A stretch of DNA of 64,000 nucleotides from Aquimarina sp. MAR_2010_214 (GTDB lineage: Bacteria > Bacteroidota > Bacteroidia > Flavobacteriales > Flavobacteriaceae), in assembly GCF_002846555.1 (NCBI RefSeq), contig NZ_PJMS01000001.1:2852001-2916000 (forward strand). The letters are read 5' to 3'. A program made the position numbers and the translations under genes. The notes beneath the pieces were generated by a model that saw nothing but the letters and a program-made list of their open reading frames with translations, was not told the origin of the DNA and did not search any database. Positions 1 through 64,000 of the stretch are shown one piece after another (position 1 is the stretch's first letter; each line of letters begins with the position of its first letter).

Positions 1-122
1 CTTTCGAGGCTCACTAAAACAACTCCTAATAAAAAAGCAGAAAGTAGTGCTCCTAAACCATCGATTAGAAAAAGTCGTTTAGGATGCATCACCATTTTAT
101 TTGTAATCTGTTGAAAAATCAT
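1..122 (-). CDS. Partial membrane protein (C-terminus outside window)
   Basis: An open minus-strand frame starts at ATG 122 and runs off the left edge, giving about 40 residues. It begins MIFQQITNKMVMHPK and continues into a hydrophobic stretch (LIDGLGALLSAFLLGVVLV) that looks like a first membrane helix. The pattern HPKRLFLIDGLGA resembles small multi-helix membrane proteins of flavobacteria with no assigned function. The start could also be the internal ATGs at residues 10 or 12. Only the N-terminus is visible, so no function is assigned. Confidence 0.5.
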   Translation of the reverse strand, partial: MIFQQITNKMVMHPKRLFLIDGLGALLSAFLLGVVLVSLE

Positions 123-130
123 AGTTTTCT

Positions 131-460
131 CATAGTATTTAAATGGATATGAATACATTTAAGTATACAAAGAAATAAAGAAACCCTCAATAAGAGACCT
201 TAGAACAAGTTATTTTATAACAAATCATGAGTTTTATTAATGATTACTGGTGTTGTAAGTGGTTCTAAATTAGTTGTATAATCGCAATTTAATCTCGAAT
301 AATACGATGTAATGAAATCAGTTTTGATCATTTCATCGTTGTATTCTGTTTTGTTGTATCATATAAGAAAACAACCTTTGTTCTGATATATATGTTTTAG
401 TATTACATTTGAATATATATAATTATGCTTTTATAATTTGTATAGACGAATAGAGTGTTT
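131..460. other. Intergenic region with one hairpin
   Basis: About 330 bases separate two divergent genes. No convincing reading frame is seen. An imperfect inverted repeat at about 297-346 (arms reading GAATAATACGATG and CATCGTTGTATTC with a loop near 319-328) could form a hairpin. It has no clear T-run, so it may be an operator or a short RNA structure rather than a terminator. Confidence 0.4.
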
Positions 461-1144
461 ATGAAGAAAAAAGACAATGAAATTAAAACTAAAAAAATAA
501 AGAAGCCTTGGCCAACTAAAGATGCTATGGAACAGGTTTATGAAATGAAACTCTGGGGTGGTAATACATCTGATTTTTATTCAGGTTTAGGATCACATCA
601 TCCCGAGATAGTAAATCCATATATAGACGTTTTAACATCATTTTTAACCTCTTTTAAAAAACCTCTTGTAGTGTGTGATTTAGGTTGTGGGGATTTTAAT
701 GTAGGAAAAGAACTGGTAAAACATACTAAGCAGTATATTGCTGTAGATATAGTAAGAAATCTTATAGAACGTAATAAAGAAAAATTTAAAGAGGAAAATT
801 TAGAATTCCGTTGTTTGGATATAGCGGTAGATGATTTACCTTCTGGAGACTGTGCTTTATTAAGACAAGTACTACAACATTTATCGAATGCTGAAGTACA
901 AAATATAGTGGAAAAGCTAGCCAATTTTAAATATGTTATGTTAACCGAACATATACCTGAAGGAAATTTTATACCCAATAAAGAGATTATTTCTGGACAA
1001 GGAATTAGGCTAAAAAAGCAAAGTGGTCTAAATTTATTAGCTCCACCATTTAATTTTGAGGTTAAAGAAGAAAAACAATTATTGTCTGTTATTTCGAATG
1101 ATTTCAGAGGGGTTATAGTAACGACATTTTATAAAGTGTTTTAA
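461..1144 (+). CDS. Class I SAM-dependent methyltransferase
   Basis: A cytoplasmic methyltransferase of about 227 residues. Motif I, VVCDLGCGDFNVG, lies near residues 70-82 and is followed by YIAVDIV, whose Asp would hold the SAM ribose; LRQVLQHL near residues 137-144 fits the post-motif region. The sequence WGGNTSDFYSGLGSHHP before the Rossmann fold is typical of a flavobacterial group of small-molecule or peptide methyltransferases of unknown substrate. I chose ATG 461; an in-frame GTG two codons upstream (455) is possible. The gene stands alone, divergent from the membrane protein on the left, so context gives no substrate. Confidence 0.85.
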   Translation: MKKKDNEIKTKKIKKPWPTKDAMEQVYEMKLWGGNTSDFYSGLGSHHPEIVNPYIDVLTSFLTSFKKPLVVCDLGCGDFNVGKELVKHTKQYIAVDIVRNLIERNKEKFKEENLEFRCLDIAVDDLPSGDCALLRQVLQHLSNAEVQNIVEKLANFKYVMLTEHIPEGNFIPNKEIISGQGIRLKKQSGLNLLAPPFNFEVKEEKQLLSVISNDFRGVIVTTFYKVF

Positions 1145-1316
1145 CTACATCTATGTTGATTAACCAGGACTGTAGTCAAATTCTTTATAGCATTTCTGTT
1201 GTGATTACTTATATAGATTGGTACAAATCTGTATAAGTACATACCATGTAAAAAATCTACAAAAATAGAGTAGGTGAGAACAAGTGCTTATTAGCGGCCA
1301 TTGTTGAAGAGAGCCT

Positions 1317-2042
1317 TTATTTTTTGGGTAGATACAATTTCATATTCTTAATTTCTAACTCATCCAAATGCCCCATTTTTTTCTCATCTTTAGTTATCAG
1401 ATGCATATGCAAAAATGAGTTGTGATGTGTAAAAACCCCTTTATGATCTGTAGAGAAAAAACCAACAATCTCTACTTCGTCATCTTTTAGTCTGTAATTT
1501 ATTTGCCCTTGATGAGCTTCATCTGGTGAAGAAACTTTTGTTCCTTCCGGTAGATTTTGTATGTGAATGATTGCTTTAGAAATCTTACCTGTCAGTTTGA
1601 ATACAAATGGACGTTTAAATTCAGTAGTTTTTTCGTTAATAAATTTTTCAAGATCTTGAATTGTCTTAATATTTGAAGGAATTTCTATTTCAGTCCATTC
1701 ATCTACATTTGCAGAAACAAAGAAAGGTGCTGAAACATTAAAATTCTTTTCAACTGTCATTGTTGAGTCTGAAGTTACTCTTGATACATAACTTTTTCCA
1801 TCATTAATTAGCAGTTCTCCTGTCAAATAACTTTCAGGCCCAAGCCCATAAAGCCCTTTCTTATCAGAAATAGTATCTAGATTAATACTACTTCCTAATT
1901 GACCTCTCCACATTACATTTTTCATTGCTCCCACAATTTTAATGTTAGAATTTGATTGTTCTATTTGCGATTCTTTTTTAGTCGAATTACAACTTAAAAG
2001 CAAAACTGTAAGCAATCCTGATACTAAATTTTTAATTGTCAT
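1317..2042 (-). CDS. Acetolactate-decarboxylase-like lipoprotein
   Basis: The N-terminus is a lipoprotein signal ending in LLLSC (Cys18), so the protein is probably anchored in a membrane outside the cytoplasm. The mature part resembles alpha-acetolactate decarboxylase, which makes acetoin from 2-acetolactate: GLGPESYLTGELLINDG matches the early GLGTF..LDGE block, and LHMHLITKDEKKMGHLDE near residues 211-228 matches the HxH...GH zinc block (His212, His214, His225). It is single-copy here with no acetolactate synthase beside it. A lipid-anchored location is unusual for a fermentation enzyme, so its substrate may differ. Family call fairly sure, reaction less so. Confidence 0.75.
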   Translation of the reverse strand: MTIKNLVSGLLTVLLLSCNSTKKESQIEQSNSNIKIVGAMKNVMWRGQLGSSINLDTISDKKGLYGLGPESYLTGELLINDGKSYVSRVTSDSTMTVEKNFNVSAPFFVSANVDEWTEIEIPSNIKTIQDLEKFINEKTTEFKRPFVFKLTGKISKAIIHIQNLPEGTKVSSPDEAHQGQINYRLKDDEVEIVGFFSTDHKGVFTHHNSFLHMHLITKDEKKMGHLDELEIKNMKLYLPKK

Positions 2043-2235
2043 TTATTGTTATTCAATTTTGATGATATTAATACCATGCTAACTATACTTCTTTTATATA
2101 AGTAGCTAAAATAGTAAATCTTTAATGTTTTTACGGTTTGGTAAAGGAGGTATACTTTATGTTTTAACGAATTCGAGACTAGTGATCTGGGGAAGTGTTT
2201 TATATACCTTATTTGATACCTAAGGGTTTTTTTGT

Positions 2236-3213
2236 TTATAAAATTATATTAAATAAGTAACCTGAAATAATTATGCAGAGTGTTACTACTCCAAAAAAGA
2301 TAGCAATCAGTTTTATAGTCATTACTTTTTTTAAAAGCATTGCTTCTGGTAACGATAAGCCAACAACGCCCATCATAAAAGCAATTGCAGTACCCAAAGG
2401 AATGCCTTTTGCAACTAAAACTTGAACTACTGGAAGTATACCTGATGCGTTTGAATACATTGGAATGGCTAAAATGGTAGCAATTGGCACTGCAAACAGA
2501 TTGTCTTTGTCCATATATTTTTCAAAGAATCCTTCAGGAATATAACCGTGCATCAAACCACCAATGGCGATTCCTACCAATACATAGGGAACAACGCCTT
2601 TAAGAATTTTAAACACGTCATCCCAAATTAAAGGCAATCTTTGTTTTAAGGTTTGTTTCTCGGCAATAAAAGCGTCTTGTTCTTTTTGAGCAGTCATTAA
2701 AACTTCTTTTACCCAAGATGTTAAAAAAGATTCTAATTTTAATTTTTGAAGGATTACACCAGAAACAGTACCTAATAAAATACCACTAACGATATAAATA
2801 ATAGTTGTTTTAATACCGAACAAACCAACAAAAAGTCCAATTGCAACCTCATTGACTAAGGGCGAAGTAATCAAAAACGAAAAGGTAACACCTAATGGGA
2901 TTCCACCTCTCACAAAACCAATAAATAAGGGGACTGATGAACAAGAGCAAAAGGGGGTTACCACACCAAAAAGACTTGCCATTAAGTATTCTAATCCATA
3001 TAATTTATTTCGTGATAGATAATTTTTAACCTTGTCTACAGGAAAGTAACTATTAACAATTCCCATTAAAAAAATGACGATAAAAAGAAGAATTAAAATT
3101 TTTACAGTATCATAAATAAAGAAATTCAATGCTTCAGCTAAATGCTGTTCCTTGTCTAAATTTAGGACATCATATACCAACCAATCTGCAATGTTTTGTA
3201 ACCAGTCAAACAT
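2236..3213 (-). CDS. ArsP/YraQ-family permease (heavy metal or organoarsenical efflux)
   Basis: A polytopic inner-membrane protein of about 325 residues with some eight hydrophobic segments and the family block VTPFCSCSSVPLF near residues 88-100, followed by SFLITSPLVNE. This is the DUF318/ArsP_1 permease family, which includes organoarsenical and Cu/Zn efflux carriers. A central hydrophilic loop (about residues 170-200) separates two homologous halves. I chose ATG 3213, because the longer frame would start at TTG 3237. The start overlaps the end of a 50-codon frame by 8 bases, and a CPKC thioredoxin lies just upstream, so the three probably form one operon in which the small redox protein serves the permease. 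Confidence 0.85.
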   Translation of the reverse strand: MFDWLQNIADWLVYDVLNLDKEQHLAEALNFFIYDTVKILILLFIVIFLMGIVNSYFPVDKVKNYLSRNKLYGLEYLMASLFGVVTPFCSCSSVPLFIGFVRGGIPLGVTFSFLITSPLVNEVAIGLFVGLFGIKTTIIYIVSGILLGTVSGVILQKLKLESFLTSWVKEVLMTAQKEQDAFIAEKQTLKQRLPLIWDDVFKILKGVVPYVLVGIAIGGLMHGYIPEGFFEKYMDKDNLFAVPIATILAIPMYSNASGILPVVQVLVAKGIPLGTAIAFMMGVVGLSLPEAMLLKKVMTIKLIAIFFGVVTLCIIISGYLFNIIL

Positions 3214-3358
3214 TGTCAATCGTGTTAATAGCAGCAAAAGCCTTCAAAAGTAATTCGACAGTAAAGGTAGTAATGCCAAAACCTTTATTAGATTGCTTTA
3301 TATGAATATCAGTATCCTGATTTGAAAAAGATAAAGCTTTACTATGATCATTTAGCAT
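3206..3358 (-). CDS. Putative 50-residue protein between thioredoxin and permease
   Basis: Starting at ATG 3358, 11 bases after the thioredoxin stop, a frame of 50 codons ends in TGA at 3206-3208, overlapping the permease ATG by 8 bases. The product begins MLNDHSKALSFSNQDTDIHI and ends LLKAFAAINTIDNV. I do not recognise it. The tight packing on both sides and the short stop/start overlap are what one expects of a translationally coupled operon gene, but a chance open frame of this length is possible in 130 bases. Confidence 0.4.
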   Translation of the reverse strand: MLNDHSKALSFSNQDTDIHIKQSNKGFGITTFTVELLLKAFAAINTIDNV

Positions 3359-3369
3359 ATGTATTGTAA

Positions 3370-3612
3370 TTAGTTTAAAAGTGACAATACCTCATCTTTT
3401 GAAGGTATTCTGCCTTTTATAGTAATAACATCATCTATTACCAAGGCAGGTGTTGTCATTACGTTGAATTTCATAATCTCGGTAATATCCTCGACTTTTT
3501 CAATTGTTGCATCAATATTGTTTTCAGAAACAACATCTTGAACAACATTCGTCATCTTTTTACATTTTGGACATCCTGTTCCTAGTATTTTAATAATAGC
3601 CATAATATTCAT
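3370..3612 (-). CDS. Small thioredoxin-like redox protein (CPKC)
   Basis: An 80-residue thioredoxin-fold protein with the active-site motif CPKC at residues 14-17 (GTGCPKCKK) and the cis-proline segment MTTPALVIDD near residues 52-61. This belongs to the thioredoxin_3 group of redox-active disulfide proteins, commonly next to DUF318/ArsP permeases. It is cytoplasmic, with no signal peptide. ATG 3612 or ATG 3603 (fourth codon) could be the start; MAIIKILGTGC from the latter is the more usual N-terminus. It is first in the operon with the 50-codon frame and the permease. No ArsR regulator is adjacent. Confidence 0.85.
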   Translation of the reverse strand: MNIMAIIKILGTGCPKCKKMTNVVQDVVSENNIDATIEKVEDITEIMKFNVMTTPALVIDDVITIKGRIPSKDEVLSLLN

Positions 3613-3907
3613 ATTTCTTACGACGAATATAAGATTGTGAATTATGTAAAAATGTGATTTTTGTCACACTTGTATAAATATATTTTCAAAGGTGTTTTTG
3701 ATTTGTTTTTTCAGCTTATAGGGCACAATTGTTGTGTGTAGCTAAAATAATATATCCATGCCCTTTTTTATTATGATGTCTGGTAACTTTGTAGGGGGAC
3801 ACTTTATACTTAAGCAAAGTCAGGAGACTTTACCAGACTAGGTAGGTTTTTTCTCGTTTACAAATTTGGGTAATTTCAAATTGTCAAATCTCTTTTTGTC
3901 AAGCTTT
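3613..3907. other. Intergenic region with nested inverted repeat
   Basis: No gene is visible here. A nine-base perfect arm GTCTGGTAA (3778-3786) pairs with TTACCAGAC (3830-3838), and inside it CTTTG (3787-3791) pairs with CAAAG (3815-3819), giving a two-part hairpin. A T-rich run follows at about 3847. It could end plus-strand transcripts or be a dispersed palindromic repeat. Confidence 0.4.
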
Positions 3908-4099
3908 CTAATTTGAACGTATTAATTTAGATTTTCCAAAAGTTAATACGATTAGCAATATTCCTATTCCAATACCTGTAAATGAACCTTTGATTAGGTC
4001 AGATAATTCTACATAATGTGCAAATATTTGAGTTAATGCAATTATTAACATACCCACTGATAATAGAATTATTGATTTTTTTTTAGTAATGCTATTCAT
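3908..4099 (-). CDS. Small two-helix membrane protein
   Basis: A 63-residue protein with two hydrophobic segments (about residues 10-28, SIILLSVGMLIIALTQIFA, and about 38-55, FTGIGIGILLIVLTFG) joined by a short acidic loop, with basic residues at both ends. The family is not recognised. It is the last gene after the alpha/beta hydrolase and the four-helix membrane protein, 74 bases behind the latter, and so likely belongs to the same TetR-controlled transcript. Confidence 0.65.
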   Translation of the reverse strand: MNSITKKKSIILLSVGMLIIALTQIFAHYVELSDLIKGSFTGIGIGILLIVLTFGKSKLIRSN

Positions 4100-4173
4100 T
4101 TCTATCGTTTTTATTATTAGTATTTCAAAAACATTATTTGTTACAGATTTTGTTCCAAATTATTGTGGATCCG

Positions 4174-4575
4174 CTATTTCTTTTTCACCTTCCATTTTTT
4201 CAATCCACCCAAAAAATATAGAATACCTATTAGTGTTGCAAAGATTCCCATAGTTGGGAAAAAATTATTCAATATTGAATACACTAACTCTGAAATACCT
4301 CGCAATAAATAAATTCCGGCTATTAGAAATATACCAAATTTTAAGAATGGAAGTTTCTTAAATGTACTACTTGCTGAAAGTCCGTATAATCCAAATACAA
4401 AAAATACCATTGCCACCAAAAGAGTTGCTACATATGGAAAGGAAAAATGAATTTGTGATAATTCTTTCATTTTTTCCTCAATTCCAAAAATTCTAAAAAC
4501 CTTTTCGAGCCAAAATAATCCGATTAAGTGGGCAATTGCTATTCCTATATTTAAATATCCTGCAAGTTTTAGCAT
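4174..4575 (-). CDS. Four-helix membrane protein, unknown function
   Basis: A 133-residue protein with four predicted membrane segments (around residues 5-25, 46-68, 78-97 and 108-126) and a basic tail KKWKVKKK. It resembles small uncharacterised membrane proteins of flavobacteria. It starts 13 bases after the stop of the alpha/beta hydrolase gene, so the two are almost surely co-transcribed and under the divergent TetR repressor. No catalytic motif is visible. Confidence 0.75.
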   Translation of the reverse strand: MLKLAGYLNIGIAIAHLIGLFWLEKVFRIFGIEEKMKELSQIHFSFPYVATLLVAMVFFVFGLYGLSASSTFKKLPFLKFGIFLIAGIYLLRGISELVYSILNNFFPTMGIFATLIGILYFLGGLKKWKVKKK

Positions 4576-4588
4576 ATTTCCTCTTTTT

Positions 4589-5452
4589 TTAATTGATCCA
4601 TTTTTTTATTTTTTGCTGAATTAAAGAATAACTGTCTTTTGAAGGCATATGTTTTGAATTTTCTAAAAGATAAACTTCTTTCAGGTTAGAGAATAATTCT
4701 TTACTCCTTTTAGCTACCTTCTCTCCTGGGAAATACACATCGTTTTTAGCTGCTATTATATAAACAGGCGCTTTAAAGTTTCTGGTTGCTTTAGGCTTCA
4801 ATAATTTTGGTATCCTTGTGTCTAGTTTTATCCCTTTCATTATTAAACTCAACATTCTAATTAAAAAATCATCTTCAATAGGAACAAAAGCACTTAAGAA
4901 TGATTTTAGATGTTTCTCATTTTTGGTGATACGCCATCTGATTAATGGAAATGTAAGTTTCTTAGTAGATTCCCAAATACTTCCATTCACAATACCACTG
5001 GGTACTACTAAAATACATTTTTCAATGGATTGAGGGCTGTATGCGATTAACTTTTCAGCTATAAATGCTCCGTAAGATATTCCAACAATATTTGCTTTTT
5101 GTATGTTTAATTTTGTCAAAATTTCATTTGCCCAAAGCGCAAAAGAATCATCTTTAATGTTTATCACTTTTTCTTCACTCTTGGTCGCTTGCCCAATGGT
5201 TTCTACAACATAAAAGCAATAGTCATTTAAAATTCCTTTAATAGCCTCTAGTGTTATAGGCGCTCCAGCATTGTAACCATGGAATAGCACAATCTTTTTA
5301 CCATTTTCATTTCCTGCTTTAACAACTCTTGTTCTCCCAAATTTCGAATTTATATCAATATTACTATAATCAATGTTTAAACTTTGTAGTTTGAAATCAT
5401 ACAGATTCATTAAATCTATTTTTGCTTGATTATTCTTGTATATTGTTGACAT
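4589..5452 (-). CDS. Alpha/beta hydrolase
   Basis: A 287-residue cytoplasmic alpha/beta-fold hydrolase without signal peptide. The oxyanion region FHGYNAG is near residues 58-64, the nucleophile elbow GISYG centres on Ser126, the acid is likely Asp in AAKNDVYFPG, and the catalytic His is in NSKHMPSK (about residue 268). The substrate is unknown. It is divergent from a TetR regulator, with a perfect palindrome between the two starts, and heads a three-gene group with two membrane proteins. Such TetR/hydrolase pairs often respond to a small hydrophobic ligand; that is inference here. Confidence 0.85.
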   Translation of the reverse strand: MSTIYKNNQAKIDLMNLYDFKLQSLNIDYSNIDINSKFGRTRVVKAGNENGKKIVLFHGYNAGAPITLEAIKGILNDYCFYVVETIGQATKSEEKVINIKDDSFALWANEILTKLNIQKANIVGISYGAFIAEKLIAYSPQSIEKCILVVPSGIVNGSIWESTKKLTFPLIRWRITKNEKHLKSFLSAFVPIEDDFLIRMLSLIMKGIKLDTRIPKLLKPKATRNFKAPVYIIAAKNDVYFPGEKVAKRSKELFSNLKEVYLLENSKHMPSKDSYSLIQQKIKKWIN

Positions 5453-5469
5453 AATTATATTGATTTATA

Positions 5470-5477
5470 CAAATATA
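5470..5477 (-). promoter_or_regulatory. Bacteroidota -7 promoter box for the hydrolase operon
   Basis: On the minus strand the octamer TATATTTG matches the TAnnTTTG consensus and ends 17 bases before ATG 5452. Transcription would start inside a very short leader. The box is about 15 bases downstream of the palindromic operator, so bound repressor would block initiation. Confidence 0.55.
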
Positions 5478-5491
5478 TTTAATTTTTTTAT

Positions 5492-5513
5492 AATTAGTCC
5501 AATTGGACTAATT
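5492..5513. promoter_or_regulatory. 22-bp perfect palindrome, probable TetR operator
   Basis: The half-site AATTAGTCCAA is followed immediately by its exact complement TTGGACTAATT, giving a 22-bp perfect palindrome centred at 5502/5503 between the divergent hydrolase and TetR genes. It overlaps the -7 box of the regulator and sits just upstream of the -7 box of the hydrolase, the expected geometry for autoregulation plus repression of the hydrolase operon. Confidence 0.75.
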
Positions 5514-5516
5514 TTG
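5509..5516 (+). promoter_or_regulatory. -7 promoter box for the TetR gene, near-leaderless
   Basis: TAATTTTG fits TAnnTTTG and ends 7 bases before the ATG at 5524, so the transcript would have almost no leader. The box overlaps the right half of the palindromic operator. Confidence 0.5.
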
Positions 5517-5523
5517 TGAAATA

Positions 5524-6138
5524 ATGAAAACGAAAGAAAAGATTAAACATATCGCTAGAGAGCTTTTTAATAAAAAAGGTTTTAAAAACGTGACTTTGAG
5601 AGAAGTGGCTAAAAAACTGGCTATTAGCTATGGTAATGTTACTTATCATTTTAAAACCAAAAATCATTTGATTTTAAATTTATATGAAGACATGCTTTCT
5701 GAGACTTCAGAAATTCTAAAATCATTCGATTACAATAACCTATTTGAAGGTATATTAGATGCACCGAAACTTACTTTTGAAATCTCCTTGAAGTACTTGT
5801 TTTTTTATGTTGATTTTGTTGAAATTAAAAGAAATTATGCCAATATTTCTTTGAAAGTAGAACAAGACAATACAGATAGGAAAAAAGGATATTTACATAT
5901 TTTACAAAAGTTACAAACTCAAGGTATTATCCGAAAGGAGTTATCAGATAACGATTTAGATTATTTAATGGATTTAAGTGGTGCAATGCGGACTTTCTTT
6001 TTTATAAATCTTAATCCTGAAAATTTTTCGGATGCAGATTTAAAAGATCGATATGTTGTTTATGTAAATAATTTGATCTTTCCATATTTAACTTTGAAAG
6101 GTATAGAAAAGTATAAATCTTACCTGTTGTGCATTTAG
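5524..6138 (+). CDS. TetR-family transcriptional regulator
   Basis: A 204-residue regulator. The N-terminal helix-turn-helix spans about residues 1-50, including KGFKNVTLREVAKKLAIS and YGNVTYHFKTKNHL, the classic TetR recognition segment. The rest is helical, as expected for a ligand-binding dimer domain. It is divergent from the alpha/beta hydrolase operon and shares its promoter region with a perfect 22-bp palindrome, so it most likely represses both. The last codons (LLCI then TAG) lie inside the left end of the downstream inverted-repeat element, suggesting the element supplied or replaced the original C-terminus. Confidence 0.9.
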   Translation: MKTKEKIKHIARELFNKKGFKNVTLREVAKKLAISYGNVTYHFKTKNHLILNLYEDMLSETSEILKSFDYNNLFEGILDAPKLTFEISLKYLFFYVDFVEIKRNYANISLKVEQDNTDRKKGYLHILQKLQTQGIIRKELSDNDLDYLMDLSGAMRTFFFINLNPENFSDADLKDRYVVYVNNLIFPYLTLKGIEKYKSYLLCI

Positions 6139-6382
6139 AAATTAGTAGCATAAAAAAGCATCAATTCGAGTGGTTTTTCGAAATAGCCTCTCGACTACGC
6201 TCGAGATGATATGAATAAAAATTGTACTTCGGCAGACTCAGCAGAACTATCGAGAATAGCTTTTTTAACTCAAAATTCTCGTCATCCTGAGCGTGTCGAA
6301 GGGCTCGATACACTTCTTCCTTTGGTCGAAGCACTTGAATTGACGAATTTCGAATTAAAAAATCTCAAATGCACAACGGGTA
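6121..6382. repeat. Inverted-repeat element (MITE- or REP-like)
   Basis: Arms 6121-6136 and 6367-6382 are inverted copies (15 of 16 match, core TTGTGCATTT). A second inner pair follows: TCAATTCGAGTG at 6161-6172 against the complement of CACTTGAATTGA at 6332-6343. Between them lie CTCGACTACGCTCGAG and GTCATCCTGAGCGTGTCGAA, words typical of dispersed flavobacterial palindromic repeats. No protein is encoded; a 61-codon frame inside is a by-product. Confidence 0.6.
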
Positions 6383-6814
6383 AATCTTATATATAGTAAC
6401 TTATTGTTCCATCATCAAATGGTCTTACAAAAAAGCAAAAACAAAACCCGTCCCAACAAGGGGATACCCCCTTGTCGATATGGTGGTATCCCTATCAAGA
6501 TATGGTTCGAGCAGATATTTTAATGCTTCGTGGGGTGATGATGACCCTTCGAAGGGATACAGTGAGGGTTCGAGCAGATATCAGATGGTCTAAAGGGCTT
6601 GGCAGGATGGATAAAAGTGATCCCTTTTGGGGTTCGAAGCCATAAGAGGAACCTTTGAAGGACTTCAGTAACACTTTGAAGAGTGTTTTTAAGGGGTAGA
6701 AGCATCTAGATAACGCTTCGAGCTATGTTTCTGGATGATTTTTTATAGAGTTTGTTTATTGTAGTAGTTTCTTACTCGTATTGCTACTAGTGAGACGCTA
6801 GTGGTAGGGGATAA
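6383..6814. other. Non-coding region with direct repeats and a hairpin
   Basis: This stretch is visibly richer in G and C than the genes around it and has no credible gene. It holds a strong hairpin, CAAGGGG (6457-6463) with CCCCTTG (6468-6474), a 15-base direct repeat GGTTCGAGCAGATAT at 6504-6518 and 6567-6581, and several TTCGA words. A 61-codon minus frame at 6520-6705 has atypical composition and is rejected. It looks like a clutter of degraded repeats beside the cassette-like array. Confidence 0.4.
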
Positions 6815-6855
6815 CCTAACGACCTCTGGACTTACCATAGGACACATTGTTAGCT
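6815..6855 (-). repeat. AttC-like cassette boundary A
   Basis: Read on the minus strand it runs from GCTAACAATGTG to CGTTAGGT, matching the integron-type core pair (RYYYAAC and GTTRRRY). It follows the stop of the 192-residue lipoprotein gene by a few bases. It is shorter than the other boundaries and its inner stem is weak, so it may be a truncated outer end of the array. Confidence 0.35.
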
Positions 6856-6859
6856 GTTG

Positions 6860-7438
6860 TTATTTTTTAAGGTTCAATATTCTATTATGCCTTAAATTAT
6901 AATTTGATCCACTATTGTTGAATGGACTAAAAAAATAAACTGTCCCAAAATCTACTTTTTTAGAATCAGTTATAATATTGCCATCATTTAATAGTCCAAT
7001 TCTAAATTTATACGATTGAAATTCATTAATTAATAATGCAGGCAATATATATCCTTTCCTATTTTGCTCAAAATATCCATTTTTTATTTTCCCTCTAATA
7101 GTATAAGTCTTTAAGACGCTATTGTTGATTTTAAGTTTAGCTTTAATCTTATTTTTATTCAATACTGATAGAGTTATAAAAAATAAAGGTTCAATTCCAG
7201 ATTTCTTTCTAATTTTATAAACTAACTTACTTTCTTTATTTGTACAAAAAGAACCTAAAAAATAATCTGAATATGAAAGGTATTTATTTTCATCGATTTT
7301 ATATGTACCATCTATTAAATTCAAATTTTCCCTAGTCAATTCAACTTTGTTTTCAATTATTTCATTTTTTTTTAATGTAGCACAAGAATAATTTAGAAGT
7401 ACAATACACAAATAAGTAATAATTTTATAAAATTTCAT
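6860..7438 (-). CDS. Hypothetical lipoprotein (cassette gene)
   Basis: A 192-residue protein with a lipoprotein signal (MKFYKIITYLCIVLLNYSC, Cys19) and a mature part rich in beta-type sequence with many Lys and Asn. I do not recognise the family. Features are YSDYFLGSFCTNKESKLVYKI near residues 55-75 and FGTVYFFSPFNNSGS near the end. It is enclosed by cassette-like boundaries A (after its stop) and B (before its start) and is transcribed in the same direction as the neighbouring cassette genes. Confidence 0.7.
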   Translation of the reverse strand: MKFYKIITYLCIVLLNYSCATLKKNEIIENKVELTRENLNLIDGTYKIDENKYLSYSDYFLGSFCTNKESKLVYKIRKKSGIEPLFFITLSVLNKNKIKAKLKINNSVLKTYTIRGKIKNGYFEQNRKGYILPALLINEFQSYKFRIGLLNDGNIITDSKKVDFGTVYFFSPFNNSGSNYNLRHNRILNLKK

Positions 7439-7487
7439 GAATGACTTTTTAAGAGGATTCTGATTCTTTAGTTTCGTGTTTTAATAA

Positions 7488-7583
7488 CAGCTAACGTGAT
7501 TGTATATGGTTTTTTGCGTGTTTTAAGTAGTGAATTTCGTAAATAAGCTAAAAGCAGCAATTAATTTTATACGGTGTTGGCAG
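7488..7583 (-). repeat. AttC-like cassette boundary B
   Basis: On the minus strand it opens with GCCAACACCGTATAAAAT and closes with CATATACAATCACGTTAGC. The arms pair imperfectly, and the inner arms AATTGCTGCTTTTAG and TTTTTTGCGTGTTTTAAG also pair. It resembles boundary E along most of its plus-strand left arm, including TTGCGTGTTT, which shows that these spacers are one repeat family. Confidence 0.55.
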
Positions 7584-7589
7584 TAGTAT

Positions 7590-8195
7590 TTATTTTCCAT
7601 TTCTCATTTTACTGAAAAAATCAGACATCATTTTTCTACTTTTCTCACTTGTTTTCAAATTTACTATCACTCCATTTTCATCAGTCGTAAAATGCCCTTT
7701 GAAAGCGTCTGGCATTTGGTTATATTGATTATTAACTTGATTTAATGTTTTAACAAAACAAGAATATCCATATTTTTCCACAAGAAAAGGTAAAGCGTGT
7801 TTTCCTCTTAAAAGTTCATATTCTTGATAGTTGTAAGGTGTTGATTTTTGTCTTTTTGCTAAAGTCAAATTAAATTTTTGTAATATTTTTTCAATCTCTT
7901 TTTCCGTTGCAAATTGGGAAATTCCACGTAGAGCATAAAGTTTCATATCTAAATAACGTTCTTTTTTATATGCCAAATTAAAGAAATCATTCAGTTCATG
8001 AAAGTCGAAATCATACAAGAGTTTTAAAACTCTATTTCGCAATTCAATATGTTTGGTTTTTGTGTAGATTCTAATTAAATGAACAATATTACTTTCGTTT
8101 ATTGTTTTTTTATTTAATGAAAATAATGCGTTTCTAAAGTCCGCATTTCTTTCGTTTATCTTTTCATTAGTCAATATTTCGGGAAAGTCTGTCAT
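7590..8195 (-). CDS. Hypothetical protein, helical (cassette gene)
   Basis: A 201-residue soluble protein with no signal peptide. Its middle (about residues 38-110) reads as repeated amphipathic helices (LRNRVLKLLYDFDFHELNDF, LDMKLYALRGISQF), suggestive of HEAT-like repeats. The C-terminus contains FKGHFTTDENGVIVNLKTSE. I do not recognise a named family. It lies between boundaries B and C and would be a single-gene cassette. The start ATG 8195 is 22 bases from boundary C. Confidence 0.7.
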   Translation of the reverse strand: MTDFPEILTNEKINERNADFRNALFSLNKKTINESNIVHLIRIYTKTKHIELRNRVLKLLYDFDFHELNDFFNLAYKKERYLDMKLYALRGISQFATEKEIEKILQKFNLTLAKRQKSTPYNYQEYELLRGKHALPFLVEKYGYSCFVKTLNQVNNQYNQMPDAFKGHFTTDENGVIVNLKTSEKSRKMMSDFFSKMRNGK

Positions 8196-8216
8196 TATTG
8201 GGTTTTACTCGTATTA

Positions 8217-8385
8217 CTGCCAACGCCAAATATATGAATCGGAGCAAGGCAAGAAAGCCTGAACTAATCAATCTATTTGCGCATTTTTATTTCTTGTTTA
8301 ATTTATAAAAATTTAGCGCCACTGCAAAAGGAAATGACCTTTCAATCTGGCATTAAATTGTTCTTATTTTATATATGATGTTAGA
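8217..8385 (-). repeat. AttC-like cassette boundary C
   Basis: On the minus strand it runs from CTAACATCATATATAAAA to ATATATTTGGCGTTGGCAG. The opening TAAC includes the TAA stop codon of the upstream 188-residue gene (8381-8383), so gene end and boundary are fused, as in boundary F. The outer arms pair imperfectly around ATATATG words. The spacer is about 170 bases with no gene inside. Confidence 0.5.
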
Positions 8386-8947
8386 ATTTGTTTTTATACT
8401 CTTTAATTATTGAATCATCCCATACTTGAGCTTCTATATATTTATCATATTTTAAACTTTCCTTAGCTCGAGATTTTTCATCAGATGGCAGTCCATACTC
8501 ATTAATTAGACTACTTATTTCACTCAATAAGAAAACTCGTCCATTACAATCCTTTCTATAGGTTTCAAGTTTGGACTCATCATAAAATTGATACGATACC
8601 ATACTGTCAGGATAGGTAAAACTTAGATGGTTAGCTTTGAAGTCAGTTAATGGTATTTTTACAACACCAGGATTTATATACCAGGACTTTACCCATTCAC
8701 ATTCTCCCAATGTAAAGTAGAAAGGGTCATTTCTATTAGGTTCTCCGCCTCTTAAAATAAACTGTTTCCTAATTCTATTTTCTAACGAGAATCTTAAATC
8801 AAGATAGTTATCAGGTCTTTTACTATTCCATCCTTCCGAGATTTTATTCTGAATACTCTCAGCTTTTTCGTAACCACATTCAGTAATATTTAAGAATGGT
8901 CCATTGTCAAGTTCGTAATAATGAAATAGAAATTCAGGTACATTCAT
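8381..8947 (-). CDS. Hypothetical protein (cassette gene)
   Basis: A 188-residue soluble protein starting MNVPEFLFHYYELDNGPF. Blocks such as LGECEWVKSWYINPG and YIEAQVWDDSIIKEY recur in uncharacterised proteins scattered across many bacteria, but I know no function for them. Its stop codon TAA is part of boundary C. An IS481 element is inserted just upstream of its start, between the gene and boundary D, and may have cut it off from its promoter or supplied a new one. Confidence 0.7.
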   Translation of the reverse strand: MNVPEFLFHYYELDNGPFLNITECGYEKAESIQNKISEGWNSKRPDNYLDLRFSLENRIRKQFILRGGEPNRNDPFYFTLGECEWVKSWYINPGVVKIPLTDFKANHLSFTYPDSMVSYQFYDESKLETYRKDCNGRVFLLSEISSLINEYGLPSDEKSRAKESLKYDKYIEAQVWDDSIIKEYKNKF

Positions 8948-8963
8948 TCAGTTTGTTATTAAT

Positions 8964-10274
8964 GTTCGTTAAGATACATAGTTTACACAAGTTAAAGATT
9001 AGGTGTTTACACTAAGTTAGTTTCTAATCTTGTTGCTTGTTGTTTCTTTCTTAGGTTTCTTTGATCAAAGAAACCTAAAAATACATTTCTATAATAAACT
9101 TTCCAAATACCATTGCCTAACTCTTGTATACCTACATATTTCCCTTTTAATGCGGCAGTTAAATATACCCAATAATAAGACTTCCATCTAATAGCTCCAC
9201 TCTTGGTTACTTTAAGTACTTTAAGGTTGGTGTCGTAATCAAAATTAGATATTTTTTCGGGGAATGGTCTACAGGAAAAGTCGTGTATATCAGCAGGTGT
9301 TTTCATTTCTAAAGCTTCATGTGGTCTGATAGTATTATACTCTTTTACGAAGTGATTTAAGCGCCGTTGTTGTGCTTTTAAATCGTAAGCTGAAGGTTTA
9401 GCACAAGCGGCTTTTAAATCACGATGCATTCGTTCATGTCTTCCATTTTGTTCTGGATGAGCAGGATCAGAAAATACAGGTGTGATTCCTAGTTCAATAA
9501 ACCAATAAGATAATTGTGTATAGCGTTGAATAGCTCTTACAGATCCAAAAGGGCTTCCATTGTCTGTGTGTATTTGTTTAGGGATTCCATATGTTCTAAA
9601 AACCTTTGTAAACTCAGCTTTGGCTGCTTTTAGCGTTTCTTTATAATGACCTTTAGCAGTGAATAGAAATCGACTTTTAGAGTCCGCAATGGTTAGTGGA
9701 TGACAATAGATTTTATTACCCATTAAAAACTTTCCTTTATAATCAGCACTCCATACTTCATTACAGGATTTTGGATCAAAAATGGGGAATACAGGTTTTA
9801 CTCTTCGCATTCGTTTTTGAGGAGATACCAAACCATTTTTTCGAAGAATATTATGCACAGTAACCACAGAAGGGATTTGTTGTTCAGTAAACTCTTTAAA
9901 CAATAATATTCTGATTTTTTTAGCTCCCCAAAGCTTGTGCTTTTCTTTTAATTTGATAATACTTTTAACGATATTTTCAGAGGTTGCATTAGGATGTTTA
10001 CCTGGTACTCTGGATTGTTCTTTTAAGCCTTCATAGCCTTGATTTTCGAATCGCTGAATCAATTTGTAGGCCGTTGGTCTGGAGATTCCAAAGCTTTTAG
10101 ATAATTCTGTGATGGTATATTTTCCTGTTCGCCATTCACAGATAAATTCAATTTTCTGTTCCATAGTTGTTGTGGTTTTCCAAGGCATGATAATTTGATT
10201 TTCCTCTCAAATTATGCCTTAAAAAGTGTAAACTATGTCCCTTTAACTTTGTAAACGATGTGCCTTTAACGTAC
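8964..10274 (-). mobile_element. IS481-family insertion sequence
   Basis: One transposase gene is flanked by imperfect inverted repeats of about 46 bases (8967-9012 and 10226-10271). Both ends share CGTTAA at the outside, GTTTACA and AAGTTAAAG in the middle, and GTTTACAC at the inside. Repeats this long with internal repeated words are typical of the family. The exact ends and target duplication are uncertain: TAAT words occur at both flanks but I cannot prove a duplication. It lies between boundary D and the 188-residue cassette gene. Confidence 0.75.
9007..10188 (-). CDS. IS481-family transposase
   Basis: A 393-residue DDE transposase. The N-terminus has a helix-turn-helix (YTITELSKSFGISRPTAYKL, about residues 23-42) and a second DNA-binding segment ending in VTVHNILRKNGL. 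The integrase core shows VWSADYKGKF (first Asp), IHTDNGSPFG (second Asp) and HPEQNGRHERMHRDL (Glu), then the family tail YNTIRPHEALEMKTPADIH. The full length suggests it is active or recently so. It is carried by the IS between boundary D and a cassette gene. Confidence 0.92.
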   Translation of the reverse strand: MPWKTTTTMEQKIEFICEWRTGKYTITELSKSFGISRPTAYKLIQRFENQGYEGLKEQSRVPGKHPNATSENIVKSIIKLKEKHKLWGAKKIRILLFKEFTEQQIPSVVTVHNILRKNGLVSPQKRMRRVKPVFPIFDPKSCNEVWSADYKGKFLMGNKIYCHPLTIADSKSRFLFTAKGHYKETLKAAKAEFTKVFRTYGIPKQIHTDNGSPFGSVRAIQRYTQLSYWFIELGITPVFSDPAHPEQNGRHERMHRDLKAACAKPSAYDLKAQQRRLNHFVKEYNTIRPHEALEMKTPADIHDFSCRPFPEKISNFDYDTNLKVLKVTKSGAIRWKSYYWVYLTAALKGKYVGIQELGNGIWKVYYRNVFLGFFDQRNLRKKQQATRLETNLV

Positions 10275-10282
10275 CTAATAAA

Positions 10283-10457
10283 GCCTAACGTTAAATATAT
10301 GTGTCGTAGCTGCGCAAAATGTTACCAAGCCATCGACGTTCTCTACACAGATTTTATACCTTATTCATCTTTAAAATCATTGCGCCTTCATAAATATGCA
10401 AGAACCATTCGATTGATCACTCAGCTGCTATGATCGCATATATCGTGTTGTGCTTAG
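10283..10457 (-). repeat. AttC-like cassette boundary D
   Basis: On the minus strand it opens CTAAGCACAACACGATATATG and ends CATATATTTAACGTTAGGC; the final GTTAGGC is an exact match to the integron GTTRRRY core. The inner arms GCGCAATG and CTGCGCAAAATG pair. The IS481 copy lies directly beyond the closing core. Confidence 0.55.
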
Positions 10458-10460
10458 TTT

Positions 10461-10832
10461 TTATTTTGTTTCATACCAGTTTTTATATTCCAGATATTCA
10501 TCAAATTCCTCATCATTCATTTTAAGGAGAATTTTTGAAAAATTCCGATAATCAACAACGTCCTTTGTTTTTAAGAAATCGGTTAATAGAAAATGAATAT
10601 AAGGGTTTTCAATATCGTCCATTTTTAAAGTCGAATATCTTTTTCGCGATTTCAGGTACTGTTTCCAAAATCTTTTATAATCACTATATATTCTGTCCGT
10701 TACTTTTGAAATTATCTCATTTAATAATTCCATCGGAATTTGATTATCCGAAATTCTAAAGTAATACTCCTTAATTTTCGAGTAAAAATCTCGTTTCGGT
10801 TCAATTCTATTTTCAGTTTTCCAGAATAGCAT
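10461..10832 (-). CDS. Hypothetical protein downstream of barstar-like gene
   Basis: A 123-residue, highly charged, helical soluble protein (MLFWKTENRIEPKRDFYSKI at the start, FDEYLEYKNWYETK at the end) with many aromatic residues. I do not recognise it. Its ATG directly follows the TAA of the barstar-like gene with no spacing, so the two are translated together and share one cassette between boundaries D and E. It could be a partner, or a target-related protein, of the barstar-like product, but no nuclease motif is evident. Confidence 0.65.
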   Translation of the reverse strand: MLFWKTENRIEPKRDFYSKIKEYYFRISDNQIPMELLNEIISKVTDRIYSDYKRFWKQYLKSRKRYSTLKMDDIENPYIHFLLTDFLKTKDVVDYRNFSKILLKMNDEEFDEYLEYKNWYETK

Positions 10833-11111
10833 TTATGTCAATTGTAATTCTATATTTTCGTGTTCTTTGATTATTTCAATTATTCGGTCAAAATATTTTA
10901 GTTCAGATTTACTTTTTTCACTTCGATGCCATTTTAAGATATATTTCTCATCAACATTGTGAACTCCAAATCCGCCATATAAAACATCATTAAATGCGTT
11001 GAGATTTCGTCCTATTTTCCAATTCAGTCCAAAGGTCATTTTCGATTCTATCTCTCGATAAAAACCTTTCATATTTGAAAATTTATTTCCGTTTATCTCG
11101 ATTATTCGCAT
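10833..11111 (-). CDS. Barstar-like (barnase inhibitor family) protein
   Basis: A 92-residue protein matching the barstar fold in order: MRIIEINGNKFSNMKGFYRE (first strand and helix), GLNWKIGRNLNAFNDVLYGG (the inhibitory helix and loop, near residues 28-48), and the C-terminal IIEIIKEHENIELQLT strand. Barstar proteins bind and block secreted or toxin RNases, or act in immunity. No barnase-type RNase gene is adjacent, so it looks like an orphan immunity gene within a cassette. The next gene starts immediately after its stop. Confidence 0.75.
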   Translation of the reverse strand: MRIIEINGNKFSNMKGFYREIESKMTFGLNWKIGRNLNAFNDVLYGGFGVHNVDEKYILKWHRSEKSKSELKYFDRIIEIIKEHENIELQLT

Positions 11112-11124
11112 TTTTGTAAATGAA

Positions 11125-11266
11125 TGCTAACGGTTTTGTGTATGATTTCGTTGCGTGTTTAAGCACCTAATTTAGCAAATACAAACCGAATAGAAAATCT
11201 GCAAGGATTTTCCGAGTACACACAGAACAAGCAATGAATTATAGGACACGGTGTTATATGCTGACC
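11125..11266 (-). repeat. AttC-like cassette boundary E
   Basis: On the minus strand it opens GGTCAGCATATAACACCGTG and closes CATACACAAAACCGTTAGCA. Imperfect arms of about 25 bases pair (plus-strand left arm TGTGTATGATTTCGTTGCGT against the complement of the right arm containing CAAGCAATGAATTATAGG). The left arm is clearly related to that of boundary B. It separates the barstar cassette from the hydrolase/sigma cassette. Confidence 0.55.
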
Positions 11267-11277
11267 ATCTTTTTATT

Positions 11278-11859
11278 TTATAAATCGTTTTCTAAATCAG
11301 CAATTAACTTTAATGTATTCCTTTTATTCTTGTCTATTCTCATCTTATTAATAACATATGCAACAGCAAACAGTATTATTGTTGCTAGATGAAAAAACAA
11401 TCTATTTTCATCATTAATTACAAAATTGAAAATAGTCCCTTTTTCATATAAACCAAGTAAGGCAAAATTTATTGAAACTATCATAACAGACATATAAATT
11501 AATAAGTGTTTTGTTTTGAAATCTATTTTTTTATTCAGTTTTTTAATAAAATATTGATTATTAAAATCTGATTCATTTGTAATAGCACTATATTTAGTTC
11601 TGTACAGTAGCACTAGTTTCATAAATGCACCAGTAAATGCCAGAATATATGATATTATATAAAATTTACTTACTGAAAGTTCTGCTATAAAAATTAAACT
11701 AGCCAAAGTAAGAATCACTAACGCAATAATTAAAAAAGTGCGCATAAACTTTGCATTTCTTTCCATTTGATTTAATCGCATAATTAATTCGTTTACGTTG
11801 AGCGAATTTGATTTTTGTTCTTGCCACATTTCTTTCCATTTTAGAATTTGTTCTTCCAT
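11278..11859 (-). CDS. Four-helix membrane protein, putative anti-sigma factor
   Basis: A 193-residue protein: a cytoplasmic N-terminus with a Trp/Lys-rich stretch (EEQILKWKEMWQEQK, residues 2-16), four hydrophobic segments (about 40-62, 66-86, 120-136 and 155-170), and a basic tail. It starts 2 bases after the ECF sigma stop, so coupling is tight. A counterpart of similar length and layout follows the second sigma gene at 24819-25424. A membrane protein directly after an ECF sigma is usually its anti-sigma; that role is inferred, as no known anti-sigma domain is recognised. Confidence 0.7.
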   Translation of the reverse strand: MEEQILKWKEMWQEQKSNSLNVNELIMRLNQMERNAKFMRTFLIIALVILTLASLIFIAELSVSKFYIISYILAFTGAFMKLVLLYRTKYSAITNESDFNNQYFIKKLNKKIDFKTKHLLIYMSVMIVSINFALLGLYEKGTIFNFVINDENRLFFHLATIILFAVAYVINKMRIDKNKRNTLKLIADLENDL

Positions 11860-11861
11860 AA

Positions 11862-12356
11862 TTATTGTATTTTTTTAGACAGTATTTTTTTTATTCTGTT
11901 AATTTTTACGCCAATATTAGAAATATTAATTCCTGTTATATTAGCTATCTCTTTATAGCTATTGTCTTCTAATAGTAAACTAATTATTATTCTGTCAATT
12001 TCTTTTAATGAGGAAATAGCTTCATATAATTTCTTAGCCTTATCTTCTTGAAAAGAGTCGTTTACTTGACTAATTTCGTTTTTAAGATTATCAGTTAATA
12101 GGTTAGTGTGCTTGCTTTTAGATTTGTTAATTTTATTAAGAGACATTAAAGCAGTATTAGTAGTAATTCTATATACCCAAGTATTAATAGAGCTTTCTTC
12201 TCTAAAATTGTCTAAATTCTTCCAAACCTTGATTAAGACTTCTTGAAATAAATCATCTGCATCAGATCTATTTCCCATAAAACCTAAGCACAGACGATAA
12301 ATTTTATCTTTTAAATCGTTATAGGTTTGTTCAAAAAATTGTTCTTTATTATTCAT
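11862..12356 (-). CDS. ECF-type RNA polymerase sigma factor (cassette copy)
   Basis: A 164-residue ECF sigma. Region 2 is about residues 8-75 (CLGFMGNRSDADDLFQEVLI, then WVYRITTNTAL) and region 4 is near residues 105-160 (YKEIANITGINISNIGVKIN). The start ATG 12356 is chosen because the protein then begins at MNNKEQFFEQTY like its paralogue at 25417 (also 164 residues); the longer frame overlaps the hydrolase. The start overlaps the hydrolase stop by 8 bases. It is the middle gene of a hydrolase/sigma/membrane-protein operon inside a cassette-like unit. Confidence 0.85.
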   Translation of the reverse strand: MNNKEQFFEQTYNDLKDKIYRLCLGFMGNRSDADDLFQEVLIKVWKNLDNFREESSINTWVYRITTNTALMSLNKINKSKSKHTNLLTDNLKNEISQVNDSFQEDKAKKLYEAISSLKEIDRIIISLLLEDNSYKEIANITGINISNIGVKINRIKKILSKKIQ

Positions 12357-13224
12357 TTCCAGAAATAAATAGATTAATCTGCTCAAATGTCCAATTTGGT
12401 TCATCCAACATAATAAAATGTTTTGCTTTTTCTGCAATTTTTATTTTACAATTTTTTACCTTAGAATACTGACTTTCAAAAGCGTTTTTTACCATATCTT
12501 GAGAAATTCCATAATCTTTCAATCCATACCAACTTCCAAGGACTAAAACATCTGTTTTAATAGTTGCAATAGTTTGAGTTAAATCTTTTGTCATCATTTC
12601 AAATGTTGCTTGAGCAATCGTTTCTCTGTCTGATTCTAAAGCCCATTTCGTTGCTAATTTTACATTTGTAGTATCAGTTATCATTGAATATAATTTTACC
12701 TCTTGTTGCTTTGCAAATAAACTGTCTGTAGTTTCTAGAATAGTTGATTTCATTTGGTTTGCTTGCGGTAAAATGTTTGTTTCATTAATGTTTGGGTTAT
12801 ATGCAGATGGTAAGAAAGGATATGAATCAACAATTATTAATTTTTGTAATAAATTAGGTTGAGAACTTGCAATTGAAAGTGATAAAAAGCCACTAAAACT
12901 ATGTCCAATCAATATTGGTTTTTCATTTAGTTCATTTTTAATATATGAAATGATTTCTTTTTGAATAATTGGGTAGTATCCTTTTTCGAGTGAAATTGGT
13001 TTTTGACCTGCAAATCCTGCCAAGGTTAAAATATGGCACTCGTAATTTTTTTCTAGTGTATCTGTAGTTTGTTGCCAAACTTTTCCTGAAGATGCTAACC
13101 CAGGAATTAAAATTATTGGTTTTCCTTTTCCTATAATTTCAACATTGAAGGAATATTTTTCAGTTTGAGAATAAATAGTTGTTTGAAGAAAAAGAAAAAC
13201 TAATAGAATTGCTAAATTTTTCAT
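12349..13224 (-). CDS. Exported alpha/beta hydrolase (sigma-operon partner, cassette copy)
   Basis: A 291-residue hydrolase with a Sec signal peptide (MKNLAILLVFLFLQTTIYSQ), so it acts outside the cytoplasm. It has an oxyanion region LIPGLASSG, nucleophile elbow GHSFSG, an acid in the VLVLGSW region, and catalytic His in KAKHFIMLDEPNW near the end. It is clearly homologous to the hydrolase at 25904-26743 (shared HFIM.D.P.W and SDRET/ADRET blocks). It is first gene of an operon whose next gene encodes an ECF sigma, overlapping by 8 bases. A signalling role is likely; the substrate is unknown. Confidence 0.85.
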   Translation of the reverse strand: MKNLAILLVFLFLQTTIYSQTEKYSFNVEIIGKGKPIILIPGLASSGKVWQQTTDTLEKNYECHILTLAGFAGQKPISLEKGYYPIIQKEIISYIKNELNEKPILIGHSFSGFLSLSIASSQPNLLQKLIIVDSYPFLPSAYNPNINETNILPQANQMKSTILETTDSLFAKQQEVKLYSMITDTTNVKLATKWALESDRETIAQATFEMMTKDLTQTIATIKTDVLVLGSWYGLKDYGISQDMVKNAFESQYSKVKNCKIKIAEKAKHFIMLDEPNWTFEQINLFISGNE

Positions 13225-13321
13225 TGTAAATGTTTTTATGATTTACTCTTTAGATTAGCAATAAAGTTTTTATTACACTTTTTTTTGATTTTTATTATTA
13301 GTTTGGTTTTTCAGCTTGCAC

Positions 13322-13351
13322 CTAACAAAGATATATAGTTACCTTTAGTAA
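13322..13351 (+). repeat. 30-bp direct repeat, left copy
   Basis: The sequence beginning CTAACAAAGATATATAGTTA and ending TAGTAA matches 16712-16741 in 29 of 30 positions (T versus C at one site). The two copies flank a segment of about 3.4 kb holding a membrane protein gene and the restriction-modification system. They could be recombination sites or a duplicated target. Confidence 0.75.
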
Positions 13352-13442
13352 GCCGATGGCGCGGATTTGCAATCCGTGCTATTAATACTTTAAAATAAAT
13401 TTAAAACAATCTTATCTATAACTGGATTATTATAATGTACTT

Positions 13443-13478
13443 TAACAAAAAAACAGTCACATTATAAGTGGCTGTTTT
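13443..13478 (-). terminator. Intrinsic terminator after the membrane-protein cassette gene
   Basis: Arms AAAACAGTCAC (13450-13460) and GTGGCTGTTTT (13468-13478) pair with one mismatch. On the minus strand the stem is followed by seven T residues, so it would end transcripts from the gene at 13533-14297 before the hydrolase operon. Confidence 0.65.
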
Positions 13479-13532
13479 GGTATTTCCTTATGTTTCACGG
13501 ATTACAAATCCGCGCTGTCGGGATTACTATTG

Positions 13533-14297
13533 TTAATGGTTATTTTTCTTCTCTGTCAACATTTTAATTTCATTCATTGGAAAGATATCGTTTATCTTTT
13601 TCTTTTGATCGTGAAAGAAAATAAAATTTCTTGTTTTACCAATGTAATAATAACTGCTGTCACTAACTACATTTCTATCAGAAAGTTTAAGTGTTGTGCC
13701 TAAATATTTTTTATTTGTTTTTACGGATTTAAAGTCTTGATAAGCTGAACTAATTGTAAGCCCAAGCAAAATAATAAAAAGTTTTGCAAGATTCGTATAA
13801 ATCATTTTGGGGTGTTCCTTGAATTTAATGAACCATTGTCTACGAGTTTCATAGATTATTGTCAATAATAAAATTAGACAGAGAATTGGGTAGAAATAAT
13901 ATAAATAGGTTGTGAATGGTAGTTTAGAAAGCCAAAACCAAAATGGAATTCCAATAACCCAAATTAATGTTAATATTAATAAATTAATTCCATTTACAGC
14001 GTAAGCTAATATTCGTTTAAGCAGATTTTTTTCTGTTAAAGTATCGTGAAGTCCTTTGGATATATTTTCAAGTTCATTGTTAGGTTGCATTAAAAACATC
14101 AATAAGTTTACAATAAAAATTATTGCAATGAAATACAAAAGGTCATTTAAAAATAGTGTCAGGATTTCAGAGAATTCTAAATAAGATGCGATATTAACAC
14201 CAAATAATGAATAGTAAATTGTCAACTTAGTAGCACCAAGTAGAATTAAAAGTGTCCCCAAGTAAGGAACGTAAAATTTATAATCTTCTTTTGTCAT
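13533..14297 (-). CDS. Multi-pass membrane protein (cassette gene)
   Basis: About 254 residues from ATG 14297 (MTKEDYKFYVPYLGTLLILL). There are five or six hydrophobic segments: the first near residue 10, the next in FLNDLLYFIAIIFIVNLLMF, a pair around IWVIGIPFWFWLSKLPF, and one in LAKLFIILLGLTISSAY. The C-terminus is hydrophilic. The family is not recognised. The upstream-extended frame to 14369 reads through boundary G and is rejected. The stop codon is embedded in boundary F. Confidence 0.7.
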   Translation of the reverse strand: MTKEDYKFYVPYLGTLLILLGATKLTIYYSLFGVNIASYLEFSEILTLFLNDLLYFIAIIFIVNLLMFLMQPNNELENISKGLHDTLTEKNLLKRILAYAVNGINLLILTLIWVIGIPFWFWLSKLPFTTYLYYFYPILCLILLLTIIYETRRQWFIKFKEHPKMIYTNLAKLFIILLGLTISSAYQDFKSVKTNKKYLGTTLKLSDRNVVSDSSYYYIGKTRNFIFFHDQKKKINDIFPMNEIKMLTEKKNNH

Positions 14298-14319
14298 GTG
14301 GATGTTGTTTAAAATATCC

Positions 14320-14387
14320 GCTAACGTCTCTTGTATGTTGTGTTTGCTTCCCGAAGGGAGCATATGCAATATACAAATTGTTAGTAT
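14320..14387 (-). repeat. AttC-like cassette boundary G (short, clean hairpin)
   Basis: This is the clearest of the set. On the minus strand ACTAACAATTTGTATATTGC leads into CATATGCTCCC, a tight loop TTCGGG region, then the complementary arm, closing in ACAAGAGACGTTAGCGG. The whole forms one near-continuous hairpin of about 68 bases with CTAAC and GTTAG at its ends. It sits just upstream of the membrane-protein gene and faces the R-M genes. Confidence 0.6.
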
Positions 14388-14532
14388 TTCATTTTTTAAA
14401 TCAGTTTTTAGATAGTATTTAGGCTTTTTTGAAAGAATTTAGTTTGTTTACTTTTCTGTTCAAAAGTTAGAACTCCTTAGATGTTAAATTTGCCAACAAT
14501 CAACTATCTTTACATTTTACTAGATTAAATAT

Positions 14533-15270
14533 ATGTCAAAAAAAATAATTAGCTTGTTCTCAGGAGCTGGAGGATTTGATATTGGAATGGAAAAAGCGGG
14601 ATTTGAGACAGCTGTTCTTGTTGAAAAGGACTCTTCTTGCTGTGAAACTTTACGATTTAATTTCCCTAACACACCTGTAATTGAAGGTGATATCTGTAAG
14701 ATTTCTACTATGAATATGCTCAAAACTGCTGGTTTAAAACCTTTAGAACCAGCACTGGTTATAGGAGGTCCACCATGTCAATCTTTTAGCTTGGCTGGTA
14801 AACGATTAGGAATGAATGATGAGCGAGGTATGTTAGTTTTGGAATTCGTTAGAGTTGTTCGTGAAGCTCTTCCAACTGGTTTTATTATGGAAAATGTAAA
14901 AGGAATGAAAAACTGGGATGGAGGACGTGCGATTAATGCTATTATTGATGAATTAAAAGATCCTGTAGTTTATAAAGGTAAAGAATACTCATACAATGTT
15001 TCAGTCAAAGTATTGAATGCAGCAGACTATGGAGCACCACAATTTCGTGAAAGAGTAATTCTTGTAGGTAATAGAATTGATAAACAGTTTGAATTCCCAA
15101 AACCTACTCACGGTTTAAAAAATATTAATCTTTTAAATGGAAGTGATATTAAACCTTATTCAACGGTTATGGATGCAATAGGATCTTTACCAGAAGCTGA
15201 TGAGCCTTCTGAAACCGCAAAGAGAATTTCAGAAACTATAAAAGAAAGAATTGTTAATCATGGATATTAA
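14533..15270 (+). CDS. DNA (cytosine-5-)-methyltransferase, N-terminal subunit
   Basis: A 245-residue piece with C5-methylase motifs in order: I (ISLFSGAGGFDIGM, residues 6-19), II (VLVEKDSS), IV with catalytic Cys (IGGPPCQSFSLAGKR, about 77-91), VI (FIMENVKGM), and VIII (APQFRERVILVG, about 173-184). The frame ends just into the target-recognition region. Motifs IX and X are encoded by the next gene, which overlaps by 11 bases. This equals the two-subunit layout known from M.AquI (alpha 248, beta 139 residues), although a single-base frameshift in a normal gene gives the same picture. It modifies the site cut by the adjacent endonuclease. Confidence 0.85.
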   Translation: MSKKIISLFSGAGGFDIGMEKAGFETAVLVEKDSSCCETLRFNFPNTPVIEGDICKISTMNMLKTAGLKPLEPALVIGGPPCQSFSLAGKRLGMNDERGMLVLEFVRVVREALPTGFIMENVKGMKNWDGGRAINAIIDELKDPVVYKGKEYSYNVSVKVLNAADYGAPQFRERVILVGNRIDKQFEFPKPTHGLKNINLLNGSDIKPYSTVMDAIGSLPEADEPSETAKRISETIKERIVNHGY

Positions 15271-15649
15271 GAACCACCAAATGACTGCACACTCTCCAAC
15301 TACCTTGGAGAAAATTAAACTTGTTCCTATTGGTAGTAAGTTAAGTGATATTAAACAAACTTTTGGGTCCACCTATCGAAGATTAAGACCTGACAGCCCA
15401 TCTCCAACAGTCACTAGAAGTGGGTATAGAGATTTTATTCACCCTTTTAGAGACAGAATGTTTACAGTAAGAGAGTTAGCATGTTTACAGACGTTCCCTG
15501 TTACTTGGGAATTCAAAGGAACTAGATTAGATTCGTATAGTAGTAAACGTAAAACCAATATGACTCAATTTGGCCAGGTTGGAAATGCTGTTCCACCTGT
15601 ATTAGCTGAAGCGGTGGGAATTGAAGTTATGAAACAATTTTTTGATTAG
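15260..15649 (+). CDS. DNA (cytosine-5-)-methyltransferase, C-terminal subunit
   Basis: About 129 residues from ATG 15260 (MDIKNHQMTAHSPTTLEKIK). It carries the rest of the target-recognition region, motif IX (YRRLRPDSPSPTVTRSG, about residues 36-52) and motif X (QFGQVGNAVPPVLAEAV, near 105-121). The ATG lies inside the end of the previous gene, preceded by the purine-rich AAAGAAAGAA, a plausible ribosome site. Its length and content match a beta subunit of a split C5 methylase. The alternative is a frameshift at about 15267, where joining the frames would give one methylase of about 374 residues. Confidence 0.8.
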   Translation: MDIKNHQMTAHSPTTLEKIKLVPIGSKLSDIKQTFGSTYRRLRPDSPSPTVTRSGYRDFIHPFRDRMFTVRELACLQTFPVTWEFKGTRLDSYSSKRKTNMTQFGQVGNAVPPVLAEAVGIEVMKQFFD

Positions 15650-15651
15650 TT

Positions 15652-16680
15652 ATGGCAAAAATTCCAAAGGAAATTGAAGAAGAGAGTTATCTTTTGAAAT
15701 CAACATTCTTTTTTAGAAAGCTCAATGATTTAAATTATGTAGGAATAGATGGTAGAGTTAAAAAAGCGGCTGCAAAACTAAAAGATGACTTAAATTGGGA
15801 GGGGCGTTCAAATTTAGGAATAAGTGAGGAAGCTTGGAGTATATTAAAATCCAATGAAATTAATCCTTGTCGAATATTTGTCCATCCCACGTTTCTTAGA
15901 ACATATCCAAGTTTATTAAAATATTATCGTTGTCTAGCAATGATACCTCAAAAAGGTCTGATGAAACTTGTTGGAATTGGAAGTTTAAAGGATATAGAAG
16001 AAAAAAGTAAGGATATTCCTGAAAGTAAAATTTCTTCAACTGTAAAAACTCTTAATGAATTCATCTCATCTGTATTGACAATAAATGGATGGTATAAAGA
16101 AGAATGTCTTAAGGCAATGGTTTATAGTACAGCTGGAACTACAATAGATGGTTCTTGGAGAAATAAGATTGGAGAAGAAGGCGAAAGAGTTGTAAAAGAG
16201 ATTTTAGTTAAGGCTCTATTGAAAAACAATGAAGTATCTTACTTCATTATGAAAAATGATGATAAAATTGAGTTTAATGAATTCGAACAGTTAGATAAAA
16301 TAGACGAACTTCGGTCAATTTTTCTTACTAACAGTTATTCAATTGTTTTTAGATCTGAGCCAGATGGAACAATTTTATCCCCTTCCGGAGAAGTAACTGG
16401 TGGAATTGAAGTTAAGGCAGGTATTGATCCAGCCGCAGCTTTAGAAAGACTTGGTGCAATGTTTAAATCATTCGATAATATTAAGCAAACCTATCCTAAA
16501 GCCCAAACAGTTTTGGTAGCTTCTTGCCTTACTAATGAAGTAGAAGCAAGAATTAGAGAATCTCAAGCTGTTAATTTTACTTTTATGCTTACTGATATTA
16601 CGATGAATAAACGTTCTGTTGAAGCTAGATTCGTAAATAAAATTCGAGAAATGTGTGGTCTAATACATAAAAGACTTTAA
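15652..16680 (+). CDS. Type II restriction endonuclease
   Basis: A 342-residue protein starting 2 bases after the methylase gene. A PD-(D/E)xK core is visible near residues 235-256: SEPDGT, then GGIEVKAGID, giving Asp...Glu-x-Lys. The position right behind a C5 methylase, and the absence of helicase motifs, mark it as the cognate nuclease of a simple type II system. I cannot name its recognition family from sequence alone. The gene group is plus strand, opposite to the surrounding cassette genes. Confidence 0.8.
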   Translation: MAKIPKEIEEESYLLKSTFFFRKLNDLNYVGIDGRVKKAAAKLKDDLNWEGRSNLGISEEAWSILKSNEINPCRIFVHPTFLRTYPSLLKYYRCLAMIPQKGLMKLVGIGSLKDIEEKSKDIPESKISSTVKTLNEFISSVLTINGWYKEECLKAMVYSTAGTTIDGSWRNKIGEEGERVVKEILVKALLKNNEVSYFIMKNDDKIEFNEFEQLDKIDELRSIFLTNSYSIVFRSEPDGTILSPSGEVTGGIEVKAGIDPAAALERLGAMFKSFDNIKQTYPKAQTVLVASCLTNEVEARIRESQAVNFTFMLTDITMNKRSVEARFVNKIREMCGLIHKRL

Positions 16681-16710
16681 TCAAGGTCAATTTACTTTTC
16701 TAGAATGAAT

Positions 16711-16741
16711 GCTAACAAAGATATATAGTTACCTCTAGTAA
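16711..16741 (-). repeat. AttC-like core H / 30-bp direct repeat, right copy
   Basis: Positions 16712-16741 repeat the sequence at 13322-13351 with one difference. On the minus strand the end reads ATATATCTTTGTTAGC, like the closing core of boundary F. No matching opening half is evident to its right, so it may be the array's outer edge. Confidence 0.6.
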
Positions 16742-16788
16742 TTATATACCCGTTTGTACTTGTTTATCAATTATTTGTATACGTTTGT

Positions 16789-17163
16789 TTATACTATAAA
16801 TTCTTGTCTATGCTTTCTGATACCGCTATCGGTTAATCCAATCTCATAGGCTTCGGCATATACCTCATCACGAGCTTCTAATTCGTTCCAGGCATCATTT
16901 AATAAACTCATTTCGATTCTATCGAGATTAAAGACATCATTATACTTTGTGGTTTGATTTAATTGTTTCTTTTGATTTGGTTCTTGTAGCAATGCGTTAA
17001 TAATCTTTTTTTTGATGCCTTTAATGATATGTTGATCTTCTATGTGATGTTCATTGAGATTATATTTCACTTCGAGATGCTCTAAGATTCCTACTATTAT
17101 TTTGTCTTGTTCGATATTCTTATACTCAGAAATTTCTCTGATTTTACGATCTATTTTTTTCAT
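16789..17163 (-). CDS. Hypothetical protein
   Basis: A 124-residue, charged, largely helical soluble protein (MKKIDRKIREISEYKNIEQD at the start, LTDSGIRKHRQEFIV at the end) with no signal peptide. I recognise no family. It lies just outside the 30-bp repeat that bounds the R-M segment, and beside decayed coding remnants, so it may itself be a remnant of an older mobile region. Codon use looks normal for the window. Confidence 0.6.
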   Translation of the reverse strand: MKKIDRKIREISEYKNIEQDKIIVGILEHLEVKYNLNEHHIEDQHIIKGIKKKIINALLQEPNQKKQLNQTTKYNDVFNLDRIEMSLLNDAWNELEARDEVYAEAYEIGLTDSGIRKHRQEFIV

Positions 17164-17224
17164 TTTTTAAGCCCTTGTTTTTTCCGGATATAGCTAGAAA
17201 AATATACCGAAGGTATATTTTTAG

Positions 17225-17374
17225 GTACTAAACTACTATTCCCTTTTTAGATATCTTTACGGGAATCCACAGGATGCTATAAAAGTTTTGTTTTATGATG
17301 TTTTGTTGATAGATTTTTTAGAAAATTTATATGAAGAACATAGACTATTAGGGGCATATTTGCATAAGTTTTAG
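17225..17374 (+). pseudogene. Coding remnant, frame 1
   Basis: A plus-strand open stretch without a start codon reads protein-like: YLYGNPQDAIKVLFYDVLLI and FLENLYEEHRLLGAYLHKF before a TAG. Eleven bases later a second protein-like frame begins. The pair looks like an eroded gene split by a frameshift. The family is not recognised. Confidence 0.35.
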
Positions 17375-17384
17375 TATATCATAA

Positions 17385-17585
17385 AAGGCGCACTCAAAGC
17401 CTATTAATTATCTTGATGATAAAAAAATAACCGACGGGTTTGCATTAGAAAATGATTTCATACCATCGACAACCAATCACATACACGACCGACCCAGCCC
17501 TCATAGGATAGAATTGCGAGAAGATCTAGAGGAGCTTTTACAAGGAATTAAGAATGATAATTATGCCTGGGGAAAGAGATTATAG
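17385..17585 (+). pseudogene. Coding remnant, frame 2
   Basis: Sixty-six codons with no ATG near the beginning, reading KPINYLDDKKITDGFALEND, then STTNHIHDRPSPHRIELRED and ending NDNYAWGKRL before TAG. The amino-acid mix is protein-like, and the frame continues in the same direction as the preceding remnant but in another phase. It is likely the tail of a degraded gene. Confidence 0.35.
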
Positions 17586-17868
17586 AAGGAAAAACTGAAA
17601 AAAATCACTTAATAAGATACCCAAAAAAGTAAGATATCGTAGTACTTCTTTTTAAGAAGAAAAATTGCTTGTTACTAATCTAAAAAAATAACCAGAAATT
17701 AGATAAAATAAATACTGTTTCACTGAAAACAGGGTAGTGCAAATAGGGAGTGGTTATTACTTTTGAATTAAATAATTGATAATACATAAGCGTCTAAGTA
17801 CAGTAGGTATGACTTATTATGTTTTGTATTATTTACAATCACACAATTAATTCTTAAAACAACAAACC

Positions 17869-18567
17869 ATGAAAAAAACACTTTTTAAAGTAATCACTAT
17901 TTTAACTTTGGCAATCTTTATTAGTAGTTGCGAAACTGATGATGGTACTCTTGATGGTATCGAAGGAAAATCAAAAGATGTATCTGTAGAGGCCTCTACA
18001 GCAGATAAGCCTACTACAAAAGCAGTTAATAATTGCCATAATTGGAGTATTATAAGCTATGAAGGCCCTGTGTGGATAGACATCAAAAACCGAAAAGAAT
18101 ATCCTTATGTAAATACCATTATAAATGCTGAAGCAACTTGTGACGGACTATGGGTTGCCTCTGGAGGTTTTAAAATTATTGATAATACCAAAAACAAAAG
18201 AAAAGTACGAGTTAAAAGAGTCAATAAAAATAAAGGCTATCTTACTTTTTTCACTAGTGATGGTCGCTATTCTACACGTAGTTTTGATGCTTTCATTTAT
18301 CCAGATACTCCAGTTCCATGCCCTGATAATAAACATGTAACTATGCTTAGTTATGCCTATACTGTTATGGCCAGGGACTACAATCCAAAGTATACATATA
18401 ATTGGAAAGTTATTAGTCCTAGTAAAAGAATCATTTATGGTACCGGAAGAAGAATTAGACTTGCTTATGGGCGTTACACAGCTACTCTAAGTGTTTCTAA
18501 ACCGGGTTGTACTACTAAGACAGCAACTGAAACCTTTTTTCTTGAAAGTGATGAACTTCCAGAATAA
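17869..18567 (+). CDS. Hypothetical lipoprotein
   Basis: A 232-residue lipoprotein: signal MKKTLFKVITILTLAIFISS then Cys21, followed by a Ser/Asp/Thr-rich linker to about residue 55. The mature domain is rich in beta-type sequence (CHNWSIISYEGPVWIDI; YTYNWKVISPSKRIIYGTG; YGRYTATLSVSKPGC), the last part recalling PKD/Ig-like surface domains. No enzyme motif is seen. The gene stands alone and is probably surface exposed. Confidence 0.75.
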   Translation: MKKTLFKVITILTLAIFISSCETDDGTLDGIEGKSKDVSVEASTADKPTTKAVNNCHNWSIISYEGPVWIDIKNRKEYPYVNTIINAEATCDGLWVASGGFKIIDNTKNKRKVRVKRVNKNKGYLTFFTSDGRYSTRSFDAFIYPDTPVPCPDNKHVTMLSYAYTVMARDYNPKYTYNWKVISPSKRIIYGTGRRIRLAYGRYTATLSVSKPGCTTKTATETFFLESDELPE

Positions 18568-18583
18568 ATTGTTAAGCTAATCA

Positions 18584-18734
18584 TTGACTCTAGTTCATAA
18601 TTGGGTTATAAATGATTTTCAATTCTCACCCCATCCTAAATCCCTACTAAAAGGGAAAGGCTTTTGCCCCCTTTCCTCTGGGATGGGATTTGAATATTAC
18701 ATAAAAAATCAGCACTATTTAAAACTAGAGTCAA
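18584..18734. repeat. MITE-like inverted-repeat element
   Basis: Perfect 12-base inverted ends TTGACTCTAGTT (18584-18595) and AACTAGAGTCAA (18723-18734) enclose about 127 bases. Inside, CACCCCATCC and GGGATGGGAT form a second inverted pair around CCCTACTAAAAGGGAAAGG. It encodes nothing and sits between convergent genes. Confidence 0.6.
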
Positions 18735-18794
18735 ATCATCATATGAAAATTTAGTATGTAATTTATCATACTAAAAATTATGACAGATAGATTG

Positions 18795-19916
18795 CTATGA
18801 TAAATTAAACCGTTCTTTAAGAGCTTGTTTAACGCGTTCTAAACCTGCCAGTATATATTCTTTGCGTTCTCCAATCCCTATTCTGAAATGATGGTCCATC
18901 CCATAACAATCTCCTGCCAAAATAAATACGCTTTTTTCTGTACGTAACCATTCTGCCAGTTCGGTAGAATTAATATCTAAATTGTATTTTATAAATAACA
19001 TTCCACCACTCTTAGGGGGGACATATTCAAATAAATCCCCATATTGATCCAACCATTGCTTTACTACTTTTAAGTTTTCATTAAGCATGGTTCTGTTTCG
19101 GGTTAGTATTTCTTTACGTTTTTCGGGTCTTAATGCGATCTCACCAATATAATGACTCATAATACCCGCAGTAATAGAGGTATAATCATGATATGCCCAT
19201 GTATCTGCGATCAATGCTTCGGGGCCTATTAACCACCCTAAACGTAATCCGGGCAGGGCATAGGCTTTAGATAATCCACCGTTAACCATAACCTTGTCAT
19301 ACATCCCAATAAAACTCTCTATAATTTCTCCGTCTAATTCGGCTCCACGATATACTTCATCACAATATACCCAGGCGTCTACACTCCGTGCGATAGCTAC
19401 AATTTCCTGCATTTCTTCAGAAGAGAGCGTGTATCCTGTTGGGTTATTAGGGTTACACAGTGCAATCATTTTTGTTTTTGAAGTGACCAGAGTTTTTAAT
19501 TCTTCGATATCTGGTTTCCATTTGTTTTCTTCACGTAAATGAAAAGCCTTGGGGATACATCCCATCTCTTCGGCAATACCCCAGATCTGCATATAATTGG
19601 GTACCATCATAACCACTTCGTCTCCTTTTTCTAATAAAGTATGACAAGCAATAAAATTCGCTTCAGAAGAACCATTGGTTACCAATACATTCTCCTCATT
19701 AGCATCATTATACATCGCGCTAATTCTTTTACGCAATGGGATAGAACCATTAGTTTGTCCGTACCCTAAAACAGTATTGGTAAGTGTATCTATCTGGTCT
19801 TTTTCTAACAATTCATTAAGCGTGTAGGGATGAAAACCACTTTCTGTTAGATTATAATCTACTGTGTTTTCAAATAAGGATTGTACTCTTTCGAGCTCAA
19901 AAATTGGAATATTCAT
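18795..19916 (-). CDS. PLP-dependent aminotransferase class I/II
   Basis: A 373-residue fold-type I aminotransferase. Landmarks: VLGYGQTNGSIPLRKRIS, VTNGSSEANF, CNPNNPTGY (Asn contacting the cofactor), YCDEVYRG (Asp pairing with the pyridine N), and GGLSKAYALPGLRLGW with the Schiff-base Lys. The specificity is not clear. It is the last of three genes (dehydratase-like, cyclodeaminase-like, aminotransferase) separated by 4 bases or overlapping, so the three should act in one amino-acid pathway and share the regulated leader at 21850-21990. Confidence 0.88.
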   Translation of the reverse strand: MNIPIFELERVQSLFENTVDYNLTESGFHPYTLNELLEKDQIDTLTNTVLGYGQTNGSIPLRKRISAMYNDANEENVLVTNGSSEANFIACHTLLEKGDEVVMMVPNYMQIWGIAEEMGCIPKAFHLREENKWKPDIEELKTLVTSKTKMIALCNPNNPTGYTLSSEEMQEIVAIARSVDAWVYCDEVYRGAELDGEIIESFIGMYDKVMVNGGLSKAYALPGLRLGWLIGPEALIADTWAYHDYTSITAGIMSHYIGEIALRPEKRKEILTRNRTMLNENLKVVKQWLDQYGDLFEYVPPKSGGMLFIKYNLDINSTELAEWLRTEKSVFILAGDCYGMDHHFRIGIGERKEYILAGLERVKQALKERFNLS

Positions 19917-19920
19917 TCTA

Positions 19921-20877
19921 TTATATTTTAGTATTCATGTATGTTTTATAAACAGCTTTTGCAATCATTATATCTTGTACTGCAACTCCTGTAAGGTCTA
20001 CTATTGTTATTTGATCATCATGGGTACGTTGCAAGGCAGGATCTTGAATTGCATTACCAAGTTCTACGATTTTTTCTTCGGAAATTGAACCGTCTTTAAC
20101 AGCCCGATATATTTCGCCTCTACTTTTACTTTGCGAAATACTATCTGCAATGACGATATCTGCTTTCTGAAGCACTTCACTGCCAAGTTCTTGCTTATCT
20201 GAAGTATCAGAGCCTACTGCTGTGATGTGCGCACCTGGCAGGATATCTTTTGCATCAAGCAGTGCTATTTCAGATGGAGTAGTAGTAACAATTAAGGTAC
20301 TGTTTTTTGCTACTTCGGCAGGAGTTTTGGCAATATGAATATCAAAATTAGTACTCAATTCCGTTTTAAACTTCTCTGCATTTTTGGGTGTTCTTCCCCA
20401 TACCCATACGGTTTTACAAGGATTGTTTTTCTGCAGGAATTGCAACTGGAGTTTAGCCTGAATCCCGGTACCTATAATACCAATAGCATGTATTTTTTTA
20501 GGAGCAAAATATGTAGCTGCCAGAGCACCTGCTGCTGCAGTACGAATATCGGTAAGATACCCTTCATCTAATAAAATAGCTACGGGCTGCCCTGTTTTTT
20601 GATTAAATAAGAGTATCATTCCCTGGCTGGAAGCTATCCCTAATTTTGAATTATTATAAAAACCAGAGGCAATTTTGATTACATAAAAATCATCATTCTT
20701 TATATATCCATATTTTATATGTACATCTCCAGGAGGGTCCTCAAACAATAACTCGCCTACAGGAGGAACTACCGTTTTTTTATTACTATAGTGTATAAAA
20801 CCTTCTTTCATAGCTGCAACGACATCTAATGATTTTATACTTTCTTTAATATCTTTCAGATTAATAATAGTTGCCAT
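19921..20877 (-). CDS. Ornithine cyclodeaminase / mu-crystallin family protein
   Basis: A 318-residue NAD(P)-binding protein of the ornithine cyclodeaminase/alanine dehydrogenase family. Typical blocks are PPVGELLFEDPPGDVHIKYG, LDEGYLTDIRTAAAGALAA (about residues 106-124) and the dinucleotide motif IGIIGTGIQAKLQLQFL. Members convert ornithine to proline or reduce related imino acids; EutC of ectoine use and SbnB of siderophore synthesis are relatives. It overlaps the dehydratase-like gene by 17 bases. That gene pair matches a EutB/EutC arrangement, but no other ectoine genes are present. Confidence 0.88.
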   Translation of the reverse strand: MATIINLKDIKESIKSLDVVAAMKEGFIHYSNKKTVVPPVGELLFEDPPGDVHIKYGYIKNDDFYVIKIASGFYNNSKLGIASSQGMILLFNQKTGQPVAILLDEGYLTDIRTAAAGALAATYFAPKKIHAIGIIGTGIQAKLQLQFLQKNNPCKTVWVWGRTPKNAEKFKTELSTNFDIHIAKTPAEVAKNSTLIVTTTPSEIALLDAKDILPGAHITAVGSDTSDKQELGSEVLQKADIVIADSISQSKSRGEIYRAVKDGSISEEKIVELGNAIQDPALQRTHDDQITIVDLTGVAVQDIMIAKAVYKTYMNTKI

Positions 20878-21820
20878 ATTTCCCCATTATTTGAGTTAAC
20901 AATTGATTATCTATTTTTTTTCCTGTTATTACCAGAACTACATTTTTACCTTGATACGCTTTACTTTGTAATAATGCTGCGATAGGTAGTGCTGCTGTAG
21001 GTTCGATTTCTACTTTATGATATTTCATCATAAAAGCCACAGCTTTTTTAATATCCTCTTCTTCGATAATCTCAAAACCAGACAAGTGTTTTTTACAAAT
21101 ATCAAAGGTGATCGCATTATCTTCAATTCCGCCAGCAGATGCATCTGCAATAGTTGATAAAGTACTCGGAGAAACAATACTATTATGTTGTATTGATAAA
21201 TACATTTCTGAAGCATTTTTGGGTTGACAGCCAATAACCGAAATACTATCATTAGTGCCAAAATAAGTGCCTATCCCAGATGCCAGTCCGCCACCACCAA
21301 CAGGAGTTAAAATAGTATCCACTTCTGGTACTTGCTCTTCTATTTCAATGGCAATAGTGCCTTGACCTTTAATAATTTCAGAGTCATTATACGGGTGAAT
21401 TAAAATACCATCAATCCCTTTTGCATATGTTGCCGCTTTTTCTTCGGTTTCTAAGCTGTTTTCACCATAAAAAATAACTCTGATCGCGTATTGTTCAAGC
21501 GCTTTTATTTTTGTTTCATTTGTTTTTTTTGGAAGAAATAATACTCCATTAAATCCAAATTTTCCTGAAGCATATCCAAATGCTGCGGCATGATTTCCTG
21601 TAGATGCTGCAACAAAAGTTTTGTCAAAAACACTTTTGTCTAAACTGCGCATTTTAGTAAGAACCCCTCGTATTTTAAACGACCCCGTGTATTGCAAAAA
21701 TTCCATTTTAAGAAAGACATTCGCCCCGGATATTTTACTTAACTCTGGAGAATGCGCCATAGGAGTTCTATGCAAATCAGACTTGCTAATTTTGTATGCA
21801 TCTATGATATCTCTTTTCAT
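20861..21820 (-). CDS. Threonine/serine dehydratase-like PLP enzyme
   Basis: A 319-residue fold-type II PLP enzyme. The Lys-bearing block is LQYTGSFKIRGV (about residues 43-54), followed by STGNHAAAFGYAS, and the glycine loop PVGGGGLASGIG binds the cofactor phosphate. There is no ACT domain, so it is a catabolic or specialised type rather than biosynthetic IlvA. It is the first gene of the three-gene operon and is preceded by a leader RNA with a terminator. It could be threonine/serine dehydratase, or an EutB-like enzyme given its OCD partner. Confidence 0.88.
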   Translation of the reverse strand: MKRDIIDAYKISKSDLHRTPMAHSPELSKISGANVFLKMEFLQYTGSFKIRGVLTKMRSLDKSVFDKTFVAASTGNHAAAFGYASGKFGFNGVLFLPKKTNETKIKALEQYAIRVIFYGENSLETEEKAATYAKGIDGILIHPYNDSEIIKGQGTIAIEIEEQVPEVDTILTPVGGGGLASGIGTYFGTNDSISVIGCQPKNASEMYLSIQHNSIVSPSTLSTIADASAGGIEDNAITFDICKKHLSGFEIIEEEDIKKAVAFMMKYHKVEIEPTAALPIAALLQSKAYQGKNVVLVITGKKIDNQLLTQIMGKYGNYY

Positions 21821-21849
21821 ATTAATAATGTGTTAATTAATAACAGGTG

Positions 21850-21909
21850 CAATAAAAAAACCTCCGTACACCAAACCAACTTTTGTTGATTAAGGTATAC
21901 GGAGGTTTT
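21850..21909 (-). terminator. Attenuator terminator in operon leader
   Basis: Sixteen-base arms 21894-21909 and 21857-21872 (core AAAACCTCCGTA and TACGGAGGTTTT) pair with one wobble, an inner CAAC/GTTG pair extends the hairpin, and a seven-T run follows on the minus strand. It lies about 30 bases before the dehydratase start and downstream of a promoter, so it probably controls read-through into the operon. Confidence 0.75.
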
Positions 21910-21990
21910 CCGTAAGAAATTCACTTGTTTTTCCGATGTTCTTCCTTAAGCTAAAAAACAAGAGTGTAACATACTGTTACTATATTTCTA
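21855..21990 (-). promoter_or_regulatory. Structured leader RNA, riboswitch- or attenuator-like
   Basis: From the predicted start near 21990 the minus-strand leader forms a 5' hairpin GTAAC/GTTAC (21966-21980), then a stem CACTCTTGTTTTT with AAAAACAAGTG (about 21955-21966 with 21922-21932), then TACGG/CCGTA (21910-21914 with 21898-21902). The last stem uses the 5' arm of the terminator, so the two are mutually exclusive. This is the layout of a transcription-terminating riboswitch or attenuator. I do not recognise a known class, and no leader peptide is evident. Confidence 0.55.
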
Positions 21991-21996
21991 TATATA

Positions 21997-22004
21997 CAAA
22001 GATA
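21997..22004 (-). promoter_or_regulatory. -7 promoter box for the dehydratase operon leader
   Basis: TATCTTTG on the minus strand matches TAnnTTTG. It lies just upstream of the 5' hairpin of the leader, about 175 bases before the dehydratase ATG, and places the leader RNA in the operon transcript. Confidence 0.6.
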
Positions 22005-22085
22005 GAAAAAATAATAATTAAGTGTGTATAAATTAGAATTATAGCTTTAGAGTATCAGTTTTGTCGACTAAAATTTTGAAGCATA

Positions 22086-22523
22086 TCATTTCTTCTGAAT
22101 AAAATAAATATCTACATAATCAGTGACTTCACTACACGGATTATCCATCTCCTGAAGTCTCCAGTATTTTCGATTTCCTTTTACTTTAAAATTGAATTCT
22201 CCTTCTCTTATACAAGGTTCTCCGTTATTTATAAAACCTACCTGGGTCTCAATAATACCGTTAAAAATCAGGTGTTTTGCGGAGATTGGAGTAAGAGTAC
22301 CTTTAATTTTTAAGAAATCACTACTTTCTTTACTATTTTGATGGCCTTCTATAGTATATGTATTGGCTTTTTCTGATTTTATGATTTTGGCAGTTCCAAA
22401 ATAATCCCATGAAATCCATTGAACAGATAGGTAGTGATTGCCTACCAGAGTTTGATCCAAGTTGTTTTGCGAAAAAGAAAATAAAGGCAAGGATACTAAA
22501 AGAATTAAAACTATTTTTTTCAT
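22086..22523 (-). CDS. Hypothetical exported protein
   Basis: A 145-residue protein with a Sec signal (MKKIVLILLVSLPLFSFSQ) and a small beta-rich mature domain. The phrases LVGNHYLSVQWISWDYFGTA and GEPCIREGEFNFKVKGNRKY suggest a lipocalin-like or calycin-type barrel that I cannot assign. Two Cys (in GEPCIREG and DNPCSEV) may form a disulfide. It lies between the ureohydrolase gene and the leader of the dehydratase operon, on the same strand. Confidence 0.7.
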   Translation of the reverse strand: MKKIVLILLVSLPLFSFSQNNLDQTLVGNHYLSVQWISWDYFGTAKIIKSEKANTYTIEGHQNSKESSDFLKIKGTLTPISAKHLIFNGIIETQVGFINNGEPCIREGEFNFKVKGNRKYWRLQEMDNPCSEVTDYVDIYFIQKK

Positions 22524-22681
22524 GTGTTCTCACATTAATAATTGATATACCTCTTGATTACTACAAACATCTTTGAATCAAAGATAGATATCATAGGTAA
22601 CTTATAGTACCTTGTTTTCAGTGAAGTTTAAATACTCAGCCATTTTGGGTTATTTTGTAATTATTTTCTATGACATTATCT

Positions 22682-23458
22682 TTATAACATCTTTCCTAAA
22701 ATTTCTTTCATCATTTTGGCTGCCAAAAATGCTGTCATATTCTGAAAATCTCTATTAGGATTATATTCTACAATATCTGCCCCAATAACTTCGCCTTTTA
22801 TATTATGAATTAAATCGATTACTTGCCTTGAAGAAAGACCTCCAGGCTCATGATGTGAAACTCCGGGTGCATATGCTGGATCAAAACCATCCATATCCAA
22901 TGAGATATATACAGGATTATCAAATTGAGATATCTTGGTTAAGTCCAGGTTCTTCATTTGATGAATTTCGACATTAAATTTTTCGGCCTGCTCTGCCTGA
23001 TGGGTATTTAATGTTCTAATCCCAACCTGAACTAATCTGGCTGCGAATCTGTTTTCCATAATTCTTGCAAAAGGACAGGCGTGAGAGTACTTGTCGCCTT
23101 CAAAGTTATCATACAAATCAGAATGTGCATCGATATGTAAAATATCTAATTTCGGATATTTTTTATGATGTGCCTTAATAATAGGAAAGGTAATGGAGTG
23201 ATCCCCTCCCAAAGTAAAAACTTTTGTCTCAGATGCTAAATGATTTGAAGTAATGGTTTCAATGTCAAAATAATCAGAAATATCAAAATCTCCTTTATCA
23301 GTTATTCGAGAATCTTCGATTGTGATTCCGTTTTCTGTAAAAAGATTAAGCGAACCACAGTGTAATGCTTCTCTAATTAATGGAGGAGCTAGTCCCGGGC
23401 CTTGCTGAAAAGAGGACTTTTTATCAAATTGTATTCCTTGTATGATAATTTTACTCAT
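22682..23458 (-). CDS. Ureohydrolase family protein (arginase/agmatinase-like)
   Basis: A 258-residue enzyme with all manganese-site motifs: GGDHSI (about residues 89-94), DAHSDLYD (about 116-123) and SLDMDGFDPAYAPG (about 185-198). The family releases urea or formamide-like groups from arginine, agmatine, formiminoglutamate or guanidino acids; which one is uncertain. It follows the ketopantoate-reductase-like gene by 13 bases. An ornithine-producing arginase would fit the nearby cyclodeaminase-like gene. Confidence 0.87.
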   Translation of the reverse strand: MSKIIIQGIQFDKKSSFQQGPGLAPPLIREALHCGSLNLFTENGITIEDSRITDKGDFDISDYFDIETITSNHLASETKVFTLGGDHSITFPIIKAHHKKYPKLDILHIDAHSDLYDNFEGDKYSHACPFARIMENRFAARLVQVGIRTLNTHQAEQAEKFNVEIHQMKNLDLTKISQFDNPVYISLDMDGFDPAYAPGVSHHEPGGLSSRQVIDLIHNIKGEVIGADIVEYNPNRDFQNMTAFLAAKMMKEILGKML

Positions 23459-23471
23459 TTATTTTTAGGTA

Positions 23472-24344
23472 TTAATTCTGATTTATTTGCCTGAGTAATT
23501 TACAAATAGTATCATTAATTGGCGTTGCAATTTTATTTTGTGAAGCTACCTTTTCGATCGCTCCATTTTTTGCGTTAACTTCTATGATATTTCCTGTTAA
23601 CCGATCTGATAGCATCGAGCTTCCTTTTGTTTTCGAGTACGTAGCTATTTTATCTAGCATTTCAGATTCAAAATTACCTTCAATTATAGCTCCGTTTGAT
23701 TTGGCGACTTCAATTCCTTCTCTTAGCAGGTCCTTATACAAATCTATTACTTCAGGGTTTTCAAAAACAGAACATGTTCTTCCGGTTAAGCATAGTATAG
23801 ATCCTAGCGCAGAGCTTTCTATAAGTTTTTTCCAATTTTCGGTTTTGTAATCTTGTACTTCTATTATTTGCACGTCATTTTTGGTGAAAAGCGCTCTAAA
23901 TCGTTTTGCTAACTTGCTTTTTTCGACTTTAAGTATCGGTTTTCTATATTGTAAGTAATAATTATCTTCAATGGGTTGAGTCGGGCAATCAATCATACAT
24001 TCCAAAATATTTTCATCTGTCGTAAAAGGTGTAATAGGTGCTTTTAATTCTATACCATTTCTTATAACAACAACTTTGGTGTATACTCCAATTAATTGAA
24101 CCAGTTGTTCTTTAGCTGTTTCAAAATGATATTCTTTTAAGCATATAAGTAACCAATCGAGTTCTTCTGATCTTTCTTTTTTAGAATCGATAGGTATTTC
24201 TATTTTTTTATTTTGAAATTGTATTTTGATTTTCGATTTAGGAGTTCTGGTATAATAAAATATTTCGTTTTCAGGATGTGCTACTAATGCCCGTGACATT
24301 ACAGAACCTATTGCACCAAGACCGAGTATTCCAATTTTTCTCAT
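23472..24344 (-). CDS. Ketopantoate reductase family protein (PanE/ApbA-like)
   Basis: A 290-residue NADP-binding reductase. The Rossmann motif ILGLGAIGSVMSRAL is at residues 5-19. The family C-terminal signature is intact: ENWKKLIESSALG, then KGSSMLSDRLTGNIIEVNA (Ser-Ser-Met-x-x-Asp and Glu of the substrate site). True PanE makes pantoate for CoA; paralogues reduce other 2-keto acids. The position in front of a ureohydrolase gene (13 bases) points to amino-acid rather than CoA metabolism, so I do not assign panE. Confidence 0.82.
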   Translation of the reverse strand: MRKIGILGLGAIGSVMSRALVAHPENEIFYYTRTPKSKIKIQFQNKKIEIPIDSKKERSEELDWLLICLKEYHFETAKEQLVQLIGVYTKVVVIRNGIELKAPITPFTTDENILECMIDCPTQPIEDNYYLQYRKPILKVEKSKLAKRFRALFTKNDVQIIEVQDYKTENWKKLIESSALGSILCLTGRTCSVFENPEVIDLYKDLLREGIEVAKSNGAIIEGNFESEMLDKIATYSKTKGSSMLSDRLTGNIIEVNAKNGAIEKVASQNKIATPINDTICKLLRQINQN

Positions 24345-24550
24345 CTCATGATTATCTTCTACAGTTACAGTTTTCTATCCAATTCTCTTTATAATAGTTA
24401 AAATCAATTGTCATATTTTCTGCAAGTTTTCTTTTGGAATGTGTTCCCATATGAATGATAACAATTAAATAGTGACACCAATGTAATTATAATTTTTAAG
24501 TAGTATGAGGAGAGTAGAAGTATTGTAAGCAAAAATTCTCTTTATTAACT

Positions 24551-24605
24551 GTCATTTCGAGCGTAGTTGAGAAACAAATTACATTTCAACTACACTCGAT
24601 GTGAT
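24551..24605. repeat. REP-like palindromic repeat
   Basis: GTCATTTCGAGCGTAGTTGA and its imperfect inverted copy TTTCAACTACACTCGATGTG form one hairpin. Words such as TCGAGCGTAGTTGA recur as CTCGACTACGCTCGAG at about 6188-6204. Such elements are dispersed in intergenic DNA of flavobacteria. Confidence 0.6.
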
Positions 24606-24710
24606 AGCGCATGAGTTTTAAATCTGTAGAGAACTTCTTTAAAAATATTGCGATGTTTGTTGGATTGATGATGACCAATTTTAAAAAATAAATAGATACC
24701 TATATTACTT

Positions 24711-24744
24711 TAAAAAGATGATGCATACTCTACATCATCTTTTC
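24711..24744 (-). terminator. Intrinsic terminator of the second hydrolase/sigma operon
   Basis: AAAAGATGATG (24714-24724) pairs perfectly with CATCATCTTTT (24734-24744) over a nine-base loop. On the minus strand it ends in a T-run and lies about 75 bases after the membrane-protein stop. It could also work weakly on the plus strand. Confidence 0.65.
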
Positions 24745-24818
24745 TAAAGATACTATTATTTAAAGATTGTTACAGTTTTGCCGTTATAGATTGAAATAAA
24801 AGTTAAACAAGGAAGATT

Positions 24819-25424
24819 TTACTCCTCATTTTCTTCAATGATTTTATTTTTTAACTCAATAATTTCTAAAAGGGTTCGTATTTCTTTTCGAATACTATTT
24901 CTAACAAACGTAATAAAGATGATAGCACCAATAACATAGGAAACGTCGATCATCACCATTTGCCATGTGGTGAAGTATAAGCTAAATTCTGGAGTGATCA
25001 TATAAAAACCAATAGTGTATAATGCTATTATGGTTATCGTGACTGGCCCATGAATACGTTTCCTGAACTTATAAAATGCTATTGTATTATTAGTTGTTTT
25101 TAGCACATCGTCTATTACATCGATTCTTTTTGATTTTAAGACACTAATACACTCGATTATTATTCTTAGTAGTAATCCTCCTATCATTAACGCTACTCCA
25201 ATTCTGCTTAATATTTCTTTTACCGGAGCTACATAGTAGAAAAAAGCAGATATTCCTATTAATGTAATTGATAGTATTATGATGTTTCCGTAGTGAAAAC
25301 GAACATTTAAATTTTTCTTAGACGTAATAGAAGATAATGTTTCTTCTAATATTCCAGAATTGCTCTCGATATCTTTTTTTCCTTTTTGCCACTTACGTTG
25401 CAATTCGTCAAATTCATTACTCAT
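24819..25424 (-). CDS. Four-helix membrane protein, putative anti-sigma factor
   Basis: A 201-residue protein with a cytoplasmic start (MSNEFDELQRKWQKGKKDIE), four hydrophobic segments (about residues 47-67, 72-90, 125-144 and 153-172) and a charged C-terminal helix (LLEIIELKNKIIEENEE). Its start overlaps the sigma stop by 8 bases. Length, topology and the Trp/Lys-rich N-terminus parallel the protein at 11278-11859 after the other sigma. An anti-sigma role is inferred from this conserved position. Confidence 0.7.
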   Translation of the reverse strand: MSNEFDELQRKWQKGKKDIESNSGILEETLSSITSKKNLNVRFHYGNIIILSITLIGISAFFYYVAPVKEILSRIGVALMIGGLLLRIIIECISVLKSKRIDVIDDVLKTTNNTIAFYKFRKRIHGPVTITIIALYTIGFYMITPEFSLYFTTWQMVMIDVSYVIGAIIFITFVRNSIRKEIRTLLEIIELKNKIIEENEE

Positions 25425-25911
25425 GATCTAATATTTTTTTAAGTCGTTTCTTTATTCTGTGAATTTTTACCCTAACATTGGTGGGTTTAATACCTAAAAC
25501 ATGTGATATAGTTTCATAGTCCTGTCCTTCTAACACCATCATAATAATTAATCTATCCAGTTCTTCTAATTGACCTATGGCGATATACAATCCTTGTTCT
25601 TGTTCTGCATCTTGGTTTTGTGACTCATCAACCAGTACATGTTCTATTTTATCAAAGGATAATCTCTTTTTCTTTTTTTCTTTTCTTATGTATTGCAGGC
25701 ATGTATTTACCGTGATTCTATACACCCAGGTTTTATGAGTTGATTGTCCTTTAAAGTTTTCGAGAGCATTCCAGATATTAATGAATACTTCTTGCGAAAG
25801 ATCATTGGCCAAATCTATATCTCCTTTCATAAAACCGAGACACATTTGCTGTACCATAGGATAACACTGGCGATATACAGTTTCGAAAAGTTGTTGATTC
25901 TTTTTACTCAT
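25417..25911 (-). CDS. ECF-type RNA polymerase sigma factor
   Basis: A 164-residue ECF sigma: region 2 with CLGFMKGDIDLANDLSQEVF and HKTWVYRITVNTCLQYI, region 4 with YETISHVLGIKPTNVRVKIH. It has the same length as, and is clearly related to, the sigma at 11862-12356. It overlaps the hydrolase stop by 8 bases and the membrane-protein start by 8 bases, so all three are translationally coupled. It probably drives a cell-envelope response controlled by the membrane protein. Confidence 0.88.
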   Translation of the reverse strand: MSKKNQQLFETVYRQCYPMVQQMCLGFMKGDIDLANDLSQEVFINIWNALENFKGQSTHKTWVYRITVNTCLQYIRKEKKKKRLSFDKIEHVLVDESQNQDAEQEQGLYIAIGQLEELDRLIIMMVLEGQDYETISHVLGIKPTNVRVKIHRIKKRLKKILDHE

Positions 25912-26743
25912 TTGCCAGGAAAGCGTTTACTGTTGTATAAAACCATTCGGGTTGATCAAACATTATAAAGTGTTTACTGTTTGAAGCCATCTTGATAGAT
26001 TTGTTTGCTAAAGTAGTATATTGTTTTTCATAATTAGACTTTGCAACCTCTACAGAAGGAAATGATGCTCCCAGAATTAAAGTTTTTGCAGTCACTTTGT
26101 TTAAAACCTTTCTTAAATCCAGTTTTAATAAATCGGTATATCCATAAACATAGGTTTCGCGATCAGCTTCCATAATCCAATTGATCAAGATATCTACTTT
26201 ATCTTTGTTATTGGTCATATTTTGAGCCATCATAGTGGCTGTTTGTTTAAACTGCGTATCTTCTGTTTGTAGCATTTGCTTGTTATATGGGCTATCGTAT
26301 TGTATTTGACTTTCTGGTACCCCCGGCATCATTAATTCTCTCATACAAGGGATAGAATCTACAATAACTAATCTGGTAATTGTATCGGGTAATGCTGCAG
26401 CAAGGTCAATAGCCAGGTTTCCACCCATACTGTGCCCTATAATTGTTACATTAGTTAGATTTTTATCTTTGATATATACAATCAACTCTTCTTTAATGGT
26501 ATCATACCATGGCATTGCAATAGGAGGGTTACCATTAAAACCAGCGTAGGAAATAAGATGAGCTTCACTTTTTGTAGTTAAATGTTCAACGGTATCGTTC
26601 CATATTGATCCGGGAGTGGTAAAACCTGGTAAAAATAATACAGGATCTCCTTGCCCAGTTATTTCAATTTTGATAGCTGATGTTTGACTAAATCCTAAGT
26701 TTATAATAATTAGGGCTAATAAGGTAATTCTAAATGTTTTCAT
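25904..26743 (-). CDS. Exported alpha/beta hydrolase (sigma-operon partner)
   Basis: A 279-residue hydrolase with Sec signal MKTFRITLLALIIINLGFSQ. Catalytic elements: LFLPGFTTPGS (oxyanion), GHSMGGN (nucleophile Ser), and NSKHFIMFDQPEWF (His). It is a paralogue of 12349-13224, with the same gene order behind it. Being exported yet encoded with a sigma factor, it may produce or remove a signal at the envelope; the substrate is unknown. Confidence 0.87.
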   Translation of the reverse strand: MKTFRITLLALIIINLGFSQTSAIKIEITGQGDPVLFLPGFTTPGSIWNDTVEHLTTKSEAHLISYAGFNGNPPIAMPWYDTIKEELIVYIKDKNLTNVTIIGHSMGGNLAIDLAAALPDTITRLVIVDSIPCMRELMMPGVPESQIQYDSPYNKQMLQTEDTQFKQTATMMAQNMTNNKDKVDILINWIMEADRETYVYGYTDLLKLDLRKVLNKVTAKTLILGASFPSVEVAKSNYEKQYTTLANKSIKMASNSKHFIMFDQPEWFYTTVNAFLANE

Positions 26744-26930
26744 GTCTTTATTTTTATTGTATTTCTATTTTGATTTTCCCCTTTGATGTAGAAAGTTGTG
26801 AATTGTTACACGTGGGGTAAAAAAAATAAAAACAAATAAAAAAGACTTGTCAGAACTTAGTCAATAGCTGGTTGATAATGTACAGAAGGTATTAAAGTTA
26901 TTGAATAGAACTTATATATAAGAAGAAGGA

Positions 26931-27386
26931 TTAATGTTGGGATGAATCGTTAAATTGCCAAAGGACATTTACAATTTTCCATGTGCCATTTATTTTTACA
27001 ATATGCATATAATCAATCCACTCATCGGCAATAAGTTTTACAGAAGCGGTCTTATCAAAAACATCTAATATAATAACCTCTTTTTTTGGGTTTTTGGGAA
27101 ACTTATCCCCATTACTGTTATAAAACTCCGATAGAATTACCATAAAATCTGTAAACGTTTCTCGAAGGTATTCTTTGTTTGTAGCTTTATTTTTCCAAAA
27201 GGTTCTTTTTACCATTCTAGGATGAGCAGCTCGCTGAAATTGTTTAGGGTTTACATTGTGTTGTGCTTCGAGGTAATCAAGAGCTACTTGTTTAATATCT
27301 AGAGAATCTTGTTTGGATTGCGCATTTGTTTGGTAGGCTAGTAAACTGATACAGCATACTAAAACAATTTTAAGTATATAATTCAT
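26931..27386 (-). CDS. Exported NTF2-like (lumazine-binding-type) protein
   Basis: A 151-residue protein with signal peptide (MNYILKIVLVCCISLLAYQTNA). The mature domain fits the NTF2/putative lumazine-binding fold: IKQVALDYLEAQHNVNPKQF, RAAHPRMVKRTFW, and the closing strand KINGTWKIVNVLWQF. Proteins of this group are secreted and mostly of unknown function. It stands between the hydrolase and AraC-type genes, same strand, with over 90 bases on each side. Confidence 0.75.
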   Translation of the reverse strand: MNYILKIVLVCCISLLAYQTNAQSKQDSLDIKQVALDYLEAQHNVNPKQFQRAAHPRMVKRTFWKNKATNKEYLRETFTDFMVILSEFYNSNGDKFPKNPKKEVIILDVFDKTASVKLIADEWIDYMHIVKINGTWKIVNVLWQFNDSSQH

Positions 27387-27483
27387 GATGGAGATCTTTT
27401 ATTTTCACTTCTAAAAATATAAGATATCTAATAATTTAATTTGAAAATTTTCTTAAATGTTAACGAGCAATAAGTATTATTTT

Positions 27484-28590
27484 TTATTGCTGAGAAGTAA
27501 AATATTCTTTTGGTGACGTTCCCATCAATTTTTTGAAAGATTTATTAAATGTGGTTTTAGAATTAAAACCTGCTTCCTGGGCCAGCCCAAAAAAGGTGAA
27601 ATTTTTGGCTTTATCTGTTTTTGTTAATTCTACAAACTCTTTAATCCGGTGATAATTAATGTATTCAAAGAAATTCATGCCGATATTTTCATTCAATAGT
27701 CGAGCTATTTCTGGGCTACTTACTCCCAGCATGTCAGCAAGTTCTGCTTTTAATAATTTTCTATTGAGATACGGTTTTTTCTCTACCATTAACTGATCTA
27801 ATTTGGTTTGTAAATGATCTAGATCTGATTTAGATAGTTTGGATTGGGTATATTTTTTTTGAATTCCGACAGGGATGATTTTAAATAAATCAGGAGAAAT
27901 CATACCATAATAAGCGATAAAAAGAATAATTAAAGCAATACTTAGCCAAATCGTCTCTCTTGCTGTTCTTTCTATCATTTCGAATCCAAAAATACTAATG
28001 AAATACACAATAACCCAGCATAGTAAGCAAATACCAATTGCAATAAGAAAATTAAAGAAAAACTGTGTCTTTACAGTATAACTTAATTCATTACGCAACC
28101 CTTTCCTAAAAGAAAGAAATAACTGAAGACTCATTACCCAATACGTAATGTTGAATAGTAGACCAATACCAATAAAAATAGTTATGGTACGAAATAATTC
28201 TCCGCTTTTAACTCTTGATCCAATAACCTCGTCTGTGGGAAGCATAAAGATAAAAACAACAAAAATGATATAGAAAAACCCAGGGATGTAGTGTAATAGG
28301 TCCTGATACGAAAAACGTTTGTTTAATAAAGAAGATTTGGTAAATAAGTAAATTGTAGATCCAAATAGGAGTGTTGCAAACTCAGAAAATGCAATCAACC
28401 GAAAGTTTTTACCAAAAATATCTGATATATACAGTACCCGGCCCGATAAACCAATCATAAGAACCAGTACTAAAAAAGCGACATACCCATTAATGTTTTT
28501 TCTGTTCTTTGGCGAAAAAAGGTAAATACAGAGTAAAAACAGACTCTGGAAATAACCAAAATATACGAGTTGATTCAAAAGTGTTTGCAT
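27484..28590 (-). CDS. Membrane-bound AraC-family transcriptional regulator
   Basis: A 368-residue protein with an N-terminal membrane domain of about seven helices (residues 5-220) and a C-terminal AraC DNA-binding domain (about 255-368). The latter shows AELADMLGVSSPEIARLLNE and FFGLAQEAGFNSKTTFNKSF, then KKLMGTSPKEYF. This domain pairing is common in Bacteroidota. It lies 53 bases after the small exported protein gene at 28644 and probably shares its promoter and the palindrome at 29430-29460. Confidence 0.87.
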   Translation of the reverse strand: MQTLLNQLVYFGYFQSLFLLCIYLFSPKNRKNINGYVAFLVLVLMIGLSGRVLYISDIFGKNFRLIAFSEFATLLFGSTIYLFTKSSLLNKRFSYQDLLHYIPGFFYIIFVVFIFMLPTDEVIGSRVKSGELFRTITIFIGIGLLFNITYWVMSLQLFLSFRKGLRNELSYTVKTQFFFNFLIAIGICLLCWVIVYFISIFGFEMIERTARETIWLSIALIILFIAYYGMISPDLFKIIPVGIQKKYTQSKLSKSDLDHLQTKLDQLMVEKKPYLNRKLLKAELADMLGVSSPEIARLLNENIGMNFFEYINYHRIKEFVELTKTDKAKNFTFFGLAQEAGFNSKTTFNKSFKKLMGTSPKEYFTSQQ

Positions 28591-28643
28591 AGGAGTGTAT
28601 TAAGCAGGTTATCAAATAACCTGCTTTTATTGGTCTAAAATAG

Positions 28644-29345
28644 TTACTTAATATGAAACTGATTCACATGTTTCACCGAACTATGATCCATTTTTAGATT
28701 TTCTTTATAAAATTGATCAAAATCGGTTTTGTTTTTCCAGGAAGTAATGACCAAATAATCTGGATTATAGTGATATCCAAAAGGAGATGCACCTTCTATA
28801 AAATCCACTTCTATTTTACCTCCTGCCTTTTTCATTTTCTGTACCCATTCTTTTTTGAACTTTTGAAAAGAAGACTTGTCTTTATGCCAATATGCCGTAA
28901 CAATATTAAATTTTTCAGGGTTAATACTAAAAGACAGATCTTGTTTTAATTCATAATAAGTAAGGTTAAAAGTAGACCAGATATTTCTTCTTTCTTCATG
29001 AAAATCAGGCATTGTTTTTTGAATATCGTGTAAGAATTTTTCTCTTCCATTAAGTGTGTCCCAATATCCAAAGATCATACTTTCGGGATGATAATTACCT
29101 TGAGTTGGACTTCCTTTTATACCTATCCCTGGTAATCTATGATATCCCATTTTTTCGGCTACAGGAAATGCAGTTTTAAAGTAATGCTGTAGTTTTTGTT
29201 TAGTATCAGGTTTAGTATTCAGAAATATGATATCAAATACATGTCCTTTTTTTAAGGTGTATGATTTTGTTTTTGATTGTGCATTAAGGGGAGCAAAATT
29301 GATAGTCAAAAAGAGTGTTAATAATGAGATTTTTAAAAGCTTCAT
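28644..29345 (-). CDS. Exported protein, dimeric alpha/beta-barrel type (NIPSNAP-like)
   Basis: A 233-residue protein with signal peptide (MKLLKISLLTLFLTINFAPL). The mature part has two related halves: KGHVFDIIFLNTKPDTKQKL with FGYWDTLNGREKFLHDIQ, and FNIVTAYWHKDKSSFQKFKK with LVITSWKNKTDFDQFYKE. This is the pattern of a tandem ferredoxin-like (NIPSNAP/ABM/EthD) barrel. The function is unknown. It is preceded by a -7 box and a 31-base palindrome and is followed closely by the AraC-type regulator. Confidence 0.72.
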   Translation of the reverse strand: MKLLKISLLTLFLTINFAPLNAQSKTKSYTLKKGHVFDIIFLNTKPDTKQKLQHYFKTAFPVAEKMGYHRLPGIGIKGSPTQGNYHPESMIFGYWDTLNGREKFLHDIQKTMPDFHEERRNIWSTFNLTYYELKQDLSFSINPEKFNIVTAYWHKDKSSFQKFKKEWVQKMKKAGGKIEVDFIEGASPFGYHYNPDYLVITSWKNKTDFDQFYKENLKMDHSSVKHVNQFHIK

Positions 29346-29384
29346 ATAGTTCTTCAGTTTTAATTAATGAATTTTTTTACAAGA

Positions 29385-29392
29385 CAAATGTA
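29385..29392 (-). promoter_or_regulatory. -7 promoter box for the NIPSNAP-like/AraC operon
   Basis: TACATTTG on the minus strand matches TAnnTTTG and lies 40 bases before the ATG at 29345, downstream of the palindrome at 29430-29460. Confidence 0.55.
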
Positions 29393-29429
29393 TATGCTAT
29401 CACCTGGGAAACGAAGAATAATAAGGGGT

Positions 29430-29460
29430 TAAAGGTACATATACCGTATGTGTACCTTTA
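29430..29460. promoter_or_regulatory. 31-bp near-perfect palindrome, probable activator/operator site
   Basis: Outer arms TAAAGGTACA and TGTACCTTTA pair perfectly, and inner bases continue the symmetry (14 of 15 pairs) around a central C at 29445. It sits about 40-70 bases upstream of a -7 box and lacks a T-run, so a protein-binding site is more likely than a terminator. Confidence 0.6.
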
Positions 29461-29576
29461 TTTAGGAATAAAATAGTAAGAATTACTAGTGTAGAGATGA
29501 TTCTATTATAATCGAGTAGCTTATAGAAGTAAATTATGAGAATTATATATAGAAAGTATAGATATGAGATGTATGC

Positions 29577-29930
29577 TTAATTGGTGTTTTTTTTGCTATT
29601 TATTTGATCAACCAAATTGCAGATGTACCGATTAAATTCAAGATTTCTTGCACCATAGCTGGCAAGCCCTATTAATTTTACTTCCTGATTCTCTTTAGAA
29701 TGTAACTTTATGATAAATAAAGAGTAGCCTTCTCTGGTTCTAAACCTAAGCCCTTGTTTCTCTTTAATAATTTCATAATCACTCAACTCATCAGAATAAG
29801 GAGATTCTCTTATTAAAACATAGTTTTTATAATGAATACAATTAGATATTGGTTTTCGCTTATTTAAAAGAAAAATAAGAACAATGATAATACTAACGAC
29901 TATGATACTCATTATTATTAAGATACTCAT
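29577..29930 (-). CDS. Single-helix membrane protein, unknown function
   Basis: A 117-residue protein from ATG 29930; the longer frame would start at TTG 29966. A hydrophobic N-terminal helix (MSILIIMSIIVVSIIIVLIF) anchors a soluble domain of about 90 residues (YVLIRESPYSDELSDYEIIK; GYSLFIIKLHSKENQEVKLI). I do not recognise it. Confidence 0.65.
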   Translation of the reverse strand: MSILIIMSIIVVSIIIVLIFLLNKRKPISNCIHYKNYVLIRESPYSDELSDYEIIKEKQGLRFRTREGYSLFIIKLHSKENQEVKLIGLASYGARNLEFNRYICNLVDQINSKKNTN

Positions 29931-30038
29931 TTTTTTAGATTTTAATAATACATTATTGATGGCCAAATATTATCAATACATATAGAGTATTAAATCATTT
30001 TTCTATTCAAAAATCGACTTTTGAGAAATGTCTTTTGA

Positions 30039-30566
30039 TTATTCATTTCTAGAAATAGAAAAGATAATATTGTCTAGATTATCGCTATCCTTTCTATACT
30101 CAATGTGAGTGAAGTTATTTTTTGATAATAGCTTTTTTGAAGGCTCATTGTTTTGATGGGTAAAAGCTTCTATGGTATCCAACTCTAAGACTTTAAATCC
30201 ATAATTAAGAATACTTATCAATGCTTCATTCATAATCCCTTGCTTGTGAAACTTTGGATGCAAGTCGTAACCTACTTCTGCTATTTTTTTGTCTTCAGAG
30301 AAATTCCAAAGACAGATAGTACCAATAAGTTCGGGATTATCTTTTATTGTAATTCCCCAGAATAGCCAATCTTGCTCATCAATTCCTTTGTTAATTTTGT
30401 TAATAAAGTTATTAGCCTCTTCTATTGTATTCGTTTTTGGTCTTTTTACAAATGCATTAACTGCTTGATCAGATCGTAAGAAGAGAATTACCTTATTGTC
30501 ATTTTCTTTTAATTGCCTTAAAAGTAATCTTTCGGTTTGTAATTTTGGTAAAGAGGTAATTTTCAT
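30039..30566 (-). CDS. GNAT-family N-acetyltransferase (RimJ/RimL-type)
   Basis: A 175-residue acetyltransferase. Family landmarks: LQTERLLLRQLKENDNKVIL at the start, WLFWGITIKDNPELIGTICL, then AEVGYDLHPKFHKQGIMNEA containing the acetyl-CoA binding loop, and FTHQNNEPSKKLLSKNNFTH. The RimJ/RimL/SpeG-like group modifies protein N-termini or small amines; the target is unknown. The gene is alone on the minus strand. Confidence 0.87.
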   Translation of the reverse strand: MKITSLPKLQTERLLLRQLKENDNKVILFLRSDQAVNAFVKRPKTNTIEEANNFINKINKGIDEQDWLFWGITIKDNPELIGTICLWNFSEDKKIAEVGYDLHPKFHKQGIMNEALISILNYGFKVLELDTIEAFTHQNNEPSKKLLSKNNFTHIEYRKDSDNLDNIIFSISRNE

Positions 30567-30660
30567 TGTTTAGGATTCTTTTTTGGTCCTAATGTATTCA
30601 AAAAGAATTATACTCTCATATACATTTGAAATTACTAGCAATTATTTAATTATATACGAT

Positions 30661-30697
30661 ATAAAAACTGCCAAAGATTTAAATTCTTGGCAGTTTT
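30661..30697 (-). terminator. Intrinsic terminator of the GG-leader peptide gene
   Basis: AAAACTGCCAA (30664-30674) pairs perfectly with TTGGCAGTTTT (30687-30697); on the minus strand a T-run follows. It lies 27 bases after the peptide stop, so the small gene has its own transcript end. Confidence 0.75.
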
Positions 30698-30723
30698 GTG
30701 ATTTTTTAAAATAATCTATTTAC

Positions 30724-30897
30724 TTAACAATCATTTCTATGCGAAACACACGTTCCTGTTGCACAAGCAAAGTTGCAATTTGGAGCAATACTAGAATCAC
30801 AATCTCCTGTACCAGTACCTCCTTTAATTTTTTGAGAATTAATTCTTGAAATAGTGTTCTTGTTAAGCTTAAGCTTTTTTAATTGCCTTTTTTTCAT
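30724..30897 (-). CDS. GG-leader RiPP precursor peptide (lanthipeptide-type), orphan
   Basis: A 57-residue peptide from ATG 30897 (MKKRQLKKLKLNKNTISRIN). The leader LKKLKLNKNTISRINSQKIK followed by Gly-Gly is the hallmark of a Bacteroidota precursor family whose leader is cut by C39-type peptidase transporters. The 30-residue core after GG has five Cys (core positions 6, 14, 18, 23 and 30) and seven Ser/Thr, suiting thioether or disulfide cross-links. No LanB/LanC, radical SAM or ABC peptidase gene is nearby, so processing must occur in trans. It has its own terminator. Confidence 0.75.
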   Translation of the reverse strand: MKKRQLKKLKLNKNTISRINSQKIKGGTGTGDCDSSIAPNCNFACATGTCVSHRNDC

Positions 30898-31041
30898 GAT
30901 ATATATAATTTGATTAATACTTAAATTTATCAAATTAGTAGCATTATTGTTTTTTTATCGCATTAATTAACTAAAAGTTTAACTATGAGTTATTAATCCA
31001 TTAAATAAGCATGCTCTATAATTATTTAATAGCACTAGTGA

Positions 31042-31767
31042 TTACTTAAATAAAATAACCAATCCTCCAATCGCTGTCATAATTAAAATGAATTTTCGGT
31101 ATTGATGATCTTTAAACCGTTTTACTACCTTGAGTCCAATGACGAACCCCAGTATAACTCCCGGAATCAAATATAAATCCACAATTAATGTCTTCATATT
31201 TATAGTATCCCAGCTAAAAATATGAAATGGAAGTTTAAACAAGTTAATTATAAAAAATAACCAAGCAGCAGTACCGATAAACTCATTTTTTGGTATTCGG
31301 GTTGCCATGAAAAAAATATTGGTAAATGCACCTGCCAGGTTTCCAATCATTGTGGTGAAACCTGCAGCAAACCCAGTAGTGCTAATAAACCAAAGCCTAT
31401 TAGGTATGTTTTTTTTATCGTACCGTTCCCAAAAAAACATGATAACCACACTAATAATGATAATCACGGCCATTCCTTTCTTAAATATATATTCAGGAAG
31501 ATCTTTTCCTACAAAAACGGCTAATAGAACGCCACCTATCATCCATGGAAGGAATTGAAGGAGATATTTCCAACGAGCATGTCGGTTATAATACAGCACA
31601 GCCAAAACATCTGCGAAAATTAAAAGCGGTAATAGTATTCCTGTAGATGCTTTTGCACCATGTGCAAGTGCCATTAGGGTTACGACTACAATTCCCATTC
31701 CTTTGAGTCCTGATTTGGATACTCCTAATATAAAAGCAGCAGTAAATGGAATAAAGTAAGATGACAT
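31042..31767 (-). CDS. Sulfite exporter TauE/SafE-family membrane protein
   Basis: A 241-residue protein with about eight hydrophobic segments. The opening FTAAFILGVSKSGLKGMGIV is the family signature (Gly and Lys in the first repeat), and the second half repeats it as TGFAAGFTTMIGNLAGAFTN. The family moves sulfite, sulfonates or other organic anions across the inner membrane. It starts 9 bases after the M1 peptidase stop, so the two are co-transcribed, although no functional link is obvious. Confidence 0.85.
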   Translation of the reverse strand: MSSYFIPFTAAFILGVSKSGLKGMGIVVVTLMALAHGAKASTGILLPLLIFADVLAVLYYNRHARWKYLLQFLPWMIGGVLLAVFVGKDLPEYIFKKGMAVIIIISVVIMFFWERYDKKNIPNRLWFISTTGFAAGFTTMIGNLAGAFTNIFFMATRIPKNEFIGTAAWLFFIINLFKLPFHIFSWDTINMKTLIVDLYLIPGVILGFVIGLKVVKRFKDHQYRKFILIMTAIGGLVILFK

Positions 31768-31776
31768 TTTATAACA

Positions 31777-33399
31777 CTATAGTTCTGTTATATTTACATA
31801 GAAATTAGGGTCTACAGTAAGTTTTTCTCCTTTAAAATCTTTTGTCTGCCAATTGGCATTAGGTTGAATCCATTTTGGAGTACCATCTATAAAAAGGCGT
31901 ATCGGCATATCAAATTTATCTACGATATTAGTGTAGCGATATTTTAATTCACCTTCTTTAAACTTGTATTCGAGAGTAGGTATTTTTACAGTTCTTAAGT
32001 ATTGATTAAAAAACTGAGTTAAATCAATTTTGGTTTCCTTACTAATATAATCTTCAATCTGTTTTGTTGTTACGGTCTTATGATAAAAAGTAGAATTAAG
32101 CCCTCTTAGAACAGCTCTCCATTTTTTATCATCCTCTAGAAGTTGACGAAGTGTATGAAGCATATTTGCTCCTTTGTAATACATATCACCTGATCCTTCT
32201 TTATTAACATTATAGTGGCCAATAATTGGTCTATCATTTTGAATATTTCTTCTGGTACCTATTACATATTCTGAAGCTGCTTTTTTGCCATAATGATAAT
32301 CAACAAACAGATTCTCAGAATAGGCCGTAAAACTCTCATGTATCCACATGTCTGCAATATCTTTATACGTGATATTATTAGCAAACCATTCGTGACCTGA
32401 TTCATGGATAATAATAAAATCAAATTTTGTTCCCCATCCTGATCCAGAAAGATCATTACCTAGATATCCATTTAAATATTTGTTTCCATAAGTTACAGAG
32501 CTTTGATGTTCCATTCCTAAGTAAGGTACTTCAACCAGTTTAAAACTATCTTCATAAAAAGGGTAGGGGCCAAACCAATGCTCAAAAGCTTTCATCATCT
32601 TGGGGGCATCTTTAAATTGTTTTTTTGCTTTTTCCAAGTTATCTTTTAGTACATAATAATCCATATCAAGTTTACCTTTCTCACCTTCGTATTGTTCCCC
32701 AAAATGCACATAATCTCCGATATTGATATTCACCCCATAGTTATTGATAGGATTACTTACAAACCAATGAAATGTTTTGGTGCCATTGTCATGTTTTTCT
32801 GTTTTACGCAATCGACCATTAGATACATTCATAAGAGTAGATGGTACATTAACGCTAATTAATAAACTATCTACTTCATCATACATATGATCTTTATTGG
32901 GCCACCATATGCTGGCTCCTAATCCCTGACATGAAGAAGCTACAAAATGTTTTCCGTTTTGATCTTTTTTCCATGAAATACCACCATCCCATGGTGCACG
33001 AACAGCTTCTCGAGGTTTACCACTATAATACACTTCTATTTCATTTTTACTATTTTCTTTTTGCGCTGTTGATAGTGTTATAAAATGTGCATTACCTTCT
33101 GAAGTTACTTTTAGTTGTTTATTATTCTGAAGTACTTTTTCTATTTTTAGAGGTGACTGCAAGTCGATTTGCATTATGTTATGCTCTTTCAGTACTTTGT
33201 AATGAATTGTATTTTTTCCTGAAATAGTTTTTTTATCCGGATCAACAGCGATATCAAGATGGTAATAGGTTAAATCCCACCATTCTCGTTCTGGGGTTAT
33301 AGAACCTCTAAGAGAATCTTGTCTTGTAAATTGTTGTTCTTGTGCAGATAATAAGGTGAAACTTAGAATACTGAATGCTATTGTATAGAATGTGTTCAT
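31777..33399 (-). CDS. Exported M1-family metallopeptidase
   Basis: A 540-residue gluzincin aminopeptidase with a signal peptide (MNTFYTIAFSILSFTLLSAQ). The N-terminal domain has WDLTYYHLDIAVDPDKKTIS. Catalytic motifs: GMEHQ at about residues 295-299 (variant of the exopeptidase GxMEN), zinc site HESGH (332-336) with Glu355 in WIHESFTAY, and MYYKGANMLHTLRQLL downstream. The ERAP-like C-terminal domain is absent, as usual for this Bacteroidota group. It likely trims peptides in the periplasm, in keeping with the M28 peptidase just upstream. Confidence 0.9.
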   Translation of the reverse strand: MNTFYTIAFSILSFTLLSAQEQQFTRQDSLRGSITPEREWWDLTYYHLDIAVDPDKKTISGKNTIHYKVLKEHNIMQIDLQSPLKIEKVLQNNKQLKVTSEGNAHFITLSTAQKENSKNEIEVYYSGKPREAVRAPWDGGISWKKDQNGKHFVASSCQGLGASIWWPNKDHMYDEVDSLLISVNVPSTLMNVSNGRLRKTEKHDNGTKTFHWFVSNPINNYGVNINIGDYVHFGEQYEGEKGKLDMDYYVLKDNLEKAKKQFKDAPKMMKAFEHWFGPYPFYEDSFKLVEVPYLGMEHQSSVTYGNKYLNGYLGNDLSGSGWGTKFDFIIIHESGHEWFANNITYKDIADMWIHESFTAYSENLFVDYHYGKKAASEYVIGTRRNIQNDRPIIGHYNVNKEGSGDMYYKGANMLHTLRQLLEDDKKWRAVLRGLNSTFYHKTVTTKQIEDYISKETKIDLTQFFNQYLRTVKIPTLEYKFKEGELKYRYTNIVDKFDMPIRLFIDGTPKWIQPNANWQTKDFKGEKLTVDPNFYVNITEL

Positions 33400-33522
33400 C
33401 TATGATATGTTTGTTTTTTGATTGTTATACTTTAGGTCTACCTGTTTGTTAGATTGGTAGTATTAATATAGTAATTAGCTTTGTGTTAGTTTCAAAATTA
33501 TTTACAGAAGCTTTTTTGTAAT

Positions 33523-34860
33523 TTATCTAAAAACCTCTGATGGAAATACAACAGGACTTTCATGTCCATTTTTTCCAACGGTGGCGATTCCGAAGAAGAA
33601 ATTATCAATAACAATACCATTTAGAATGAAGTTGTCTACATCACCAACAAATCTACTATGATCCCAGGTTGGAGATGTCGTATCTCTCCAGTAGATTTTA
33701 TACCCTTTTACATTAGGATCATTGACTTTTTTCCATTTAAATTTTGCTGAAGGTTCTACAATACCTCCAATTTTCACTTCAGATGGAGCAGGAGGTGCCC
33801 AGGCAAGACCAGCCAGGTTAATAGCATTCACAGCAGTAAGTTTTGCGGCATACTCAAAATTAACATGTTCTACCACATCACCATATTTGATTCCGTTTTC
33901 TTCTCTGATATTTTGATGTTGTTGTGTGTAGTTTTCATGAGCTTCCATAATTCTGATTCCGGCATAGCCCAAATCATTAAAAGGTCTATGATGTCCACCA
34001 CGACCAAAACGATCTAATCGATAGATCATCATTGGATTCATTTCTGGCATATATGTTTTTACACTTTTATGAACATATCTGGCTAATTGACGAGAAATAC
34101 CATCAACCTCACCACCATAAAAACGTCTACGACGTACTTTCTTCTCGTCATCAGTAAGGTTGGTAGGTTCAGAAAATATTCTAAAAGCTCTATTATCGAT
34201 AACTCCGTCTACTCCTTTAATGTTTCCGATCATATCATTATTAAGGATTCCTATAATATCCCATCCTTTATCTTTAGCATATTTTGCCAATCCACCACCA
34301 CCAAAGAGCCCTTGTTCTTCCCCGGATAATCCAACATAAATAATACTATTTTCAAAAGTGTATTTTGATAATACTCTTGCAGCTTCAATTGTTCCTGCCA
34401 TTCCGCTAGCATTATCATTGGCACCTGGAGCATCTGTAGTGAAATCCATAGTATCACTAGCCCTAGAATCGATATCACCACTCATAATGATATAGCGATT
34501 AGGATATTTTGTTCCTTTTTGTACGGCTACTACATTTACCACCCAGGCATCATGAGGAACTCTGGATCCCATATCTTTGGTTACAAAGTCTTTTTGATAA
34601 AATACATCTAAACAGTTTTTGCATTCTTTAGAAATAGTTTCGAATTCTGTTTTGATCCATCTTCGGGCCGCTCCAATGCCTCTGGTTTCAGAAATGGTAT
34701 CACTAAATGTATTACGAGTTCCGAAGTTGGCTAATTTTTTGACATCGGTTTCAATTCTATCTGCAGAGACAGCATTGATGATATCGTATATACGTTGATC
34801 GGTTTGTGCAATTAAAATGGTAGATAATAGAAGTAGGGCAGCCGTGAAAAATGTTTTCAT
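33523..34860 (-). CDS. Exported M28-family metallopeptidase with FN3-like tail
   Basis: A 445-residue protein with signal peptide (MKTFFTAALLLLSTILIAQ). Dizinc motifs: MSGDIDSR (about 126-133; His of the usual GHxDS is replaced by Asp, an oddity), PGANDNASG (145-153), LSGEEQGLFGG (178-188), and GHHRPFNDLGYAGIR with a late His ligand. A C-terminal beta-domain (KFKWKKVNDPNVKGYKIYWR) is fibronectin-III-like. It is an aminopeptidase by family; the missing His may alter zinc binding. It forms a secreted-peptidase pair with the M1 enzyme. Confidence 0.88.
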   Translation of the reverse strand: MKTFFTAALLLLSTILIAQTDQRIYDIINAVSADRIETDVKKLANFGTRNTFSDTISETRGIGAARRWIKTEFETISKECKNCLDVFYQKDFVTKDMGSRVPHDAWVVNVVAVQKGTKYPNRYIIMSGDIDSRASDTMDFTTDAPGANDNASGMAGTIEAARVLSKYTFENSIIYVGLSGEEQGLFGGGGLAKYAKDKGWDIIGILNNDMIGNIKGVDGVIDNRAFRIFSEPTNLTDDEKKVRRRRFYGGEVDGISRQLARYVHKSVKTYMPEMNPMMIYRLDRFGRGGHHRPFNDLGYAGIRIMEAHENYTQQHQNIREENGIKYGDVVEHVNFEYAAKLTAVNAINLAGLAWAPPAPSEVKIGGIVEPSAKFKWKKVNDPNVKGYKIYWRDTTSPTWDHSRFVGDVDNFILNGIVIDNFFFGIATVGKNGHESPVVFPSEVFR

Positions 34861-34940
34861 TTGTAAGAATTTGATCGCCTAATTTAAATAAAAGAGTCTA
34901 GTAATAATGGTCTCTTAACAAATTTATAAGATGATACAAG

Positions 34941-36470
34941 CTATTGAATAAAAATAACCTTAGCTATTTCCTTATTTTTCACTTCATAAATCGCTATAGC
35001 ACTATAGTGTTGTTTATTGATGGTTAGGAACTCTTCATCAATAACTACATTACCCATAACAATTCTATTTTTGATTTTACAATTGAGATCAGGTGTGTTT
35101 TTAAAGAAATTGATATATCCTTTTTTAATTTTCTCATGACCTTCATATAAAAATTTGTACGGAAAATTATACACTTTTATATCTTTGGAATAAGTAGTAA
35201 CAAAAGCATCAATATCTCTCGCATTATAAGCCTCGAGTTGTTTGTTAATAATGTTTTCAGAATTCTTTTCAATATCAGTATCATGTTGAGGCCTGATAAA
35301 AGTTACTTTGGCAATCTTTCCGTTTTTCACTTCATATATAGAAATCACTTTCACAATTCGATCACTATAAGTGACATATTCTTCATCAATTACTTTATTA
35401 CCAAGTATGATACGATGCTTTATTTCACAAGATAAATTAGGTTCATCCTTGAATTTTTGGTCATAATAAGGGCGCATGGCTTCTTTACCTTTATAGCGTA
35501 CTGTATTTGGATACTTATAAATTAACACATCGTCATAATATGTGTCTAAAAAGGCATCTATATCTCTTGCATTATAGGCATCTACTTGTTTTTGAACAAT
35601 ATGTTCTGGCGAGATATCTGATACCACGGCAAGCATACTACCGGCGGCATTTGTTGCTATTCTTGAGATATTACCAACTTCTTTATCCATGAAAGTGTAA
35701 AAGATACTCCAACCAGTATCTGTTTTTGGATTAAACCTAAAAATACGATTTTGTTTTCCCATAAGGATAGTGCCATCTGGTAACCAACACATATCTTCAG
35801 ATTCAAAGATTGTGTTTATGATTTTTTTTGTGATTCCTGTTATAGGATCGATTGATTTAATTTCCCAATCTTTATTTTCTTTACTGATGTAGCTAATCAG
35901 GTTTGAGTTTGGTATTTTATGAAGTGATCGCCCTATTTTTTTTTGAAAAGTATGATTAGTCTCTTTTTTTATATTAGATACGACCAATGACATTGCATTA
36001 TCTTCAAGCACTGATGAAACTAGTATGTTTTCATTAAACCAGGTATGATATCCAACTTTAAGGCCTTGTAATAAAACTTTAGACTTCCCGGTTTTGTAAT
36101 CATAACGATAAAGGAGTTGTTTACCATCTTGATCCAGGCGGATGGCAGAAATCTGATCTTTGTTAGGGATTTTGGTGGGAGAATATTCACTTCCATTTTT
36201 AGTTTCTGTAATCCAATCTATTGTAGTGTTTTTACTATTGTATACAGCAATATCTGTTTGTTTGTTGCGGGTAGAAGAAAACAAAACGATAGTATCATTA
36301 AAAATTGAAGGTTGATTATCATATCCTTTGTTATTAGATATGTTCCTTTGGTTATTAAGAGTAATTGTTTTGTCTTTTTTAGTGATATCAAAAAGGTATA
36401 TCTCGGTATCGGTTTGTGAAAAAGAGGGTATTGTAGTGAGTAATACTAAAAGAACAAATGGATGCTTCAT
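34941..36470 (-). CDS. Exported propeller protein fused to two NTF2/SnoaL-like domains
   Basis: A 509-residue protein with signal peptide (MKHPFVLLVLLTTIPSFSQ). Residues about 25-280 are TolB/WD40-like repeats (DNQPSIFNDTIVLFSSTRNK; MCWLPDGTILMGKQNRIFRF). Two tandem SnoaL-type domains follow: VDAYNARDIDAFLDTYYDDV with ISIYEVKNGKIAKVTFIRP, and LEAYNARDIDAFVTTYSKDI with IAIYEVKNKEIAKVIFIQ. The near-identical blocks show recent internal duplication. The function is unknown; it may bind a small ligand at the surface. Confidence 0.8.
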   Translation of the reverse strand: MKHPFVLLVLLTTIPSFSQTDTEIYLFDITKKDKTITLNNQRNISNNKGYDNQPSIFNDTIVLFSSTRNKQTDIAVYNSKNTTIDWITETKNGSEYSPTKIPNKDQISAIRLDQDGKQLLYRYDYKTGKSKVLLQGLKVGYHTWFNENILVSSVLEDNAMSLVVSNIKKETNHTFQKKIGRSLHKIPNSNLISYISKENKDWEIKSIDPITGITKKIINTIFESEDMCWLPDGTILMGKQNRIFRFNPKTDTGWSIFYTFMDKEVGNISRIATNAAGSMLAVVSDISPEHIVQKQVDAYNARDIDAFLDTYYDDVLIYKYPNTVRYKGKEAMRPYYDQKFKDEPNLSCEIKHRIILGNKVIDEEYVTYSDRIVKVISIYEVKNGKIAKVTFIRPQHDTDIEKNSENIINKQLEAYNARDIDAFVTTYSKDIKVYNFPYKFLYEGHEKIKKGYINFFKNTPDLNCKIKNRIVMGNVVIDEEFLTINKQHYSAIAIYEVKNKEIAKVIFIQ

Positions 36471-36548
36471 TGTTTTTATTTTCTAAAATACATTGAAATT
36501 TTGATGTTATTCTTAAGTAAATGTTAATGTGGGAGGGGGTATGCTAAT

Positions 36549-36693
36549 TCTGATGTATAAATACCCACTTAAAATTGCTCTTTTTGCCCTATACTTCAAA
36601 ATAAAAATAAACCGTAGCTACGACTATGCTTGATTTTTGTTTTTCGTCTAGAACAAAAATCTTCTATTTTCTTTTGAGTACTTATACATCAGA
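36549..36693. repeat. MITE-like inverted-repeat element
   Basis: Ends TCTGATGTATAAATAC (36549-36564) and GTACTTATACATCAGA (36678-36693) are inverted with one mismatch and slightly longer partial symmetry outside. The interior holds CCGTAGCTACGACTATGC and AAATAAAAATAAACC, words I associate with dispersed flavobacterial repeats. It encodes no protein. Confidence 0.6.
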
Positions 36694-36740
36694 AATGGTA
36701 TTAGGTATTAGTTTTTTGAGAAATAAAAAAATATAATTAA

Positions 36741-36774
36741 TCAAAAAACCCAGAGCATAAAGCTCCGGGTTTTC
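36741..36774 (-). terminator. Intrinsic terminator of the SusCD operon
   Basis: AAAACCCAGAGC and GCTCCGGGTTTT pair with one A/C mismatch around a four- to five-base loop. On the minus strand the stem ends in six T residues. It follows the DUF4302 gene by about 105 bases and likely ends the uptake operon. Confidence 0.7.
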
Positions 36775-36877
36775 CAAAGTTGAGTTAGAAAGGCTATTGA
36801 GGGAACAATAGTTTGTTGTTTATGGCTAATTTTATGAATTTAAAATGTAATTACAATACGTCTTCTTAAGTGTTAAA

Positions 36878-38254
36878 TTAATTTCCAAAGAAAAGACCAT
36901 AAATTCTTAAAGCTGGATCCTCTAAACTGGTAAATGAAGCTGAACTATTACTAAAATTAGAAATATCAGTTTTAAAACTTCCATGATTTTCAAAGTACAA
37001 TCCATCTGAACTTGCAAAAAAGTCAAGCATTGGCTGTACTTTAGCTTCATAATAATTACCATTAGGATTTCCTGTTCCTAAATAGGTTAGACGTAAAATT
37101 TTATCTATTATAATGGCTTCAAACCGATAATTGGCCCAAAAGCTAGTAGCTGCATTATTACCCCGCATATTAATCCAAAGGTTAATAATTCCTGGATTCC
37201 CAGTACCTGTTGTGTTTGTGTTTTCTAATAGTATTTCGAATCTATTGTAACTCTCATTATCGGGTATTAAGTTAGTGTTAATCTGTGTTATTAAGTTATT
37301 AAAACCTAAAGACGTACGAGGACTAGTACCCCATGAAACGCGGTGCGAGAATGTTCTGAATCCAACAGTTGTTAATTTATCAATATCATTACTAATAACT
37401 GTAGGTCGATCAATAAAACCAATGGTCGCTTTATTTCCTCCCACTTCAGAAACATATGATCCTGATGTAGCGTCAAAAATAAAGTTTTCATAACTATTAC
37501 CTCCAATTTCTATTGCAGGACTTACCACAAGCCCTTCGGGAGTATAGGCTATACCATAGGAAACTTCTTTAATACTACCATCTGATTGATTTTGCGATTT
37601 AACAAAAAGACGTAAGCTATCGTAGTCAAACGAGTAAACTACTTTATTACCTGAAGCATCTTCAATGGTTAGACCTTGAAAAACTGAAGAAGTAACACTA
37701 GGTAAAAGACTAGATCTTCTTCCTAACGTAATATTAACGTTATCCCATTCTGCTGCTGTTACAGGTTCGAAAACTAGAGTAGCACCGTGTCTAGGCTCTC
37801 TAAATGTAATTTTCCCTCCTTCATTTTTGATATATTGAAAGTTAGAATTTCCTTTATATCCAGTTCCTCTGAGGCCAGTAAGATCATTATCTGATACTTT
37901 ATGGATTTGGTTACGTGTAGTAAAAATTAATTCTACCGAAGTACCCAACTTTACTTCATAATTACCAGTAGTAACAGCAGTTTCAGTATCAACATCTGAT
38001 GTCATATCTACTGTCCCATCACTCTTAAACTTCATATAAAAGGTAAATCCTCCAAATTCATCATTTTTTGTAAAATAAACAGCTTTATATCCATCAGGAG
38101 ATGCCAAAAGTAAATTTTGAAGCTCTGTTATTTTTTGGTCTATTCTAGCACTAGGTGAGGTACCGAATAATTCTTCATTTTCATCATTACTACAAGAGAA
38201 AAAAGTCAGTAATAATAACCCGAAACATATTTTATTTAAAATTTTTATAATCAT
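36878..38254 (-). CDS. DUF4302-type lipoprotein
   Basis: A lipoprotein of about 458 residues from ATG 38254; the longer frame starts at TTG and overlaps the upstream gene. The signal ends LLTFFSC. The start of the mature part, ARIDQKITELQNLLLASPDG followed by YKAVYFTKNDEFGGFTFYMK, is characteristic of DUF4302 proteins that accompany SusC/SusD and a zinc metallohydrolase lipoprotein. It is probably a surface component of the uptake complex. It is the last gene of the operon. Confidence 0.82.
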   Translation of the reverse strand: MIIKILNKICFGLLLLTFFSCSNDENEELFGTSPSARIDQKITELQNLLLASPDGYKAVYFTKNDEFGGFTFYMKFKSDGTVDMTSDVDTETAVTTGNYEVKLGTSVELIFTTRNQIHKVSDNDLTGLRGTGYKGNSNFQYIKNEGGKITFREPRHGATLVFEPVTAAEWDNVNITLGRRSSLLPSVTSSVFQGLTIEDASGNKVVYSFDYDSLRLFVKSQNQSDGSIKEVSYGIAYTPEGLVVSPAIEIGGNSYENFIFDATSGSYVSEVGGNKATIGFIDRPTVISNDIDKLTTVGFRTFSHRVSWGTSPRTSLGFNNLITQINTNLIPDNESYNRFEILLENTNTTGTGNPGIINLWINMRGNNAATSFWANYRFEAIIIDKILRLTYLGTGNPNGNYYEAKVQPMLDFFASSDGLYFENHGSFKTDISNFSNSSASFTSLEDPALRIYGLFFGN

Positions 38255-38267
38255 TTTCTTTGTTTTA

Positions 38268-39116
38268 TTAATTAACAATGTCTAAAGTTTTTTGATTTAC
38301 CAATTCTTGTAACTCATATAAATCAATGCCAAACTCGTCTGTAAAATATTTAACAACAAATTGTTCCTTTGTTCGTATAGAAGCTCTTGCTTCGTTACTT
38401 GTAATACCATCCACTAAGGCATCAAATTCAGTTTTAGAATTAGTTAGCATAACAGATACCATTTCTGCATAATCTTCGATAGCCGAACTTGATGCATATG
38501 GAGTGATATATCCTAACTCATTTGCTACCGAAAGGCTTCTGTTAAACCATTGAGCAGTATAATTTTTAGGATTTACTTCTCCAAAAGCAGGATCAAATGG
38601 TTTTGTCTGATTTAGAATATGGGTATATTCGTGTTGAATAGTTTTAAAGTACCTTTTTGTAAGAACAAGGTCAGTTAGATCTAATTGATCTACATTAAAC
38701 AGTGTAATTTTGGTTCCTGCTTCTGCAAAACCCAAAGTGATTGTTGCTGATTGATTATAATTAAAACCACCAGCTAATGTGAATTGTCTTGGAGCAATAT
38801 TTTTAATAAAATTCTCTCCTCCCAATTGTGTATATGGTTCTATCCATATTGCTTTAACAACTTCTAATAGTGGTTTTATATTATCAACTGTTGGAGGGTA
38901 CAAATATCTATTTAGATCTACTTCATTTTCATTCCATTTATATTGGATTTCAATATTATATGGAGTAGTGAAATTGTTTCTTATCCATATGTCTAGTTCA
39001 GATAATTGAGGTGTTTCAGTATTGATTTGAGTAGGTCCAACACTATCGCCTTTGTCGCAACTCATAACTGTTATGGTAATTGCAACTATGGTTATCCATT
39101 TTATTATTTCTTTCAT
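38268..39116 (-). CDS. SusCD-associated zinc metallohydrolase lipoprotein
   Basis: A 282-residue lipoprotein (signal ending VMSC near residue 20). The zinc motif HEYTH sits in FKTIQHEYTHILNQTKPFDP (about residues 155-174). This matches the HExxH lipoprotein family that travels with SusC/SusD and DUF4302 genes and is thought to process imported peptides or glycopeptides at the surface. It lies 28 bases after susD; its stop falls just before the DUF4302 gene start. Confidence 0.85.
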   Translation of the reverse strand: MKEIIKWITIVAITITVMSCDKGDSVGPTQINTETPQLSELDIWIRNNFTTPYNIEIQYKWNENEVDLNRYLYPPTVDNIKPLLEVVKAIWIEPYTQLGGENFIKNIAPRQFTLAGGFNYNQSATITLGFAEAGTKITLFNVDQLDLTDLVLTKRYFKTIQHEYTHILNQTKPFDPAFGEVNPKNYTAQWFNRSLSVANELGYITPYASSSAIEDYAEMVSVMLTNSKTEFDALVDGITSNEARASIRTKEQFVVKYFTDEFGIDLYELQELVNQKTLDIVN

Positions 39117-39144
39117 AATTATATAGTCTTAAAATTATTTAGTG

Positions 39145-40638
39145 TTATCTTGGATTTGATTGTAAACCAAAACTTTGTCCGTCTACAGGGATCTGTAACT
39201 GTTTTCTGTTGTCGGTTTTAGTAAGCGTACTTTTGTTATCGAAGAAATCTTCGTGAACAATTTCTAGATTAAACCTTCTAATATCAAACCAACGCAATCC
39301 TTCATTCTGAAATTCTCTTCTTCTATATTCTATAATACCATTTAATAAAGCAAGCTTTTCTGGTTCGATAGTGTAAAAAGGCTCATATATCCCTTGATCA
39401 ACAGCATGTAAAGTATTCAGTTGATCAAGTGTTCGCACATCGGTAGCAGCATCATAGTCTCGTATTTTTTTAGATAAGAAAGCATTAATATCACTAACAG
39501 CGTTACCAGTTTGACCAAGCATAGTAAATGCTTCTGCCCTGTTTAATAAAACTTCATCTGTAGTTAGAAGAACAGAGTTTGTAAAAGCAAATCCAATACC
39601 TGCAGCAGCATTAGTAGTTCTAAAATATTCAATATGTTTTGGAGTATTTAAAAATAGATCAGAACCATATACCTTATAGCTCCATCTTTTGTTATTAATT
39701 TGAGAACCGTTAAAGAAAAGTGTATTTGCTAAATCTGTAGATAATTGATATCTGGCAGCGAGAAAATTTCCACCTCTACCGTAAAGCGACGCTCCAGAAA
39801 CAATTAATAAATTTGCAACTTCTGCTGTAGAAGAATATTCGTTACGAACTTGACTATAAGTGAAACTTCTATACTTACCAGTCCAATCTCTTAAAAGATC
39901 AGCAGGAGCAGTACCTAATACTTGATTACTATACTGTATAACTTTTTCCCAATCTCCTTTAAATAAATAAAATCTAGATGCAAAAGCATTTGCAGCATTC
40001 TTATTGAAGTGAAATTTAGGGACCGTATATTTATTAGTAATCAGTGGTAACCCTGCTACAATATCGGCTTCTATTTTTTCATAAACTTCTTTTACAGTTC
40101 CTCTTTTATATTCTTTAATCACAACATTTTCTGGTTCTAATACGTAAGGAATCCCTAAATCAGATCCTGCAGTTGAAGGATTATAGGTTTTAGACCAAAT
40201 ATTTACTAACATAAAGTGAGCATATGCTCTGGCAATTAAAGCTTCTCCTTTTAGATAATTCAGTTCACTGCCACCACCTAAATCTTCAATGGCTTGTAAA
40301 GCATGATTTGCCTGCGAAATAGCTTTATAGCATTCATTCCAGTAATGAGTAGGGAAATCAGAATCATTGTCATTTACATCTCTCCAAAAATACATTTCTG
40401 TATTTACTCTGTTTTCACGTGCAGAAGGTCCTTTATCATCTGCATTATCAGTCATTGGGGCTAAAAAAGGTGAATAATTTGCTAGAGGATAGGCAAGTGT
40501 AAGTACTTCGCCAATTTTCTCTGCAGTATCAATTTGTGTTCTATTATCAGGCAGTTCATCTAATGAATCTTCACAAGAGAACATTAAAAATGTTAATAGA
40601 CTTATACCAATTAATTTGATGTTTGTTTTCATAATCAT
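39145..40638 (-). CDS. SusD/RagB-family nutrient-binding lipoprotein
   Basis: A 497-residue lipoprotein (signal ending LLTFLMFSC, then EDSLDELPDNRTQI). SusD features include TPR-like helices (YLKGEALIARAYAHFMLVNI), the family segment LPLITNKYTVPKFHFNKNAA, and the C-terminal EYRRREFQNEGLRWFDIRRF. It forms the lid over the SusC channel in the outer membrane and captures substrate. It begins 6 bases after the susC stop. The metallohydrolase partner hints at peptide rather than glycan substrates. Confidence 0.93.
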   Translation of the reverse strand: MIMKTNIKLIGISLLTFLMFSCEDSLDELPDNRTQIDTAEKIGEVLTLAYPLANYSPFLAPMTDNADDKGPSARENRVNTEMYFWRDVNDNDSDFPTHYWNECYKAISQANHALQAIEDLGGGSELNYLKGEALIARAYAHFMLVNIWSKTYNPSTAGSDLGIPYVLEPENVVIKEYKRGTVKEVYEKIEADIVAGLPLITNKYTVPKFHFNKNAANAFASRFYLFKGDWEKVIQYSNQVLGTAPADLLRDWTGKYRSFTYSQVRNEYSSTAEVANLLIVSGASLYGRGGNFLAARYQLSTDLANTLFFNGSQINNKRWSYKVYGSDLFLNTPKHIEYFRTTNAAAGIGFAFTNSVLLTTDEVLLNRAEAFTMLGQTGNAVSDINAFLSKKIRDYDAATDVRTLDQLNTLHAVDQGIYEPFYTIEPEKLALLNGIIEYRRREFQNEGLRWFDIRRFNLEIVHEDFFDNKSTLTKTDNRKQLQIPVDGQSFGLQSNPR

Positions 40639-40644
40639 TTCTTT

Positions 40645-43600
40645 TTAAAATCCAAGATTTAATGATACAGTATATTGTTTAGCGATAGGGTATGCAACAC
40701 CTCCTGCTCTAAAAAATTCAGGATCCTGTCCTTTTAATTTGTCATCAGAATAAATTAGGAAAGGATTGGTTGATTGCATCGTCATTTTTAGATTTGATAG
40801 CCCTATTTTGTCAATTGCATCCTTAGGGAAAGTATAGGACAAAGAAATATTCTTCATTCTTATAAAATCTCCATCGGCAATTCTTTCTGTAGAGTAATTG
40901 TAGGCATTATAAGCTCTACCAATCGCATTAGTACCAACTTGGTTTATTAGTCTTCTTGATGGTATTACAGGAATGTTTGTAATGTTTTCATCTCCTGGAG
41001 ATAACCATCTATTCTGAAATTCTGTAGGGAAAACGGATAGGTCATTATATGAAGAAGAATAATAACGGTCTAATCTAATTTTGTTTCCCCCAGAGAAGGT
41101 AACAAAGAAATTTAGACCCCAATTTTTATAGGTAAAATTATTTGCGAATCCACCTGTTAAGTTAGGCTCTACAGATCCTTCATACTTTAAGTATTCCTGA
41201 ATATCTTCTATTTCCTGGAAATCAACACCAGAAACAGGATCTCTATCATCATTAAAAACATATGTTGGTAATCCTTTTTCATCTAGTTTGTCAAACTGGA
41301 ACGAAAATAAAGACCCTCTTGGGAAACCAATTGCATTTCCTCCAGTATTTGCTACTAAATTAAATACGTTTGGTTTTTGCTCTAATTCTGTAATTTCCTG
41401 ATCAAAATAGGCAACATTAATTGTTGTTTCCCATTTAAAATTAGGACTAACAATGTTTTGCGTATTCAACTGAATTTCTATTCCGTTAGTATTCATTGAT
41501 GCATTATTAGCAAGTTTAATCGCTTCTCCACCAATTCCAGAAGTTCTAATTAGGTCAATCAAATCTTCCCCTTTTCTAAAATACACATCTGTAACAAGAG
41601 AAATTCTATTGTTGAAAAACCCTGCTTCTAATCCAAGATTAAGCTCATATGTCTTTTCCCAGGTTAACTCTGTGTTTTGTAAATCCTCAATGTTAATAGC
41701 ATTTTCACGCGTGTTTGGATTTAAACGATCTGTTACAACATTTCTAAATACAGGTAAGCTGTTACTAACATTATCGGCAAGTAATCCAACTAATCCATAA
41801 CTAGGTCTGAATGCAAGTTTAGATATCCAATCAATTCTTTGAATAGCCGGTTCTTGATCAATGTTCCATTTGGCACCAATATTATAGGTTGGTAACCATC
41901 TTGCATCTGATGATTTACCAGCTCTGTTTGATCCTTCATAGTTACCTGTAACATTTAAAATATACTTGTCGTTAAAAGAGTATGTTGCAGTAGCAAAGAA
42001 AGTAGCTCCTCTTTCTCTGGTTTGTTCTAAACCAAAATAGTTACCACCATCTAATATTATTTTATCAATTATATTAGGATCTGTGAATGGAGTACCTCCT
42101 TTATCAAACTGATAACCAAATCCTCGGCTAAGACTTTCTTCTCTATTAGTAAATCTAAATTCCTGACCTAGATATACTCTAATATCACTTCTTTCAGTTA
42201 AATTTTTAGTATAATCTAAAGTATTTCTAAAGTTATAAGAGATAATTTTATTGTCTCTTCTGGTATAGATACCTCCATAAGGTAATACTACTTGCGGTCT
42301 TGAATTAGGTTGTTCAGGATCGCGGAATAGGAAGGTATTTGCATTTTCAACAATCGTAGTTTCATTAGCTCTGTATGCTCCAGCAACGTTAGAATTTTCT
42401 GTTGCTTTATGTTCATTTGCAGAAGTAGCATATCTTGCCGTACCTAAGAAGTTATATTTTAAATTGTCATTGATCTTGGCTTCAAGCTCTCCTTGAACCT
42501 TTAAATCAAGTACAGTTAATTCTGTAGTGTTGTGCTCAATTTCATTTAAGATATTAAAAGGAGCCCAGTTATATCTAAAATATTCTAGATCACCATTATT
42601 ATCCCTTGGTCTAAGTGCACGACTGGTATTAAGCGCATAACTAAAAGGGTTAATATCAAAATCTCTGTCAAACCCACCATTAACTACATCAGACAACCTG
42701 TCAAAGGCACCTGGTGCATTCTGATCTCTATAAGATCCCTGTACCAAAGTAGTTACTTTATAATTGTTTCCTAGATAATACGTATTTCTAATATTTCCCG
42801 TAAGTCTTCTTACACGGTCGGCAATAGTCCATCCCGGATCGGTAAAATACCCTATAGAAGAATAATGAGTAGAGTTTTCACTACCTCCAGAAAAACTTAT
42901 AGAGTGATTTTGAGTTAAACTTTCTCTAAATAGTGTTTTAAACCAATCTGTATTTGCTAATTCGTATTGTTGCAAAAATTGAGCTCTGGCTTCAGGAGTA
43001 TTTGCAAGTTGAAAAGAGTTCGTTTCTGTATCAAAATTATTAATTGCTCTATACATTTGATTATAAATACCTCCAAATCTTCCTTGTAAACTTCTTGCAA
43101 GGCTTAAATGTCCTTTGGATTCTAATTCTCTATAAATAGAAACAGTTTCCTGAGAATTAAGTAAATCAAATTGAGCGTAGGTAGGTCTAGACCTCACAGC
43201 ATATTCTGCCGAGTAACTAACACTTGTTTTTTGATTTCTTTTCCCCGATTTTGTTGTGATAACAACTACACCATTTAGAGCTCTTGCACCATATAATGCT
43301 GTGGCAGAAGCATCTTTTAAGATTTCAATACTAGCAATATCAGAACCATTTAATCCTGCAACGGCAGAACTTAATAACGTACTTGAGTCTCCTGATACAA
43401 GGTCATTTAATGATACGTTTACTATTTCTTCTTGTATGGCACCATCGATAATCCAAATAGGTTTGGTATCACCAAGAATAGATGAAGATCCTCTAATTGT
43501 TATTCTAGGTGTAGCACCAAAAGTTCCAGTAACATTTTGTATGGTAACACCTGCAGCACGACCCTCTAAAGATCTAGAAATATCTGGTACACCTTCTAAT

Positions 43601-44379
43601 TTTATATCTTCAGCTTTCAAAGATTGAGCGGCACCGGTAAAAAATTTCTTCTGAATATTTTGATAACCAGTTATTACTATTTCTTCAAGACCTTCAACAT
43701 TTTCTTTTAGTACAATACTAAATTTTCTTTTATTCTTATCTGTAATTGTAATAGTTTGAGTTTCGAAACCTAAGTTTTCGATTTTAATTACATCTGATAC
43801 CGAAACTCGCATCGTAAAATTTCCATCAAAGTCTGTTACTACTCCTTGAGTAGTTCCTTGGATAGATACTGTTGATCCTGGTACAGGAAGGCCATTTTTA
43901 TCAACTACTTGCCCGCTAATTTCAAATCCTTTTTGGGGTTTGACCAGTGCAGACTGTCTTTTTTTGATTTTTGGTATATTAGATTTTACCGGTTTTTTAA
44001 CCAGTACAATTTGTTTGTCTACTATTTTATAAGAAACATTGGTGTTCTTAAATATTCTATCCAAAATGTATTCTACTCTTTTGTTAGAAACCTTAAAAGA
44101 CACCTTTCTTCTTGTGTTTACCTCAACATCTTTAAAAAACAATTTAAATTCTGTTTTTTGTTGTATCAGATCAAATACTTTCTCAATTGTATAATTTTTC
44201 ACATCTAAGGAAATCTTGGTGTTTTGAGAATATGTATTTGCATTTATTCTAAATAGAGACAATATAATTAGGAGTATTGTTAGCCTCATTTTCAAATTAA
44301 ATATTAATTTTGCCACACCATTAGTGTGGTTTTTTCTAATTATTTTCATATTTTTAATATGATTTAATGATTGAACCAT
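40645..44379 (-). CDS. SusC/RagA-family TonB-dependent transporter with STN domain
   Basis: A 1244-residue outer-membrane transporter. Order: signal or anchor (MRLTILLIILSLFRINANTY), STN signalling domain (about residues 50-125, SLDVKNYTIEKVFDLIQQKT), carboxypeptidase-D-like beta sandwich (ISGQVVDKNGLPVPGSTVSI), plug (GLEEIVITGYQNIQKKFFTG; EILKDASATALYGARALNGV), and a long beta-barrel ending SLNLGF. The STN domain contacts FecR, so the transporter is part of a sigma signalling loop with the next genes upstream. ATG 44349 is an equally likely start. Confidence 0.93.
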   Translation of the reverse strand: MVQSLNHIKNMKIIRKNHTNGVAKLIFNLKMRLTILLIILSLFRINANTYSQNTKISLDVKNYTIEKVFDLIQQKTEFKLFFKDVEVNTRRKVSFKVSNKRVEYILDRIFKNTNVSYKIVDKQIVLVKKPVKSNIPKIKKRQSALVKPQKGFEISGQVVDKNGLPVPGSTVSIQGTTQGVVTDFDGNFTMRVSVSDVIKIENLGFETQTITITDKNKRKFSIVLKENVEGLEEIVITGYQNIQKKFFTGAAQSLKAEDIKLEGVPDISRSLEGRAAGVTIQNVTGTFGATPRITIRGSSSILGDTKPIWIIDGAIQEEIVNVSLNDLVSGDSSTLLSSAVAGLNGSDIASIEILKDASATALYGARALNGVVVITTKSGKRNQKTSVSYSAEYAVRSRPTYAQFDLLNSQETVSIYRELESKGHLSLARSLQGRFGGIYNQMYRAINNFDTETNSFQLANTPEARAQFLQQYELANTDWFKTLFRESLTQNHSISFSGGSENSTHYSSIGYFTDPGWTIADRVRRLTGNIRNTYYLGNNYKVTTLVQGSYRDQNAPGAFDRLSDVVNGGFDRDFDINPFSYALNTSRALRPRDNNGDLEYFRYNWAPFNILNEIEHNTTELTVLDLKVQGELEAKINDNLKYNFLGTARYATSANEHKATENSNVAGAYRANETTIVENANTFLFRDPEQPNSRPQVVLPYGGIYTRRDNKIISYNFRNTLDYTKNLTERSDIRVYLGQEFRFTNREESLSRGFGYQFDKGGTPFTDPNIIDKIILDGGNYFGLEQTRERGATFFATATYSFNDKYILNVTGNYEGSNRAGKSSDARWLPTYNIGAKWNIDQEPAIQRIDWISKLAFRPSYGLVGLLADNVSNSLPVFRNVVTDRLNPNTRENAINIEDLQNTELTWEKTYELNLGLEAGFFNNRISLVTDVYFRKGEDLIDLIRTSGIGGEAIKLANNASMNTNGIEIQLNTQNIVSPNFKWETTINVAYFDQEITELEQKPNVFNLVANTGGNAIGFPRGSLFSFQFDKLDEKGLPTYVFNDDRDPVSGVDFQEIEDIQEYLKYEGSVEPNLTGGFANNFTYKNWGLNFFVTFSGGNKIRLDRYYSSSYNDLSVFPTEFQNRWLSPGDENITNIPVIPSRRLINQVGTNAIGRAYNAYNYSTERIADGDFIRMKNISLSYTFPKDAIDKIGLSNLKMTMQSTNPFLIYSDDKLKGQDPEFFRAGGVAYPIAKQYTVSLNLGF

Positions 44380-44472
44380 TGTTAAATTACGCTTACTCTA
44401 AATCGGGAGATGTTGCAGCATTTCTCGATTTTTTTGTTTTATAGTCATTTTGAATGCATGTCTTTTTTTGTT

Positions 44473-45642
44473 TTAGGGATTAATAATTATTTCATTTTCT
44501 TTGATGGTGAAATTAAAAGAGGTATTGCTCTTAAATGTTTTTAATACATCTTCTATACTTTCTACATCAAACTGACCTGTGAATTTCTCTTCCTTTATTT
44601 TTTGGTAATTAATTGTTATTTTCTTGTCATAAGATCTCTCCAGTTTTTTAGCGATACTTTCAAAACTTTCGTTTCTAAATAGTAATATACCATCTACCCA
44701 AGCAATATAATTTTCTGTTTTTACTGTAGAAATACTCATATTCTGGTCGGATATTATAAGACTGGCTTTTTGATTAGGTTTTAGTATTTGATCGGTATCT
44801 TTGTTAAATCGTTGTTCATCCTTAAATACACCTACACTACCTTCAACCAAAACAACTTCAGAAAAAGAATCATCATCATAAGAAGAAACATTAAATTTTG
44901 TTCCTAAAACTTCTGTTTTAATACCATTGGTAGAAACAATAAAAGGAGCTTTTTCATTTCTAGCCACCTCAAAATAAGCTTCACCAGATAATTCTACTTC
45001 ACGAACTTGCCCAACAGCAAATTGTACGGGAAATTTTAATGTAGAGCCGGCATTAACATGAACAGTTGTTCCGTCTGATAATACCAATTGAAATTTTTTC
45101 CCATAAGGAACCTTTAAGGTGTTAATTTTTGTTGATACTTCAGCAACGTTTTCCTTTTCATTATTATATACTATTTTACTTTTTTCTTGAACACCTACTA
45201 CTGTACCGTCATCACTTTTAATTTCTTTAAATAATTCAGTACTCTGTATAGTTTCAAAACTACCATCACTAAGTTGTAGCGTTACTTCATTTACTATATC
45301 ATCAGTGTTAAAAATATCTTTGTTAAGGTATATTGTAGTCCCAATTATGAGCCCAACAAAAACTGCCGCATATTTTAAATAATTATTGATTCTATTTTTG
45401 CGGGTTTTAGAGTGAGATTTTGTACTTTGTATATGTTTTTGGAATAGAGACAATGCTTTTTGATTATCAAAATCATTTTTACCTAATTGAATGTAATGAT
45501 CAGTGATAATGTATTTTTTAAATTCATTTAAATTTTCATCATCATTCAATAACTTTTTGAACTTGATGAGTTCTCGTTCGGACATCTCATTATTTAAGTA
45601 CCTAAGTATTTGATTTATATCCAAATCGTTGTCTTTTTTCAT
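44473..45642 (-). CDS. FecR-family anti-sigma factor
   Basis: A 389-residue protein with a cytoplasmic N-terminus (LDINQILRYLNNEMSERELI), one membrane helix near residues 88-106 (YLKYAAVFVGLIIGTTIYL), a periplasmic FecR domain (LKVPYGKKFQLVLSDGTTVH; VELSGEAYFEVARNEKAPFI) and a C-terminal DUF4974/STN-like domain. It senses the loaded SusC transporter and releases the ECF sigma encoded divergently. The susC gene follows after about 90 bases. Confidence 0.9.
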   Translation of the reverse strand: MKKDNDLDINQILRYLNNEMSERELIKFKKLLNDDENLNEFKKYIITDHYIQLGKNDFDNQKALSLFQKHIQSTKSHSKTRKNRINNYLKYAAVFVGLIIGTTIYLNKDIFNTDDIVNEVTLQLSDGSFETIQSTELFKEIKSDDGTVVGVQEKSKIVYNNEKENVAEVSTKINTLKVPYGKKFQLVLSDGTTVHVNAGSTLKFPVQFAVGQVREVELSGEAYFEVARNEKAPFIVSTNGIKTEVLGTKFNVSSYDDDSFSEVVLVEGSVGVFKDEQRFNKDTDQILKPNQKASLIISDQNMSISTVKTENYIAWVDGILLFRNESFESIAKKLERSYDKKITINYQKIKEEKFTGQFDVESIEDVLKTFKSNTSFNFTIKENEIIINP

Positions 45643-45853
45643 GCGAATTATTGGCTTATTTATAGTTAAGACTTAAAAAAAATATAAAACCCTTACTTTG
45701 GAAAGTATTTTTTTTATTATTTATGTAAAGTTTTTGTTAATTATTTTGCGATAGGGTTTAAAAATGAGTTAAAAAAAGAGTGCTATAAAGAACGAAATCC
45801 AAATAGAGGAACTTAAAAGAGGTAATGAATTTGTATATAGGCATCTGTATGAA

Positions 45854-46315
45854 ATGCACTATAACGAATTGTGTTCCTATATATATAGTTTATCAAGGAA
45901 TAAGCAACAAGCAGAAGATGTTGTTCAGAATGTAATGCTTAAGATTTGGAAAAATAAGAAAAAGTTAAATATTACTACTTCTATTAAAAATTACCTTTAT
46001 AAGGCATGTTATTATGAATTAATAGATACTTATAAAAAGAATAAAAAAGAATTAAATTACAAAGAGCAAATAAAAAAAGATGCGTTACATGTTTTTGTAG
46101 AAGAGGATAACGATATTATCAAAAATAAGATAAACCGTGTTCAAGCTGAAATAGAAAAACTTCCTCCAAAGTGTAAAGAAGTTTTTGTTCTAAATAAAAT
46201 TCAAGGATTTAAATATAAAGAGGTGGCAGAACAATTAGATATTTCTGTGAAAACTGTAGAAGCTCAGATGTCAAAAGCGATGTCAAGAATAAAGAAAGCA
46301 TTAGAACCTATTTAA
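45854..46315 (+). CDS. ECF sigma factor of the SusC/FecR system, N-terminus interrupted
   Basis: The frame covers sigma region 2 (EDVVQNVMLKIWKNKKK; IKNYLYKACYYELIDTYKKN) and region 4 (YKEVAEQLDISVKTVEAQMS). ATG 45854 begins late: the coding sense continues upstream in frame (KNEIQIEELKRGNEFVYRHL) back to ATG 45764, but the third codon there is TAA (45770-45772). So the normal start reads Met-Ser-stop. Either this is a nonsense mutation, a sequence error, or initiation uses a non-standard codon. Starting at 45854 would cut about 27 residues of region 2. It is divergent from fecR. Confidence 0.75.
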   Translation: MHYNELCSYIYSLSRNKQQAEDVVQNVMLKIWKNKKKLNITTSIKNYLYKACYYELIDTYKKNKKELNYKEQIKKDALHVFVEEDNDIIKNKINRVQAEIEKLPPKCKEVFVLNKIQGFKYKEVAEQLDISVKTVEAQMSKAMSRIKKALEPI

Positions 46316-46352
46316 GTGTATTTCTTGTTAAAAAGAGGTTCGTTTCTTACAA

Positions 46353-47507
46353 CTATTTTCGTAAAGTATATATTCCTAAAATTGGTCCTATGCTTAAAAA
46401 TGTATAGAGCACAGTATTGTCTAATTTTCCTGTTAAAAAAGACAATAATTGAATACTAATTATAGTAATCGCAAACCCAATACAATTAATAATTGTAAGT
46501 GCGGTACCTTTTAATTCTGGAGGCACTGCAGCAGCTACCATTGTTGAGAATTGGGGTGAATCTGAAATTACTAACATTCCCCAAATACTCAAAGCAATTA
46601 AAAATAATTCGGGCGGTAATAGGAAAAGCAGGGGAGAGGCAAGACAAAATATTCCAGAGATCAATAGTGAATTATACGCTACTTTTCTACTTCCGGTTTT
46701 TAATGAAATCAAACCACCCAGAATGCAAGAAATAAAACCAACACCAATGATAATAAAAGACCAAAAAGATACCTGAAGTTGTATAGATTGTATACGAGAA
46801 TAAGTTTTAAGAATGATAGGGACAAAGCCCCAAAAGGCATATAGTTCCCACATATGTCCAAAATACCCAAAAGCAGCTTTTCTAAAACTAGGGATGTTAA
46901 AAAGTTGGGTAACTATTCCGAGTTGAAGCTTAGAAACGAGTTTTCTGTATGGCCCATCCGGAACCAAATACCACATTGCTAATCCTCCAACAAATGCCAA
47001 GATAGATGTACTGATAATTACTGCTTTATAATCACTACTCCAGGAGAAGTGATTAATTAAGTGAGGAAAAGCTGTTCCTAGCACCAAAGCACCTACAAGA
47101 TATCCGAGTGCTTTTCCGAGACCATCTTTATAATAATCAGAAGCTATTTTCATACCAATAGGGTATATCCCAGCAAGGAAAAAACCAGTACCAAATCGTG
47201 CCGTAAGTAAATTAAGTACTGTGATATCAGGAATAAGCAAAGATAAATTACTAAGCCCTCCCAAAAATGCACAAATCATGAATATACGAGAAGGAGAAAA
47301 CCTGTCGGCTAATGTTAATAAAGCAAATGTAAGTGTTCCTACAATAAATCCAAATTGTACAAAAGATAAGAGGTAACCTAAAATATTAAAACCAACATTA
47401 AACTGGGAGGCAAGATCATCGATAACAGCATTACCGGCAAACCATAACGAAGTACAGAAAAACTGCGAAATGATAATTACTGGTAATATGTAGAATTTTG
47501 GCCTCAA
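46353..47507 (-). CDS. MFS transporter
   Basis: A 384-residue polytopic protein with about twelve hydrophobic segments. The loop ALLTLADRFSPSRIFMICAF after helix 2 is the MFS signature position, and FGTGFFLAGIYPIGMKIASD is the helix 4-5 region. The substrate is unknown; the closest general type is the CynX/NimT-like group. It overlaps no gene but follows the CBM9-like lipoprotein gene by 4 bases, so the pair is one transcription unit. Confidence 0.87.
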   Translation of the reverse strand: MRPKFYILPVIIISQFFCTSLWFAGNAVIDDLASQFNVGFNILGYLLSFVQFGFIVGTLTFALLTLADRFSPSRIFMICAFLGGLSNLSLLIPDITVLNLLTARFGTGFFLAGIYPIGMKIASDYYKDGLGKALGYLVGALVLGTAFPHLINHFSWSSDYKAVIISTSILAFVGGLAMWYLVPDGPYRKLVSKLQLGIVTQLFNIPSFRKAAFGYFGHMWELYAFWGFVPIILKTYSRIQSIQLQVSFWSFIIIGVGFISCILGGLISLKTGSRKVAYNSLLISGIFCLASPLLFLLPPELFLIALSIWGMLVISDSPQFSTMVAAAVPPELKGTALTIINCIGFAITIISIQLLSFLTGKLDNTVLYTFLSIGPILGIYTLRK

Positions 47508-47511
47508 TACA

Positions 47512-48306
47512 TTATTCTTCTAAAATGATTGTACCAAAAATATCAGCATTAATCCACCCCAGATTTTTTTCTTCTCCCGGGATAAAAACAGAGCCAATAA
47601 AATTTTCTCTTTCTTTACTACCATCATTATCATTATATGCAATAGCAAAACCTAGCTTCTGATCTTTTTTTAAGATCATCGGATCATTAACTTTTCCTTC
47701 TTTATAGGTGTGATCATATACAATAACTTCAAACTCCCATACCGATACATCACCTTTAGTAACTCGTTTAGAGCTTACATGATTATTATACAGTAATGGG
47801 TTTTTCTGTTCATCTAGATCAACAACATTTCCATCTAATGCTACATGATATGCAAATGCGTTATTAGAATATTGATGATTTCCACCAGAGTTATCTGCAT
47901 CAATAAAAATTTCTACACAGTCATCATCCCACCATAAACTTAGAGGGTTTTTATTTTGATCATATAAAACATCATCTTTGATCTCAACCAATATATATAG
48001 AGCTTCTGGAGTCCACACTACTTTATATCTCCCAAAAAAGTCATTAAAAGTATAAGGAGCTCCTAACCATCTTTGATCAAAACCATACCAGGTAGCTTCT
48101 TTCCAAATAGGGTCATTCATCTCACCATCTAGTTTAGGAACGATTACTGCTTTTTTAACTTTTCTGATTTGATGATCAACTTTTACTTTCTGTTTTTGTA
48201 AATCTTTTTGATCTATGATAGCCAATACACCTTTAGTTGAGCCTGAAAGGCTTTTTTTGCAGCTTACTATAGATAATAAAATGAATAATAAAAGTATTCT
48301 TTTCAT
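47512..48306 (-). CDS. CBM9-like carbohydrate-binding lipoprotein
   Basis: About 264 residues from ATG 48306, giving a lipobox LLSIVSC (Cys17); the longer frame to 48348 lacks a proper signal. The mature domain matches carbohydrate-binding module family 9: VPKLDGEMNDPIWKEATWYG at the start, then LYILVEIKDDVLYD, DDDCVEIFIDADNSGGNHQY, and WEFEVIVYDHTYKEG. It is probably a surface sugar-binding protein paired with the adjacent MFS transporter. Confidence 0.82.
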   Translation of the reverse strand: MKRILLLFILLSIVSCKKSLSGSTKGVLAIIDQKDLQKQKVKVDHQIRKVKKAVIVPKLDGEMNDPIWKEATWYGFDQRWLGAPYTFNDFFGRYKVVWTPEALYILVEIKDDVLYDQNKNPLSLWWDDDCVEIFIDADNSGGNHQYSNNAFAYHVALDGNVVDLDEQKNPLLYNNHVSSKRVTKGDVSVWEFEVIVYDHTYKEGKVNDPMILKKDQKLGFAIAYNDNDGSKERENFIGSVFIPGEEKNLGWINADIFGTIILEE

Positions 48307-48661
48307 AATGAGATTTAGTGATATAATCATGATAAATGTAGTGAACAAAATTTTAAAAAAGAGGTGTTTGTAAATAATATAGATTATTATCTTACTTTCT
48401 TGTAAAAGAAATGATACAATGTATAAGTGATAATAAAGCTAAGTAAAATAGTGATGAAAAACTTATTATAATTGAAAAACAATTATTCCCATATTGTCAT
48501 AACTGTAATGTATTACATCGTATCTCCATAGAGTGGTAGTCGAGGATTCATAGTTTTTATTCCCTGAAGTTATATTCTGGAATTTTCATACTTCATTTTA
48601 AAATGAAATAAAAAAAATAAAGCTGTTTTACTTTTGTGAAATACAAAAAGAAACAGGTAAA
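48307..48661. other. Intergenic region between divergent operons
   Basis: About 350 bases with no gene. A -7 box lies at its right end; AT-rich sequence fills the rest. An imperfect pair TTCATTTTAAAATGAA at about 48591-48606 is a short palindrome that could be an operator. Confidence 0.4.
48629..48636 (+). promoter_or_regulatory. -7 promoter box for the osmC-like operon
   Basis: TACTTTTG matches TAnnTTTG and ends 25 bases before the ATG at 48662. Confidence 0.55.
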
Positions 48662-49117
48662 ATGAAACATTCGGCGAGAGTATTTTGGAAGAAAAATCAA
48701 CATGAATTATTTACAGATGGAAAATATAGCAGGGCACATATCTGGTATTTTGATGGGGGAGCAGAAGTACTAGCTTCTTCTTCTCCAGAAATAGTTCCTA
48801 CTCCAATGTCTGATGCATCTGCGGTAGATCCTGAAGAAGCATTTTTAGGATCTGTTTCGAGTTGTCATATGTTGTTTTTTCTTTCTATTGCTTCAAAGAA
48901 AAAATATGTTGTAGAGTGTTATAAAGATCACCCCGTAGGAGAGCTAAATGAGATAAAAGGAAAAAAAGCAATCACTGCAATAACATTATATCCTAAAGTA
49001 ATTTTTAAAGGAAACCAACCTTCAATAAAGAATATAGAGGAGATGCATAATCTAGCACATTCTAATTGCTTTATCGCAAACTCTATTATAGCAAATATTC
49101 AAATTAAATTAATATAA
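48662..49117 (+). CDS. OsmC-family protein
   Basis: A 151-residue OsmC/Ohr-fold protein. TPMSDASAVDPEEAFLGSVS leads into the first redox Cys (SCHMLFFLSIA), and the second Cys is near the end in LAHSNCFIANSI, in the family's usual position. Members reduce organic hydroperoxides with thiols in the cytoplasm. It starts a group with ACT-domain and DinB-like genes spaced 8 and 11 bases apart, so all three are co-transcribed. Confidence 0.87.
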   Translation: MKHSARVFWKKNQHELFTDGKYSRAHIWYFDGGAEVLASSSPEIVPTPMSDASAVDPEEAFLGSVSSCHMLFFLSIASKKKYVVECYKDHPVGELNEIKGKKAITAITLYPKVIFKGNQPSIKNIEEMHNLAHSNCFIANSIIANIQIKLI

Positions 49118-49125
49118 AATCAAGT

Positions 49126-49518
49126 ATGAGAAATTTAGTAATTAGATTGGATAATAAACCAGGAGCTTTAGCAGAAATGGGAGAAATTTTAGGAAATGCA
49201 GGAGTAAGCCTTGAAGGGGGAGGTGTTTTTGTGCATAACAATATTGGAGTGGCTAATTTTTTGGTAGCCGATGCCGAAAAAGGAAAGAAAGCATTAGAAT
49301 CTCATGGAGTTGAAGTGTTTGGGATCAATAAAGTGCTTATTCAAAAATTAAATCAAGAAGTACCCGGACAGTTAGGGAAGATTTGTCGTTTGATGGAAAA
49401 AAATGATGTTAACATACTAACACAATACAGTGATCATGATAATCAGCTAATATTGGTTGTAGATGATTATGAAAAAGGTAAAGTTATTTCAGAGAATTGG
49501 AGTAGAGGAATATATTAA
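49126..49518 (+). CDS. Tandem ACT-domain protein
   Basis: A 130-residue protein made of two ACT-like modules: MRNLVIRLDNKPGALAEMGE, then VPGQLGKICRLMEKNDVNIL. The first has the typical ligand loop (DNKPGALAEM). Such stand-alone ACT proteins bind amino acids and act as regulators; no enzyme domain is attached. It sits between osmC-like and dinB-like genes in one operon. Confidence 0.8.
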   Translation: MRNLVIRLDNKPGALAEMGEILGNAGVSLEGGGVFVHNNIGVANFLVADAEKGKKALESHGVEVFGINKVLIQKLNQEVPGQLGKICRLMEKNDVNILTQYSDHDNQLILVVDDYEKGKVISENWSRGIY

Positions 49519-49529
49519 AAATACACATA

Positions 49530-50000
49530 ATGAATTCGATAGAAATTATTTTATTAAACTGTACAGAGACAAGAAGGCGAAGTATTAAACTATGGAAAGG
49601 AATACCAGAAGAATATTTTGATTGGAAACCAGATAAAAATGCTTTCTCAATTATTGAAATGATTAGACATGTGTTAGAAACTGAGCATTTATTTCATAAG
49701 ATAATTGACAACAGAGGAAATCTGGGGGATTACCATTCTCCATGGCAAGGAATGAAGTATGTGGATCTGGAGTTTGAACTTGAGCTAGCAATGAACTATA
49801 GAAATAATTTTCTTGATATGATAGAAGGTTTAACAGAAACAGATCTTGAAAACATAAGAATAGAAAGAACAGAAGTAGGGCAGAGCAAAAAACTTGGTGA
49901 TTATCTGAATAGAATTGTATTTCATGAAGCAGTACATATGGGACAAATGCTCGATTATTTAAGAACGCTTGGAGTAAAAAGACCTAAAATATGGGATTGA
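49530..50000 (+). CDS. DinB-family putative metal-dependent hydrolase
   Basis: A 156-residue four-helix protein of the DinB/YfiT group. Three metal-ligand His positions are visible: IIEMIRHVLETEHLFHK in the first half and IVFHEAVHMGQMLDYLRTL near residues 131-149. Members include bacillithiol- or mycothiol-linked transferases and many unknowns. It ends the osmC-led transcript. Confidence 0.82.
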   Translation: MNSIEIILLNCTETRRRSIKLWKGIPEEYFDWKPDKNAFSIIEMIRHVLETEHLFHKIIDNRGNLGDYHSPWQGMKYVDLEFELELAMNYRNNFLDMIEGLTETDLENIRIERTEVGQSKKLGDYLNRIVFHEAVHMGQMLDYLRTLGVKRPKIWD

Positions 50001-50054
50001 AAATGATCATATCGGTTATATTATAGTAAATTCATGGCGTAAATGGTATTACAT

Positions 50055-50062
50055 TAGTTTTG
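50055..50062 (+). promoter_or_regulatory. -7 promoter box for the ArsR-type regulator
   Basis: TAGTTTTG matches TAnnTTTG, 35 bases before the ATG at 50098. Confidence 0.5.
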
Positions 50063-50097
50063 TGTATTGAAACCAGATCATATTGTGATAATAGTTA

Positions 50098-50787
50098 ATG
50101 GAAGAGTTTGAAAATAAATTTGCTCAGATCGCCTCTTTATTAGGAGATAAATCTAGATCTGTAATGCTGTGGTGTTTATTAGATGGTAGAGCATATACAG
50201 CTTTTGAACTATCGATATGTGCAAATATTTCTGCACAATCAGCAAGTAATCATTTAAAAAAATTAATTCAGGCTAATATATTGCTAGTAGAAAAACAAGG
50301 AAGGCATCGGTATTATAGGTATGCAACCTCTGAAGTAGCTCAGGTTATTGAGTCTATGGCGGGGTTAGTATCCATTAACGATGAATATACCAGGACTAAA
50401 CAACCAGAACGTAATGGTATAACATATGCCAGAACTTGTTATGATCATTTGGCAGGAAAAATTGGTGTAAAAATTACTGATGCCTTGCTTGATAATGGTA
50501 TGGTAGAGATTGTAGAACGAACTTATATAGTTACTTCTACAGGAAAGAGTTGGTTTCAAAATGTTGGTATTGATATCGATGATGTAATGTCACAAAAACG
50601 ATCTTTTGCCCATCCATGCCTGGATTGGAGTGAGCGTAGACATCACTTGGCAGGTGCACTTGGAGCCTCTTTTCTTACGATGATGTTACAAAATGATTGG
50701 ATACGAAGGAAGAAGGGTTCAAGAGAGATCTTGGTAACAGGAAAAGGAAAGCTAGAATTGAAAACAAAACTAAATTTGGAAATATAA
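50098..50787 (+). CDS. ArsR-type winged-helix transcriptional regulator
   Basis: A 229-residue regulator. The N-terminal winged helix (about residues 5-85) includes GDKSRSVMLWCLLDGRAYTA, then LSICANISAQSASNHLKKLI and the wing LLVEKQGRHRYYRY. The C-terminal half (about 110-229) with CYDHLAGKIGVKITDALLDN and CLDWSERRHHLAGALGASFL is typical of a longer ArsR subgroup of unknown ligand; Cys and His there could bind metal or react with oxidants. It may regulate the osmC-led genes. Confidence 0.85.
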   Translation: MEEFENKFAQIASLLGDKSRSVMLWCLLDGRAYTAFELSICANISAQSASNHLKKLIQANILLVEKQGRHRYYRYATSEVAQVIESMAGLVSINDEYTRTKQPERNGITYARTCYDHLAGKIGVKITDALLDNGMVEIVERTYIVTSTGKSWFQNVGIDIDDVMSQKRSFAHPCLDWSERRHHLAGALGASFLTMMLQNDWIRRKKGSREILVTGKGKLELKTKLNLEI

Positions 50788-50822
50788 AAACCGCCTTTTT
50801 AGTATTTAAAAGGCGGTTTCTT
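50786..50822. terminator. Bidirectional intrinsic terminator
   Basis: AAAACCGCCTTTT pairs with AAAAGGCGGTTT around a short AT loop (arms about 50787-50799 and 50808-50819). It lies directly after the ArsR stop and 50 bases beyond the end of the convergent acyl-CoA dehydrogenase gene, so it likely serves both strands. Confidence 0.8.
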
Positions 50823-50872
50823 ATAATTAAAATTAAACACATCAAAATGTTAAGTGTTTTTCTTTATAATTG

Positions 50873-52684
50873 CTACCCAATAAAATATCCGTTTTCTTTG
50901 GCAATTTTGTCAGCAATTTTAGTTCTTAAAGCAACTACATTTGGCTGGTTAGCATATTTAGTAAAGCGTTTAAGTCCCATTAGCATCATTCGTTGTTCAT
51001 CTCCTTCAGCAAAAGAAACTATTCCTTCTTTTCCTTTTCTGATAATAATATCTACAGCATTGTATAAATATAATTGAGACATCGCTATTTGAGTTTCCTG
51101 AGCATCTTCACCAAAGCGTTTTGCATTTTTCTCGGTGCGTAAGATTGCAGATTCAGCCATGTAAATTTCAATTAAAATATCTGAAGCAGCTAGTAATAAT
51201 TGTTGATGCTCCTCAAGTTGTGGTCCAAATTTTTGTACCGCAGCTCCCGCAACCATCAAAAATACTTTCTTAAGCTTAGCTATAACTTCTTTTTCTTCAG
51301 AAAACAATACTGAATAATCCGGAGTATCAAAAGATGGAATACCAGTAAGTTCATCTGCAACTTTCATTGCAGGACCAAGAAGATCTACATGACCTTTCAT
51401 TGCTTTCTTTACTAACATTCCTACGGCAAGCATACGATTAATCTCATTGGTACCTTCGTAGATTCTTGAAATACGAGCATCTCTCCATGCAGATTCCATT
51501 GGGGTATCTGCAGAGAATCCCATACCTCCAAAAATCTGCACTCCTTCGTCAGTACAACTTTGTACATCTTCAGAAACGGCAACTTTAAGAATAGAGCACT
51601 CAATAGCATATTCTTCGACACCTTTAAGTTCTGCTTCCTGATGTGTATTTCCTTCCGCTTGACGGATAGCAATTCTATCTTCGATATTTTTTGCAGCTCT
51701 GTAACTAGCAGATTCATCGGCATATGTATTGGTAGCCATTTCAGCAATTTTAGCTTTAATAGCACCAAAGTTCATAATTGGTGTTTTGAACTGGATACGT
51801 TCATTAGCATATTTAGTAGCTTCACCAATCACACGACGTTGCGCATCAAGACAGGCAGCAGCAAGTTTAATACGCCCTACGTTTAGTGCATTCATAGCAA
51901 TTTTAAACCCATTACCTCTTTCTGACAACATGTTTTCTACCGGTACTTTAGTATCGCTAAAGAATACCTGACGAGTAGAAGAGGAGTGAATACCTAACTT
52001 CTTTTCTTCGTCACCGAGAGAAATCCCATTAGATGGATCGTTTTCTACAATAAATCCTGTAATGTTTTTATCGTCTTCAATACGGGCAAAAACAATAAAT
52101 AAACTACAGAAACCTGCATTGGATATCCACATTTTTTGTCCAGAAATCGAGTAATGTGTTCCATCTTCAGAAAGAACAGCTTTTGTTTTACCAGAATTGG
52201 CATCTGATCCTGCACCTGGTTCTGTTAGGCAGTATGCTCCAAACCACTCACCAGTAGCAAGTTTAGGAACATATTTTTTCTTTTGTTCTTCATTACCGTA
52301 CAAAGTGATTGGCATGGTTCCAATACCAGTATGAGCTCCAAAAGCAGTACTAAATGATCCGGTAGCTCCAGAGATATAATCACAAACTAACATTGTAGAT
52401 ACGAATCCCATTCCTAGACCATCATATGCTTCGGGTACAGAAACTCCTAAAAGCCCAAGCTCACCGGCTTTACGCATACATTCTTCTGTATATGCATAGT
52501 CTTTACTTTCGAATCGTTCCCAATGAGCCCATAGCTCACGATCTACAAATTCTCTTGCGCTATCACGCATCATTCTTTGCTCCTCAGAAAAATCTTCTGG
52601 AGTAAATACATCTTCACATTTAGTTTCTTTAACAAGGAATTGTCCTCCTCTAAGAATATCTTTATTTATAGTTTTATCACTCAT
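50873..52684 (-). CDS. Acyl-CoA dehydrogenase
   Basis: A 603-residue flavoprotein, longer than classic ACADs because of an extra C-terminal helical region, as in VLCAD/FadE-like bacterial forms. Key blocks: WFGAYCLTEPGAGSDANSGK, KMWISNAGFCSLFIVFARI, IQFKTPIMNFGAIKAKIAEM, and the catalytic-base segment ISRIYEGTNEINRMLAVGML. It performs the first step of beta-oxidation, acyl-CoA to enoyl-CoA with FAD. It is the last gene of the MarR-led operon with fadB- and fadA-like genes. Confidence 0.93.
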   Translation of the reverse strand: MSDKTINKDILRGGQFLVKETKCEDVFTPEDFSEEQRMMRDSAREFVDRELWAHWERFESKDYAYTEECMRKAGELGLLGVSVPEAYDGLGMGFVSTMLVCDYISGATGSFSTAFGAHTGIGTMPITLYGNEEQKKKYVPKLATGEWFGAYCLTEPGAGSDANSGKTKAVLSEDGTHYSISGQKMWISNAGFCSLFIVFARIEDDKNITGFIVENDPSNGISLGDEEKKLGIHSSSTRQVFFSDTKVPVENMLSERGNGFKIAMNALNVGRIKLAAACLDAQRRVIGEATKYANERIQFKTPIMNFGAIKAKIAEMATNTYADESASYRAAKNIEDRIAIRQAEGNTHQEAELKGVEEYAIECSILKVAVSEDVQSCTDEGVQIFGGMGFSADTPMESAWRDARISRIYEGTNEINRMLAVGMLVKKAMKGHVDLLGPAMKVADELTGIPSFDTPDYSVLFSEEKEVIAKLKKVFLMVAGAAVQKFGPQLEEHQQLLLAASDILIEIYMAESAILRTEKNAKRFGEDAQETQIAMSQLYLYNAVDIIIRKGKEGIVSFAEGDEQRMMLMGLKRFTKYANQPNVVALRTKIADKIAKENGYFIG

Positions 52685-52741
52685 TTTTTTAGTAAGGTTT
52701 TAGTTTATAGAGAAAAGAAAATAGAAGAAAGATAAAAGACT

Positions 52742-53101
52742 TTATAAGTTTAATCCATTTTGGAATCCCATTGTCATTCTCTGCCATTCTTCAATTTTGT
52801 TTTCTAGGTTTTTTAAGGTATTATTATCAATATATTTTCTATGATTTGCTACTAAAAGTTGTGTTCCTAATTCGAATGAAGGGCTCAAAGAGTAATCAAT
52901 AAAATTATTAAATGATTTATTGGATCTTCCTGAGCCTTCAGCTATATTACTTGGTATTGAAACAGAACATCTACTTATTTGTAAGCTTAAATCATATCTT
53001 TCATGTTTAGGAAAAGAGAGCAAAATATCAGATACGTCATTAGCAATTTCTAATCCTAATTTCCATATTTTCAGATTTTTATAATTATGTCTTTTCCTCA
53101 A
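52742..53101 (-). CDS. Four-helix-bundle protein (S23/IVP type)
   Basis: A 119-residue protein of the four-helix-bundle family first known from insertions in 23S rRNA genes: YKNLKIWKLGLEIANDVSDI, LSLQISRCSVSIPSNIAEGS and a helical end. The SIPSNIAEG block is diagnostic. It sits between the thiolase and acyl-CoA dehydrogenase genes with purine-rich repeats on both sides, and appears to be an insertion in the operon rather than a beta-oxidation component. The function is unknown. Confidence 0.87.
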   Translation of the reverse strand: MRKRHNYKNLKIWKLGLEIANDVSDILLSFPKHERYDLSLQISRCSVSIPSNIAEGSGRSNKSFNNFIDYSLSPSFELGTQLLVANHRKYIDNNTLKNLENKIEEWQRMTMGFQNGLNL

Positions 53102-53142
53102 AATCAGATTCTCTTTGTTCTTTTTTCTAGATTCTGTTTTTT

Positions 53143-54333
53143 TTAATTTAAAAATTCATAAATACCAGCAGCACCTTGTCCTGTACCTACACACATGGTT
53201 ACCATTCCGTATTTACCTTTCATATCACGTTTACGCATTTCGTCAAATAATTGAACCGAAAGTTTTGCTCCTGTACATCCTAATGGATGTCCTAATGCAA
53301 TTGCGCCTCCATTAACATTTACAATATCCTGATTAAGACCTAATTCTCTCATTACAGCAAGAGATTGAGAAGCAAAAGCTTCATTAAGTTCTATAAGTTC
53401 GATATCATCTTGTTTTAATCCGGCTTGTTTTAGAGCTTTCGGAATAGCTTTTACTGGTCCAATACCCATGATTCTTGGCTCTACACCTGCAGCTGCATAA
53501 TTAACAAGTCTTGCTATTGGCTCAAGGTTTAGTTCTTTAACCATCTCTTCACTCATTACCATCACAAAAGCAGCACCATCACTCATTTGCGAAGAATTAC
53601 CAGCAGTTACACTTCCTCCAGCTTCGAATACAGGTCTAAGTTTACCTAATACTTCTTTACTGGTTCCGGCACGAGGCCCTTCATCCTTAGATACAGTATA
53701 TGATTTTGTAGCCTTTTTTCCATTTTCATCAACATAAATTTGTTCGACATTGATAGGAACAATTTGATCCTGAAAACGCTTTTCTGCTTGTGCTTTTAAG
53801 GCCTTCACATGAGAGTTATAGGCAAATTCATCTTGATCTTCTCGGGATACTTTGAATTGGTGAGCAACTGCTTCTGCAGTATTTCCCATTCCCCAATAAT
53901 AATCTTCATGCCCTGATTTGGCTAAATCATAGTTAAGTTCTGTTTTATAACCTGTCATAGGAACAGAACTCATACTTTCTGCCCCACCGGCAATAATACA
54001 ATCTGCCATTCCGGATTGTATTTTGGCTGTTGCAATACCAATGGTTTCTATTCCTGATGAACAAAATCTATTTACTGTTACTCCAGGAACATCAACAGAA
54101 TTTAATCCCATTAATGAGATTAAACGTGCCATATTTAATCCTTGAGACCCTTCGGGCATGGCATTACCAACAATTACATCGTCGATACGTGCTTTGTCAA
54201 GGTTAGGAAGCTCTTTCATCATATGTGCTATGGTTTCGGCTGCCAATTCATCTGTTCTTTTAAACCTGAACACCCCACGAGGAGCTTTTCCTACGGCTGT
54301 TCTATATGCTTTTACTATATATGCTGTTTTCAT
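53143..54333 (-). CDS. fadA: Acetyl-CoA C-acyltransferase (thiolase)
   Basis: A 396-residue thiolase with the nucleophilic Cys91 in NRFCSSGIETIG, the GHPLGCTGAK block with His (about residue 349), and the second Cys in MCVGTGQGAAG (about 381). It cleaves 3-ketoacyl-CoA to acetyl-CoA and a shortened acyl-CoA. It stands between the FadB-like gene and the acyl-CoA dehydrogenase gene; four-helix-bundle genes are inserted on both sides. The gene symbol is by role. Confidence 0.92.
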   Translation of the reverse strand: MKTAYIVKAYRTAVGKAPRGVFRFKRTDELAAETIAHMMKELPNLDKARIDDVIVGNAMPEGSQGLNMARLISLMGLNSVDVPGVTVNRFCSSGIETIGIATAKIQSGMADCIIAGGAESMSSVPMTGYKTELNYDLAKSGHEDYYWGMGNTAEAVAHQFKVSREDQDEFAYNSHVKALKAQAEKRFQDQIVPINVEQIYVDENGKKATKSYTVSKDEGPRAGTSKEVLGKLRPVFEAGGSVTAGNSSQMSDGAAFVMVMSEEMVKELNLEPIARLVNYAAAGVEPRIMGIGPVKAIPKALKQAGLKQDDIELIELNEAFASQSLAVMRELGLNQDIVNVNGGAIALGHPLGCTGAKLSVQLFDEMRKRDMKGKYGMVTMCVGTGQGAAGIYEFLN

Positions 54334-54339
54334 TGTTTT

Positions 54340-54373
54340 ATAGTATTGAGTATTGAGATATTAGTATTGAGAT
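54340..54373 (+). repeat. TAGTATTGAG repeat cluster (left of S23 gene)
   Basis: TAGTATTGAG, TATTGAG and TAGTATTGAG follow one another within about 30 bases. The same word occurs inverted twice (CTCAATACTA) at about 54740-54765 on the far side of the S23-type gene, so the gene is framed by inverted clusters. Confidence 0.6.
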
Positions 54374-54721
54374 TCATAATCTTTTTTGAAATGAATAATT
54401 CATTTTCTGTATTTCAATACATAATTCAATAACTTGTTCTACTTTTTCTTTACTTATTATATTTAATTCTATTATTAATACTAATTGTGTATGGAGTTCA
54501 TAACATGAACCATTTGCAATACTTAAAAAATGTTTAAATTCTTTACTTGAATTTCTTCCAGCACCTTCAGCAATATTGGAAGAAATGGAAATAGCACTGC
54601 GTTTTATTTGAGAAACTAAACCATATTTTTCATTAGAAGGAAGATGACTTGCTAGTTGATAGACAGATTTGGCTAAATCAATTGATTTTTTCCATATTTT
54701 TAAATCTTCAACTTTGTGCAT
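54374..54721 (-). CDS. Four-helix-bundle protein (S23/IVP type)
   Basis: A 115-residue member of the same family as 52742-53101: VEDLKIWKKSIDLAKSVYQL, KYGLVSQIKRSAISISSNIA, then EGAGRNSSKEFKHFLSIANG. It lies between fadB-like and fadA genes and is framed by inverted TAGTATTGAG clusters. Two such genes dropped into one operon suggests mobile or duplicating behaviour. The function is unknown. Confidence 0.87.
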   Translation of the reverse strand: MHKVEDLKIWKKSIDLAKSVYQLASHLPSNEKYGLVSQIKRSAISISSNIAEGAGRNSSKEFKHFLSIANGSCYELHTQLVLIIELNIISKEKVEQVIELCIEIQKMNYSFQKRL

Positions 54722-54734
54722 TACTTTATAATCT

Positions 54735-54770
54735 AATTACTCAATACTAAATTCTCAATACTAATTACGT
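54735..54770 (-). repeat. TAGTATTGAG repeat cluster (right of S23 gene, inverted)
   Basis: ACTCAATACTAAATTCTCAA and a second CTCAATACTA, ending just at the stop of the FadB-like gene, are inverted copies of the left cluster. Confidence 0.6.
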
Positions 54771-57166
54771 AATGGTTTTCCTTTCTTAAGCATATGTTCG
54801 ATACGTTCAAGAGTTTTACGTTCTGTACAAAGTGATAAGAAAGCTTCACGTTCCAGATCCAATAAGTATTGTTCTGTAACCAATGTTGGTTCAGATAAAT
54901 CTCCACCAGCCATTACATATCCTAGCTTATTAGCTATTTTATGATCATGCTCAGAAATATATTTACTAGCTTCCATAGAGTCGGTTCCTACTAAGAACAT
55001 ACCTAATGCTTGTTTACCTAGTACCTTAATATCTTTTCGAAGAGGTGGTTGTGTGTATCCTTGTTCTGCCATCAATTTCGCATGTGCTTTTGCTGTAGCA
55101 ATTTGGCGATCTTTATTAACAACAACGATATCTTTTCCTTTTTGCAGTATATTAGTATCATATGCTTCATAAGCAGAGGTTGACACTTTGGCCATACCTA
55201 TAGTTAGGAAATGCTCTTGTAGCACATTAAGTTCTACGTCGTTTTTCTTAAAAGTATCAGAAGCTCTTAGTGCCATTTCTTTGGATCCACCACCACCAGG
55301 GATAACACCAACACCAAATTCTACAAGTCCTATATAGGTTTCTGCAGCAGCAATTACTTTATCGGCATGCATAGAGAGTTCACATCCACCACCAAGTGCC
55401 ATACCATGAGGAGCAGCAATTGTTGGGATTGCAGAATAACGCATACGCATCATAGAATCCTGGAAATATTTAATAGCCATATTAAGCTCGTCATATTCTT
55501 GCTCAACGGCCATCATAAATATCATTCCGATATTTGCACCTACAGAGAAGTTTGCTGCTTGATTACCAACAACCAATCCCTGAAAATCTTTTTCAGCAAT
55601 ATCGATAGCTTTGTTTAATCCGGCTAAAACATCACCACCAATAGTGTTCATCTTACTCTGGAACTCTACATTTAGAATTCCATCACCAAGATCTTCTACT
55701 ACGACTCCGCTATTTTTAAATACTTCTGAAGATTTACGGATATTATCCAGAATGATAAATGCATCTTGTCCTGGTACTTTTACTTGTTCTTTTTTAGGAA
55801 TATCGTAGAAAAATGTAGCTCCATTATTTACAGTATAAAAAGAAGTACTTCCTGAGGCGATCATATCAAGTACCCATGAAGCAGGTTCATACCCTTCTGC
55901 ACGCATCATTTCGATTCCTTTTTCTACTCCAATAGCATCCCAGATCTGAAAAGGACCATGTTCCCATCCAAAACCAGCTTTCATTGCATCATCGATTTTA
56001 TATAAATCGTCTGTAATTTCAGGAATACGATTGGAAACATATGCGAATAGTGCAGATAAATTTTTACGATAAAATTCTCCTGCTTTATCTTTTCCGGAGA
56101 CTAATACTTTAAAACGATCAACTACTTTATCGATAGTTTTTGTCATTTCAAGAGTAGCAAAAGAAGCTCTTTTTTTAGCTTTGTATTCTAAAGTATCTAA
56201 ATCTAAAGATAGGATTTCTCTTTTTCCATCTGCACCAACATTCTTTTTATAGAATCCTTGTCCGGTTTTACTTCCCAGCCATTTGTTATCCATCATAGTA
56301 CCGATGAAATCCGGGAGTTTAAATAATTCGTGACGTTCATCATCCTTGCAATTATCTGCAATACCATTAGCTACATGAACCAAAGTATCCAAACCAACTA
56401 CATCTACGGTACGAAAAGTTGCAGATTTTGGACGACCAATAACAGGGCCAGTAAGTTTGTCTACTTCTTCTATTGTTAATCCCATCTCTTTTACCATGTG
56501 GAATAAACTCATGATACTAAAGATTCCGATTCTATTCCCAATAAACGCGGGGGTGTCTTTTGCAACTACAGAAGTTTTTCCTAAATATTGTTCTCCATAT
56601 CCATTAAGGAAATCCAAAACTTCCTGAGATGTATTTGGGCCAGGAATAATTTCGAATAATTTGAGATAACGAGCAGGGTTAAAGAAATGTGTTCCACAGA
56701 AATGCTTCTGAAAATCTTCACTTCTTCCTTCATTCATGAAATGAATAGGAATACCAGAGGTATTAGAAGTAATTAATGTACCTGGTGTTCTGTGTTTTTC
56801 AAGATTTTCAAAAACTATTTTTTTAATATCTAATCGTTCTACAACAACTTCTATAATCCAATCTACATCTGCAACTTTTGCGATATCATCTTCCAGGTTT
56901 CCTGTAGTGATACGATTTGCAAATTTTTGATGGTATATAGGAGAGGGTTTAGATTTAAGAGCAGCGGTAAGTGAATCATTTACTAATCGATTACGGACCA
57001 CTTTGTTGTCAAGAGTAAGGCCTTTCGCTTTTTCTTTGTCATTAAGTTCTCGAGGGACTATATCTAATAATAGTACTTCGACACCAATATTAGCGAAATG
57101 ACATGCAATACCAGATCCCATGATTCCTGAGCCGATAACTGCAACTTTTTTAATGATTCTTTTCAT
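54761..57166 (-). CDS. 3-hydroxyacyl-CoA dehydrogenase / enoyl-CoA hydratase fusion
   Basis: An 801-residue multifunctional beta-oxidation enzyme. The NAD-binding part comes first (VAVIGSGIMGSGIACHFANI, residues 8-27; FCGTHFFNPARYLKLFEIIP; VAKDTPAFIGNRIG), followed by its second dehydrogenase module, and a crotonase domain at the C-terminus (AAPHGMALGGGCELSMHADK; YIGLVEFGVGVIPGGGGSKE). This order is the reverse of E. coli FadB/FadJ. It hydrates enoyl-CoA and oxidises 3-hydroxyacyl-CoA. It follows marR by 17 bases. Confidence 0.92.
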   Translation of the reverse strand: MKRIIKKVAVIGSGIMGSGIACHFANIGVEVLLLDIVPRELNDKEKAKGLTLDNKVVRNRLVNDSLTAALKSKPSPIYHQKFANRITTGNLEDDIAKVADVDWIIEVVVERLDIKKIVFENLEKHRTPGTLITSNTSGIPIHFMNEGRSEDFQKHFCGTHFFNPARYLKLFEIIPGPNTSQEVLDFLNGYGEQYLGKTSVVAKDTPAFIGNRIGIFSIMSLFHMVKEMGLTIEEVDKLTGPVIGRPKSATFRTVDVVGLDTLVHVANGIADNCKDDERHELFKLPDFIGTMMDNKWLGSKTGQGFYKKNVGADGKREILSLDLDTLEYKAKKRASFATLEMTKTIDKVVDRFKVLVSGKDKAGEFYRKNLSALFAYVSNRIPEITDDLYKIDDAMKAGFGWEHGPFQIWDAIGVEKGIEMMRAEGYEPASWVLDMIASGSTSFYTVNNGATFFYDIPKKEQVKVPGQDAFIILDNIRKSSEVFKNSGVVVEDLGDGILNVEFQSKMNTIGGDVLAGLNKAIDIAEKDFQGLVVGNQAANFSVGANIGMIFMMAVEQEYDELNMAIKYFQDSMMRMRYSAIPTIAAPHGMALGGGCELSMHADKVIAAAETYIGLVEFGVGVIPGGGGSKEMALRASDTFKKNDVELNVLQEHFLTIGMAKVSTSAYEAYDTNILQKGKDIVVVNKDRQIATAKAHAKLMAEQGYTQPPLRKDIKVLGKQALGMFLVGTDSMEASKYISEHDHKIANKLGYVMAGGDLSEPTLVTEQYLLDLEREAFLSLCTERKTLERIEHMLKKGKPLRN

Positions 57167-57183
57167 TTTTTAACTTCGGGTTG

Positions 57184-57639
57184 TTAAGGTTTTACAGATT
57201 CTTGTTTTGAGTAAATTTTTTTAGATGATATCAGATCATTTATGGTTTGAAAGACTTCTAAGAAAACATCTAACTTTTCTTGCGGAACATGTTTTCTTAC
57301 CATAGTATCAAAAGTAAAAACTACTTCTTTTGAGAAATTTCTCATTTCTACCCCAAATGGAGTGAGATAGATTAATACACCTCGTCCATCTTGAGGATTT
57401 TTCTTTCTAAAAATTAATCCTTTTTCTTCCATGGTTTTCAAAGTGCGTGATAAACTTGTGGCTTCCATTCCCATTTTGGGTCCTAATGAAGTAGAAGGTG
57501 TACCGCTTTCTGGGTCTATGCTAAGTAATGCAAATCCAGTAGCCATTGTACTTCCTTTTTTGCTAGCTTCTTCATTATACATCTTAGCAACTGCCATCCA
57601 GGTAGCTCTAAGAGCATAATCGATTGTCTTTTCTCTCAT
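57184..57639 (-). CDS. MarR-family transcriptional regulator of beta-oxidation genes
   Basis: A 151-residue MarR protein. The winged helix spans about residues 40-110: TPSTSLGPKMGMEATSLSRT, LKTMEEKGLIFRKKNPQDGR with the wing at GRGVLIYLTP. It is the first gene of the operon with the FadB-like, thiolase and acyl-CoA dehydrogenase genes. A 24-base palindrome lies 35 bases upstream and another with the same core is before the acyl-CoA ligase gene, so it probably senses acyl-CoA and controls both. Confidence 0.88.
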   Translation of the reverse strand: MREKTIDYALRATWMAVAKMYNEEASKKGSTMATGFALLSIDPESGTPSTSLGPKMGMEATSLSRTLKTMEEKGLIFRKKNPQDGRGVLIYLTPFGVEMRNFSKEVVFTFDTMVRKHVPQEKLDVFLEVFQTINDLISSKKIYSKQESVKP

Positions 57640-57673
57640 TCAAAAAAATTGTTATGAATGTAAAGGTAAGAAA

Positions 57674-57697
57674 ATTTATTATGCACGCATAATAAAT
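57674..57697. promoter_or_regulatory. 24-bp palindromic operator upstream of marR
   Basis: Arms ATTTATTATGC and GCATAATAAAT are exact complements around a central AC, core TATGCACGCATA. It lies 35-58 bases before the marR start, where a repressor would block the operon promoter. It shares its core with the site at 59738-59753. Confidence 0.75.
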
Positions 57698-57749
57698 GAA
57701 GTAAAAAATTGAGAAAAGTTAATGTAATTTACACTTTTTTGTTGAATTA

Positions 57750-57780
57750 ATAAAAAAACTCCCCATAAAATGAGGAGTTT
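57750..57780 (-). terminator. Intrinsic terminator of the acyl-CoA ligase gene
   Basis: AAACTCC (57757-57763) pairs with GGAGTTT (57774-57780); on the minus strand seven T residues follow. It lies about 55 bases after the ligase stop and just upstream of the marR promoter region. Confidence 0.7.
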
Positions 57781-57833
57781 ACTGATTAACAGTTAAATCT
57801 GATATGCATTTTATATACAATCAGCACATTGAA

Positions 57834-59606
57834 TTAGCCATAAATTTTTGAATAAAGATCTTTGTATTTTTCTTTTATTACTTTTCTTTTTAGTTTCATA
57901 GTAGGGGTAAGGTGACCTGCATCAATACTCCATTCTTCAGGTGTAAGTTCAAATCGTTTTACACGTTCCCATTTTCCAAACTTTTTATTGTGTTCATCAA
58001 CTTCTTCCTGGTAACGATCAATAATTGATTGGTTATTAAGAGCTTCTTGCATAGAGCTACCTATTTGTATGCCTTTACGATCTGCCCATTCTTTTAGAAA
58101 TTCGAAGTTGGGTTGTATAAATGCTGCTGGCATTTTTTCTCCTTCTCCGATTACCATTATTTGTTCAATAAAACGAGATTGTTTCATGGCATTTTCTATT
58201 AATTGCGGAGCGACATATTTACCACCAGAAGTTTTAAACATTTCTTTTTTACGATCGGTAATACGCAAAAAACCATCATTATCGATTTCGCCAATATCTC
58301 CTGTATGAAAATATCCGTTTTTTAATACTTCATTGGTTTTTTCTTCATCTTTATAATATCCTAACATTACTTGAGGACCTTTCACCAAAATTTCACCATC
58401 TTCGGCTATTTTTACTTCGGTTTCAGGAATCATTCTTCCTACTGTACCTATCTTAAAACCTCCATTTTCTCTTTCATTTACCGAAATTACCGGTGATGTT
58501 TCGGTAAGACCATATCCTTCCATAACTCCTATCCCTGCAGCATTGAATATTCGAGCAAGCCTTGGTTGTAATGCAGCACTACCAGAAGCGATTAGCTTTA
58601 AATTGCCACCCAGAGCTTCTTGCCACTTGCTAAAAATAAGTTTTCTGGCAATACTTAACTTTTTTTCATACCACCAACCATTAGCACCGTAGGGTTCATA
58701 TTTTAACCCAAGCTCTACCGCCCAAAAGAATAATTTCTTTTTAATTCCTGTAAGGTCAGCACCTTTAGCAATGATTTTATCATATACTTTTTCTAATAAT
58801 CTAGGCACAGCAGTCATTACCTCTGGTTTAACTTCTTTTAAGTTATCACTTATAGTTTCTATAGACTCTGCGAAATAAATACTTACACCTCTATATTGGT
58901 ATAGATACATTAGCATTCTTTCATAAATGTGGCATACTGGAAGAAAACTTAAGGCTTTGGTTTCTCCATCTACTATAGGGAATCTGCAGGAACTATTTAT
59001 CGAATTACTTACTACATTTTTATGACTAAGCATGACTCCTTTAGGTCTTCCTGTTGTTCCTGAAGTATATATTAAAGTTGCAAGATCGTCTTCTTTTACA
59101 GAAGCCATGATTTCTTCTACTGTTGATTGGTTACTATCATCCTTACCCAATTCAAGAACTTCATTCCAACTTTTACAACCAGAAATATCATTATAGGAGT
59201 ATACTTCTTTTAGAGAAGGAACATTAGCTTTAATATTTTCAACTTTTTGAAATACTTCTTCATCAGAAACAAAACAATATGTTGCTTCAGAATGGTTTAA
59301 GACATATTCATAATCTTCTTGAGAAATTGTTGGGTAAATGGGAACATCTTGCGCACCAATTTGAAGAACACCAATGTCAGTGATATTCCATTCTGTTCTG
59401 TTATTAGAAGAGATAATCGCTATTTTATCATTAGGTTTTACACCTAATCGTAATAAACCACGGCTAATTTGATTAGCTTTTTCTACATATTCTTCAGTAG
59501 AAGTTGCAATCCATTCACCATTATATTTAGTTATTAAAGCCTTGTCTAAATTAAATTTTTTTAATTGATAATGTGGGAAATCAAATAATCTAGTAATTTT
59601 CGTCAT
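57834..59606 (-). CDS. Long-chain acyl-CoA synthetase (AMP-forming)
   Basis: A 590-residue ANL-family ligase. Motifs: LIYTSGTTGRPKGVMLSH (ATP loop, about residues 178-195), EGYGLTETSPVISVN, YFHTGDIGEIDNDGFLRITD, and KEMFKTSGGKYVAPQLIE with the hinge region. It activates fatty acids to acyl-CoA for the beta-oxidation enzymes encoded next door. It is separated from marR by a terminator and has its own promoter region with a palindrome matching the marR operator, which supports common control. Confidence 0.92.
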   Translation of the reverse strand: MTKITRLFDFPHYQLKKFNLDKALITKYNGEWIATSTEEYVEKANQISRGLLRLGVKPNDKIAIISSNNRTEWNITDIGVLQIGAQDVPIYPTISQEDYEYVLNHSEATYCFVSDEEVFQKVENIKANVPSLKEVYSYNDISGCKSWNEVLELGKDDSNQSTVEEIMASVKEDDLATLIYTSGTTGRPKGVMLSHKNVVSNSINSSCRFPIVDGETKALSFLPVCHIYERMLMYLYQYRGVSIYFAESIETISDNLKEVKPEVMTAVPRLLEKVYDKIIAKGADLTGIKKKLFFWAVELGLKYEPYGANGWWYEKKLSIARKLIFSKWQEALGGNLKLIASGSAALQPRLARIFNAAGIGVMEGYGLTETSPVISVNERENGGFKIGTVGRMIPETEVKIAEDGEILVKGPQVMLGYYKDEEKTNEVLKNGYFHTGDIGEIDNDGFLRITDRKKEMFKTSGGKYVAPQLIENAMKQSRFIEQIMVIGEGEKMPAAFIQPNFEFLKEWADRKGIQIGSSMQEALNNQSIIDRYQEEVDEHNKKFGKWERVKRFELTPEEWSIDAGHLTPTMKLKRKVIKEKYKDLYSKIYG

Positions 59607-59941
59607 AAGTCGTTTTAAAATAATTTTTGTAGCATTCCAAAGCTCTTTCCAGATGGTTGTTTTTAAAAATAATTGGGTGATTAAATTTACGAATAAACAA
59701 AATAGAATACACCACTATTTAAGAACTTAAAAGAACTACTATGCGCGCATAGTTTTGCAAATTATAAAAAATCTTATAATACACAACTCTAAGATATAAA
59801 AAAAAGGAGCTGTAAATTGTTAACTCTTTAATATTTTATCGTTTTTAATAAAATATCCGTCATTTATAGATTTAAAACTAGCTTTATAATACATAAATAA
59901 GATCATCTCTTGATAAATAGAGAGGTATGTTCTATGTCTAT
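59607..59941. other. Intergenic promoter region of the acyl-CoA ligase
   Basis: About 335 bases with no gene. The MarR-type palindrome at 59738-59753 is the only strong feature; the rest is AT-rich. Confidence 0.5.
59738..59753. promoter_or_regulatory. 16-bp palindromic operator upstream of acyl-CoA ligase
   Basis: ACTATGCGCGCATAGT is a perfect palindrome about 130 bases before the ligase start. Its core TATGCGCGCATA differs by one central base from the marR-upstream site, so the same regulator probably binds both. Confidence 0.7.
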
Positions 59942-60499
59942 TTAATGACTTGTTAGATTATTTTTTATCTGCTCAAAGTTTTTTACGTCTACTTTTCCAT
60001 TGGTTGGGATCATATTTTGCCAGACCCAATTATAATGTTCGATTACTTTTTTGGCTTTTAAATGTGGTCTGTCCCCAGTGGTATGTCCATCTTCTATCAC
60101 AGTTATATTATAGTCTTTTGTTAACCCTGACTGGACAGTTGATGCTACACAAAAGTCGGTTGCACAACCTGTAATAAATAACTCGTTGATATGTAAATCA
60201 TTTAGTTTTGATTGTAGCTTTGATTTATAAAATATATCATTAGCATACTTATCTATAAAAATATCAGTAGTCTCTGTTTCCAAATCATCTAATAATTCCC
60301 ATTCTGGTGTATTTGGTAAAAAATCATTCATTTTTGTACCATCATGTTGAATAAAAAATACAGAAAAACCAGATGCTCTGAATAGTTGAGCAAGCATATT
60401 GATTCTGTTCACAACTCCTTTTGTGTCAAATCGCGGAGTTTTTGGAGTAAAAGAACCCTTTTGCATATCAATTATTAAGAGCGCTTTTCTGTTTTTCAT
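59942..60499 (-). CDS. Isochorismatase-family cysteine hydrolase
   Basis: A 185-residue hydrolase with the family triad: Asp in LLIIDMQKGSF (about residue 10), a Lys in the middle (KYANDIFYKSKL), and Cys in GCATDFCVASTVQSGL (about residues 111-116). Members act on nicotinamide, isochorismate, ureido acids and other amides; the substrate is not clear. Its ATG overlaps the purL stop (60496-60499, ATGA type), so it is translated with purL. The link to purine synthesis is unexplained. Confidence 0.87.
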   Translation of the reverse strand: MKNRKALLIIDMQKGSFTPKTPRFDTKGVVNRINMLAQLFRASGFSVFFIQHDGTKMNDFLPNTPEWELLDDLETETTDIFIDKYANDIFYKSKLQSKLNDLHINELFITGCATDFCVASTVQSGLTKDYNITVIEDGHTTGDRPHLKAKKVIEHYNWVWQNMIPTNGKVDVKNFEQIKNNLTSH

Positions 60500-63400
60500 T
60501 CAGAGGCATTTTTCTCTAACCATTTTCTGGCGTTTACAAAGGCTTCGATCCATGGTGATACTTCGTCATGTCTATCTAGTGGATAGTTAGCCCAGTTCCA
60601 TTGAAAAATTGAACGTTCTATATGAGGCATCATTACCAAATGGCGACCAGTTTTATCTGTCATCATAGCTGTGTTGTAATTTGATCCATTTGGATTAGAA
60701 GGGTATCCTTCGTATCCATATTTTGCTACAATGTTATATTGATCTTCTGGTAATGGTAAATCAAACTTTCCTTCACCATGAGAAATCCATACTCCCAGAG
60801 TGCTTCCTGCCAAAGTAGATAGCATTACAGAATTGTTATCCTGTACTTTTACAGAAGTGAAACTACTCTCATGCTTATGAGAATCATTGTAGGTTAGTTT
60901 ACCGTGTTTTTCATGTTCCGGGTTAATAACCTCTAGTTCCATAAACAATTGGCAACCGTTACAGATACCTACAGATAGCGTATCTTCTCTTTTAAAGAAT
61001 TTTTTTAATGCTGTATTTGCTTTTTCGTTATACAAAAAGGCGCCTGCCCATCCTTTTGCAGATCCTAAAACATCACTATTAGAGAAACCTCCTACGGCTC
61101 CAATAAACTGAATACCTTCTAATGTTTCTCGACCAGATATCAAATCGGTCATATGTACATCTTTTACATCAAAACCTGCCAGATACATGGCATTAGCCAT
61201 TTCTCGTTCAGAATTACTTCCTTTTTCACGTATGATGGCTGCTTTTGGCCTTTTAGACTCACTAGAAATCACAGGTCGTTTACCATCAAAGTGTTTTGGA
61301 AAAGAATAGTGTAATGGTTGATTTGTATAATTTTGAAATCTATCTTTTGCTAAATCATTTGCAGTTTGTTTCTGATCTAATAAGAAAGAAGTTTTGTACC
61401 ATGTATTTCTTAATTCTTCTATGGAAAGATCAAAGGAATCATTTTGATTTTTAATGGTTAAAGAAGCTTCTTCTTTTATAGTACCGATGTTGAAGAACTC
61501 AATATTGTTTTTAGAAAGAATAGATTCAACATCCGAATTTGAAGCACTCTGAAAAACAATCCCTGAGTTTTCTGCAAACAATAATTTGATTGAATCGGAT
61601 TCTCCAATTTTGGTAAGATCAAGGTTTGCTCCAAGGTTAAGGTCTGCAAAACACAATTCTAATAATGTAGTGATCAAACCTCCTGAGGCGATATCATGAC
61701 CCGCTACAATTTTATCTTCTCTAATTAGATTTTGAATCACATTAAAGGTGCTCTTAAAACTAGCAGCGTCCTTAATATTTGGTGCTTCAGAACCAATTCT
61801 ATTTAACATTTGTGCAAATGAAGAGCCTCCAAGTTGGTGTTTGTCATTAGAAAGATTGATATAATAGATATTACCACCATTTTTTTGTAAAACGGGTTCA
61901 ACAATTTTGGTGATGTCATTACAATGTGCAGCTGCAGATATCACTACAGTTCCGGGAGCAATAACTTCTTCATTTGGGTATTTTTGCTTCATAGATAGTG
62001 AATCTTTACCCGTAGGTACATTGATTCCTAAATCAATAGCAAAATCTGAAATTGCTTTTACAGCTTTATATAATCTAGCATCTTCTCCTTCATTTTTACA
62101 AGGCCACATCCAATTTGCAGATAATGAAACGGATTGCAATCCTTCATTAAGTGGTGCCCATATAATATTAGTCAATGCTTCTGCAATAGAATTTTTACTC
62201 CCTGCTTCTGGGTTGATTAGGCCTGAGATAGGAGAATGTCCAATACTAGTTGCAATACCTTCTTTACCATTATAATCTAGCGCCATTACCCCACAATTGT
62301 TTAAAGGTAATTGTAATGGCCCTGCACATTGTTGTTTAGCAACTTTTCCTCCTACACATCGATCTACTTTATTGGTTAACCAATCTTTACAGGCAACAGC
62401 TTCTAGCTGTAGTACCTGTTCGAGGTAGTTTTGAAAATTTTCTTTGTTATAAGAAATGTTTTCATAATTACGCTCAATGGTTTTATCGTTCATTATAGTT
62501 TTAGGAGAACTACCAAACATATCTTCTAATGCAAGATCCATTGGTGTATCTCCTTTGGTTTTGGACTGAAAGGTAAAACGGTGATCTCCGGTAACATCTC
62601 CTACTTCATACATAGGGGAGCGTTCGCGCTCAGCAATACGTTGTAGTGTATCTATATTTTTTTGCCCGATAACTAATCCCATACGTTCTTGGGATTCGTT
62701 ACCGATGATTTCTTTTGCCGATAATGTTGGGTCTCCTACAGGTAGTTTATCCAGGTCAATTTTTCCACCAGTCTCTTCTACCAGTTCAGAAAGACAGTTA
62801 AGATGGCCTCCTGCACCATGATCATGTATGGATACAATTGTATTTTCTTCATTCTCTACCATACCTCTAATTGCATTAGAAGCACGTTTTTGCATTTCTG
62901 GATTAGAGCGCTGTATCGCATTTAATTCGATACCGCTGCTAAATTCTCCGGTATCTGCAGAAGATACAGCAGCACCTCCCATACCAATTCGATAATTTTC
63001 TCCTCCCAAGATTACAATTTTATCTCCTTTTTCTGGAGTGGCTTTGATAGCTTGTTCGGCTTTACCATATCCAATCCCACCTGCCTGCATAATTACTTTG
63101 TCGAAACCAAGTTTTCGGGCGTCTTCTTCATGCTCAAAAGTGAGTACAGATCCTGTGATTAAAGGTTGACCAAATTTATTTCCAAAATCAGAAGCTCCGT
63201 TAGAGGCCTTTATTAATATGTCCATTGGAGTTTGGTATAACCAATCTCTTTCTGTCATAGCTTTCTCCCATGGACGGTTATTTTCTAATCGCGAATATGA
63301 GGTCATATATACTGCTGTCCCAGCAAGAGGCAAGGAGCCTTTTCCTCCGGCAAGGCGATCTCTGATTTCTCCTCCAGATCCTGTAGCAGCGCCATTAAAT

Positions 63401-64000
63401 GGTTCTACTGTGGTCGGAAAATTATGTGTTTCCGCTTTAATCGAAATCACACTATTGAATTCGGTTTCCTGATAAAAATCAGGCTTATCAGCAGTTTTTG
63501 GAGCAAACTGAGTAACTCTTGGCCCTTTTATAAAGGCTACATTATCTTTATATGCAGAAACAATATCGTTTGGATTTACCTCTGATGTCTTTTTTATTAA
63601 CTTAAAAAGTGAAGTAGGTTGTTCTTCTCCATCAATAACAAAGGTTCCGTTAAAGATTTTATGACGACAGTGTTCAGAATTTACTTGCGAAAACCCAAAA
63701 ACTTCTGAGTCTGTAAGTTGTCGTCCTATTTTTTTACTAACTCCTTCGAGGTATTCAATTTCTTCGTCATTAAGAGCTAAACCTTCGGCGATATTATAAG
63801 CAGCAATATCATCAATCTCTATGATCGATTCTGGCTTTATATCAATAGTATAGATATCCTGATTTAGCAGATCATACTTTTGAGAAAGCATAGGGTCGAA
63901 ATCAATGTAATCTTTTGTAACGGTTCGAAATTCTTCTATTCTAACAATTCCTTCTATACCCATATTCTGAGTGATCTCTACGGCATTAGTACTCCACGGA
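60496..64000 (-). CDS. purL: Phosphoribosylformylglycinamidine synthase (N-terminus outside window)
   Basis: The large single-chain PurL of purine synthesis (FGAR to FGAM, using glutamine and ATP). The frame stays open to the window edge: upstream of Met 63963 it reads PWSTNAVEITQN, so the true start lies beyond 64000. Visible parts: FSQVNSEHCRHKIFNG, ETHNFPTTVEPFNGAATGSG, GGENYRIGMGGAAVSS, the second synthase half, and the C-terminal glutaminase GICNGCQLFMEL with catalytic Cys and late MMPHIERS. Compared with known PurL, roughly the first 70 residues appear to be missing. Confidence 0.95.
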   Translation of the reverse strand, partial: PWSTNAVEITQNMGIEGIVRIEEFRTVTKDYIDFDPMLSQKYDLLNQDIYTIDIKPESIIEIDDIAAYNIAEGLALNDEEIEYLEGVSKKIGRQLTDSEVFGFSQVNSEHCRHKIFNGTFVIDGEEQPTSLFKLIKKTSEVNPNDIVSAYKDNVAFIKGPRVTQFAPKTADKPDFYQETEFNSVISIKAETHNFPTTVEPFNGAATGSGGEIRDRLAGGKGSLPLAGTAVYMTSYSRLENNRPWEKAMTERDWLYQTPMDILIKASNGASDFGNKFGQPLITGSVLTFEHEEDARKLGFDKVIMQAGGIGYGKAEQAIKATPEKGDKIVILGGENYRIGMGGAAVSSADTGEFSSGIELNAIQRSNPEMQKRASNAIRGMVENEENTIVSIHDHGAGGHLNCLSELVEETGGKIDLDKLPVGDPTLSAKEIIGNESQERMGLVIGQKNIDTLQRIAERERSPMYEVGDVTGDHRFTFQSKTKGDTPMDLALEDMFGSSPKTIMNDKTIERNYENISYNKENFQNYLEQVLQLEAVACKDWLTNKVDRCVGGKVAKQQCAGPLQLPLNNCGVMALDYNGKEGIATSIGHSPISGLINPEAGSKNSIAEALTNIIWAPLNEGLQSVSLSANWMWPCKNEGEDARLYKAVKAISDFAIDLGINVPTGKDSLSMKQKYPNEEVIAPGTVVISAAAHCNDITKIVEPVLQKNGGNIYYINLSNDKHQLGGSSFAQMLNRIGSEAPNIKDAASFKSTFNVIQNLIREDKIVAGHDIASGGLITTLLELCFADLNLGANLDLTKIGESDSIKLLFAENSGIVFQSASNSDVESILSKNNIEFFNIGTIKEEASLTIKNQNDSFDLSIEELRNTWYKTSFLLDQKQTANDLAKDRFQNYTNQPLHYSFPKHFDGKRPVISSESKRPKAAIIREKGSNSEREMANAMYLAGFDVKDVHMTDLISGRETLEGIQFIGAVGGFSNSDVLGSAKGWAGAFLYNEKANTALKKFFKREDTLSVGICNGCQLFMELEVINPEHEKHGKLTYNDSHKHESSFTSVKVQDNNSVMLSTLAGSTLGVWISHGEGKFDLPLPEDQYNIVAKYGYEGYPSNPNGSNYNTAMMTDKTGRHLVMMPHIERSIFQWNWANYPLDRHDEVSPWIEAFVNARKWLEKNASE

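Follow-up and report, generated by a model that had tools for sequence, protein, structure and literature searches.

Organization of the array

The locus lies in a window, by which we mean the whole 64,000-nucleotide stretch of DNA analysed, and consists of gene-containing units separated by eight spacers (A–H), all found where the original prediction had placed them and all read on the minus strand. That prediction had given the eight one design; their positions and strand held, but only six (A–E and G) are attC-like hairpins, whereas F and H carry attI-like sites. The features are given below from the head of the array onwards. A barcode is matched when the 7 bases 3′ of the upstream GTT and the 7 preceding the unit's own AAC are reverse complements of each other, and bit scores refer to a covariance model (R1) trained on 54 rows, B and E among them and C and D not.

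16714..16744, minus strand: attI-like site H, an imperfect palindrome, GGTAACTATATATCTTTGTT; head of the array, integrase absent in cis
14383..16713, minus strand: cassette 1; barcode 5/7 only; its genes (plus strand) oppose the array direction
15652..16680, plus strand: XcyI-type endonuclease, cassette 1
14533..15270 and 15251..15649, plus strand: C5 cytosine methylase, cassette 1
14323..14382, minus strand: attC-like site G, 60 bp; further copies in array loci
13541..14322, minus strand: cassette 2, membrane-protein-like ORF (13533..14297); barcode weak, 4/7
13324..13353, minus strand: attI-like site F, a direct repeat of H
11256..13323, minus strand: cassette 3; barcode not matched
12349..13224: alpha/beta hydrolase, cassette 3
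11862..12437: sigma-70-like factor, cassette 3
11278..11859: ORF, cassette 3
11129..11255, minus strand: attC-like site E; 96.1 bits, E 2.5e-20; training row
10450..11128, minus strand: cassette 4, barstar-like ORF (10833..11111) and ORF (10461..10832); barcode not matched
10287..10449, minus strand: attC-like site D; 33.2 bits, E 1.3e-5; outside the training set
8963..10279, minus strand: insertion sequence (IS) with rve/IS481-like transposase (9007..10188), 7 nt after the core of site D
8383..8962, minus strand: remainder of cassette 5, ORF (8381..8947); cassette start missing
8222..8382, minus strand: attC-like site C; 34.6 bits, E 6.2e-6; outside the training set
7579..8221, minus strand: cassette 6 (site B), ORF (7590..8195); barcode GGCAGTA, 7/7, AT/AC edge
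7493..7578, minus strand: attC-like site B; 59.9 bits, E 7.2e-12; training row
6852..7492, minus strand: cassette 7 (site A), ORF (6860..7438); barcode AGCTGTT, 7/7, AT/AC edge
6818..6851, minus strand: attC-like site A, 34 bp, terminal; recognized solely by its barcode

Perfect barcodes are confined in the window to the cassettes of sites A and B, the other five being partial or absent. The attI-like sites F and H have a 30-bp stretch in common (96.7% identical), which resembles the attI-like site found behind integrase genes. The remainder of cassette 5 has a copy, 92% identical, in another genome (G006). The methylase and endonuclease genes form a restriction-modification pair inside the array (14533–16680), and an unrelated interspersed hairpin, which recurs in other genomes, lies beside or in spacer F (13349–13523). 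A tblastn search of the window with 57 recombinases gave three short matches, all with E values of 0.01 or above, and no remnant of the candidate tyrosine recombinase named here CI (cassette integrase); the earlier statement that the window holds no integrase is borne out.

Covarying hairpins, matched ends and breakpoints

Sites B, C, D and E match model R1 on the minus strand with E values of 1.3e-5 or lower, the training rows doing so by construction because the model was built from sites picked by barcode and shape, and sites A and G gave no match to it. The proposal that the spacers form one structural family therefore holds for B–E, which covary and align, but not for A and G, nor for the attI-like F and H. 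For site G, 19 further matches (76–97% identical) are spread over 12 array loci from this and same-genus genomes. In the hairpin alignment 93.3% of cells are paired, and changes on both sides of a pair numbered 159 compared with 43.3 after shuffling (score 0.452 compared with 0.108, and at most 0.083 when slid). The sites are mostly covarying hairpins of 40–220 bp in a single orientation and are of the attC R''-L''-L'-R' type, with two paired boxes around an unpaired spacer. Of 192 sites, 154 favoured the bottom strand in stability by >0.5 kcal/mol and 20 the top strand, the counts becoming 173 and 10 when each site's own barcodes were included. Rather than clear extra-helical bases marking one strand, the sites display fixed top-strand A·C mismatches, in 37 and 48 of the 54 rows; because these become G·T wobbles on the bottom strand, we infer that the hairpin would act as folded single-stranded DNA of which the bottom strand is used.

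A cassette has the format GTT–7-nt barcode–AT, gene or genes, AC–reverse-complement barcode–AAC–hairpin–GTT. At least six of the seven barcode positions matched in 78 of 140 neighbouring pairs (43 of them perfectly) and fewer in the remaining 62, compared with a mean of 3.1 and a maximum of 12 in 2000 shuffles and with 4/151 in a same-site control. Leaving out the loci of one genome (G021) gave 77 of 126 pairs and a shuffle maximum of 11. In other genera, barcode-matched chains were built de novo in 20 stretches lying downstream of CI genes; 10 of these beat the highest value from 200 shuffles and 10 did not, and a 36 kb control window yielded no chained barcode-matched units. The longest ORF runs in the array direction in 118 of 127 cassettes. 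The classical attC core, RYYYAAC ... GTTRRRY, is not a feature of these sites, as RYYYAAC was present in 10 of 228, GTTRRRY in 13 and both in one. The GTTRRRY closures read earlier in spacers A, D and F are coincidental, since the bases past GTT belong to the variable barcode of the next cassette.

Comparison of array loci between genomes showed that homology ends within 12 bp of a core in 42 of 120 cases (39 at 0 to +2; 1.3% at random) and starts near a core in 19 of 120. Three other genomes share the flank of site H as far as GTT (G001 for another ten bases), and beyond this the four sequences all differ, so that exchange would have taken place at this CI-less site on the scale of species. 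The orthologous locus of a further genome (G026) has no site of the H type, and a scripted barcode check of the H locus in five genomes found matched cassette ends in none. Gene-plus-attC units thus appear to be gained and lost as units with breakpoints at the core, as had been predicted, although the comparison is between species rather than strains and the core is GTT but not GTTRRRY.

It might be argued that the hairpins are merely transcription terminators, RNA elements or REP-like repeats between genes, given that they sit behind genes and fold; the lack of any Rfam match at gathering score in the window and in three further loci (L124, L127 and L044) is neutral in this respect. Such elements do not, however, predict 7-nt complementarity approx. 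650 bp apart at both ends of one unit, GTT homology breakpoints or an integrase that shares this GTT junction, and we consider this explanation extremely unlikely.

The candidate integrase and its distribution

This genome has two CI genes, both outside the window, and a CI match at E ≤ 1e-100 is absent from 16 of 52 same-genus genomes. Inspection by eye placed an attI-like site after the CI stop codon in 29 of 30 same-genus loci. A verified first cassette was present in 25 of 52 CI loci with at least 500 bp of flank (control 3/1021), and the other 27 had none inside the short flank. The attI-like primary site therefore adjoins the CI gene in relatives and not in the window itself, where the attI type differs from the single type behind both CI genes of this genome. 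Together with the separate location of CI, the relatives' own attI-like sites and arrays support the original suggestion of a Bacteroidota cassette system moved in trans.

The recombinase had been expected to have an IntI-like extra domain, which CI lacks. The linker from KxxKxR to HxLRH is 58–63 amino acids in 29 of 30 CI proteins compared with 99–101 in IntI (the 30th, from L139, was read as 101, a pattern artefact on inspection of the sequence), and residues 193–247 of VchIntIA have no counterpart in CI. With TIGR02249, the curated IntI model (cut-off 265 bits), eight CI proteins scored 187–206 bits and four true IntIs 394–508. The best NCBIfam match of CI was NF040815 (recomb_XerA_Arch), for which four of the eight scanned pass the 220-bit cut-off and four fall below it; this model is by name built around archaeal XerA, and its product name, 'site-specific tyrosine recombinase/integron integrase', is a label and not proof of cassette movement. 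A 60-row tree recovered an IntI clade (100/100) with no CI inside and put CI in two groups, of 27 rows (81/89) and 3 rows (93/90), the deep order not being settled by the tree. CI is thus, to judge from its sequence, Xer-like and without the IntI additional domain.

Among 296 genomes of the phylum, attC-like hairpins went with CI (odds ratio 9.1, p 1.6e-15, phylogeny not corrected for). Of 101 hairpin-positive genomes, 42 lacked CI at E ≤ 1e-90 and 32 had neither CI nor IntI; 26 of 85 CI-bearing genomes gave no model hit. A classical integron, in which a true IntI gene located elsewhere would serve these attC clusters and the array would be a CALIN (attC cluster without an integron integrase), would suit the overall integron-like layout and the presence of attC-like sites with no integrase in cis. 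True IntI was found in 84 of the 296 genomes, so the search detects it where present, and in 28 of the 101 hairpin-positive ones; two papers report integrons from Bacteroidetes/Chlorobi and Bacteroidota (PMC2426708, PMC8618304). However, the hairpins do not follow IntI (odds ratio 0.95, p 0.89), no IntI was above cut-off in any of 52 same-genus genomes, and the window's class accounts for one of the 84 positives, its family and order for none. As the window also keeps attI-like sites, the attC type is another one (both classical cores in one of the 228 sites) and the enzyme encoded elsewhere in the genome is not IntI, this explanation is very improbable.

The Xer-like sequence of CI calls to mind the Acinetobacter plasmid dif modules, where Xer-like recombinases move single genes as modules. 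Their sites are short and alternate in orientation, and they are not known to have a dedicated integrase or long hairpin sites. That chromosomal XerC/XerD likewise move gene modules here, at double-stranded sites, would accord with the exchange of dif modules by Xer in the sources as available (PMC6449649, PMC13141974), but the presence of a dedicated recombinase whose attI lies beside its gene and the long covarying hairpins in one orientation make it highly improbable; short dif-like sites acted on by chromosomal XerC/D do not describe the window system.

We therefore interpret the window, with a probability of roughly 0.87, as a portion, lacking an integrase, of an integron-like system of cassettes found widely in Bacteroidota and served by CI encoded elsewhere. 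The cassettes would stand head to tail behind an attI-like palindrome ending in GTT, and CI would act at the GTT/AAC core, joining the attC of a circular cassette either to attI or to a further attC; on the window array, despite its different attI type, CI would presumably act in trans. Unit structure, matched ends, GTT breakpoints, the order integrase–attI–cassette, covarying hairpins and the co-occurrence of hairpin and enzyme are all shown by comparison of sequences. The interpretation of the locus as a cassette array is in this way supported, and the observation behind it confirmed in part. A related view, that the system is real but the window array a fossil in which nothing moves now, its attI type having lost the integrase, an IS having cut one cassette and most barcodes having decayed, is possible though rather doubtful: the window has no CI remnant, its attI sequence, taken as one exact pattern, is confined in this genome to F and H, and the barcodes of cassettes 1–4 are weak or absent, but four genomes differ at the CI-less site H and two CI genes persist elsewhere.

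Comparison with known integrons

Integrons spread antibiotic-resistance genes. The present system resembles the sedentary chromosomal integrons of the Vibrio type in its gene-plus-hairpin cassettes placed head to tail with genes mostly in one direction, its integrase gene beside a primary site, GTT/AAC core insertion, many unknown genes and an R/L-box hairpin with an unpaired spacer. It differs from them in that CI falls outside the IntI clade and is without the IntI additional domain, the core is GTT plus a 7-nt barcode with an AT/AC edge rather than RYYYAAC/GTTRRRY, and the strand is marked by A·C mismatches rather than clear extra-helical bases. It is integron-like in its working, with recombination probably proceeding as outlined above, yet fails both the IntI and the attC-core tests.

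According to the available text of PMC9668308, archaeal integrons also have attI directly downstream of the integrase gene, and integron recombination is said to require the IntI domain; XerCD is without such a domain in the available text of PMC4792948. There, Xer recombinases lacking an I2-like domain act on the folded site of CTX-phi, but this is one phage using host XerC/D and no cassette array. In an integron-like subgroup of tyrosine recombinases the integron-integrase insertion is not fully conserved (PMC8138268, available text), and that subgroup may therefore already include relatives in which the insertion is incomplete; the part of that text examined does not describe Bacteroidota cassette arrays. 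A search of a partial literature collection found no report of this system.

On balance, we lean slightly towards the view that Bacteroidota have their own second, separate integron system, in which an Xer/XerA-like tyrosine recombinase without I2 would recombine folded single-stranded hairpins, the strand being given by A·C mismatches and identity by the 7-nt barcode, perhaps with the role of the IntI domain taken by an N-terminal one resembling UvsW/XPB/HARP DNA-binding domains. In that case, either integrons would have had more than one origin or CI and IntI would share an ancestor that moved cassettes but had no IntI domain, and an enzyme that handles hairpin sites without the IntI domain would make the origin of integrons directly testable. 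Integron-detection tools would not call CI an integrase and, if the arrays are as they seem, a large pool of Bacteroidota gene cassettes is largely unrecognized, the cassettes offering a new sample of unknown genes.

Layout and cargo of the window array

The array of the window is made up as follows:

16744 down to 6818, minus strand: attI-like site H, cassettes and six attC-like hairpins
Minus strand, in order along the array: attC-like hairpins G, E, D, C, B and A
Minus strand, after the second cassette: second attI-like site, F
Cargo: C5 methylase and XcyI-type endonuclease
Cargo: membrane-protein-like ORF
Cargo: alpha/beta hydrolase and sigma-like factor
Cargo: barstar-like protein and partner
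Cargo: unknown ORFs

The original prediction had ascribed one design to eight spacers; six of these (A–E and G) are attC-like hairpins, and F and H are attI-like. It had also stated that no integrase is present, and indeed neither a tyrosine recombinase nor a remnant of one was detected within the window. Cassette 5, counted from the head H, is broken by an IS481-like element. In five of the eight copies with the left end seen (8963-10279 in the window; loci L010, L011, L040 and L043 elsewhere, but not L013, L014 or L036), this element lies about 7–12 nt past the GTT core of an attC, always in one and the same orientation, and it is possibly an attC-targeting IS. Spacer F contains an interspersed repeat, the hairpin at 13349-13523 (CGGATTTGCAATCCGTG ... 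CACGGATTACAAATCCG), with copies up to 98% identical in genome G029 and less similar ones in G001, G002 and other genomes.

Matched ends and junctions of the cassette unit

The 7 nt past the upstream GTT of a cassette (its barcode) recur in reverse complement directly before the AAC of its own attC, at a distance of about 650 bp (median). These barcodes agree at 6 or 7 of 7 positions in 78 of 140 neighbouring pairs, whereas 2000 shuffles averaged 3.1 such pairs and never exceeded 12; pairing both flanks of the same site as a control gave 4 matches in 151, and leaving out the two loci of genome G021 gave 77 in 126. At the outer edge of the barcode, matched pairs carry AT at the start (68/78) and AC at the end (54/78), and over 228 sites position 8 is A past GTT in 93% and C preceding AAC in 79%. 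In the window, the fit is perfect for cassettes A and B, partial for cassettes 1 and 2 and absent from cassettes 3 and 4, the ends of which were compared, and cassette 5 lacks its start. We infer that matched ends are what a unit circularized at its attC would carry.

The longest ORF follows the array direction in 118 of 127 start–end pairs (a few of them duplicates), whereas the restriction-modification genes of window cassette 1 (14533-16680) run opposite to it. A family scan of 90 of the 115 cassette ORFs of at least 90 residues returned 46 Pfam families (24 of the 25 listed having one member) and eight PADLOC families with one member each. In the G021 array (L045 and L046; G021:C188:100001-136000), almost all attC sites read have an approx. 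190-bp gene-less element directly behind their GTT; with a barcode of its own (CGAGTCC) and an AAT...ATT hairpin core, it is a mini-cassette that seems to have spread through this array.

We also examined 60 homologies (≥300 bp, ≥80% identity) between array loci, many of which are IS or G021 repeats and uninformative for breakpoints. Ends fell within 12 bp of a core in 42 of 120 cases (39 at 0 to +2) and starts in 19 of 120, compared with 1.3% of random positions. The flank of site H, including the ORF at 16789-17163, is kept in G001, G002, G029 and G026, the last of which has the flank and no site. Homology with the window ends at GTT in G002 and G029 and ten bases past it in G001, the bases following GTT being AGCATTC (window), AGCATTG (G001), GTAAGCA (G002) and ATAGTCA (G029), with divergence thereafter. 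As a scripted check found no matched cassette ends in any of five stretches at this locus, units there are therefore shown by the junction only. Breakpoints had been predicted at a GTTRRRY core; their position at the core agrees with these data, but the GTTRRRY core test itself was negative.

Recurrence, fold and strand of the hairpins

Parts of the window (any query part, IS included) matched in all 32 same-genus relatives searched, and dense arrays contain further copies of spacers C, D, E and G. With profiles for five types of spacer, 178 sites were located in the window plus 19 fetched loci, uniformly oriented within each locus, for example 20 sites within 14 kb of L044 and 31 across the adjoining L047–L049. 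The covariance model, proposed originally for the eight spacers, was built instead from 54 attC rows, namely window B and E together with 52 of 69 non-redundant sites; its matches are window B and E (rows of its own), window C and D, and at least 31 places in this genome (E ≤ 0.01, one length class), a lower bound because 150 of 3926 candidates were scored.

Over these rows, 93.3% of cells are paired, 159 cells are altered on both sides compared with 43.3 after shuffling, and the covariation score is 0.452 compared with 0.108 shuffled and at most 0.083 for slid versions, over which the structure is favoured, having been taken from one of the rows. Two top-strand positions hold fixed A.C mismatches (37/54 and 48/54 rows), and the bottom strand has G.T wobbles in their place. 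At a margin of more than 0.5 kcal/mol, the bottom strand gives the more stable fold for 154 of 192 sites and the top strand for 20, or 173 and 10 with own barcodes included. In classical attC sites, extra-helical bases and the unpaired central spacer determine which strand is used (PMC2727003), and AAC is the only conserved sequence (PMC4792948).

The putative cassette integrase

The candidate 'cassette integrase' (CI) is a 375-aa tyrosine recombinase encoded twice in this genome (4.097 and 4.913 Mb, 98% identical). Within the genus, 36 of 52 genomes, this one counted, have a match at E ≤ 1e-100, and within the order 93 of 346 have one at E ≤ 1e-50. By eye, a GTT-ending palindrome lies 3′ of its stop codon in 29 of 30 same-genus loci (L063 being the exception), the sequences differing beyond GTT; both copies in this genome have one palindrome type, which differs from F and H. 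Among 29 loci read from other genera many have the palindrome and some do not (e.g. L116), and the palindrome behind CI also occurs on a Persicobacter plasmid, in Winogradskyella ursingii and in Seonamhaeicola aphaedonensis. The first cassette past the CI-adjacent GTT has matched ends in 25 of 52 loci (flank ≥500 bp; control 3/1021). In other genera, 10 of 20 stretches downstream of CI have chains of matched units beyond the highest value of 200 shuffles, whereas 36 kb of control window had no chain.

Across 296 genomes of the phylum, the hairpin model was found in 101, CI (E ≤ 1e-90) in 85 and true IntI in 84, the last including one genome of the window's class and none of its order. Hairpins and CI are associated (both 59, hairpin only 42, CI only 26, neither 169; odds ratio 9.1, p 1.6e-15, kinship ignored), whereas hairpins and IntI are not (28, 73, 56 and 139 respectively; odds ratio 0.95, kinship ignored).

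Short CIs without the N-terminal extension, divergent from hairpin arrays (G430:C33, G438:C44 and G445:C4; L327–L329), represent a second architecture, closer to that of classical integrons; true IntI is encoded elsewhere in G430 and G445 as well. In addition, this genome (G000) holds clusters of similar 298–328-aa tyrosine recombinases, with several kb between members:

G000:C1:1867944-1887618
G000:C1:3134159-3141652
G000:C1:5142540-5172192
G000:C1:5770879-5786789

The system differs from IntI-based integrons in the defining tests of IntI domain, IntI model, IntI clade and attC core, all of which were negative. The predicted recombinase with an IntI-like extra domain is thus not what CI represents, whereas the view that the spacers are unlike classical attC was correct. 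Matched ends, homology ends at cores and recurrence in arrays support the proposed gene-cassette array. Anatomy and comparisons together speak for a cassette system that is integron-like but has a putative integrase other than IntI, and we infer from sequence that it would recombine its cassettes much as an integron does.
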